A stretch of DNA of 41,621 bases from an uncultured Bacilli bacterium (GTDB taxonomy: Bacteria > Bacillota_I > Bacilli_A > RF39 > UBA660): positions 1-41,621 of the forward strand of contig CANQBF010000007.1 of assembly GCA_947588895.1 (NCBI GenBank). Direction: 5' to 3'. The notes beneath the pieces are model-generated. The model saw nothing but the letters and a program-made list of their open reading frames with translations. It had not been told where the DNA came from and made no database searches. A program made the position numbers and the translations under genes. Shown here one piece after another: positions 1 to 41,621 of this stretch. The number at the start of each line of letters is the position of its first letter. The first letter of the stretch is position 1.

Positions 1-362
1 CTCATACTTTCATTATATTCTTCACCAGCTTTAGTATATTGACTATATACTGCTGCTAAAAAATTTAAATTTCTTTTCTTACTCGCATAATAATTACTAT
101 TTAGTTCAATTATTATTATGTCATCATCTTTCGTCTTTAGTATTACATCTAATCTCTTGGCCCTTTCATTTTTATTTTTTACTTTTAATTCTAAATCCAA
201 ATATTCTTTAACTTCAACTTTTCTTTCTAAAATATCACTTAATAATTTATTCATGTATCTCGTATCATATCTATTTACTATTATACTTTTGAATATTTTA
301 TCGTATTTTAAATAATTATTTTTTATTTTAATTGCCTCCTTTCGTATTTTTGTATATTTCAT
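1..362 (-). CDS. Partial Rpn-family / PD-(D/E)XK nuclease (transposase-related) protein, N-terminal part, running off the left edge
   Basis: Reverse complement is open from the ATG at 362 to the window edge: MKYTKIRKEAIKIKNNYLKYDKIFKSIIVNRYDTRYMNKLLSDILERKVEVKEYLDLELKVKNKNERAKRLDVILKTKDDDIIIIELNSNYYASKKRNLNFLAAVYSQYTKAGEEYNESM. The pattern RLDV..(10)..IIIIELN..(n)..AAVYSQYTKAGEEY resembles Rpn/PDDEXK_2 proteins. AGGAGG at 335-340 (minus strand) suggests the real start may be downstream of 362. Confidence 0.55.
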   Translation of the reverse strand, partial: MKYTKIRKEAIKIKNNYLKYDKIFKSIIVNRYDTRYMNKLLSDILERKVEVKEYLDLELKVKNKNERAKRLDVILKTKDDDIIIIELNSNYYASKKRNLNFLAAVYSQYTKAGEEYNESM

Positions 363-562
363 ATATTTTACTACTTTAAATTTAAACCCCAAAATTATTT
401 TTTACGTTTATTTTTTTATTAATATTTTTCCTCCCTTCACTTATATATACGAATTTTTTGCCTGATTTCCTTTTTTTTACTTAAATTTTTTCAAAAAAAT
501 TACAATTTCTTTATTTTTTTATCATTTTCATATATAATTAATTAGTAAGAAAGAGGACAATT

Positions 563-2245
563 ATGAAGTTAAAAGGAAGTTATTTTTTTACTTTAAGAGA
601 AGATGCTAAAGATGAAGAAAGTATAAGTGGTAATTTATTAGTAAGAGCTGGCATGATTAAAAAAGTTGGTGCCGGTATTTATATGTATTTACCTTTAGGA
701 TTAAAAGTAATAGATAAAATAAAAAAGATTATTAAAGAAGAAATGGATAAAACGGGAGCTCAAGAATTATTAATGCCAAGTTTAATTCCAAGTGAAATAT
801 ATGATGTTGCTAATCGTAATGAATTATTAGGTCAAAGTATGTTTCATTTAAATGACCGTTTTCAAAAACCATATGTACTTGGACCAACTCATGAAGAGTT
901 ATTTACAATGGCTGCTAAATATATGATCAATAGTTATAAAGATTTACCTTTTACTTTATATCAACAAGCTGATAAATTTCGTGATGAGCCAAGACCACGT
1001 TATGGCTTAGTTAGAGTTAGAGAATTTACAATGAAAGATGCTTATTCTTTTGATAAAGATGAAGAAGGATTAGATAAGTCATATCATGTTATGAAAGATG
1101 CATATAATAAAATATTTGACAGAATGCATATTGATTATAAAATAGTAAAAGCTGATACTGGTGTTATGGGTGGTAGTTTATCTGAAGAATATCAAGCTGT
1201 AACAGATATTGGTGAAGATATATTAGTATTATGTGAACATTGTGATTATGCTTCTAATATTGAAGTGTCAAAAATGAATTATAGTGATGATTTAAGTGAA
1301 GAATTAAAATTAGAATTAGTTGAAACTAAAAATCAAGAATCTATTATTGATGTTGCTAATTACTTAAATATTGATAGCAAAAAAACAGTTAAAGCTTTAC
1401 TTATGAATGTTGATAATGAATTAGTAGTATTCTTTGTAAGAGGGGATAGAGAACTTAATTTAATTAAATGTAGTAAGTTGTTAAATGCTAAAGAAATAAC
1501 TTTTGCTAATGATGAATTAATAAGTACGAGTAATGCTGTTGCAGGATTTACTGGACCCATTAATTTAAATGCTAAAATAGTTATTGATGAAGAAATATTA
1601 CATATGAAGAATTTTGTAGTAGGAGCTAATAAAAAAGATTATCACTATATAAATTGTAATGTTAAAGATTTTAAATATGATTTAGTTGGAGATATTATAA
1701 ATGTTAAAGAAGGAGATTTATGTCCAGTATGTAATAATCATTTATATTTTAAAAAAGGAATAGAAATAGGTAATATCTTTAAACTTGGTACTAAGTATTC
1801 TAAAGCTTTTAATTTAACTTATTTAGATGAAGAAAATAATAGTAAAGATGTATTAATGGGTTGTTATGGTATGGGAGCTGGTAGAATACTTGCTAGTATT
1901 ATTGAACAAAATAATGATGAATATGGTATTATTTTTCCTAAAGAAGTAGCACCATATCAAGTATGTATTGTTTTAATAGATAATAAAGATAAATTACAAG
2001 AAAGTATTAGTGAATCTATATATAATAAATTACAAGATAAAGGTATAGAAGTATTACTTGATAATCGAGATGAAAGACCAGGAATTAAATTTAAAGATAT
2101 GGATTTAATAGGTATTCCACTTAGAATAACTATTGGTAAAAAAGTAAATGATAATTTAGTAGAAGTTAAAGAAAGAAATAATAAAGATAATAAAGAAATT
2201 AATATTAACGAAATAGAAGAATATGTTATTAATTATTTAAAATAA
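563..2245 (+). CDS. proS: Prolyl-tRNA synthetase
   Basis: Class II aaRS motifs: GMIKKVGAGIYMYLPLG, QELLMPSL, GPTHEELFT, FRDEPRPRYGLVRVREFTMKDAYSFD, MGCYGMGAGR; SD aagaaagagg upstream. Confidence 0.97.
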   Translation: MKLKGSYFFTLREDAKDEESISGNLLVRAGMIKKVGAGIYMYLPLGLKVIDKIKKIIKEEMDKTGAQELLMPSLIPSEIYDVANRNELLGQSMFHLNDRFQKPYVLGPTHEELFTMAAKYMINSYKDLPFTLYQQADKFRDEPRPRYGLVRVREFTMKDAYSFDKDEEGLDKSYHVMKDAYNKIFDRMHIDYKIVKADTGVMGGSLSEEYQAVTDIGEDILVLCEHCDYASNIEVSKMNYSDDLSEELKLELVETKNQESIIDVANYLNIDSKKTVKALLMNVDNELVVFFVRGDRELNLIKCSKLLNAKEITFANDELISTSNAVAGFTGPINLNAKIVIDEEILHMKNFVVGANKKDYHYINCNVKDFKYDLVGDIINVKEGDLCPVCNNHLYFKKGIEIGNIFKLGTKYSKAFNLTYLDEENNSKDVLMGCYGMGAGRILASIIEQNNDEYGIIFPKEVAPYQVCIVLIDNKDKLQESISESIYNKLQDKGIEVLLDNRDERPGIKFKDMDLIGIPLRITIGKKVNDNLVEVKERNNKDNKEININEIEEYVINYLK

Positions 2246-2360
2246 TATATTCTTTTTTTTATTCTTTTTTTTATATTGCATTTTCAAATAAATTGGTATA
2301 CAATATAGTCAAAATTTTAATTTTGGGGTTTTTATGTGCATTAATTTTATGATATCTAAC

Positions 2361-2389
2361 TTGATAAAGTAAAGACAATGTGTTAAAAT
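2361..2389 (+). promoter_or_regulatory. Predicted sigma-A promoter for the secretion locus
   Basis: TTGATA (2361-2366) - 17 bp - TAAAAT (2384-2389). A second candidate, TTGCAT (2275) - 17 bp - TACAAT (2298), lies upstream. Confidence 0.5.
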
Positions 2390-2405
2390 TTTTAATAGAG
2401 AGTAG

Positions 2406-3113
2406 GTGTTCTTTTATATGAAGAAATTTTTTACAGCCTTGCTTGTTTTATTTTCATGTGTGATGGTAGTAAATGCTGATGAGACTTGTTCTTATCAGGA
2501 AGAATTAGAATTAAGGGAGAAAGCTAGTAATATAAGAGCTAGTTATGAGGTTAGTGAAGAGGTTGTTCCAGAAGTATCTGATTATGATATTTTTGTTATT
2601 AATGTATCACTTACCAATATAACTGATGATTTTTATGTAGTAGCTACAAATGACTTTAATGATGATAGTAGAGTACTTACCAAAACAGAAAGTGGTATTA
2701 GTTCATTTGAATGGTTGAATACTGGTGTTGTTACTAACCATGTATTTCAAGTAAAAGCATCAACTAAAACGAATTGTTCAGGAATAACTTTAAAAACATT
2801 TACTATGAAAACGCCAAGATATAATGAATATTATTGGGAATGTGCTAATGAATTTCCTGATTATGAATTATGTCAGCAATTTGTTATGTATGATAAAATA
2901 GAAAGAAATGAATTTAAAAAAAGAGTAGAAAATTATAGAACACAACAAAAAGAAAAAGAAGAAAAAGAAAAAAATAAATCTTTTTTTGAAAAATTAATTG
3001 ATTTTTTAGGAAAGAATATATGGATAATTTTAGGAGTAATAATTGTCGTAGCTGTTGGGGGTTATACATTCTATTACTTTAAAACAAAGAAACAGAGGGA
3101 ATTAGGATTATGA
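2406..3113 (+). CDS. Secreted/membrane protein with signal peptide and C-terminal TM, first gene of the locus (likely start ATG 2418)
   Basis: N-terminal signal peptide (KKFFTALLVLFSCVMVVNA), ectodomain with Cys pairs, C-terminal TM IWIILGVIIVVAVGGYTFYYF then KTKK; stop overlaps the next start (ATGA). Confidence 0.75.
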   Translation: MFFYMKKFFTALLVLFSCVMVVNADETCSYQEELELREKASNIRASYEVSEEVVPEVSDYDIFVINVSLTNITDDFYVVATNDFNDDSRVLTKTESGISSFEWLNTGVVTNHVFQVKASTKTNCSGITLKTFTMKTPRYNEYYWECANEFPDYELCQQFVMYDKIERNEFKKRVENYRTQQKEKEEKEKNKSFFEKLIDFLGKNIWIILGVIIVVAVGGYTFYYFKTKKQRELGL

Positions 3114-6100
3114 GAAAAAAAATAAAAATATTAATTATTATAGCATTAGCATTTATTTTAAATACTAATGTTGTAGAGGCAGAGGTTTTAACAGTAAATG
3201 GTAGTCATAGCAATGAAGGAGAATTAGGTACAAATCACTATACTACAAATATTAACGGAAAAAGTGTCGATTTATATTGTAAAGATCCAGGATTGGAGTT
3301 ACCTATTAATGAACCTGCAGTATATGAAGTAACGCCGATATCACCAAATACCAAAGCTGGAGCTGGACTTATTGCTTTAATGGAAAAAAGCAAGAAGGAT
3401 AATTATACATTTGAACAAATTAACATAGCAATAAGATTTTATGAATATGTAATGGGTCAAGTTAACGTTTTATTAACAAGAAGTCAAGTGGAAAAACAAT
3501 ATGAAGATGAGTTTGGACCTATATATTTGGTTTTAAAAAATTTAGAAACAGCAGAACATTATGTAAATAGATGGAAAAATAGAGATGATTTTGGCACCAA
3601 AGTTAATTCTTTAACGGTAATTACTTTTGATAGCTATAGAAATGCATTTTTAAACGAAATTAAAAATAAAGGATATAATGGTAGAACTGACTGGTCTTCA
3701 TCAAATATTGGTGGAAATGAAGAAAAAGTTTATGAATTAGTAAAAGCAGGAATTGATGCAGCTTATGATTTTGCAAATGGTGATTCATCATCAAGTACCA
3801 ATACAAGTTTTGAATTATCACATAAAAGTGAGCCAGAGGATAATTCAAAAGAAGGAGAGTATTATAAAAAGACAATAACTTATTCATTTAAGTATGAAGG
3901 TTTTGAATATGATTTTGACAATCCTGATGACGAAGACAATGATTCAATTTTGTTTACTTTTAAATGTGATGAATGTGATAGTAATGCTGATGTTGATTAT
4001 ACGATTACAATCAACAATGATGAAAGTATGAAAATAACAAAAGGAGATAACACAAAAGATATAGAATTATTTGGTAATGATGCTTATATAAGAACTAATG
4101 AAACTGATACCCTAACAATGATTATTGAATTCACAGTTAAAAAAGGAAGCGATTATAACTGCGATGATAAATTAAAATATACATTAGATTTTAGGTATAC
4201 AGGTGAACCTGCAAGTGATTATGCTTTATATATGCCAACATGTGAAAAAGCTGATGGAAGTATTATGTCTACTTGTATACAACAAGAATTAGTTGGTGAT
4301 GCATGGCAAGAAGAAGTAATAGAACCTGAATTTGGAGGTTCAATCGGTGGTGGTAATACAAGTTCTGGCGAAGATAATGATGATGATAAGTATAAAGGTA
4401 AATTTACCCAAGAAGATGAAATATCAATGTGTGATGGCGATTGTGATGAATTAGCACAAAAATGTGAATTGCCTGATGGTACTATTGATACATCAAAAGA
4501 AGAATGTAAAGATTATGAAGAAAAATGTAAGAAAAAATGTACAGTACATGTATCTGATGCAACTTGTTCACCAAGTCCAACCGAAATGAAAATATATGAA
4601 GGAGCGGAAGCAGAAACACCATGTGAAGATGCAAAAATTAATGTTTATAAATGTGTAATAGATGGTAAAGATATAAATGAAAAAGAATATAATCAAGTAA
4701 AAACTGCCGCTGATGACTGGTATTCTAGTAAATATAGCAGTAATATTCAATTTTTAGAAAATACTGCCGCTGATGATAATAATCCTTTTTGTAAGGTGGC
4801 ATGTATTGAAAATTACAATATAGAACTTCCACCAGAAAAAGAAGTAACATCTGGACGTTATTTTCAATTAGAAACTAGAGTAGCCGGTAAAAAGGCTTGT
4901 TATACATCCGAAATCAACAAAGGAAACTATAGAGATCCAGAGGAAGTTTGGTATTTAGATTCTGAAACGCAAAAAAAAGAAAAAGAATCATTTGAGTATA
5001 AGTTTGAGACTGCAAGAGAAACTATGATGGCTGCTAGAACAACATATTCTTTATTAAATGATGCATTTAAAGCAGATACTAAAATTGCAGAAAATGTAGA
5101 AACAGGAAAACATGTACATGCTGTTACTGCCGCTGATGGTTGTTATTACGATGAGACATATCCTTGCAATTGCGTTGCGGAAAATAATTGTTCGACATGT
5201 ACTAAAACTGTATATATTCATAAAACCCCAATACCAATCGAATATTATAAATATGATTTAACTTCAGAATATACGGAATATAATTATCTTTATCATGATG
5301 ATATTAATGTTGATTCTTATTTACCAGCGAGAGAATTTATAGCTAAATTTAATACAGGTTTTTATATAGCAGATGAAAATGGTAATGGCAAATATAGTAA
5401 ATTTACTCCAGCAGCGGATGATTATGGTCAAAAAGAATTTGCTGAAGTTAATTGTGAAAATTATGACGCTGCTACTGGAAAAGTAAAATGCAAAGTATCT
5501 TTTTATGGTACAGCTGAAATCGTATTAGATGCAAATAGTCATTATTGGGATAAAAAACCAGTTACTGATCTTTCAACTAAATTTGTGAATGTTTTAAAAG
5601 CAGCTATTAAAGATGATTTTAAATTTAATTATCCGCAACAAAATTATTTAAAGTATTATCCTGACAATTTCAAACCAAAATCAGCGGTAGAAAATATTGC
5701 TGATGCACAAAGAAATTTAAATGAATTTATTAATAGTAAATATGAAGAAATGAATAGATATGTTAAACAAATTAATCAATGTTCTCATTGGTCAATGGGA
5801 AATTATAATTTTGATCCACAAATAAAATTTGATTATGAGGAATCTTATATTAATAACGATGTTGTAAGAAAGCAATTAGAAGCTAAAGGCAATTCAGTTA
5901 ATCCAGAGATAGGAGATTTAGAATTATGTGGGGCATTGTTAACTCAATCTAATCAAGATGGTGAATTACCAAAATGTGATAAAAAATTAAGTGGAGAAGA
6001 AGTATCAAAAGACAGGAAGACACTTATTTGTAGATCTGGAACAGATTGTACGAAAATTGAAACTTATGTTATTCCAAATTCTGTAGCTGCATCACAAGTT

Positions 6101-7231
6101 GCAACTGTAGAAAGAGAATATGAAACACCTACACAATATGCGGTTTTATTTCCAACAGGAAATGTTGTTGTATCTCCAAATAAATTAGGTGATATTGATA
6201 AGGCAAATGAATTAGAACACGCTTGGCCAGTAGATTGGACAGGTTCTGGTGTTGTAAGAACTTATCGTTTATATGTACAAGATTTAGGTGAATTTTATAA
6301 CACTAGTGATGCAAGTGGTAAAAATAAATTAGGTAGAACTTGGGATTCAGGTCCTAGTGGTGAACCAAAAGAAACAAGTATAGTTGGAAAAGTTGCTGAA
6401 AATCCGGATATATGTGAAGCTCCAATTGGAACAGACAAAGATCATCGTTGGGATATAGTTCCAGGTACAAGTGAATATATCTGTGGATATAAAATAAATT
6501 GTCCTAATTGCCCATCTGAATGTGTACCAAATGAAGAGGGAGGAGAATGTCGTCGTGATACTGATGATTGTCCATCTGGAGATTGTCCTTCACCATGCGA
6601 AGGTATATGCATTATGAATGGCGATTTACAATTAGAATCAAGACCTATTTCAGAAAATAAAATTAATACATCTAATAGAACAATGGGTCCTAACTGGCGT
6701 TGGGATACAAATATTGATTCTGCTATAGAATTAAAAGCTTATCAAGCTACTAAAGAAATTGAAGAAGCTGGAGAAGATATATTTAATGTTGCATTTGATG
6801 CAAGTTATGAAGGATCAACTACACTTCAAGATACTGGACAAATGTTAGTTCATTTAGATAGAAAAACTATCAATGAAATAAAAGAGTATAATAAATCAAA
6901 TTTATTTACAGATGATTCGCTAAAATGCTATGATTATACTAATGATAGTAATGGTGAAATTTATAAAGGCATTTTCTGCTATAGTACATTTATTGATAAA
7001 TATATAAATAAAACTACTAGTAGTGGTAAAAAAATTATAACTGTATCAGGAACTAGACCACTTGATGAAGGCGAGCGGAAAAATTCTCAAGGTTCTGGTT
7101 ATTGGACAACATGGGATAAAGTAGTATCTAATTCTCCAAAATGGGAAGAAAGTACTACAGAAATCAATTTAATAATTGATCCTACAAATTTGGATTTTAA
7201 AACAATCAAAATTGGACCGGCATATAAATAG
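3110..7231 (+). CDS. Giant (1373 aa) secreted cysteine-rich surface protein, candidate thioester-domain-like adhesin
   Basis: Signal peptide KKIKILIIIALAFILNTNVVEA; N-terminal LYCKDPG ... FEQINIAIRFYEYV resembles the Cys and Gln segments of thioester domains; several Cys-rich stretches; no C-terminal TM or LPXTG seen. Confidence 0.75.
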   Translation: MRKKIKILIIIALAFILNTNVVEAEVLTVNGSHSNEGELGTNHYTTNINGKSVDLYCKDPGLELPINEPAVYEVTPISPNTKAGAGLIALMEKSKKDNYTFEQINIAIRFYEYVMGQVNVLLTRSQVEKQYEDEFGPIYLVLKNLETAEHYVNRWKNRDDFGTKVNSLTVITFDSYRNAFLNEIKNKGYNGRTDWSSSNIGGNEEKVYELVKAGIDAAYDFANGDSSSSTNTSFELSHKSEPEDNSKEGEYYKKTITYSFKYEGFEYDFDNPDDEDNDSILFTFKCDECDSNADVDYTITINNDESMKITKGDNTKDIELFGNDAYIRTNETDTLTMIIEFTVKKGSDYNCDDKLKYTLDFRYTGEPASDYALYMPTCEKADGSIMSTCIQQELVGDAWQEEVIEPEFGGSIGGGNTSSGEDNDDDKYKGKFTQEDEISMCDGDCDELAQKCELPDGTIDTSKEECKDYEEKCKKKCTVHVSDATCSPSPTEMKIYEGAEAETPCEDAKINVYKCVIDGKDINEKEYNQVKTAADDWYSSKYSSNIQFLENTAADDNNPFCKVACIENYNIELPPEKEVTSGRYFQLETRVAGKKACYTSEINKGNYRDPEEVWYLDSETQKKEKESFEYKFETARETMMAARTTYSLLNDAFKADTKIAENVETGKHVHAVTAADGCYYDETYPCNCVAENNCSTCTKTVYIHKTPIPIEYYKYDLTSEYTEYNYLYHDDINVDSYLPAREFIAKFNTGFYIADENGNGKYSKFTPAADDYGQKEFAEVNCENYDAATGKVKCKVSFYGTAEIVLDANSHYWDKKPVTDLSTKFVNVLKAAIKDDFKFNYPQQNYLKYYPDNFKPKSAVENIADAQRNLNEFINSKYEEMNRYVKQINQCSHWSMGNYNFDPQIKFDYEESYINNDVVRKQLEAKGNSVNPEIGDLELCGALLTQSNQDGELPKCDKKLSGEEVSKDRKTLICRSGTDCTKIETYVIPNSVAASQVATVEREYETPTQYAVLFPTGNVVVSPNKLGDIDKANELEHAWPVDWTGSGVVRTYRLYVQDLGEFYNTSDASGKNKLGRTWDSGPSGEPKETSIVGKVAENPDICEAPIGTDKDHRWDIVPGTSEYICGYKINCPNCPSECVPNEEGGECRRDTDDCPSGDCPSPCEGICIMNGDLQLESRPISENKINTSNRTMGPNWRWDTNIDSAIELKAYQATKEIEEAGEDIFNVAFDASYEGSTTLQDTGQMLVHLDRKTINEIKEYNKSNLFTDDSLKCYDYTNDSNGEIYKGIFCYSTFIDKYINKTTSSGKKIITVSGTRPLDEGERKNSQGSGYWTTWDKVVSNSPKWEESTTEINLIIDPTNLDFKTIKIGPAYK

Positions 7232-7247
7232 AAGGAGGAAAAAATAA

Positions 7248-7655
7248 ATGAAAGAATCATATTGGGGTTATTTCTTAGTATTATTTGGTGTATTTGTTGT
7301 AGTTATTCTCCTTCTAATTAGAAATATAACTTCTAATAATACAGAGGACTACTTTAATGAAAAAGAAATAGCGGAACAAGCTATGGTTGATGCAGTAGAT
7401 TATGGATATTTCCGCTATTTCGGAGAAGTCCGAATCAATAAAGAAAAATTTGAAGAAAGTTTTATAAGAAGATTTGCTGATGCAGTTACTGGTTCTACAG
7501 ATTATGATATTAAATTTGTATCAATCTATGAAGCACCACCAAAGGTTAGTGTGGAAATTACTAGCAAAACCCAAAGTTATGTTGTTGGTACTGATAGTGA
7601 AGCTTTTGATATTGTAACAAGAATTAATGAAATATTAGAACAAAAAAGTAATTAA
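7248..7655 (+). CDS. Small single-TM protein of the locus, conserved hypothetical
   Basis: SD aaggaggaaaa; N-terminal TM YFLVLFGVFVVVILLLI followed by a soluble domain. Confidence 0.7.
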   Translation: MKESYWGYFLVLFGVFVVVILLLIRNITSNNTEDYFNEKEIAEQAMVDAVDYGYFRYFGEVRINKEKFEESFIRRFADAVTGSTDYDIKFVSIYEAPPKVSVEITSKTQSYVVGTDSEAFDIVTRINEILEQKSN

Positions 7656-7672
7656 ATAAAGGAGGATAAAAA

Positions 7673-8476
7673 ATGGGAAACATAGGTGAGACTTTTAAAA
7701 GATTTTTAAGCAATAAAAATACTGTAACTATATTAATAGTTATTGCAGGTATTTTAGTTTTATGGTTCTTTTATAATAACCGAGTAAATAGTGCCATAAC
7801 TACTGTTAAAATACCTTATGCAGTTGTTAGAATAAATTCAGGATATAAAATTGAAACTGATAATGTAAGTACTAAAGAAATAACAAGTAGTACTTTAAAA
7901 GATACTGATATAGTTACTAATATGTCAGAATTAACTGATAAATATATTTGTGTTGGAAATGCTGTTCCACAAAATGGTTTTTTCTATAAATCACAATTAT
8001 GTAATAAAGAACAAATACAAAATAGATTAACTGATAGTTTACAAGAAGGCTGGACTTTATATTCACTAGATGTTAACATGAAGACTACATATGCTAATAC
8101 TATTTTACCTGATTCATATATTGATTTATATTTATCAGCCGTTGATGGTGATGAAATCTTATATGGTGCTTTAATTAAAAGTATTCCCGTATTAGATGTA
8201 AGAGATAGTAATGGTAGAAGTGTTTTCTGGGATTCATCCGCAGGTAATTCATCTCAATTAATATTTGCAGTACCTGATGAATTACATCGATTACTTACTA
8301 CAGCAACAGATTTAATTAACACTAATTCAATTAAATTAATACCAATTATAAGAGGTACTGATTATTGTAAAGAAGATTGTGAAGCAGAAATTGCAAGTAA
8401 TGAACTAGAAACATTTATTTTAAGAAAATTAAGAACATTAGATCAAACAGCTACAACAACAACTATTACAAATTAA
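7673..8476 (+). CDS. CpaB/SAF-domain-like pilus assembly protein
   Basis: N-terminal TM then VKIPYAVVRINSGYKIETDNVSTKEI...., typical of CpaB/RcpC SAF layout; directly upstream of a CpaF-like ATPase. Confidence 0.6.
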   Translation: MGNIGETFKRFLSNKNTVTILIVIAGILVLWFFYNNRVNSAITTVKIPYAVVRINSGYKIETDNVSTKEITSSTLKDTDIVTNMSELTDKYICVGNAVPQNGFFYKSQLCNKEQIQNRLTDSLQEGWTLYSLDVNMKTTYANTILPDSYIDLYLSAVDGDEILYGALIKSIPVLDVRDSNGRSVFWDSSAGNSSQLIFAVPDELHRLLTTATDLINTNSIKLIPIIRGTDYCKEDCEAEIASNELETFILRKLRTLDQTATTTTITN

Positions 8477-8497
8477 TTTAAAAGGGAGTGATACATA

Positions 8498-9604
8498 GTG
8501 AATGATGCTATATTTTCACAAATCGATTTTGGACCTATTAAAGAGTTTTTAGATGATGATAATATTACCGATATTTCATATGGTAATCAAGGTCAAATAC
8601 ATCTAAAAACTCTTGATAAAGGTGTATATCGAATTGAAAGACCAGATATTAATAATGCATTATTAGAAAAATTAGCATTTCAATGTTCAAATGTTATGGG
8701 TAAAACTTTTAATATGGCATCACCATTTTTGGATGCTGAATCAGCTGAATTACGTTTAAACTTTATTCATGATTCAATAGCTACAAATGGTATAGCATGT
8801 GTTATAAGAAAAACACCAGCTAAGATACGTTTGAATAGAGAAAAATTATTAAATGAACAATATGTTAGCGAGAATATTTTAAACTTTTTACTTACATGTG
8901 TTGAAGGACATTGCAACATTATGGTAAGTGGAGAAACTGGTTCAGGTAAAACTGAGTTAGTAAAATATTTAGCTAGTCATACAAAAGAAAATGAAAAAAT
9001 TATAACAATTGAAGATACACTTGAACTTCACTTAGATAAAATATTTCCACATCGTGATATTGTTGCCATGAAAACTAATAATATTGCATCATATTCAGAT
9101 GTTTTAGTAGCGTGCATGAGACAAAATCCTCGTTGGATTTTACTATCCGAAGTTCGTAGTGCTGAAGCAGTTACAGCAGTTCGTAACTCAGTATCATCAG
9201 GACATAATATTATTTCAACTATCCACTCTGATAGAGCATTAAATGTGCCAATGCGTATGTATTCATTGCTTGAATCAGGACAAGATGTTGATCAATTCTT
9301 AAAATCAATCCATCGTTATGTTCAACTTGCAGTCCATATAAAAGGTTATATGAGTGCAGAACTAGGAAGATTTCAAAGAGAAATAGTTGAAGTAGTTGAG
9401 TTCTTTGTTGATGAAAAGAATGAAGCAGGATCAAATGTTATATATAAGAAAAATTTAGATGGAAAAATACAATATGCTAATCCAACTAAATATTTAAAAG
9501 AATATTTAGGAAGTCAAGGTGTTGTACTTCCAGATAATTTATTTGTTCAAGAGAGTAGTGTTGAAACAGCTAATTCTACTGGACAAGTAGTAGAAGAATT
9601 ATAG
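8498..9604 (+). CDS. CpaF/TadA-like secretion ATPase (T2SS/T4P GspE superfamily)
   Basis: Walker A GETGSGKT, Asp box IEDTLELHL, Walker B-like WILLSEVRSAEA, His box GHNIISTIHSD; GTG start with SD aaaaggga. Confidence 0.93.
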   Translation: MNDAIFSQIDFGPIKEFLDDDNITDISYGNQGQIHLKTLDKGVYRIERPDINNALLEKLAFQCSNVMGKTFNMASPFLDAESAELRLNFIHDSIATNGIACVIRKTPAKIRLNREKLLNEQYVSENILNFLLTCVEGHCNIMVSGETGSGKTELVKYLASHTKENEKIITIEDTLELHLDKIFPHRDIVAMKTNNIASYSDVLVACMRQNPRWILLSEVRSAEAVTAVRNSVSSGHNIISTIHSDRALNVPMRMYSLLESGQDVDQFLKSIHRYVQLAVHIKGYMSAELGRFQREIVEVVEFFVDEKNEAGSNVIYKKNLDGKIQYANPTKYLKEYLGSQGVVLPDNLFVQESSVETANSTGQVVEEL

Positions 9605-9648
9605 AAAGAGGGTGCATTATTATAAAAACATTTCCAGAATTATTAGTC

Positions 9649-10527
9649 ATGATAGGTGTAATAATAATAATTTTTGTCTATCGTGGCCGAAAAGAAGGAA
9701 AAGATTATAAAAAAGTTACTGATAAAGTAGGTAAAATATATACTAAGTATGCACCTTATTCTTTTAAAGTTGTTAGAGACAAAGCTAAAGAATTAGGCCA
9801 AGAATTCACTTTTAAACAATATTTAGGTCAAGCTGTTTTATTAGGTGGCTTTGCTGGTATTATTGGTTATTTCTATTTTTATAGCTTAATTTGGGCTTTA
9901 GTATATGCTGGAGCAGTAATATTATTTATTCCATATTTAACTTATTTAAGATTACAAAGAGTATATAGTGAATTTATTTTTGAACAAATTCAAACATATA
10001 CTACTAACGTTATTATGGAATTTAATACCACTCAAAGTTTTGTTAAAAGCTTAGAGGGTGTTAGAGATTCTGGTATTATTGAAGAACCAGTTTTAGGTGA
10101 TATTAAAGAAATGATTGATATGTCTTATCGTAATGGTACAATTGATGAATCAATTGAGTATTTTAATAATAAATATCCATTCTATATGGTAAAAAATATG
10201 CACCAATTGTTCTTACAAATTACTAAAGAAGGTGCAAGAGATGCAGGTGAATCTCTTGAAAATATGTCACTAGATATCGATGCTCTAGTTGAAGGTGTAT
10301 ATCGTGACCAAATGGATCGTAAAAACTTTCATAAAAGATTTTTAACATTTGGAGCAGTTCTTTATTCTTTAGTTATTGTTGTTGAATTCTTACTTGGTAA
10401 AGATAGTTATATCGAGATGTTAAAAGAATGGTATGTTCAACTTTTATTACATGCGATTATACTTATTAATTTATATTTCTTAATATCAGGAGAGAAATAC
10501 TATAATGAAGATGTGGGGGCTGAATAA
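9649..10527 (+). CDS. TadB-like (T2SS-F superfamily) inner-membrane platform protein; true start probably upstream of 9649 at ATT 9619 or ATA 9622
   Basis: TM pairs flanking a cytoplasmic segment (YMVKNMHQLFLQITKEGARDAGESLENMSLDIDALVEGVYRDQMDRKNFHKRF); gene order after CpaF. Confidence 0.72.
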   Translation: MIGVIIIIFVYRGRKEGKDYKKVTDKVGKIYTKYAPYSFKVVRDKAKELGQEFTFKQYLGQAVLLGGFAGIIGYFYFYSLIWALVYAGAVILFIPYLTYLRLQRVYSEFIFEQIQTYTTNVIMEFNTTQSFVKSLEGVRDSGIIEEPVLGDIKEMIDMSYRNGTIDESIEYFNNKYPFYMVKNMHQLFLQITKEGARDAGESLENMSLDIDALVEGVYRDQMDRKNFHKRFLTFGAVLYSLVIVVEFLLGKDSYIEMLKEWYVQLLLHAIILINLYFLISGEKYYNEDVGAE

Positions 10528-11315
10528 TGCAAATAGAAATAATTATTGTTGGCATGCTTATAATATTCTTAATGTCTTATAATGGACAATTTAGTGTTAA
10601 AGCCCTTATATCTGATAATATGAATATCTTTAGAAAGTTAAAAGAAGATGACTGGGATTTTTATGTTAGAGCTAAATATGGTGATAACATGAATGCTGAG
10701 GCATTATTTGCTAATCGTATTAGAAATGGTTTAATTACAATATTAGTATTAATATTTTTTTGGATAACTAAATTAGATGCTTTACACATTTTAATTAGTT
10801 TTGTTGGTGGTTTCTTAATATTTAAATTAGATTATTTAAATATTAAATCATATTATCGTAGTCATATATTTTATATTGATAGTATGTTACCACATTATTT
10901 AAAAGGTATCGAAATATTAATTCAACACTATACTGTACCAGTAGCAATAGGTAAATCAATAACTGATGCACCAGAAATTTTTAAAGATGGATTACAAGAA
11001 ATGATAAACGAAATTAATTCCGGTGATGATTCAATTAATCCATATATGAATTTTGCTAAAAAATATCCAGTACGTGATTCCATGCGTATGATGCGTCTTT
11101 TATATCGTTTAAGTTTAGGTAGTCAAGACCGTAAACAAGAACAAATGCTTATGTTTTCAAGAACAATATCTAACTTACAACAAAAAGCAAGAGAAACTAG
11201 ATATAAAAATAGACTTGAAAAAATGGAAGGGAAAACCATGAAAATGTTAATTTCAACAGGTATAGGAGTTATGATCTTACTAGTTGTTGCTTTAATGCAA
11301 ATGATGACAATATAA
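10527..11315 (+). CDS. TadC-like (T2SS-F superfamily) platform protein
   Basis: Multi-TM protein with cytoplasmic helical part (HIFYIDSMLPHYLKGIEILIQHYTVPVAIGKSI...); overlaps previous gene; order CpaF-TadB-TadC. Confidence 0.65.
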   Translation: MQIEIIIVGMLIIFLMSYNGQFSVKALISDNMNIFRKLKEDDWDFYVRAKYGDNMNAEALFANRIRNGLITILVLIFFWITKLDALHILISFVGGFLIFKLDYLNIKSYYRSHIFYIDSMLPHYLKGIEILIQHYTVPVAIGKSITDAPEIFKDGLQEMINEINSGDDSINPYMNFAKKYPVRDSMRMMRLLYRLSLGSQDRKQEQMLMFSRTISNLQQKARETRYKNRLEKMEGKTMKMLISTGIGVMILLVVALMQMMTI

Positions 11316-11337
11316 AGTTGAGTAATCAACTTTTTTT
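11315..11337 (+). terminator. Rho-independent terminator between TadC-like and pilin-like genes
   Basis: AAGTTGA-GTAA-TCAACTT followed by a T run. Confidence 0.75.
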
Positions 11338-11400
11338 GTATATTTATGTCAAATAATTAATTTTAATTTAAATGTTTCAAAAAAATTTCCCTTAAAATAA

Positions 11401-11429
11401 TTGATATTTTAAGTAATGTCGGTTATAAT
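11401..11429 (+). promoter_or_regulatory. Strong predicted sigma-A promoter for the pilin-like genes
   Basis: TTGATA (11401-11406) - 17 bp - TATAAT (11424-11429), followed by SD aaaggagga. Confidence 0.75.
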
Positions 11430-11461
11430 GATAATGTGATAATAAAGGAGGAGATAACTAT

Positions 11462-11740
11462 ATGAAAGAAGCAACAGGCGAATTAAATATGACAGTTGTT
11501 ACAGTAGTAGCAATCGCTGCTTTAGTTGGAATTTTCTATGTATTTATTTGGCCTACTATTCAATTAGGTATGGCTTTATCAGCTGCTTGTAGTGCATCTG
11601 GAGGTCAAGCATATGATACTACATTATCTGATGGCGGTAAAATTACTTGTGATGGAGGTACTCCAAATAAATGTGGATATACACCTGGTGAAAATACTAG
11701 AAAAGTAATTCTTGGTAGTGGAAATAGAAATTGTGAGTAA
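11462..11740 (+). CDS. Pilin-like small protein 1 (MKEATGEL- motif)
   Basis: 92 aa; MKEATGELNMTVVTVVAIAALVGIFYVFIWP; single N-terminal hydrophobic helix, then a Cys-containing ectodomain. Confidence 0.7.
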   Translation: MKEATGELNMTVVTVVAIAALVGIFYVFIWPTIQLGMALSAACSASGGQAYDTTLSDGGKITCDGGTPNKCGYTPGENTRKVILGSGNRNCE

Positions 11741-11746
11741 TAAGTA

Positions 11747-12004
11747 ATGAAAGAGGCGACAGGAGAATTAGTATCTTCAGTTACTGTATTGGTGGCTATT
11801 GGAATTCTAATGGCCTCTTTTTACTATGTATTATGGCCAGTAATTAAACAAGGCTTTGAAAATACAACGGCTTGTAATAAAGCAATATGTGAGCCATGTA
11901 AGGATTCATCAGGTAAACCAAGTAACAAATGTGACACAGTAACTTGTTATAGAAATGGTATAAAAGATGATGAACATGAAGTAAAATGCGTTTATAAAGG
12001 ATAA
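11747..12004 (+). CDS. Pilin-like small protein 2 (MKEATGEL- motif)
   Basis: 85 aa; MKEATGELVSSVTVLVAIGILMASFYYVLWP; Cys-rich C-terminus (CNKAICEPCK...CDTVTC). Confidence 0.7.
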   Translation: MKEATGELVSSVTVLVAIGILMASFYYVLWPVIKQGFENTTACNKAICEPCKDSSGKPSNKCDTVTCYRNGIKDDEHEVKCVYKG

Positions 12005-12026
12005 AAGAAAGGATAGTGAGTGATTA

Positions 12027-12542
12027 ATGCGTGAATCAGTTGGTGGATTATCATTATTTCAAATAGTAATAGCCTTTATTTTGTTATTTACTGCTATAAT
12101 GTGTCTAACCATTAATCACTCTAAAGCCTTTGCTGTTAAAGATGAAATTGTTAGTATAATTGAAGAAAGTGCAATAGATTCAGCTGGTAATTTAAGTGAT
12201 AAAACTATAGAAACAATAATGGAACGTTTAGCGGAAATTGGTTATCAAGCCACAGGACATTGTGAAGAAGGTTGGCAAGGATATAGTCCTAATAACAACG
12301 ATACAATGAATAATGCCTTTTTTTGCTTGAAAAAAGTAAATGTTTATGATCAAATGCGTAGTGATGCTGATAAACATTGTACACTTAATAGTTGCATTGT
12401 TGTAGGAGATGATGATTATCCATATATGTACTATTATAAAGTAAGATTATTTTATAAATTAGATATACCAATAGTAGATAGAATGGATTTTAATGTTACA
12501 AGTTCTACAAAATTATTAACGGCAGAAAGGTCAAAGAATTAG
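12027..12542 (+). CDS. Pilin-like protein 3 (minor pilin-like)
   Basis: MRESVGGLSLFQIVIAFILLFTAIMCLTI; ectodomain HCEEGW...FFCLKK...YYYKVRLFYKLDIPIVDRMDF resembles the next gene. Confidence 0.65.
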   Translation: MRESVGGLSLFQIVIAFILLFTAIMCLTINHSKAFAVKDEIVSIIEESAIDSAGNLSDKTIETIMERLAEIGYQATGHCEEGWQGYSPNNNDTMNNAFFCLKKVNVYDQMRSDADKHCTLNSCIVVGDDDYPYMYYYKVRLFYKLDIPIVDRMDFNVTSSTKLLTAERSKN

Positions 12543-12545
12543 ATT

Positions 12546-13070
12546 ATGAGACAAAGTACAGGAACAATTAATACCTTTCGTTTTATGATAGTATTTATTT
12601 TAATATTTGCAAGTTTTTTAACAATTGCAATATCATATAATAAAGTAATTCGAATGAAAAATGAATCATTATTAATTATTGAAAAATATGAAGGCGTAAC
12701 AGAACAATCATTACGTATTATAAATAATTTTTTATATCAAAATGGTTATAGATCAACTAGTACTTGTGAAGATGATGAAGTAGGTATGAAAGATATAGCA
12801 CCAGATGCTGCTATAGTATTAGATAATAGACCAAATGAACGATATTATTATTGTCTTAAAAAATATGAAATAAAAAAACAACAAGGTAGTACAACTGCTA
12901 ATACTACTCATATATACTATGATTTAAAATTATTTTTTAAATTTGAATTAGATTTATTTGATGGTATAGATTTAATGAATTTTCATATTCAAAGTGAAAC
13001 AAAAAGAATCGTTTATCATAGTGAAATAAATTATATTGAAGTTCCAAGTGAAATTAGAATAGGAAGTTAA
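12546..13070 (+). CDS. Pilin-like protein 4, paralog of the previous gene
   Basis: MRQSTGTINTFRFMIVFILIFASFLTIAI; TCEDDE...YYCLKK...IYYDLKLFFKFELDLFDGIDL parallels the preceding ORF. Confidence 0.65.
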   Translation: MRQSTGTINTFRFMIVFILIFASFLTIAISYNKVIRMKNESLLIIEKYEGVTEQSLRIINNFLYQNGYRSTSTCEDDEVGMKDIAPDAAIVLDNRPNERYYYCLKKYEIKKQQGSTTANTTHIYYDLKLFFKFELDLFDGIDLMNFHIQSETKRIVYHSEINYIEVPSEIRIGS

Positions 13071-13072
13071 AC

Positions 13073-14041
13073 ATGAATGTAATCGTATCAAACAAATATC
13101 AAACGTTATTAGGAACATTAAATATTGATGTTATTAAAAGTATTAATGGAGAATTTAGTGTTCAAGATTTAGTAAATCAATTTACTAATTTTTTCTATAA
13201 TAAAATGATAATAGATATTACTGCTATTAAAAATTATGAAGATATTAATACTATGCGTGAATTATCTTTAAATTTTGATATGGATAAAGTAATTATTTTA
13301 TTAGATGATTCTCCAAGTGTTAATTCAGCAAGTTATCTATCTCAAATGGTTTCGGTAGGTATCTATAACTTTACAAGAAATATCGATGCTGTACCATTTT
13401 TAATTCAAAATCCTAATAGTTATAAAGATGTAGCTAATTATCAAAACTTTAATGGTTCATTAGATGATACCATTAAAGGAGAAGTTAGTGTTGAAGATAT
13501 TCCAATAGGTCATCGAATAATTGGAATAAAAAACATTACAGAACATGCTGGTGCAACTACATTAGTATATATGTTAAAAAAACATTTGGAGCATTATTAT
13601 CGTGTTAAAGCTTTTGAAGTAAATAATACTGATTTTGAATTTTTAAATGATAAGGAATTAGAAAGTGCTGATTTTATGAGCATTAATTCTAAACTTGCTA
13701 ATTATAATAATAATGATGTTATATTAATAGATTTAAATGATGGACCAGAAAATATATGTACAGAAGTAATATATTTAATTGAGCCAGGAATACTTAAATT
13801 AAATAAATTAATAAGACAAGATAGAAGAATATTTGATAAATTAAGAGGTAAAAAGATTGTTCTTAATAAAAGTATATTAAATAATAATGATGTAAGAGAT
13901 TTTGAACATGAAAGTGGTAGTAAAGTATTCTTTAATTTACCTTGTTTAGATGAAAAACTTGATAATAATCAAAAAATAAATGAATTTTTAGTCGCTTTAG
14001 GTTTTTCAAGATTAGAAGTAGAACAAAATAATAAATGGTAA
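13073..14041 (+). CDS. TadZ/CpaE-like MinD-superfamily protein with degenerate P-loop
   Basis: Receiver-like N-terminal half, then GIKNITEHAGATTLVYMLKKHL (degenerate deviant Walker A) and DVILIDLNDG. Confidence 0.55.
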   Translation: MNVIVSNKYQTLLGTLNIDVIKSINGEFSVQDLVNQFTNFFYNKMIIDITAIKNYEDINTMRELSLNFDMDKVIILLDDSPSVNSASYLSQMVSVGIYNFTRNIDAVPFLIQNPNSYKDVANYQNFNGSLDDTIKGEVSVEDIPIGHRIIGIKNITEHAGATTLVYMLKKHLEHYYRVKAFEVNNTDFEFLNDKELESADFMSINSKLANYNNNDVILIDLNDGPENICTEVIYLIEPGILKLNKLIRQDRRIFDKLRGKKIVLNKSILNNNDVRDFEHESGSKVFFNLPCLDEKLDNNQKINEFLVALGFSRLEVEQNNKW

Positions 14042-14085
14042 ATTAATAGTTTGAATATATAAATTGTAAAATATTGTCATTTTTC

Positions 14086-14114
14086 TTGACATATAAACAT
14101 AATTTAGGTAAAAT
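14086..14114 (+). promoter_or_regulatory. Predicted sigma-A promoter for first VirB2-like gene
   Basis: TTGACA (14086-14091) - 17 bp - TAAAAT (14109-14114). Confidence 0.7.
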
Positions 14115-14148
14115 TTAAGTAGAAAAAGAGAAAGAAGGTTGTTTTTAG

Positions 14149-14511
14149 ATGTTATTATTAGATGCTACTAATTTATGTACAGACCTTTCACCTATGTTAA
14201 AATTATTAGGCTGGGTAGTTACTATAATTAAAATTGTTATTCCTTTAATTTTAATTGTATTAGGAATGGTTGATTTAGGAAAGGCTGTTGTATCAAGTGA
14301 GGATAAAGCAATTAATAAATCTGTAACAAAATTAATTCAAAGATTTATTGCTGCTGTAGTTATCTTCTTTATACCTGCAATAGTTAACGCTATATTTAGT
14401 GCTATTGGAGTTATGTCTGGTAGTGAACAATCACAATTTACTTGTGCTGTTAAATGTATAACAAATGTTAGCAGTTGTCCTACATCAGAATTAGAACCAG
14501 GAAATAACTAA
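14149..14511 (+). CDS. VirB2/TrbC-like two-TM subunit 1
   Basis: IVIPLILIVLGMVDLGKAVVSSEDKAINKSVTKLIQRFIAAVVIFFIPAIVNAIF; C-terminal Cys tail. Confidence 0.65.
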   Translation: MLLLDATNLCTDLSPMLKLLGWVVTIIKIVIPLILIVLGMVDLGKAVVSSEDKAINKSVTKLIQRFIAAVVIFFIPAIVNAIFSAIGVMSGSEQSQFTCAVKCITNVSSCPTSELEPGNN

Positions 14512-14516
14512 GTATT

Positions 14517-14544
14517 AAAAAATCACATTTTTGTGATTTTTTTT
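14517..14544 (+). terminator. Rho-independent terminator
   Basis: AATCACA-TTTT-TGTGATT followed by T run. Confidence 0.7.
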
Positions 14545-14571
14545 GTATATTTTAAATAAATGTTGTATAAT
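14543..14571 (+). promoter_or_regulatory. Predicted sigma-A promoter for second VirB2-like gene
   Basis: TTGTAT (14543-14548) - 17 bp - TATAAT (14566-14571). Confidence 0.6.
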
Positions 14572-14579
14572 AACCACTT

Positions 14580-15383
14580 GTGAGGAAATATATGAAAAAA
14601 ATTAATAAATTATTATTTATATTTTTTATAATATTTGTGAATATTAAATTAGTAAATGCCTTTACTAGTGATTCATGCATGAATGGTTATACTTTAGTGG
14701 GGGATTATACATGTTTTAAATCAATACCTGCTCAAAATTATTATGGTAAATATGCATGTACTAATGATATGGGAGAATTACAAGGTAAAGAATGTATATC
14801 TTATTATAATTTAGAACAACCCAGTAATGAAAATAATAATTGTGATAGTGGTTATACAGCAATTGGAGGTTATTGTTATAAATATATAGGTAGTGCTAGA
14901 AATTATTATGGTGTTTATAGTTGTGTTTATGGTACTAATATTGGAGTATCTTGTTATGATATAAAGAATACAAATAATAATAATGAAATATTAAATAACG
15001 AAAATGTTAATAATGATAATAAAGTTGAATATGAAGTAATAGATTATAGAAAAGTATGTACGAGTGATGAAGGAGTAAGAAAAGTAGTTAAGTTTACTGG
15101 TACAATAATTTTAATATGTCGATTTATTGCACCATTATTAATTATAGTATTAGGAATGATTGATTTTGGAAAATCAGTAATGTCTAATGATGATAAAGCT
15201 ATTAGTAAGTCTAGTCAGGCATTAATTAGAAGATTTATAGCCGGAGTAGCTATCTTCTTTATACCATTACTATTATCATATGGAATTAATTTTGTTAGTA
15301 AAGTATTAAATAATGGTAAAGAAGATACTAACTCATTAAAAGATTGTACCATTTGTGTTTTAAACGTTAATAAATGTAAATAG
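14580..15383 (+). CDS. VirB2/TrbC-like two-TM subunit 2 fused to secreted Cys-rich ectodomain (likely start ATG 14592)
   Basis: Signal peptide; two Cys-rich repeats (CMNGYTLVGDYTCFKSIPAQNYYGKYAC and CDSGYTAIGGYCYKYIGSARNYYGVYSC); then CRFIAPLLIIVLGMIDFGKSVMSNDDKAISKSSQALIRRFIAGVAIFFIPLLL. Confidence 0.65.
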   Translation: MRKYMKKINKLLFIFFIIFVNIKLVNAFTSDSCMNGYTLVGDYTCFKSIPAQNYYGKYACTNDMGELQGKECISYYNLEQPSNENNNCDSGYTAIGGYCYKYIGSARNYYGVYSCVYGTNIGVSCYDIKNTNNNNEILNNENVNNDNKVEYEVIDYRKVCTSDEGVRKVVKFTGTIILICRFIAPLLIIVLGMIDFGKSVMSNDDKAISKSSQALIRRFIAGVAIFFIPLLLSYGINFVSKVLNNGKEDTNSLKDCTICVLNVNKCK

Positions 15384-15404
15384 ACAAGTAATTGTCTATT
15401 TTTT
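15381..15404 (+). terminator. Rho-independent terminator overlapping the stop codon
   Basis: TAGACAA-GTAA-TTGTCTA followed by T run. Confidence 0.7.
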
Positions 15405-15448
15405 ATTGAAAAATAATGCTATAATTCAAATAAGGTAGGTTATATGAT

Positions 15449-16831
15449 ATGAAAATAAATAAACTAATAATTTTAATATCCTTTTTTTTATTTATTCCTA
15501 GAGTTAATGCATATGTGTGTAAATATGATTCATATCAAGATAAAATTTCTAATGAATCTGGTGGTTATCAAATTAATGGCTGTGGTGTTGTAGAAATTAC
15601 TTTTAATGACTCTACAGGACAAGTAGATAGTAATAGTATAAAATATTTTAATAAGCCTGATCCAACAGCACCAAAAAATTACTTTGAAACATTTTATTTT
15701 AATATTCCAAATGATAGATATATATATGATATTGGAGAATGTCCAACATTAGATATTGGATTAGATAGGTTAGGAAGTAATTATTGTAGTTTTTTTGCAA
15801 GTAATGATACTTCTACTCAAAGTACAAATTTAAAGCAAAATGTTCATTATTTATATTATGGTATAAAAGGATACAAAGATAATGAACAAATACCAGTACA
15901 AGATGATGGGGTAGATGAAAAATATAAAGAAGAAGTATATGCTGTATTTGGCTCTGTTGGTCATGATTATGGTAATGCCGGTAGTTGCATTATTGGAGAG
16001 TTAAGATACGTTTTTATTAGTAGTGTAAATGCTACTGTTGTAGGATGTGTTGGTAAAAATGAAGAAAATGCACCATTTCCTGCTTGTGGTGGCAATGGTA
16101 TAAGGATGCTTGAAAAAGGGGAAAGAATAGAGCCAAGTCAAAAAACGGGATATATCATTGGAGTGTGTGAAAATCCATCAGTAATTCCTGAGTATCAAAA
16201 AGCATATACATGTGTATATGCTAATACGCCTTGTGGAAGATTTGATGTTCAAAGAGATGGTTATGGAAAATTAAGTGTAAAAATGGATAAAAGCTATCAA
16301 TATACTTCTGATATAGCAACTGATTATTTTAAAAACGATGGCAAATGTCCGGATTTATATGCTAAATATGAAAACAGGTCTTGTAAAATTATGTCATTTT
16401 ATTCTAATAGTGGATATACAAAAGTTCAAGGTATGAGTCAAGATGCTTACTATGCAAGTATTCAGGATAAGACAGAACAAACTTATGAACCGGATTATCG
16501 TAATCTTTGTTCAACTGATGCAGGTGTTCAAAAAATAGTAAGATTTACTGGTATACTTATTTTATTATGTCGATTTATTGCTCCAATAATAATAATTGTT
16601 TTAGGAATGATTGATTTATTTAAATCAGTAACATCAAGTGATGATAAAGCAATATCAAAAGCAGGTAAAGCGTTAATAAGAAGAATAATTGCTGGTTTTG
16701 CTGTCTTTATCGCTCCATCATTAATAAAATTTGCTATTACAGGTGCTAATAAAATAATTAATAAAAACGAAACATCTGTTGTTAATGCTTGTACAAAATG
16801 TGTTTTTGAGCCATTTAAATGTAATAAGTAA
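15449..16831 (+). CDS. VirB2/TrbC-like two-TM subunit 3 fused to a large secreted ectodomain
   Basis: Signal peptide; ~350 aa ectodomain; C-terminal RFTGILILLCRFIAPIIIIVLGMIDLFKSVTSSDDKAISKAGKALIRRIIAGFAVFIAPSLIKFAI, closely similar to the preceding ORF. Extended -10 TGCTATAAT at 15417-15425. Confidence 0.65.
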   Translation: MKINKLIILISFFLFIPRVNAYVCKYDSYQDKISNESGGYQINGCGVVEITFNDSTGQVDSNSIKYFNKPDPTAPKNYFETFYFNIPNDRYIYDIGECPTLDIGLDRLGSNYCSFFASNDTSTQSTNLKQNVHYLYYGIKGYKDNEQIPVQDDGVDEKYKEEVYAVFGSVGHDYGNAGSCIIGELRYVFISSVNATVVGCVGKNEENAPFPACGGNGIRMLEKGERIEPSQKTGYIIGVCENPSVIPEYQKAYTCVYANTPCGRFDVQRDGYGKLSVKMDKSYQYTSDIATDYFKNDGKCPDLYAKYENRSCKIMSFYSNSGYTKVQGMSQDAYYASIQDKTEQTYEPDYRNLCSTDAGVQKIVRFTGILILLCRFIAPIIIIVLGMIDLFKSVTSSDDKAISKAGKALIRRIIAGFAVFIAPSLIKFAITGANKIINKNETSVVNACTKCVFEPFKCNK

Positions 16832-16898
16832 TTTTTTCTAGTTTTTATTATAATAATATGATAAAATTTATATGTAAAAGCGGAAGTAGGTTGATAAA

Positions 16899-17342
16899 AT
16901 GAAAAACAAAATAATAATTATAACATTCTTAGTTTTTTCAGTTTTCATGGTAAGTATCCAAAATGTTTATGCAAGAGAAAGTATTGTTGATAATAGTGGG
17001 GGTGGTTATCAAGTTTCAGAATCGACTGATAGTGAAGATGTATCTTGTCAAAGTTTATTTGGCCGTCCAACTGATAGAAATGCACCTGCGTATTACATAG
17101 TTTTAGCTTTTGATATTATTAAATACATAGCAATAATAATTTTAGTTGTAATGGCTGTTTTAGATTTTGTGAATGCCATTGCATCAGGAAAAGATGATGC
17201 AATTAATACCGCCGTAAAAAAGGTTATGGTTCGTTTTGTAATATGTGTAATAATCTTTATTTTACCTATTTTACTTAAATTTGGTTTATCACTCATTGAT
17301 GAAAGAGCAGCTCATATGTGTGGAATAGGTGGAGTAGAATAA
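16899..17342 (+). CDS. VirB2/TrbC-like two-TM subunit 4
   Basis: Signal peptide then YIAIIILVVMAVLDFVNAIASGKDDAINTAVKKVMVRFVICVIIFILPILLKFGL. Confidence 0.65.
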   Translation: MKNKIIIITFLVFSVFMVSIQNVYARESIVDNSGGGYQVSESTDSEDVSCQSLFGRPTDRNAPAYYIVLAFDIIKYIAIIILVVMAVLDFVNAIASGKDDAINTAVKKVMVRFVICVIIFILPILLKFGLSLIDERAAHMCGIGGVE

Positions 17343-17358
17343 AAAGGAGGAATAAAAA

Positions 17359-17682
17359 GTGAATAATTATTTAATACCTGCAAATACCAAAAAATCACAA
17401 TATATTTTAGGATTTTTTACTAGAACTGATTTAATATTATTTACTATTGGCTGTTTATGGTCATTTGCGATGATTTTAATAGTTAAAGAAGCTAATTTAT
17501 TTGTTTTAATTATTTGTATGTTACCAGCGTTTATTTCAGCGTTTTTAGTTATGCCAGTACCTAATTATCATAATGTACTGCAAGTTTTAACAAATATATT
17601 TAATTTTTATACAAATAGAAGAAAGTATTATTGGAGAGGTTGGTGTGTATATGAAAGATTCGGCTCAAGCGACAAGCAATAG
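17359..17682 (+). CDS. PrgI / VirB3-like T4SS protein
   Basis: 107 aa; IPANTKKSQYILGFFTRTDLILFTIGCLWSFAMILIV...LPAFISAFLVMPVPNYHNVLQVLTNIFNFYTNRRKYYWRGW matches PrgI family layout; overlaps next ORF, SD ggagga. Confidence 0.75.
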   Translation: MNNYLIPANTKKSQYILGFFTRTDLILFTIGCLWSFAMILIVKEANLFVLIICMLPAFISAFLVMPVPNYHNVLQVLTNIFNFYTNRRKYYWRGWCVYERFGSSDKQ

Positions 17683-18214
17683 CAAATATACTGATTCTTG
17701 GATGCCAGTAAAACAAATTATTAATGGAATGATTCAACTTGATAATGGTTATTATGTAACGGGAGTAAAAGTTTATCCAAGAAATATTTTTATCATGGAT
17801 GAACAATCACAAAATGCGATTATTTATAACTTAAGAAATTTTTATAATACAATTGATTTTGAATTTTGGTTAATAATTGCTGATCGTCCTGTAGATATTA
17901 ATTTATATTTAGCTGAATTACAAAAACAATATAATAACACTACTAATGGAGCAACAAGAAAAATTATCCTTCAAGATATAAATAAAGCTAATCAATTTAT
18001 GAATTTAGAGTATAATGTTGTTGATACAGAATATTATATTTTATTCCAAGAAAAAAGATTGGAATTATTACAAAAGAAATTACACAATATCATAAGTGGT
18101 TTAGCATCATGTGGACTTCAATCATCTCAAACAAGTAATAGTGATTTAAGAATGGTACTTGATAATCTTCTTAATGGAGGAGAAACAAGTAATTTTGGAA
18201 CGGTGATGAGTTAA
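17645..18214 (+). CDS. TrsD-like / VirB4 N-terminal-domain-like protein
   Basis: WMPVKQIINGMIQLDNGYYVTGVKVYPRNIFIMDEQSQNAIIYNLRNFYNTIDFEFWLIIADRPVD; sits between PrgI and the VirB4 ATPase; stop/start TAATG overlap with VirB4. Confidence 0.65.
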   Translation: MYMKDSAQATSNSKYTDSWMPVKQIINGMIQLDNGYYVTGVKVYPRNIFIMDEQSQNAIIYNLRNFYNTIDFEFWLIIADRPVDINLYLAELQKQYNNTTNGATRKIILQDINKANQFMNLEYNVVDTEYYILFQEKRLELLQKKLHNIISGLASCGLQSSQTSNSDLRMVLDNLLNGGETSNFGTVMS

Positions 18215-19995
18215 TGAATAAGAATGAAATTGCTCCAAAAGGAATGGAGTTTAAACCTACTGAATTTCGTATTGGTGGTAAATATTCCACTATAATGACC
18301 ATAATTACTTTTCCAAAAAATATTTATGTTGGATATTTATCTGATATAACTAATATATCTGGAGTAAAAGTTGTTATCAAACATATTCCAATTCAATTTG
18401 AAATATTAAGAAAAATGATTAATAAAGAAGTTGCTGATTTAAAGACAAGACATCAATCTGAAAAAGACCAAACAATGGCTGAAAAGATACGTCAAGATTA
18501 TGAATCACTTGAACAATTTGTTAGTATGCTTGCTGCAACTCAAGCTCGAATATTTGATTTTCAAATGCATTTAATGATAACTGCTAATAGTAAAGAAGAA
18601 TTAGAAATTAAAAAGATGGAAGTTAAAAGTTATTTAAATGCTTTAGGTATGGGTGGAATATCTTTAATGTTTGAACAAGAAAAAGTTTTAAAAAGTATTG
18701 TACCTATTTTTGGCAAACAAGATATTGAAACAAGAATTGGAACCCCAATTCCATCAATAACAATGGCAGCGATGTATCCTTTTGTTTTTGATAGTATTAA
18801 AGATCCAGGTAATTCATGTTTATTTGGAATGGACTTTTCTGGTGGTGTAGTCTTATTTAATCAATTTTTATATCAAATAAAAAAAGAAAATAATCGTAAT
18901 AATGCTAATATTATCTTACTTGGTACATCAGGAAGTGGTAAATCAACGGCAGCTAAATTGCTTTTAAGAACGCATATTAGAAATGGTTGTAAAATTGTTG
19001 CTATTGACCCAGAAGGTGAACTTGGGGATATGACAAGAGCCTTTGGTGGTGACTTCTTAGATTTAGGTAAAGGTGGAGAATTTGGAATGATTAATCCACT
19101 TGAAATCGTTGTAGATGTTGATGAAGAAGAAATTAATCAAGGACTTGGATATACTGTTTTAACTCGTACTTTACAACAATTAAAAGCCTTTATGAAATAT
19201 TATAATCCATCAATTGAAGAAGATGTTTTAACATTATTTAGTGAAGTAGTACAAGATACTTATAAAAGATATAAAATTGATTATAATACTGATTTTACTA
19301 AACTTACAAGTGGTATGTTCCCAACTTTTGATGATGTATATGCAACCATTAAAGGAAGATTATTATCCATGGTTGATGCGACACATGAACGTGATGTAAT
19401 GGAAAGACTAGAACTTAAAATAAGACCTTTAGTTCAAGAATTAAGGTATTATTTTACTGGACATACTACCATTCAAATTAATAGTGATTTTATAGTATTT
19501 AATATAAAAGAATTAATGAATAGTGATGAAAATATTAAAAATGCTTTATTCTTTAACATTTTAAAATATGCTTGGGGCTTATGTTTAGATAAAGATGTTA
19601 ATACCATTATGATGGTTGATGAAGCCCATGTTTTACTTGCATCTCATAATGAACTAGGAGCTGAATTCTTAGCCCAAATTCAAAGACGTAGTCGTAAGTA
19701 TAACACAGGTACAATAATTATTACCCAACAACCAACAGACTTTGCCTCACCAACAATTATTCAACATGGAAAAGCTATATTTGATAACGCATCATATTAT
19801 TTAGTAATGTCACTTAGAAAACAAGCTGTTGATGATTTAGCTCAATTAATTGATTTAAATGAAAGTGAAAAAGAAAGTATTAAAGTGTACCCACAAGGTC
19901 AAGGATTATTTATATGTGGTAATAGAAGAATGCGAATAAGTGTTGTTGTAACTCAAGAAGAATTAGATTCATTTGGCTCAGGTGGTGGATATTAA
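18214..19995 (+). CDS. VirB4/TrsE-like type IV secretion ATPase
   Basis: Walker A GTSGSGKSTAAKLLLR, DPEGELGDM, Walker B TIMMVDEAHVLL, RRSRKYNTGTIIITQQPTDF. Confidence 0.93.
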   Translation: MNKNEIAPKGMEFKPTEFRIGGKYSTIMTIITFPKNIYVGYLSDITNISGVKVVIKHIPIQFEILRKMINKEVADLKTRHQSEKDQTMAEKIRQDYESLEQFVSMLAATQARIFDFQMHLMITANSKEELEIKKMEVKSYLNALGMGGISLMFEQEKVLKSIVPIFGKQDIETRIGTPIPSITMAAMYPFVFDSIKDPGNSCLFGMDFSGGVVLFNQFLYQIKKENNRNNANIILLGTSGSGKSTAAKLLLRTHIRNGCKIVAIDPEGELGDMTRAFGGDFLDLGKGGEFGMINPLEIVVDVDEEEINQGLGYTVLTRTLQQLKAFMKYYNPSIEEDVLTLFSEVVQDTYKRYKIDYNTDFTKLTSGMFPTFDDVYATIKGRLLSMVDATHERDVMERLELKIRPLVQELRYYFTGHTTIQINSDFIVFNIKELMNSDENIKNALFFNILKYAWGLCLDKDVNTIMMVDEAHVLLASHNELGAEFLAQIQRRSRKYNTGTIIITQQPTDFASPTIIQHGKAIFDNASYYLVMSLRKQAVDDLAQLIDLNESEKESIKVYPQGQGLFICGNRRMRISVVVTQEELDSFGSGGGY

Positions 19996-20017
19996 ACTAG
20001 GGTAACCTAGTTTTTTT
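19994..20017 (+). terminator. Rho-independent terminator after virB4-like gene
   Basis: AAACTAGG-GTAA-CCTAGTTT with T run. Confidence 0.75.
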
Positions 20018-20056
20018 CACGTTTAGCTTTAATTTAACTTATAATTATGCTAGAAT

Positions 20057-22027
20057 ATGTACGTAGGTGGTTTCTTTATGCAATATGATAGAATTATTGA
20101 TAAAGCAAAAAAATTAGGATTAAATACGGATAATATTGAAACTAAAGAAGCAAAAGTAAAAGCTATTGCTGGTGCTTTAAATTTCAAGAATTTTAATATT
20201 GATAAAGATTTAAATACTTTAGAAACCAAATTGGATAATAATATATACGAAAAAGAAAAAGAAGCAAAGATAAATCAAGTTGAAGATTTATATGATAATT
20301 TTCATAAAATTCGTAAAAATACTGAAGATGATGACTATGTAGAAAATGATAATAATAATACTGAAGATATAAATGAAGATGATGATTATGAAGAACATCA
20401 AACGCCAAGAAAAATTAAAAATGAAGAAGATAATTATGATGATTTAGAAAGAAATGCTAATAATAGAGAAAATAGAATTAGTAATATTAAAGATAAATTA
20501 AAAAATACGCCATCATCAGTAAAACCAAATGTACCCGTTTCAAGTGCAGGAACTGGTGCTGCAAGTGTTACTGGTGCAGGTGCCGCCGCGGGTGCAGGTA
20601 CTGCTGCTGGAGCTGGAGCCGCCGCAACTGGTACTACTGCTGCTGGAGCTGCAACTGCGAGTGCAGGTGCTGCTGCAACTGGTGGAATAGCTGCTGCTAT
20701 TGCTCCTGCTTTACCGGTTATTTTAATTATTGTAGGTATATTATTATTAATAATTATAATTGTAATAATTTTTATTAAATTAAATGATAATGTAAGTAAT
20801 AGTTATATAAATAGTTGTGATGGGATGTCTTTATCGCAAACATCACTTAATAAAAGCGAATTTGTTGAAAAATTAACAGCATATTATGCCGAAAGTGAAA
20901 GACCTGGTGCTAAAATTTTTATTGATAATGCTGAAACAATATATGAATTATCAACTAATAATGGAATTAATCCTGAGTTAGTGGTTATAAGAGCTAATAG
21001 AGAAGGTTTTTCACCAAGTGGAAATGCTGATGCCTTAAGTAGTAATCCAAGTTTAGCTGAATATTATAATTATTGGGGATTAGGTTGTAATAATACAATT
21101 AATAGTTTAAGTGAATGTTCTAATTATGAATCTTTTGAAGACGGACTATTAGGATTTATTAATAATTTATTAGATCATGGATATGTAACAGTTTCTGATA
21201 TGATGTCTAAATACTCTAGTATAGGTGAATTTTGGTATAATCCTGGAAATTCTGGATTAGGTGGATGTTATTATTTTGATTATATGAAAGAATACATGAG
21301 TGAAGATAGAGTTAAGATTGTTGAAAATGCTTGTTCACTTGGAAATAAATGTGAAAAGAATGCTAATGAAAATTGTGTAAAGACAACTGATGAAGATAAA
21401 AAAGCTTATACTAAATATCAAGTATCTAAAATGGTTGCAGATAGAGAAACGATATTCGGTATACCAGCAGATGTTTGTAATCTTAATGCTGAAGGATGTA
21501 CCATTTATGGTCAAAATGATCCAAGATGGAATCAATTACCACTTGGAAGGGGTAATACAGGTACACTAATGGGCTCATATGGTTGTGCAGTTACATCTTT
21601 AGCAATTGCTATTTCTTGTTCAGGTACTGAAGTTACGATTCCAAATTTTGATGCTGGTGAATTTGTCAAAGCTTTAAATCAATATGGTTGTTTTGATTCT
21701 AGTGGTCAAATAAATTGGAGATGTGCAGGTATTCAAGAAGTGGCTCCAAATATTACATTTATAGATAGTTTTGATACTAGAGAAAAAAGTGATGCACAAA
21801 TTATTAATGAAGTAAATTCTTATGATCCAAATCAATATTTCGTTTTATTACATTATTTTAATAATGAACATAAAAAAGGTCACTTTGTTGTATACACATC
21901 TACAAGTGGTAAATATTTTACAGTTAAAGATCCAGCAAGTGGTGGTATTGTTAATAATATTTTAGTAAGTGATGTAGTCGCATATAAAGTATTTAGTTAT
22001 AAAGGAGTAGACAATGGACAAGAGTAA
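20057..22027 (+). CDS. VirB1-like bifunctional cell-wall protein: Ala/Gly-rich region, TM, lysozyme/glucosaminidase-like domain, C39-like cysteine peptidase domain (likely start ATG 20078)
   Basis: TM ALPVILIIVGILLLIIIIVIIFI; lysozyme-like NAETIYELSTNNGINPELVVIRANREGF...NYWGLGCNN; C39_2-like YGQNDPRWNQLPLGRGNTGTLMGSYGCAVTSLAIAIS...GHFVVYTSTSGKYFTVKDPASGG. Confidence 0.75.
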   Translation: MYVGGFFMQYDRIIDKAKKLGLNTDNIETKEAKVKAIAGALNFKNFNIDKDLNTLETKLDNNIYEKEKEAKINQVEDLYDNFHKIRKNTEDDDYVENDNNNTEDINEDDDYEEHQTPRKIKNEEDNYDDLERNANNRENRISNIKDKLKNTPSSVKPNVPVSSAGTGAASVTGAGAAAGAGTAAGAGAAATGTTAAGAATASAGAAATGGIAAAIAPALPVILIIVGILLLIIIIVIIFIKLNDNVSNSYINSCDGMSLSQTSLNKSEFVEKLTAYYAESERPGAKIFIDNAETIYELSTNNGINPELVVIRANREGFSPSGNADALSSNPSLAEYYNYWGLGCNNTINSLSECSNYESFEDGLLGFINNLLDHGYVTVSDMMSKYSSIGEFWYNPGNSGLGGCYYFDYMKEYMSEDRVKIVENACSLGNKCEKNANENCVKTTDEDKKAYTKYQVSKMVADRETIFGIPADVCNLNAEGCTIYGQNDPRWNQLPLGRGNTGTLMGSYGCAVTSLAIAISCSGTEVTIPNFDAGEFVKALNQYGCFDSSGQINWRCAGIQEVAPNITFIDSFDTREKSDAQIINEVNSYDPNQYFVLLHYFNNEHKKGHFVVYTSTSGKYFTVKDPASGGIVNNILVSDVVAYKVFSYKGVDNGQE

Positions 22028-22847
22028 ATTAAAGATTATTGGGTTCTTATTTGGAGGTTTATTTATTGTTTGTATATTAGTATTATTATTGAATAATCCC
22101 TTAAATGATAATAATACTAATACTCCTAGTTATGAAAATAATAATGACAATAATAGTAATGTTAATCCATCAACTCCAAAGATATATGATTATCTTATTA
22201 TAAGTAATACCGATATGTTTAGAGTAGATAATGGTAAATTTAAAAGATTAGATAAATTACAAAATGTTAGTCAACAATTCTATACTTATGTTGATGGAAG
22301 ATATTTAGGTAAATATAATTTAAAATTAGGTAAAGTATGGAATTTATTTAATAATAATGGTAAATATGTTAGTTACGAGGGAAATTTATTTGCTTACACA
22401 GGAAATGATTTAAATATTAATGTTAGAAATATTGAATATACTACTATTAATAATAGTGATTTAAATGAAATTATTAATGAAATGGGAATGAAGATTGATA
22501 TAAATACTTTATTTATTAATGAAAAAATAAGTGTTGATATTGATAGTAATGGTATAGTAGATGAAATAATATCAGTATCTAATGCTGAAATTAGTGATAA
22601 TAATAATTTAGATAAATATTTTAATTTAGTTTATGTTAAATTAAATGGAATAAAAGAAGTTATAATAAAAGAAGATATAGCTATAGAAGATTTAATGAAA
22701 TCTCCTAGTTATCATATAAATTACTTATTAAATATAAATAATATCAATAGTATTTTAATTGAAGAAGGATATTTTTCAGAAGGTGGAAATACTAAAAATA
22801 TTATGTATCAATTAATTGATGATAAATTTACATTAATTGTAAAATAA
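22014..22847 (+). CDS. Membrane-anchored extracytoplasmic protein of the locus, unknown function
   Basis: N-terminal TM KIIGFLFGGLFIVCILVLLL, Asn-rich linker; overlaps the preceding gene by 14 nt. Confidence 0.7.
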   Translation: MDKSKLKIIGFLFGGLFIVCILVLLLNNPLNDNNTNTPSYENNNDNNSNVNPSTPKIYDYLIISNTDMFRVDNGKFKRLDKLQNVSQQFYTYVDGRYLGKYNLKLGKVWNLFNNNGKYVSYEGNLFAYTGNDLNINVRNIEYTTINNSDLNEIINEMGMKIDINTLFINEKISVDIDSNGIVDEIISVSNAEISDNNNLDKYFNLVYVKLNGIKEVIIKEDIAIEDLMKSPSYHINYLLNINNINSILIEEGYFSEGGNTKNIMYQLIDDKFTLIVK

Positions 22848-22941
22848 ACTTTATTTTACATAATATTTGCTATATAATATTAACTGTTTTATAAGTTATT
22901 TTTATAGACTTTGTTATTACGATTTGATAAAATATTATTAG

Positions 22942-25185
22942 TTGGGGATGATTGTTTTGAAGTTTAAAGTTGAGCCTAAAGATTGGTTAATATTTGTACT
23001 TTATTGTATAATTTTGTTATATTTAGTAGCACTTGCAGTGTCTAATTTATTTAGTTTAATGAAAACTGGTACTTTTTCAGGCTTTTTACCTATTAGTGCT
23101 TTTTCTAAAGAATATATTGGATTTACTATTTTTGGCTTTATTGGAGCATTAGTTTTTATTTTTACGAGTGTTTCTGATTATATTTTTAGTAAAGAAAAAG
23201 GCAAAGGTGTTGGTCTTAAGATAACTGATGAAAAACCAAGTGATGGTTATGCTAGATGGGCTAAAGATAAAGAAATAAAAGAGGGAACAGGAGTAGAAAA
23301 GATTATACCAACTGAAAAAAATTTAAATGCTGCTGGTATACCTCTTATTAATAATGGTAAAGAAATATGGGTAGATAATGGTTCATATCACAATTTGGTT
23401 ATAGGTTCTACTGGTTCAGGTAAAACTGAAAATTTAGTTTTTCCAATGGTTAATATTTTAGCTAAAAAAGGTGAAAGTATGATTATTACTGACCCTAAAG
23501 GTGAAATATATAAGAAAACAGCTGAAAATTTAAAAGAACGTGGTTATAATGTTATTGTTTTAAATTTTAGAGAGCCAACAAAAGGAAATGCTTGGAATCC
23601 TTTAGCATTACCATATCAATATTATAAAGAAGGTAATAATGATAAAGCTACAGAATTACTAGAAGATATATCTTTAAACATTTTATATGATCCAAATAAT
23701 AAGAGTGATAGTGATTTCTGGGAGAAAGGTGCTGCTGATTATTTTTCAGGATTAGCTTTAGGTTTATTCCAAGATGCGACTGAAAAGCAAGTAAATTTAA
23801 ATAGTATTAATTACATGAGTAATGTTGGTGAAGAAAGATATGCTACAAGTAATTATATTAAAGAATACTTTAATATGAAAGGTAAAGATTCTAATGCTTA
23901 TATGTTTGCTAATACAGTAATTAATGCACCTAGTGATACTAAAGGTGGATTACTTTCTACATTTAGTCAAAAAATAAGAATGTTCTCAACCAAAGAAAAT
24001 TTATCAGAAATGTTATCATATAGTGACTTTGATATGCGTTCAATTGGTAAAGAAAAAACTGCTGTATTTATGATTATTCATGATGAAAAGAAAACATATC
24101 ATAGTTTAATGACTATCTTTATCAAACAATGTTATGAAACATTAATTGATGTTGCTCAAAGTAATGGTGGAAAACTTCAATATAGAACAAATTTTATTCT
24201 TGATGAATTTGCTAATATGCCACCACTTAAAGACGTTGATAGTATGGTTTCTGCTGCTCGTAGTAGAGATATTCGTTTTACGTTTATTATTCAAAACTAT
24301 GCCCAATTAAATGATATTTATGGGGAAAATGTTGCTCAAGTTATAAGAGGTAACTGTGGTAATTTAATTTATTTAATTAGTACAGAATTAAAAGCTTTGG
24401 AAGAAATAAGTAAAATGTGTGGAGAAGTTAAATCAAAAGATAAAGATAAAACAGCATCAACTCCATTAATAACAATTAGTGATTTGCAAAAATTAAAATT
24501 AGGAGATGCAATAATTATTAGATTACGTACTAGTCCTTTTAAAACAAAATATACTCCTAACTTTAAAATTAATTGGGGAGAAGATTATCCTGAAGGTACT
24601 TATCCAGAAAGAAAAATGCAAACTATTGAGTTATTCGATTTAAAGAAATTTGTTACTGAACAAAAATCAAAAATGATGATGAATAATCCAATGGGAAGTA
24701 ATCCTGGCATGCCATTTTCTGGTGGTATGGGTGGAGGCTTTAATCCATTTAGTAATATGGGTATGGGAATGCCTTCAAGTCCATTTGGCTTTGGGGGAAT
24801 GAATGAACCTAAAGAATTTAATAGTCCAAATAAAAATCCTCTTAATGAACCAAATTCATTAGGAGGAGGTCTTAAAGATTTAGATATCGATGCCATGATG
24901 CGTGATATTGATAAAAAATTACAAGAATTAGATGAAGAAGAAAAACGTCAAAAAGAAAAGTTAAAAGCTCAAAATGCTGAATTAATGTCTAATGCAACTA
25001 AAGAAACAAATTCTATTTTAGATAAAATAAAAGAAGAAGAGGAAGCTGAGTTATTAGATACATCGAATGAAGCTCCTAAAGAAGAACCAAAAGTTAATGT
25101 TGATGTTAATAGTGTAATTGTTAATGAAAATGTTATAACTGATGATGAATTCTTTGATGATTTCTTTAGTGATGAAGATAATTAA
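22942..25185 (+). CDS. VirD4/TraG-family coupling ATPase with low-complexity C-terminus
   Basis: N-terminal TMs; GSTGSGKTENLVFPMVN Walker A; DPKGEIYKKTAENLKERGYNVIVLNFREP..WNPL; ILDEFANMPPLKDVDSMVSAARSRDIRFTFIIQNYAQL; Met/Gly/Pro-rich then acidic tail. Confidence 0.93.
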   Translation: MGMIVLKFKVEPKDWLIFVLYCIILLYLVALAVSNLFSLMKTGTFSGFLPISAFSKEYIGFTIFGFIGALVFIFTSVSDYIFSKEKGKGVGLKITDEKPSDGYARWAKDKEIKEGTGVEKIIPTEKNLNAAGIPLINNGKEIWVDNGSYHNLVIGSTGSGKTENLVFPMVNILAKKGESMIITDPKGEIYKKTAENLKERGYNVIVLNFREPTKGNAWNPLALPYQYYKEGNNDKATELLEDISLNILYDPNNKSDSDFWEKGAADYFSGLALGLFQDATEKQVNLNSINYMSNVGEERYATSNYIKEYFNMKGKDSNAYMFANTVINAPSDTKGGLLSTFSQKIRMFSTKENLSEMLSYSDFDMRSIGKEKTAVFMIIHDEKKTYHSLMTIFIKQCYETLIDVAQSNGGKLQYRTNFILDEFANMPPLKDVDSMVSAARSRDIRFTFIIQNYAQLNDIYGENVAQVIRGNCGNLIYLISTELKALEEISKMCGEVKSKDKDKTASTPLITISDLQKLKLGDAIIIRLRTSPFKTKYTPNFKINWGEDYPEGTYPERKMQTIELFDLKKFVTEQKSKMMMNNPMGSNPGMPFSGGMGGGFNPFSNMGMGMPSSPFGFGGMNEPKEFNSPNKNPLNEPNSLGGGLKDLDIDAMMRDIDKKLQELDEEEKRQKEKLKAQNAELMSNATKETNSILDKIKEEEEAELLDTSNEAPKEEPKVNVDVNSVIVNENVITDDEFFDDFFSDEDN

Positions 25186-25209
25186 AGTGTATTAATTTAC
25201 ACTTTTTTT
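25184..25209 (+). terminator. Rho-independent terminator at the end of the secretion locus
   Basis: AAAGTGTA-TTAATT-TACACTTT followed by T run. Confidence 0.7.
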
Positions 25210-25210
25210 A

Positions 25211-25250
25211 TTGTATAAGAAAACCCCTAACTAGGGGCTTTCTTATACAA
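25211..25250. terminator. Strong bidirectional hairpin between convergent genes
   Basis: TTGTATAAGAAA A CCCCT AACT AGGGG C TTTCTTATACAA: 12-bp and 5-bp perfectly paired arms. Confidence 0.75.
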
Positions 25251-25267
25251 TAATATTTTTCTAATAA

Positions 25268-26464
25268 CTAGAGAGACAACCAATTAGATATATCTATAAT
25301 TTGAATTCCTTCATATTGAAAGTTGTCATGATTAGTTCTTGCTATTATCATTTTTGGATACGCATCTTTTATTTTTAATAATGGTTCTACTTCACGTTTA
25401 AATGTGTCACTTTCAAAGTTATTGCCAATGTTATCAGCCACTTGAATATAAATTTTCTCATTCCTTTTCATTGCGACAAAATCAATTTCTTTTTCATATA
25501 AAACACCAACATATATTTCATATCCTCTTCTAATTAATTCCATTGCAACTATATTTTCATAGATATTACCATAATTCATATTCTTTGTACCTTGAATAGC
25601 ATATTTTACTGCATGGTCTGATAAATAATACTTATCTTGGGTAGATAAATATTTTTTGCCTTGAATATCATATCTTCTAACTTTATAAAATGCAAAAGAT
25701 TCACATAAATATTTAATATAAGTTCCTACTGTTTTATCATTAATATCCATTTTAAAAGTATTTAACGTATCAGTGATACTTCTATAGGAAGTAAGTCTAG
25801 CAATATTATCTATTAAAAAATCACTAATACTATCTAATAATGGAATATTTTGTATTTTGTTTCTTTGAACTATATCTCTTACAATCATGGTCTTATAAAC
25901 ATCAGCAATATAATTATATTTTTTATCTAATTCATTGTATAAATATGAACCAGAAAATCCACCTTCTAAAACATATCTATTAAAATTTTCTTCATTATTT
26001 TTTAAATCAAAGTATAGAAGAAATTCTTGATATGAAAAAGGATATACTTGAATACTATAAGTTCTTCCTGTAAATAGAGTAGCTAAATCACTTGATAAAA
26101 GAAATGCATTAGAACCAGTTATATAAATATCATATTTATTTTCAGCATGAAAATTATTAATTGCTTTTTCGAAATCATTACACATTTGAACTTCATCAAT
26201 CATAATAAAATTATTCTTTTTAGAATCATATTTGTTAGATACGTATTCAATTAATTCTTTATATTGTTTTAAGTTATCAAATTTATCAAGATTATAATCT
26301 ATATAAATAATATTAGAATTATTATCATTTGATTTAACATAATCTATAAACATATTAAGTAATTGGGATTTTCCACTACGTCTAACACCAGTAATTACTT
26401 TTATATCAGGTGTTCCCATAACATCAATTAAATCATTCAAATACTTTCTTTTAATTATTTTCAT
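25268..26464 (-). CDS. AAA (AAA_14) ATPase with DUF4143-type C-terminal domain
   Basis: MKIIKRKYLNDLIDVMGTPDIKVITGVRRSGKSQLLNMF; IMIDEVQMCNDFEKAINNFH; YITGSNAFLLSSDLATLFTGRTYSIQVYPFSYQEF; C-terminal DFVAMKRNEKIYIQVA. Confidence 0.9.
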   Translation of the reverse strand: MKIIKRKYLNDLIDVMGTPDIKVITGVRRSGKSQLLNMFIDYVKSNDNNSNIIYIDYNLDKFDNLKQYKELIEYVSNKYDSKKNNFIMIDEVQMCNDFEKAINNFHAENKYDIYITGSNAFLLSSDLATLFTGRTYSIQVYPFSYQEFLLYFDLKNNEENFNRYVLEGGFSGSYLYNELDKKYNYIADVYKTMIVRDIVQRNKIQNIPLLDSISDFLIDNIARLTSYRSITDTLNTFKMDINDKTVGTYIKYLCESFAFYKVRRYDIQGKKYLSTQDKYYLSDHAVKYAIQGTKNMNYGNIYENIVAMELIRRGYEIYVGVLYEKEIDFVAMKRNEKIYIQVADNIGNNFESDTFKREVEPLLKIKDAYPKMIIARTNHDNFQYEGIQIIDISNWLSL

Positions 26465-26497
26465 AATAATTCATCACCTCTAATAATATTATATCAT

Positions 26498-26538
26498 TCA
26501 TTTCGCAAAAATCAATTTTTTTGATTTTTGCGAAATGA
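26498..26538. repeat. Perfect 18-bp inverted repeat (5-nt spacer) upstream of the AAA/DUF4143 gene
   Basis: TCATTTCGCAAAAATCAA-TTTTT-TTGATTTTTGCGAAATGA. Confidence 0.9.
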
Positions 26539-26642
26539 AAAGCTATTAAAAATTTATTTGAAAACTTATAATATTTAATAATTTTTTGGGTATTAATAAT
26601 TTTTATAAAAAATAAATAAACATAAATTATAATGGTGATAAG

Positions 26643-26900
26643 ATGAAATCTATTAAAGAAATAGATTATAATCCATCAATGGGAGTATTAATTGATGTTA
26701 AAGACCCAATTACATATAAAGAAAAACATAATCCCTATAGTATAAATATTTATTATGATAAATTATTAATGAATCATAAAACTTTATTAAATAAAAATAC
26801 TAAATATTATATAATTTGTGATAAGGGTCATAAAAGTAAACAAGCTGTTAGAATACTTTCATTTTACGGTTATGATGTAACATATGTCATAAATTCGTGA
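26643..26900 (+). CDS. Rhodanese-like domain protein
   Basis: VLIDVKDPITYKEKHNPYSINIYYDKL...KYYIICDKGHKSKQAVRILSFYGYDVTYV; Cys-containing active-site-like loop. Confidence 0.8.
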   Translation: MKSIKEIDYNPSMGVLIDVKDPITYKEKHNPYSINIYYDKLLMNHKTLLNKNTKYYIICDKGHKSKQAVRILSFYGYDVTYVINS

Positions 26901-26931
26901 ATTTTGTCCATACTTATATTATAATGAATAT

Positions 26932-27522
26932 GTGATAAGTATGGATTTTTTTAATAATTTATATAATTTAATAATTAATTTTATAAACTCATCTTCGATA
27001 TATGGGCCACTTTTAGCATGTTTCTTAATAGTTATTGAATCGATTTTACCAATATTACCATTATTTGTTTTTATAAGTATTATATTTATAGCATATGGTT
27101 ATGTTATTGGTTTTATAATTTCCTATATCTTAACCATAGTAGGGTGTATTTTAGCTTTCTTTTTAGTAAGAAAAGTATTTACTAAACATTTTGATAGAAA
27201 ATTTCGGAAAAAGATGAATATTGATAAATTAATGAAAAAAATAGATAAAATGAAATTATCTACATTATCATTAATTATAGCTATTCCTTTTACACCAGCA
27301 TTCTTAATTAATATTTGTGCTGCTTTATCTAAAATGGACTTTAAAAAATATTTTTACTCACTTTTAATTGGTAAAGTTTCCCTTGTTTTCTTTTGGGGCT
27401 TTATTGGTACAAGTCTTGTTGAAAGTTTAAAGAATCCTAAAATATTAATTGTTATTGTTATAATGCTTTTAGGAGCTTATATAGCAAGTAGATTAGTTAC
27501 TAAGAAACTAGATATTGAATAG
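26932..27522 (+). CDS. VTT-domain/DedA-TVP38-like membrane protein (likely start ATG 26941)
   Basis: Multi-TM; GPLLACFLIVIESILPILPLFVFI..., AIPFTPAFLINICAALSKMDFKKYFYSLLIGK. Confidence 0.75.
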   Translation: MISMDFFNNLYNLIINFINSSSIYGPLLACFLIVIESILPILPLFVFISIIFIAYGYVIGFIISYILTIVGCILAFFLVRKVFTKHFDRKFRKKMNIDKLMKKIDKMKLSTLSLIIAIPFTPAFLINICAALSKMDFKKYFYSLLIGKVSLVFFWGFIGTSLVESLKNPKILIVIVIMLLGAYIASRLVTKKLDIE

Positions 27523-27607
27523 ACATATGTTTACAACGATAATTTTATATATTGTTGACACTTTAAACAAATAATTATATGATTTAAATAGTAAAGTAGG
27601 TGAATTT

Positions 27608-28765
27608 ATGGATGGCAAAGTTTTTATATATGTGAATAAGTTAGTTAATAATATAGCTAATAGTTTAGGTATAAAAATAAATGCAAGGGAAGTAGCCAAT
27701 ATCATTGATAGTATTGTTAAAAAATATTCAAATGAAGATATTATTGATGGTAAAGCTGATGCAGAAATCAAAAATTATATTGCAAACAAATATAATCGTA
27801 CAATAACAAATAATGTAAAAGAAGAATTAGAACCTATAGAAACATCTAAAGAAAATAATAATGATATTTTTAGTGGTATTAAAATAGCTAATGAACATCG
27901 AGAAGAAGCTTTAGAAACAGAAAGATATATTCGAAATTACGTTCAAAATATGAATCTAACGGAAGCCGATATCTTATGGATTATTGGACAATTAAAAAGT
28001 TCATATAAACATGTTGAAATAGTTGAAGATTTATCTTTAGATGAAATTGATAGTTTATTAGAAATTATTAATTTAAAAAATAATTCCACTACTAAAGAAG
28101 AAGAACAAAAGAATGTAATTGTAAGTAAAGAGAAGAAATCAAAATTAAAAAAGGATGCAATTAAAAAAATATTAACTTTTGTAGTTGTGGGAAGTATGTC
28201 TTTATCCTTATTAAGTACATATAAAAAACATCAAGAAAAGAAAGAATTTATTAATAATATGGAAAGTTCGATTGAAACAATTATTAATCAAAATGATGAA
28301 CCAATATCAGAAATTGCTTCATTAGCAGTTGATTTTGAAAAAAATCCTAATATAATAACGAAAAATGCTTCGCCAGTATATAGTGGTAATGAAATATACA
28401 CTGATTATAACCCTAAAGGTATTGCTGAAGATATAAAAGATGTTACTAATATTAATTCAGATACTTTAGATTCCATGATTATATATACATTTTCTCATAT
28501 GCAAGTAGATATAAATACTAAAATAAAAACAATGAATCAAGTATTTAAAGAGTTAGGTATAAACGAAGATTTTGTTAGTTATATGTTAAATAATGTTGAA
28601 ATAGATAATAAAGAAGAAATAGCTGAACAAATTAAAAGTGGTAATAAAGATGTTTTAAATAAATTAGCTCAAGAATTTTTAAAGACAAAATATAATGTTT
28701 ATTTAGAAGATTATGATAATATACAAGAAATAGGAGATAATATAAATGGACCAAGTAAACATTAA
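27608..28765 (+). CDS. Hypothetical single-TM protein
   Basis: SD aggtg; charged N-terminal half, TM IKKILTFVVVGSMSLSLLSTY, extracytoplasmic C-terminal half. Confidence 0.65.
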   Translation: MDGKVFIYVNKLVNNIANSLGIKINAREVANIIDSIVKKYSNEDIIDGKADAEIKNYIANKYNRTITNNVKEELEPIETSKENNNDIFSGIKIANEHREEALETERYIRNYVQNMNLTEADILWIIGQLKSSYKHVEIVEDLSLDEIDSLLEIINLKNNSTTKEEEQKNVIVSKEKKSKLKKDAIKKILTFVVVGSMSLSLLSTYKKHQEKKEFINNMESSIETIINQNDEPISEIASLAVDFEKNPNIITKNASPVYSGNEIYTDYNPKGIAEDIKDVTNINSDTLDSMIIYTFSHMQVDINTKIKTMNQVFKELGINEDFVSYMLNNVEIDNKEEIAEQIKSGNKDVLNKLAQEFLKTKYNVYLEDYDNIQEIGDNINGPSKH

Positions 28766-28985
28766 TGTTATAACTTTAGATAATAATAAAAAATATGAAG
28801 TTATTGATCGAGTAATTATTGATAATAAAATATATTTACTCTTAATCAATGAAGAAGATGAAAAAGATAAATGCATTAGAAAATACATTAAAGAAGATGG
28901 TAAAGAAATGATAACCACTTTAGAATTAGATGAATTAGAAAAAGTATTAGAAATATTTACAAAGAAATATAAAGGAGATAGATAA
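28746..28985 (+). CDS. Small conserved-type hypothetical protein (79 aa)
   Basis: Overlaps previous ORF by 20 nt with SD ggagataatata; coding-like composition, co-directional. Confidence 0.6.
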   Translation: MDQVNINVITLDNNKKYEVIDRVIIDNKIYLLLINEEDEKDKCIRKYIKEDGKEMITTLELDELEKVLEIFTKKYKGDR

Positions 28986-28987
28986 TA

Positions 28988-29449
28988 ATGAAAGAAAAAA
29001 GAAATATAATACTTGGAATATTATTAATTATAGGAGTGTGTTTTTTAACAACTGGATGTAAATTTGAAAAAATAACTACGGAAGAATTTAAGAAACATTT
29101 TTCAGCTTTAGGCTATACAATTAGTGAAACAGAAGAAGCACCATATGAGTCTAAAACTTATGTAGTTGCATCTAAAGAAGATGTACCATATAAGATTGAA
29201 TATTATGAATTTGAAAAAGAAGTAGATGCTAAAAAAGTATTAAAAAAATATGAAGATAGTATTGTAAATTATATTACTAGTGATTCTCAAAATCAAAAAA
29301 CAACTGGTGCAATCATGGGTAAGATAGTAGCAGTTTCAGATAATGAATATATTGTTATGTCAAGAATTCAAAATACTTTGATCTTTGTTGCAGGTACTAA
29401 AGATTATCAACAAGAGATAGATAAATTACTTGGCGATATAACTTATTAA
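28988..29449 (+). CDS. Putative lipoprotein
   Basis: Signal peptide with lipobox-like LTTGC: KRNIILGILLIIGVCFLTTGCKFEK. Confidence 0.75.
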   Translation: MKEKRNIILGILLIIGVCFLTTGCKFEKITTEEFKKHFSALGYTISETEEAPYESKTYVVASKEDVPYKIEYYEFEKEVDAKKVLKKYEDSIVNYITSDSQNQKTTGAIMGKIVAVSDNEYIVMSRIQNTLIFVAGTKDYQQEIDKLLGDITY

Positions 29450-29456
29450 TAGTATT

Positions 29457-29487
29457 GTTGAAAACAAAATAGTTTTCAACTTTTTTT
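29457..29487 (+). terminator. Rho-independent terminator
   Basis: GTTGAAAAC-AAAATA-GTTTTCAAC followed by T7. Confidence 0.85.
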
Positions 29488-29553
29488 ATATAATAATTGA
29501 AAAATTATAAATTTTTAGATATACTTATATATGTAAGATAAAGAGGTTTTTAT

Positions 29554-31959
29554 ATGGCTAGTATTGGAGAACATTTTAAAACTAATAAAGATAACCTTAT
29601 AAGTGATGAAAAAGCTATCATTAAAGGAGCGAATTATCGGATAACTATATTAAGTGAACGTTTAATTCGTTTTGAATATTCAACTGATGGTAATTTTTAT
29701 AATGGAGAAACAGAAATAGTACATAATCGTAAATTTGACGTTCCTAAATTTAAAATAGAACAAGATGAAAAATTTATTGCAATTACTACTAAATACTTTA
29801 CTTTACAATATGCTAAAGAAAAACCTTTTAAAGGTCCATCATTTGCTCCAGATTCAAATTTAAAAGTTAAATTAATTAATACGGATAAAATGTGGTATTT
29901 TAATCATCCGGAAGCTCGTAATTTTAAAGGTAGTGCATTTAGTATTGAAAACTTTTTAGATAAAACTGATTTATCTAATGGTTTATATTCAACTGATGGT
30001 TTTGCTGTTATTGACGATTCTAATTCCATGTTAATTGATGATAATGGTTATATGATACCTAATAATACTAATCGAGTAGATGTTTATTTATTTGCCTATC
30101 GAAGAGATTTTGGCCTATGTTTAAAAGATTATTTTACTTTAACGGGAAGACCTCCATTAGTACCTCGTTATGCTTTAGGTATATGGTGGAATAGAGATTT
30201 AATTTATAGTTTTGATGATATTAAAAAATTAATTGACGATTTTAAAAGATATGAAATACCTTTAGCAGTTTTATTATTAAGTGAATTTTGGCATAATAAA
30301 GATAAAAATAATTATAATTTATATAAAACAGGTTATACATTTAATAAAGAATTATTTCCAGACCCTAAAGAATTTATAACTTATCTTCATGATAGAAATA
30401 TTCGTCTTGGTTTAAATTTAGATGGTAGTGAAGGCATTAATTCCTTAAATGATGGCTATTTAAATATGTGTGATGATTTAAATATTGAAAATGGTAAAGT
30501 TATTCCTTTTAGAGCTTTAGATGCTAATTTTATTAATTCCTATTTTTATAATTTAATTAATCCTTTAGATAAATTAGGTGTTGATTTTTATTGGCTTGAT
30601 TCAAAAGATGAAGTTGTAACTAGAGTACTAAATTATTATCACTATAATAATTATAAGAAATCTAATGAAAAAAGAGGCATGATATTATCAAGAAATGGTG
30701 GTAGAGCAGCTCATTTATACCCAGTTCATTATTCAGGAGAAACAAAGGTTGGTTGGGATACTCTTAAATATTTACCATATTTTAATTCAACTGGTAGTAA
30801 TATAGGTCTTTCTTGGTGGAGTCATGATGTTGGGGGATTTAAAAATGGTATTGAAGATGGCGAATTATATTTAAGATATGTTCAATTAGCTACTTATAGT
30901 CCTATATTTAGATTTAGTGCTAGAAGGGGAGCATATTATAAAAGAGAACCATGGCGTTGGGATTATAATACTTATAATATTGTTAAAGATTATTGTAGAT
31001 TACGTCATCAATTAATACCTTATTTATATACAGAAAACTATAAATATCATGATACATTTTTACCAGTTATTCAACCATTATATTATTATTATCCCGAATT
31101 AATTGATGAACCAAATTATAAAAATGAATATTATTTTGGAACAGAAATGTTAATTGCACCGATTACTAGTCCTGAAGATAAAGTTATGAATCGAGCAGTT
31201 GAAAAATTATTTTTACCAAAGGGTGTATGGTATGATTTTAAAACTGGTAAAAAGTTTTTAGGTAATAAAAGATATGTAGCGTTTTATAAAGATGAAGATT
31301 ATCCAGTATTTGCTAAAGCTGGAGCAATAATTCCACTTGCTATTAATGAAGAAAATATTAATAATACGTATTCGCCTCGAAAAATGGAAATAGATGTATT
31401 TCCAGGTAATAGTAATATTTATCGTTTATATGAAGATGATGGTATGTCTAGAATGTTTGAATATGGAGAATATATAATAACAGCGATTGAATTTAATTAT
31501 AGTACAGATGATTATTCATTAAATATTCAACCAGTTGAAGGTAAAACTGGTATAATACCTGATAAAAGAGATTATATTATTAAATTTAGAAATACAAGAC
31601 AACCAGCTAAAGTAAGTGTATCAGTGAATGATATTCCTAAAAAATATAATTCATATATCTTAGATAATGATTTTATAATTGAAATAAATGATGTTGATAC
31701 TAGAAAACCATTAAGTATTAATTGTTCTGGTAAAGATATTGAAATCGATGCAGTTAGAATTATTAATGAAGATATTTATGGTATTATTAGTGATTTAAAA
31801 ATAGAAACATTATTAAAAGAAATTATATCTTCAATAATATTTAGTGATATGCCAATAAGTCAAAAAAGAATAGCAATTAAGAAATTATCTTCATCAGGAT
31901 TAAATCAAATATTCATTAAAATGTTTATTAAATTATTAGAATATATTGAAGAAATATAA
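29554..31959 (+). CDS. GH31-family glycoside hydrolase (alpha-glucosidase-like)
   Basis: RPPLVPRYALGIWWNRDLIYSFDDIKKLIDDFKRYEIPLAVLLLSEFWH; VDFYWLDSKDE; RNGGRAAHLYPVHYSGETKVGWDTLK; SWWSHDVGGFKNG. Confidence 0.9.
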   Translation: MASIGEHFKTNKDNLISDEKAIIKGANYRITILSERLIRFEYSTDGNFYNGETEIVHNRKFDVPKFKIEQDEKFIAITTKYFTLQYAKEKPFKGPSFAPDSNLKVKLINTDKMWYFNHPEARNFKGSAFSIENFLDKTDLSNGLYSTDGFAVIDDSNSMLIDDNGYMIPNNTNRVDVYLFAYRRDFGLCLKDYFTLTGRPPLVPRYALGIWWNRDLIYSFDDIKKLIDDFKRYEIPLAVLLLSEFWHNKDKNNYNLYKTGYTFNKELFPDPKEFITYLHDRNIRLGLNLDGSEGINSLNDGYLNMCDDLNIENGKVIPFRALDANFINSYFYNLINPLDKLGVDFYWLDSKDEVVTRVLNYYHYNNYKKSNEKRGMILSRNGGRAAHLYPVHYSGETKVGWDTLKYLPYFNSTGSNIGLSWWSHDVGGFKNGIEDGELYLRYVQLATYSPIFRFSARRGAYYKREPWRWDYNTYNIVKDYCRLRHQLIPYLYTENYKYHDTFLPVIQPLYYYYPELIDEPNYKNEYYFGTEMLIAPITSPEDKVMNRAVEKLFLPKGVWYDFKTGKKFLGNKRYVAFYKDEDYPVFAKAGAIIPLAINEENINNTYSPRKMEIDVFPGNSNIYRLYEDDGMSRMFEYGEYIITAIEFNYSTDDYSLNIQPVEGKTGIIPDKRDYIIKFRNTRQPAKVSVSVNDIPKKYNSYILDNDFIIEINDVDTRKPLSINCSGKDIEIDAVRIINEDIYGIISDLKIETLLKEIISSIIFSDMPISQKRIAIKKLSSSGLNQIFIKMFIKLLEYIEEI

Positions 31960-32035
31960 TACTTAAATTTAAAAAGTAGTACCTTATGTATTACTTTTTT
32001 TGTTAACTTATAAATTATAACTTTTCAACAAAATA

Positions 32036-32063
32036 TTGACACTCGGGGGGGGTATTACATAAT
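32036..32063 (+). promoter_or_regulatory. Predicted promoter with G8 homopolymer in the spacer (candidate phase-variable switch)
   Basis: TTGACA (32036-32041) - 16 bp spacer CTCGGGGGGGGTATTA containing G8 (32045-32052) - CATAAT (32058-32063). Confidence 0.65.
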
Positions 32064-32123
32064 TATCTTATAAATAAAAAATAAACATAAGTTATTAACA
32101 ACAAGATAGAAAAGGTTAGGATA

Positions 32124-34310
32124 ATGAAAAAAATAAGAGTGAAATATTTTGTAGTAGGAATGTTATTAATATTAGAAATAATATCATTAACATTAATGTA
32201 TAAAAGTAGTCATAATAAAGAAGTAGTATTAGATGAAGTAAAATTAAAAGACTTAATAAAAAATGATATGATATCGATAATGACAGATGAAACAGGAAAG
32301 GGAACATATACAGAATATACAAAAAGTAATACATTTCCAAATAAAAGTTATACATATAACTCAAGTAAAAGTCAATGTATAAATGAAAAAGGTAGTGTAG
32401 TAAATAATGTATTAACATTTGATGGAACAAAAGCAATATTAACATCGAATGAAGGAATGCATTGTACATTATATTTTGATAAAATAATTGGTCCATTAGG
32501 TACATTAAGAGAAAATGATGATGAAAACCAAATAACAGATGATTTAGTAGGAGGAATGTATCGATATCAAGGAACAGATGATGTCAATAATTACATATGT
32601 TTTGGAACAACTAAAAAAGATAAATGTACAAGTGGTACTGGTGAATATGGCGATGGAATAGACAAATATATGTACCGAATAATTGGAGTAACATCAGATG
32701 GAGAGTTAGCTTTAATAAAAGAAAGTGGTGCATGGTGGGATGCATCAATGGGTTCATATGATTGGGATGCTTCAATTTATGATAAAAATGTATGGGAGAT
32801 TTCTGACATATATGAAGATTTAAATGGGCTAAATGAAGAAGCTACGTGGAATAGATTCATAAATAGTAAAAACTATGATTATTTACAAAATGGAAGTATA
32901 TGGTTAGAAAGAATAAATGATCATACTTGGAAATATGGTGAAACAAAAGATTATGGAAATTACAATGGAGATACCATGTATGCAATAGAGAATGTCTTTA
33001 CGAATAGTGTTAAAGCTAAAATAGGATTACAATACATACATGATTATTATTATGCCTATCCAGGTGGTAATCCAGGAAGCCTAGATAATGCTAAAACGTC
33101 ATGGATATTTTTTAAAAACAATATAAATAATGGAGCACATGGGAGTGGTGATTTTTTCATAACTATGTATGGCTATCCTCCTGATTCTAGCACTTATGAA
33201 GCTTTGGCTGTAAATTCTAAGGGTCAAATGGTCAACGTTACCCCAAATGTATATGGTACTTTAGCACGTCCGGTATTTTATCTAAAGCCTGATACTGTAC
33301 TAAAATCAGGAAGTACAGGAAGTATAAACGATCCATACATAATCGATGGAATGGAATCATTAGGAGAATTTTGTGATGGACAAACAAATATGGGAACATG
33401 TATGACTAATAAGAAAAGTACAATAGAAAAAGTAAAAAATTTAACTCCAAATGAAGTAGGAGGAATGTATCGCTATCAAGGAACAGATGGAGTAAATAAT
33501 TGGATATGTTTTGGAGTGACTTATAATTGTGGTAGATATGAAGATTCAATAGATAGATATATGTACCGAATAATTGGAGTAACATCTAATGGTGAGTTAG
33601 CTTTAATAAAAGAAACAGGAATAAAGGAAAATCTAGCATCAATGGTTCAAACATCATTTCAATGGAATAATAAATATCGTGTAGATGAATCTGGATGCGG
33701 AAGTGATGGCTCAAAATGTACATGGCCATTATCAAGAATATACAATAGATTGAATGGATTATGTACATCAAGTAATGCTAATTGTACAGGAGAAGGAACA
33801 GGCTCAACTGGACAAACCAATATTTTTATAGGAAGTAATCATTATACTTATTTAAAAAGTGGAAGTACATGGTTAAATAAAATAGATGAAAATCATTCAT
33901 GGAAATACGGAGATACATCAACGTTTGGTATTTACAATGGAGATAATGCATATTCAATAGAAAGCAAATTTACAACGAGCATACAAGCTAAAATAGGATT
34001 AATGTATTTATATGATTATTTATATGCTTATCCAGGAGGAAATCCAGGAAATGCTAGCACGGCCAAAACATCATGGATAGACCTAAGCAAAGATGGAATT
34101 TCCGAAATATCCTCTGAATGGCTATTAAGTAGATATTATTATAGTGGTCGAGATATTATTGATTGCAATATTATCAAGGACGGGTATAATATTACCGATG
34201 AACTTAATGGTGGAATTTATGGTGTACGTCCAGTATTCTATCTAAAACCTGATGTCAAAATATCAAATGCTGCAGGTAGTAAAAATGATCCCTTTACAAT
34301 ATCAGATTAA
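32124..34310 (+). CDS. Membrane-anchored surface protein with two tandem homologous domains
   Basis: N-terminal TM VKYFVVGMLLILEIISLTLMY; GGMYRYQGTDDVNNYICFG...DKYMYRIIGVTSDGELALIKE and GGMYRYQGTDGVNNWICFG...DRYMYRIIGVTSNGELALIKE; each copy ends in RPVFYLKPD(T/V). SD aaaggttagga. Confidence 0.8.
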   Translation: MKKIRVKYFVVGMLLILEIISLTLMYKSSHNKEVVLDEVKLKDLIKNDMISIMTDETGKGTYTEYTKSNTFPNKSYTYNSSKSQCINEKGSVVNNVLTFDGTKAILTSNEGMHCTLYFDKIIGPLGTLRENDDENQITDDLVGGMYRYQGTDDVNNYICFGTTKKDKCTSGTGEYGDGIDKYMYRIIGVTSDGELALIKESGAWWDASMGSYDWDASIYDKNVWEISDIYEDLNGLNEEATWNRFINSKNYDYLQNGSIWLERINDHTWKYGETKDYGNYNGDTMYAIENVFTNSVKAKIGLQYIHDYYYAYPGGNPGSLDNAKTSWIFFKNNINNGAHGSGDFFITMYGYPPDSSTYEALAVNSKGQMVNVTPNVYGTLARPVFYLKPDTVLKSGSTGSINDPYIIDGMESLGEFCDGQTNMGTCMTNKKSTIEKVKNLTPNEVGGMYRYQGTDGVNNWICFGVTYNCGRYEDSIDRYMYRIIGVTSNGELALIKETGIKENLASMVQTSFQWNNKYRVDESGCGSDGSKCTWPLSRIYNRLNGLCTSSNANCTGEGTGSTGQTNIFIGSNHYTYLKSGSTWLNKIDENHSWKYGDTSTFGIYNGDNAYSIESKFTTSIQAKIGLMYLYDYLYAYPGGNPGNASTAKTSWIDLSKDGISEISSEWLLSRYYYSGRDIIDCNIIKDGYNITDELNGGIYGVRPVFYLKPDVKISNAAGSKNDPFTISD
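32547..34310 (+). repeat. Intragenic tandem duplication (offset 909 bp; copies start near 32547 and 33456)
   Basis: GTAGGAGGAATGTATCG(A/C)TATCAAGGAACAGATG at 32547 and 33456; ATATGTACCGAATAATTGGAGTAACATC in both copies. Confidence 0.85.
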
Positions 34311-34353
34311 ATACTTGTCAACGAAGACGTTAAAATAGAATAAACTTAACCCT

Positions 34354-34380
34354 GAGAGATAGCAATATCTCTCTTTTTTT
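34354..34380 (+). terminator. Rho-independent terminator
   Basis: GAGAGATA-GCAA-TATCTCTC with T run. Confidence 0.85.
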
Positions 34381-34435
34381 GACATTTGAATTTGCAAATA
34401 TATTAAAAATCACAATTATAATATAAAAGTATAAC

Positions 34436-34473
34436 ATGACGAATTTTTTTGCAATTGCAAAGAATTTCGTCAT
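34436..34473. repeat. 38-nt near-perfect palindrome in intergenic region
   Basis: ATGACGAATTTTTTTGCAATTGCAAAGAATTTCGTCAT: 17 of 19 position pairs self-complementary, no spacer. Confidence 0.8.
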
Positions 34474-34712
34474 AAAAGAAGATAAACAATTGGAATATAC
34501 AATTTTCTTTTAGAAGAAAATAGTTTAGATTTATAAAATGTTAAAAGTTATCAATAATTTGGTAGCTTTTTTATTTGATTGTATAAAAATCTTTTAAGAA
34601 TAGGAAAAATAAAGATAAGAATATAGAAATATCTCTCTTTGTTTTTTTCTAAAAATGACTTGTTAAATATAAATTATTAGAGTATAATTAAATAAGAATA
34701 GAAGAGGTTATT

Positions 34713-36455
34713 ATGTTAGGTGAAATATTAGAGATTAAAAATAATTATATTACTATCCAAATTCCTAAAGATGCTGGTAAACTTATGAATATGTATGTTA
34801 AAGTTGTTGATAGTAGTACAACATTTGTTGGAGAAATAATATCTATATCTAAAGAGAGTTTAGGTATTAAATTAATTGGTGAACTTAATAATAATTCTTT
34901 TAGATATGGTTTAACTAAGAATCCTTCTTTAAATGGCAAAGTTGAACTACTTAATGCTGAAGAAATAAAAGTTTTATTTGGTATCAATAATTATAAACCT
35001 AATAATAGCTTATATCTTGGAAAAAGTTATTTATATGAAAATTATCCTATTTACTTAAATATTAATAATCTATTTGCTAATCATTTTGTTATTTTAGGTA
35101 ATTCTGGTTCAGGTAAATCTTGTGGTGTAGCAAGACTTTTACAAAACTTATTTTATAAAAAAGATGCTAGTCCTATTAATTCAACCTTTTTTATAATCGA
35201 TGCTTATGGTGAATATCATGATGCATTTAGTAAAATAGATTATGTTAATCCTAATTTAAGATTTAAATATTATACTAGTGATACTAGTTCTCCTAACTTT
35301 TTAAAAATACCTTTATGGCTTTTAAGTGTTGATGATATCTGTTTATTACTTGAAGTTAATAGTAAGAATCAAATTCCAATTGTTGAAAAAGCATTAAAAT
35401 TAGTTAGAATATTTGTAAAGAATGATGAAGAATCTAATAAATATAAAAATAGTATTATAGCTAAAGCTTTATTAGATGTATTTATTAATGGTAAATCATC
35501 TGCGTCAATAAGAGATCAAATCTATTCTATTTTAACTAAATATAATACTAAAGAATTAAATTTAAATAGTGAAATATATGTACCAGGATATACTAGACCA
35601 TTAAAACAATGTTTAAATATTGATGCCACTGGTAAGATAAGAGAAACTGAATTAGTTATGAATTTTTTACAAAAATTTGTTTTAGAAGATTTAGAATTAA
35701 AATTGCCTGATATATCAATTCATTATACTTTAAAAGATTTATTATATGCTCTAGATTTTGCTTTAATTGATGAAGGTGTACTTAATAGTGAAAGAGTATA
35801 TAATGTAGCAAATGAACTAAGAGTTAGATTAGCTACCATTGTTAATAGTGAATATTGTGATTTCTTTAATGTTGAAGAACATTATGATAGTGATGCTTAC
35901 TTTAAAGAATTAACTACGATAGATGGAATGAAAGCTCAAGTTATTAATATCGATTTAGCTAATATTAATGATCGATTTGCAAAAGTTATTGCTAAAATCT
36001 ATTCTAAATTTATATTTGATTATGAAAAAAATAGCAATGATAGAGCTAAAAATCCTGTTCATATAGTCTTAGAAGAAGCTCATAGATATGTTCAAAATGA
36101 TACAGATGTTCAAATACTTGGTTATAATATATTTGAAAGAATTGCTAAAGAAGGACGTAAATATGGTGTTATGTTAGTTCTTATTTCTCAAAGACCATCA
36201 GAGTTATCTCAAACCGTATTATCACAATGTAGTAATTTCTTAATATTTAAAATATCTCATCCATCAGATATTGAATACATAAGACCAATGATACCATTTA
36301 TAGATGATTCTTTAATTGAAAAAATAAAAAATCAACAAGTAGGTAATGCTTTAATTTTTGGCAATTGCTTTTCTTTCCCAACAATCGTTAACCTAGATTT
36401 AGCATCCCCTCTTCCTGCAAGTCACAGTAGTGATATTGCTAATTGTTGGTTTTAA
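34713..36455 (+). CDS. HerA-like (DUF87) ATPase
   Basis: N-terminal beta-rich HAS-barrel-like region; HFVILGNSGSGKSCGVARLLQNLF; FFIIDAYGEYHDAF; HIVLEEAHRYVQ; RIAKEGRKYGVMLVLISQRPSELSQTVLSQCSNFLIFKISHPSD. Confidence 0.9.
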   Translation: MLGEILEIKNNYITIQIPKDAGKLMNMYVKVVDSSTTFVGEIISISKESLGIKLIGELNNNSFRYGLTKNPSLNGKVELLNAEEIKVLFGINNYKPNNSLYLGKSYLYENYPIYLNINNLFANHFVILGNSGSGKSCGVARLLQNLFYKKDASPINSTFFIIDAYGEYHDAFSKIDYVNPNLRFKYYTSDTSSPNFLKIPLWLLSVDDICLLLEVNSKNQIPIVEKALKLVRIFVKNDEESNKYKNSIIAKALLDVFINGKSSASIRDQIYSILTKYNTKELNLNSEIYVPGYTRPLKQCLNIDATGKIRETELVMNFLQKFVLEDLELKLPDISIHYTLKDLLYALDFALIDEGVLNSERVYNVANELRVRLATIVNSEYCDFFNVEEHYDSDAYFKELTTIDGMKAQVINIDLANINDRFAKVIAKIYSKFIFDYEKNSNDRAKNPVHIVLEEAHRYVQNDTDVQILGYNIFERIAKEGRKYGVMLVLISQRPSELSQTVLSQCSNFLIFKISHPSDIEYIRPMIPFIDDSLIEKIKNQQVGNALIFGNCFSFPTIVNLDLASPLPASHSSDIANCWF

Positions 36456-36479
36456 AGATACTTAAATGTATCTTTTTTT
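36454..36479 (+). terminator. Rho-independent terminator
   Basis: AAAGATAC-TTAAAT-GTATCTTT with T run. Confidence 0.8.
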
Positions 36480-36545
36480 ATGTAAAATAAAACTTGTTAA
36501 TGAATTAAATAACATTTATAATATTAGTAATGGAGGAGTGTATAT

Positions 36546-37823
36546 ATGGATAATGTAACTTTATTACCAGCTGATAAATATATTGTTATTAATAAAAGTA
36601 TTTTAACTGATAATGATCGAAATATAATTGTTAATTTATATGCACCTTTAATTGGTTCTTTAGCAGTATCACTATATTTTTCTTTATGGAATGATTTAGG
36701 ATATTTAAATATTATTAGTAATGATTTAATTCATCATCATTTGATGACTAATTTAAAAAGTGGTATAGGTACCATTAAAATGGCGAGAGAATCACTTGAA
36801 GCTTTTGGCTTATTAAAAACTTATGTTAAAAAAGGAGAAGTAAATGAATATATATATGAGTTATATTCGCCTCTTACTCCTCAAGAATTTTTTAATCATC
36901 CAATATTAAATATTGTTTTATATAATAATATTGGTGATAAAGAATATGAACATTTAAAAAATATGTATAAATATCCTAAATATGATTTAAAAGATTATGA
37001 AGATATTACTAAAAAATTAGATGAAGTATATGATACTAGTCATTTTAATATTATTGAAGATTTAAAAGATAATAAAACAAGTAATATAAGTGTTGAAAAT
37101 AGAATTAATTTTGATGAAATAATTGCTAATATACCTAAAAATATTATTAATGAAAGAGCATTTAATAAAAAGACAAGAGAATTTATTAATAATTTAGCTT
37201 TTATTTATAATATTGATACTTTAAAAATGTTAGAGTTAATAAGAAGTGTTATAAATGAATATGGTAATATTGATAAAAATGGTTTAAGATTAATTGCTCG
37301 TAAAGATTATCAATTTAAAAAAGGTAGTTTACCAACTCTTGTTTATAGAACTCAACCAGAATATTTGAAAAATCCTTTAGGAGATAATTCGAAACGTGGT
37401 CGATTAATTGCAGTATTTGAAAATACTAGTCCTTATGATTTTTTAAAAAGAAAAAATGGGGGAGTTAATCCTACACCAAGTGATTTAAAATTAATTGAGC
37501 AATTATGTTTAGATTTTGAACTACCTACCGCAGTAGTTAATGTCTTAATTGATTATGTTTTAAGAATTAATAATAATAAACTAAGTAAAAGTTATGTTGA
37601 AACAATAGCTAGTCAATGGAATAGAGCAGGATTAAAAACCGCTAAAGATGCGATGGAATTTGCGGAAAAAGAATATCATAAAAATAATAAGAAAACTAGT
37701 AAAGAAGTTAAGGGTAAAGTTATTAAAGATGTACCAGTATGGGTTGATAAAAAGATTGAAGAAGGTACAATGACTGAAGAAGAAGAAAAAGAATTAAATG
37801 ATTTATTAAAGGAGTTTAAGTAG
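36546..37823 (+). CDS. dnaB: DnaB-type (Firmicutes) replication initiation/membrane attachment protein, DnaD-domain family
   Basis: LLPADKYIVINKSILTDNDRNIIVNLYAPLIGSLAVSLYFSLW; DnaD-like C-terminal region; adjacent to a DnaI-like gene. Confidence 0.8.
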   Translation: MDNVTLLPADKYIVINKSILTDNDRNIIVNLYAPLIGSLAVSLYFSLWNDLGYLNIISNDLIHHHLMTNLKSGIGTIKMARESLEAFGLLKTYVKKGEVNEYIYELYSPLTPQEFFNHPILNIVLYNNIGDKEYEHLKNMYKYPKYDLKDYEDITKKLDEVYDTSHFNIIEDLKDNKTSNISVENRINFDEIIANIPKNIINERAFNKKTREFINNLAFIYNIDTLKMLELIRSVINEYGNIDKNGLRLIARKDYQFKKGSLPTLVYRTQPEYLKNPLGDNSKRGRLIAVFENTSPYDFLKRKNGGVNPTPSDLKLIEQLCLDFELPTAVVNVLIDYVLRINNNKLSKSYVETIASQWNRAGLKTAKDAMEFAEKEYHKNNKKTSKEVKGKVIKDVPVWVDKKIEEGTMTEEEEKELNDLLKEFK

Positions 37824-37824
37824 T

Positions 37825-38715
37825 ATGGATTTTAAAAATAGTAGTAGAAGTTATAAAATTAATCAAGAAGAGATATATCATAATGCTTGTGAAGATGAAA
37901 ATTATAAAGCTTTAGTAAAAAGATTAAAAATAACTAGTGAGCAAGCTTTTAATAATACAGTAAAATTACAAGATTGTGCCCAAGAATTAAAAAATTGTAA
38001 AGGATGTAGAAATCTTTATAATTGTCAAAATGCTGTACCTGGTCATGTCTTTTTTCCAAATGTTAAAGAAAGTAATTTAGTTTTTTCTTATGTACCATGT
38101 AAGTATCAAAAACAAGCAATTAAATCTATTAATGAAAAAAATACTACTAATAATGTTTTAAAAAATGCTCGAATGAAAGATTTAAAAGTTACTAAGAATA
38201 GAGCTGAAGTTATTAAATGGATAAAAGCTTATTTTGATAATTATAATCCTTACGAATTTAGTAAAGGTTTATATCTTCATGGTAATTTTGGTACGGGTAA
38301 ATCTTATATAATTGCAGCTTTATTTAATGAAATAAAAAATAAATATAATGTTGAAACAGAAATTATTTATGTTCCTGAATTATTAAGAAGATTAAAAGAA
38401 AATTTAAATGTAGTTGGAGAAAAATTAGATTATTTAGAACATGTACCTTTATTACTTTTAGATGATATTGGAGCTGAAAAAGTAACAGAATGGGGTCGAG
38501 ATGAAATTATTGGAACAATTTTACAAACAAGAATGAATAATGGTTATCCAACTTTCTTTACATCTAATTTAAAATTAGATGAATTAGAAAAAGCTTTAAG
38601 TATAACTAAAGATAGTGAAGATACTTTAAAAGCTAAAAGAATATTAGAAAGAATTAAATATTTAACTTGTGATATTGAGTTACTAGGAAATAATTATCGG
38701 GAAGAAAATAATTAA
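37825..38715 (+). CDS. dnaI: DnaI-like helicase loader ATPase
   Basis: Cys-containing N-terminus (CKGCRNLYNCQNAVPGHVFFP), Walker A HGNFGTGKSYIIAALFNEI, Walker B LLLLDDIGAEKVTEWGRDEI. Confidence 0.88.
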   Translation: MDFKNSSRSYKINQEEIYHNACEDENYKALVKRLKITSEQAFNNTVKLQDCAQELKNCKGCRNLYNCQNAVPGHVFFPNVKESNLVFSYVPCKYQKQAIKSINEKNTTNNVLKNARMKDLKVTKNRAEVIKWIKAYFDNYNPYEFSKGLYLHGNFGTGKSYIIAALFNEIKNKYNVETEIIYVPELLRRLKENLNVVGEKLDYLEHVPLLLLDDIGAEKVTEWGRDEIIGTILQTRMNNGYPTFFTSNLKLDELEKALSITKDSEDTLKAKRILERIKYLTCDIELLGNNYREENN

Positions 38716-38742
38716 AAAAACAAAACATTAGTTCGATTTATG

Positions 38743-38771
38743 TTGACAACTGAAAAAAACTAAGATAAAAT
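38743..38771 (+). promoter_or_regulatory. Predicted sigma-A promoter for recA
   Basis: TTGACA (38743-38748) - 17 bp - TAAAAT (38766-38771). Confidence 0.75.
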
Positions 38772-38804
38772 GAATTTATCAGAGAGTTTATTAAAGGAGA
38801 AAAT

Positions 38805-39842
38805 ATGAAATCAAACAAAGATATAAAAGAAAAAGATAATGATAAAGCTCTAGAACAAGTTTTAAAAGATATTGAAAAACAATTTGGAGCAGGAGCTATA
38901 ATGAAACTTGGTACTGATGAACATATTAAAATTGATGTAACTAGTACTGGTTCAATAGCTTTAGATATTGCTTTGGGAGTTGGAGGATTTCCAAAGGGCA
39001 GAATTATTGAAATATATGGACCTGAATCATCAGGAAAAACAACTATAGCATTACATGCGATTGCTGAAGTTCAAAAAAATGGTGGACGAGCAGCATTTAT
39101 TGATGCTGAACATGCTTTAGATCCAGTTTATGCTAAAAGTTTAGGAGTTAATATTAATGAACTTTTAATTAGTCAACCGGATACTGGAGAACAAGCTTTA
39201 GAAATATGTGATGCTTTAGTTAAAAGTGAAGCGATTGATATAATAGTTATTGATTCAGTTGCAGCATTAGTACCTCAAGCTGAAATTGATGGTGAAATGG
39301 GCGATAGTCATGTTGGACTTCAAGCTCGATTAATGTCCCAAGCTTTAAGAAAATTATCTGGTACCTTAAATAAAACAAATACTACAGCTATTTTTATTAA
39401 TCAATTAAGAGAAAAAGTTGGTGTTTTATTTGGTAATCCGGAAACAACACCAGGTGGAAGAGCATTAAAGTTTTATTCAACAATAAGACTTGATATAAGA
39501 AGAGGCGAACAAATAAAACAAGGAGAACAAGTTTTAGGAAATAGAACTAATATTAAAGTTGTAAAAAATAAAGTAGCCCCACCATTTAAAACTGCTTGTG
39601 TTGATATTATGTATGGCGAAGGAATTTCTCATGAAGGCGAAATAGTAGATATTGGAAGTGAACTTGATATAATTGAAAAAACCGGAGCATGGTATGCTTA
39701 TAAAGGAGAAAAGATTGGTCAAGGTAAAGAAAATGTCAAAGCGGTTTTAAGAGGAAATCCTGATATGGCATTAGAAATTGAAGAAAAAATATATGAACAT
39801 TATGGATTTAAGAATAAAAAACAAGAGGGAGAAGCCAAATAA
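38805..39842 (+). CDS. recA: Recombinase RecA
   Basis: [101 protein letters not shown]. Confidence 0.99.
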
Positions 39843-39859
39843 AAGCTTCTTCCTTTTTT
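39827..39859 (+). terminator. Rho-independent terminator overlapping the end of recA
   Basis: GGGAGAAGC ... GCTTCTTCC with T run (one G-U pair). Confidence 0.75.
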
Positions 39860-39958
39860 ATGGTAATGTATATTTTACTTGCTAAACAAAATTATTTTTA
39901 TTATAATTAAAGTGTAGATAATTATTATTTTATTTATATAAAGAAATGGAGTGAGAAA

Positions 39959-41512
39959 ATGGAAAATATAGCCGTTCCTATCTTATTTCTATTTCTTGGA
40001 ATTTTTATTGGTGTACTAGCCTTATTTATTATTAATCATTTAAAAGGTGTTAGTGCTGAAAAAAATGCTAATAAATTATTAGAAGAAGCTAAAAAAGAAG
40101 CTGAAAAACATAAAAGAGATTCGCTTTTAGAATTAAAAGAAGAATCATATAAATTAAAACAACAAACAAATGAAGAAATTAAAGAAAAAAAACAAGAGAT
40201 TAAAGAAAGTGAAGATAGATTAATTGGAAGAGAAAATAGTCTAGATAAAAGAGAAGAAATTCTTCAAAAAAAAGATCTTGCTTTAGAAGAAAAAGAAAAT
40301 AATTTGTTAGTTAAACAACAAAGTTTACAAGAAAAAGAAGATAAGATTGATAAAATATTAAAAGAAGAATTATCAGAATTAGAAAAAATTAGTGGGTTGA
40401 GTAAAGATAAAGCTCATGATTTAATTATGGCTAAAGTTGAATCAGAGATGTCTTTAGAAATAGCAGAATATATTCGTGAAGAAGAAGAAAAAGCTAAAAT
40501 TACAGCAAATGAAAAAGCAAAACAATTAATAGTCAATAGTATGGAAAGGTATTCTGATGATATTGTATCAACTCAAACTGTAAGTACTATTGATTTACCA
40601 AATGATGAAATGAAAGGTAGATTAATTGGTCGTGAAGGAAGAAATATTCGTACTTTTGAATCAGTAACTGGTGTTGATTTAATTATTGATGATACACCTG
40701 AAGCAATTGTTATATCATCATTTGATCCATTAAGAAGGGAAATAGCAAAAATAACTATTGAAACTTTAATTAAAGATGGAAGAATTCATCCAAGTAGAAT
40801 TGAAGAAGTTTATGAAAAAACTTGTAAAGATGTTCATAACAAAATTACAGAAATTGGTAATAATGCAATTACTGATTTAGGTATTACTAAAATGGATAGT
40901 GAATTGATTAATTTAGTAGGTAAACTTAATTTCCGTACTAGTTATGGTCAAAATGCTTTACAACATTCCATTGAAGTTGCTAATCTATGTGGTTTAATGG
41001 CTTCTGAAATTGGTGAAAATGTTACATTAGCTAAAAGAGCAGGTTTATTACACGATATTGGAAAAGCAATTGATTTTGAAATTGAAGGTAGTCATGTTGA
41101 AGTTGGTGAACAAATTGCTAAAAAATATCATGAAAATGAAGTAGTAATTGATGGCATTGTATCTCATCATGGTGATGCAGAACCAAAATCCATTATTGCT
41201 GTTTTAGTTTCAATCGCGGATACTTTATCAGCAGCAAGACCTGGAGCTAGAAATGATTCATTAGAAAATTATATTAAACGTTTAGAACAACTAGAAGAAA
41301 TCGGTAACTCTTTTGAAGGCGTTGAAAAAGCTTATGCAATGCAAGCTGGTAGAGAAATAAGAGTTATGGTTAAACCAGGAGAAATTGATGATTTAGCAAG
41401 TTATAAAATTGCTAGAGAAATGAAAGAAAAAATTGAATCTGAGATGCAATATCCAGGTACAATTAAAATAACTGTAATAAGAGAAACAAGAGCTCAAGAA
41501 GAAGCAAAATAA
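39959..41512 (+). CDS. rny: Ribonuclease Y
   Basis: N-terminal TM, long coiled coil, KH domain (GRLIGREGRNIRTFESVTGVDLIIDDTPEAIVISSFDPLRREIA), HD domain (RAGLLHDIGKAID). Confidence 0.98.
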   Translation: MENIAVPILFLFLGIFIGVLALFIINHLKGVSAEKNANKLLEEAKKEAEKHKRDSLLELKEESYKLKQQTNEEIKEKKQEIKESEDRLIGRENSLDKREEILQKKDLALEEKENNLLVKQQSLQEKEDKIDKILKEELSELEKISGLSKDKAHDLIMAKVESEMSLEIAEYIREEEEKAKITANEKAKQLIVNSMERYSDDIVSTQTVSTIDLPNDEMKGRLIGREGRNIRTFESVTGVDLIIDDTPEAIVISSFDPLRREIAKITIETLIKDGRIHPSRIEEVYEKTCKDVHNKITEIGNNAITDLGITKMDSELINLVGKLNFRTSYGQNALQHSIEVANLCGLMASEIGENVTLAKRAGLLHDIGKAIDFEIEGSHVEVGEQIAKKYHENEVVIDGIVSHHGDAEPKSIIAVLVSIADTLSAARPGARNDSLENYIKRLEQLEEIGNSFEGVEKAYAMQAGREIRVMVKPGEIDDLASYKIAREMKEKIESEMQYPGTIKITVIRETRAQEEAK

Positions 41513-41525
41513 TGCTTCTTTTTTA
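41499..41525 (+). terminator. Rho-independent terminator overlapping the rny stop codon
   Basis: AAGAAGCA-AAATAA-TGCTTCTT followed by T run. Confidence 0.75.
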
Positions 41526-41621
41526 CTATTTAACTAGTTTTGGGGGTGATGTAAAGTAAATGTTGGAAAAAAATAAGAGAAAATACAAGTTATATAAATT
41601 AAATTTGTATTTTTTTAATTT

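Follow-up and report, generated by a model that had tools for sequence, protein, structure and literature searches.

Transcriptional switching by a homopolymer in the promoter spacer has been described mainly for a handful of genes in host-adapted pathogens. In Mycoplasma hyorhinis, a poly-A homopolymer lies in the promoter region of the vlp lipoprotein genes, and surface families are switched one by one. In Neisseria, the homopolymer (poly-G in porA, poly-C in fetA) is located between the -35 and -10 boxes of a surface gene, and the resulting spacing sets transcription (PMC7864442, PMC5320596). Similarly, the poly-G tract of the tp0126 promoter of Treponema pallidum lies between the -35 and -10 boxes with an optimum of 17 nt, as in porA, while the tprL tract, which overlaps the -10 box, ranges from G7 to G11 in vivo (PMC7864442). 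In meningococcus, most homopolymers of at least 8 nt are variable (PMC5084427), and only 3 transcriptional phase-variable genes are listed for one gonococcus strain (PMC5320596). In the gut commensal Bifidobacterium breve, slippage of an intragenic G tract switches the surface structures formed by a sortase-pilus system, and its length distribution is shifted in the host (PMC9187656). A literature search for tract-promoter switching in RF39-like or gut Bacilli found no papers.

Here, we describe a G tract promoter in a window of 41,621 nucleotides, which is contig C7 of the genome of an uncultured Bacilli bacterium. Like porA and fetA, this locus places a homopolymer between the -35 and -10 boxes of a surface gene; unlike in Neisseria, such promoters reach tens per genome, belong to a Bacilli lineage and always carry G on the non-template strand. 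The promoters of tp0126 and tprE/G/J/L are also poly-G promoters, there of putative outer-membrane proteins; however, T. pallidum is unrelated, has fewer such loci and, in tprL, has a tract that overlaps the -10 box. The vlp system resembles the present one in its small AT-rich genome and its surface-protein families but relies on poly-A, and B. breve shares the gut commensal lifestyle and the surface G tract, although its tract is intragenic and not in a promoter.

The window promoter and its gene

The window promoter (32036-32063, + strand) reads TTGACA-CTC-GGGGGGGG-TATTA-CATAAT and is of the sigma-70 type, with a 16-bp spacer, 60 bp 5' of a 728-aa ORF; it is presumably used by sigma-A and transcribed. 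Its -35 hexamer, TTGACA (32036..32041, +), retains the TTGAC found at most other tract promoters. The spacer CTC-G8-TATTA (32042..32057, +) contains the G8 tract (32045..32052, +), with G on the non-template strand. The -10 hexamer is CATAAT (32058..32063, +), where most paralogous copies of the same layout have TATAAT, and the stretch that follows, TATCTTATAAATA (32064..32079, +), is common to most paralogous tract promoters of the source genome. Just 5' of the promoter, a hairpin with a T-run (31966..32004, +), read from the sequence, probably terminates transcription of the GH31 gene upstream. Rfam returned no RNA element at the promoter locus. No other run of G or C in the window is as long as 6, the longest C run being 4, and 0.025 G/C runs of at least 8 are expected there under a first-order Markov model. 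The boxes, the 16-bp spacer, the lack of a comparable run elsewhere and the 17-bp spacers of the recA, 11401 and 14086 promoters had all been read correctly in the preliminary description, as had the identity of RecA.

The surface protein encoded by the gene downstream (32124..34310, +) carries a TM helix at its N-terminus (residues 4-30) and a domain of about 270 aa in two copies, in agreement with the membrane-anchored repeat protein described earlier. The AlphaFold model has a pLDDT of 81 for the whole protein and 90 for a single domain. Sequence searches of Pfam, NCBIfam and PDB with this protein gave no match. The DUF6273 profile (PF19789) did not match it at the curated cut-off; 8 of 45 relatives gave weak matches (best E 0.0014), and kinship with DUF6273 may be taken as a weak lead. 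In a Foldseek search with the single domain, the sole significant match was an IgA peptidase of Thomasclavelia ramosa (E 2e-6, TM 0.52); a protease reading was dropped, as the HExxH motif is absent despite this match. The family occurs in all 11 genomes searched, some of them without tract promoters, and most species searched have many paralogues.

G tracts in the source genome

The source genome is a 1.1-Mb MAG of 81 contigs, 83% complete and with 26% GC. A pattern search counted 9 distinct G runs of at least 8, against 0.67 expected for G/C runs of this length (first-order Markov model), and 9/9 share the promoter context TTGAC..C-G8/9-TA..TA..AT. The preliminary description had called the G8 tract striking, which proved an understatement, given that every such run genome-wide has the same context. 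A tenth tract promoter (C27:13172) has G6 and is otherwise nearly identical to the other copies. Of the ten promoters, seven are situated no more than 300 nt from the end of a contig, where 4% would be expected (p=3e-8). They probably belong to repeats that break the assembly, and therefore the true number may exceed ten.

The ordinary promoters of this genome show a spacer peak at 17 bp (7 observed vs 1.8 expected) and none at 16. One homologue of the surface-protein gene in the same genome, on C37, has a G-free 18-bp spacer, and another, in genome G013, has an ordinary G-free promoter with a 17-bp spacer. Since homologues are found with such spacers, the tract is an optional promoter module and not a necessity.

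Occurrence in the genus

Within the genus, sites of the form TTGA..G>=7..TATA were found in 29 of 38 genomes, whereas a reversed control pattern gave 1 match across all 38. Single-genome tallies, which include a few chance sites, range from 3 to 47: 47 in G021, 39 in G017, 29 in G014, 27 in G010, 26 in G022, 25 in G024, 22 in G023, 20 in G015, 18 in G012 and 3 in G016. No tract promoters were found in 16 genomes from the family's other genera, which form part of a wider group of 396 genomes; apart from the source genome, this group gave only three single matches. The named genus members in the GTDB collection are MAGs named "uncultured Bacilli bacterium isolate Lapin-...", and this sample name points to the rabbit gut as their habitat. 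Of the 38 members, 33 have MutS, and loss of mismatch repair was rejected as a driver for the genus; MutS was not found in the source MAG, which is 83% complete.

Promoter layouts and spacing

In the main layout, the -35 box is followed by 2-3 nt, G8-9, 5 nt and the -10 box. The tract adjoins the -35 box in G014 (TTGACT-G8-TAATATTT-TATAAT) and in G018 (TTGACT-G8-TATCATTA-TATAAT), whereas in G002 it is preceded by 5 nt and followed by 3 nt (G8). In a further layout, found in G001, G004, G007, G009 and G019, 10 nt precede a G8-10 tract that adjoins the -10 box, giving spacers of 18-20 bp. The distance from the tract ranges from 0 to 10 nt to the -35 box and from 0 to 8 nt to the -10 box. Among 137 distinct sites in 30 genomes, 90 have G8, 33 G9, 6 G7, 5 G10 and 3 G6. 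The total spacer is 15-16 bp at 115 of 131 scorable sites, with a sample range of 14-19 bp.

Tract length is related to the rest of the spacer: G9 or longer occurs in 28 of 72 promoters with 7 fixed spacer nucleotides vs 2 of 49 with 8 (p=8e-6; this and the other p-values overstate independence, as sites within one species share descent). Longer tracts on shorter arms partially compensate toward 16 bp, which fits spacing sensitivity. Tract spacers are mostly 15-16 bp vs 17 bp in ordinary promoters, so most copies are one or two bases short, and one or two extra Gs would reach 17 bp. G8 dominates even where the resulting spacer is 15 bp.

Some tracts depart from these layouts. At G021 C12:2742 and C37:145 and at G005 C64:5779, the G tract runs straight into AGRCCGTCCGAYAA, with no -10 box; the same junction in two species perhaps reflects insertion or recombination at the tract. 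Another repeated G7/G8 tract, followed by AAATATCAAAAAGATAAAAAATA and varying in length, occurs in G010 (C23:14, C25:15784, C31:47), with no promoter match.

Length variation between copies

For copies in the same genome with identical 34-nt flanks, tract length differs in 42 of 158 pairs (27%), a variation between paralogous copies, with one consensus genome per species. The four copies of a tandem array in G004, with the same flanks, have G10, G9, G9 and G8. Several species are almost uniform in tract length, and nearly all copies in G010 have G8. Some species known for phase variation show a wider range of tract lengths, and the assembler may have homogenised the lengths in repeats. In a BLAST search for orthologous tract loci between species, the alignment extended to both sides for few pairs, not enough to date tract changes.

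Target genes

An N-terminal TM-like segment was found in 60 of 64 distinct ORFs downstream of tract promoters vs 18 of 31 ORFs of the window (p=6e-5). The four exceptions are one GT2 glycosyltransferase, two WXG100-like proteins and one chance site. Judging from their sequences, the targets appear to be surface or surface-modifying proteins, nearly all anchored in the membrane N-terminally. A G9 promoter (L012:3506-4331, C31 of G000) lies 5' of a family-2 glycosyltransferase gene, with a spacer of 19 bp to TATAAT or 16 bp to TATTAT. On C4 of G007 (L048) and C4 of G016 (L049), tract promoters lie near small proteins that by eye resemble WXG100/ESAT-6 secreted proteins.

Probable phase variation and its alternatives

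The G8 tract is probably a slippage-prone spacer by which the surface gene would be switched through phase variation (probability roughly 0.7). Slipped-strand mispairing, presumably ongoing within the population, would add or remove Gs in the tract; the number of Gs would set the -35/-10 distance, 16 bp at present, 17 bp with G9 and 15 bp with G7; and the changed distance would raise or lower transcription of the surface-protein gene, if expression depends on spacing as expected. Since the genome has at least ten such promoters, that of the window among them, and the genus hundreds, a large array of surface genes, each tunable on its own, could result. Switching of the porA/tp0126 type is strongly supported because the promoters form a genus-wide family, tract lengths differ at identical flanks and spacing is partially compensated. 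In fact, as at porA, fetA and tp0126, a homopolymer of at least about 8 nt lies between the -35 and -10 boxes, the observed lengths vary the spacing around the optimum and the targets are surface or surface-modifying proteins. A phase-variable promoter had already been proposed in the preliminary description; its spacer location, its argument from 16 versus 17 bp and its surface target hold, and the comparative data support it, while the near-uniform G8 of several species speaks against it. Three features fit less well: the strict G orientation, the predominance of G8 even in 15-bp spacers and the presence of MutS in most genus members. Slippage alone does not explain the orientation, which it does not require, and MutS should slow single-base slippage.

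Under a second reading, which we regard as unlikely, the tract is a fixed element of a regulon, needed by a dedicated regulator or sigma factor or for a DNA structure, and is constrained in length. This agrees with the prevalence of G8 whatever the flank length, with the orientation (G always on the non-template strand; the poly-C form was found in 0/38 genus genomes) and with a ATCTTATA-like stretch kept after the -10 box in many species. On the other hand, the tract shifts by up to about 10 nt relative to the two boxes, G6-G10 are seen with near-identical flanks, homologous genes have tractless promoters, and longer tracts accompany shorter arms, as spacing sensitivity predicts. The near-constant total spacing at variable position, the length differences and the homologues lacking a tract speak against a fixed binding site.

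It is less probable still that the tract is a passenger in a 5' cassette of an expanding surface family, dispersed, duplicated or gene-converted, with diversity arising through recombination between paralogues. Identical promoters with 5' segments do recur at C2 and C61 of the source genome, and both the clustering of sites at contig ends, as repeats cause, and the many paralogues fit such a cassette, which may act alongside slippage. However, the tract is shared by several distinct layouts and unrelated target genes, decay would be expected of a neutral G8 at 26% GC, and the partial spacing compensation is left unexplained.

Inversion of the promoter between inverted repeats is very improbable: a perfect 14-nt inverted repeat (31986-31999 / 32321-32334) flanks it, but a flip would break the gene, since one arm is part of the terminator-like hairpin while the other lies within the ORF. 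Where invertible promoters have flanking repeats in intergenic DNA together with a recombinase, a single 14-nt pair was found here in a check of the window locus, with about 0.06 such repeats expected by chance (base-composition estimate). A chance homopolymer or assembly artefact, conceivable for a MAG consensus, is refuted by the recurrence of the motif hundreds of times in independent assemblies and its absence from the family's other searched genera.

If phase variation is correct, the array of tens of surface genes per genome would be among the largest of its kind and would imply that a commensal is under strong diversifying selection, as from phage, immunity or glycans. More tentatively, up to dozens of independent G-tract switches could form a combinatorial surface coat, in which most promoters are 1-2 bases short and few proteins are strongly on in each cell; the G orientation might add a layer of regulator or strand-dependent transcription.

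Tract promoters outside the genus

IMG/VR viral contigs with the pattern have different flanks, and many have merely G6. A scan of GTDB also revealed tract promoters present in multiple copies in MAGs of chicken Faecalibacterium, with several of these promoters 5' of lipoprotein-like genes. Repeated promoter-spacer G tracts of about G9-G12 occur in Candidatus Ancillula (L149, L177, L236), in the rabbit Clostridia MAG Lapin-012__bin71 (L166, L205, L249) and in the Streptococcaceae MAG WREM01 (L165, L250). The tract promoters outside the genus look convergent, and those of Faecalibacterium, Clostridia and Ca. Ancillula suggest that the device may be common, though overlooked, among gut bacteria. 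The promoters of the Candidatus Faecalibacterium gallistercoris MAG DXBJ01 (L164, L169, L187, L226, L245), which read TTGACACC-Gn-TATGC-TATAAT with identical flanks, appear to be a case of the device that arose independently. Their five copies have G7, G8, G8, G8 and G10, and wherever the downstream gene can be read, it is lipoprotein-like.
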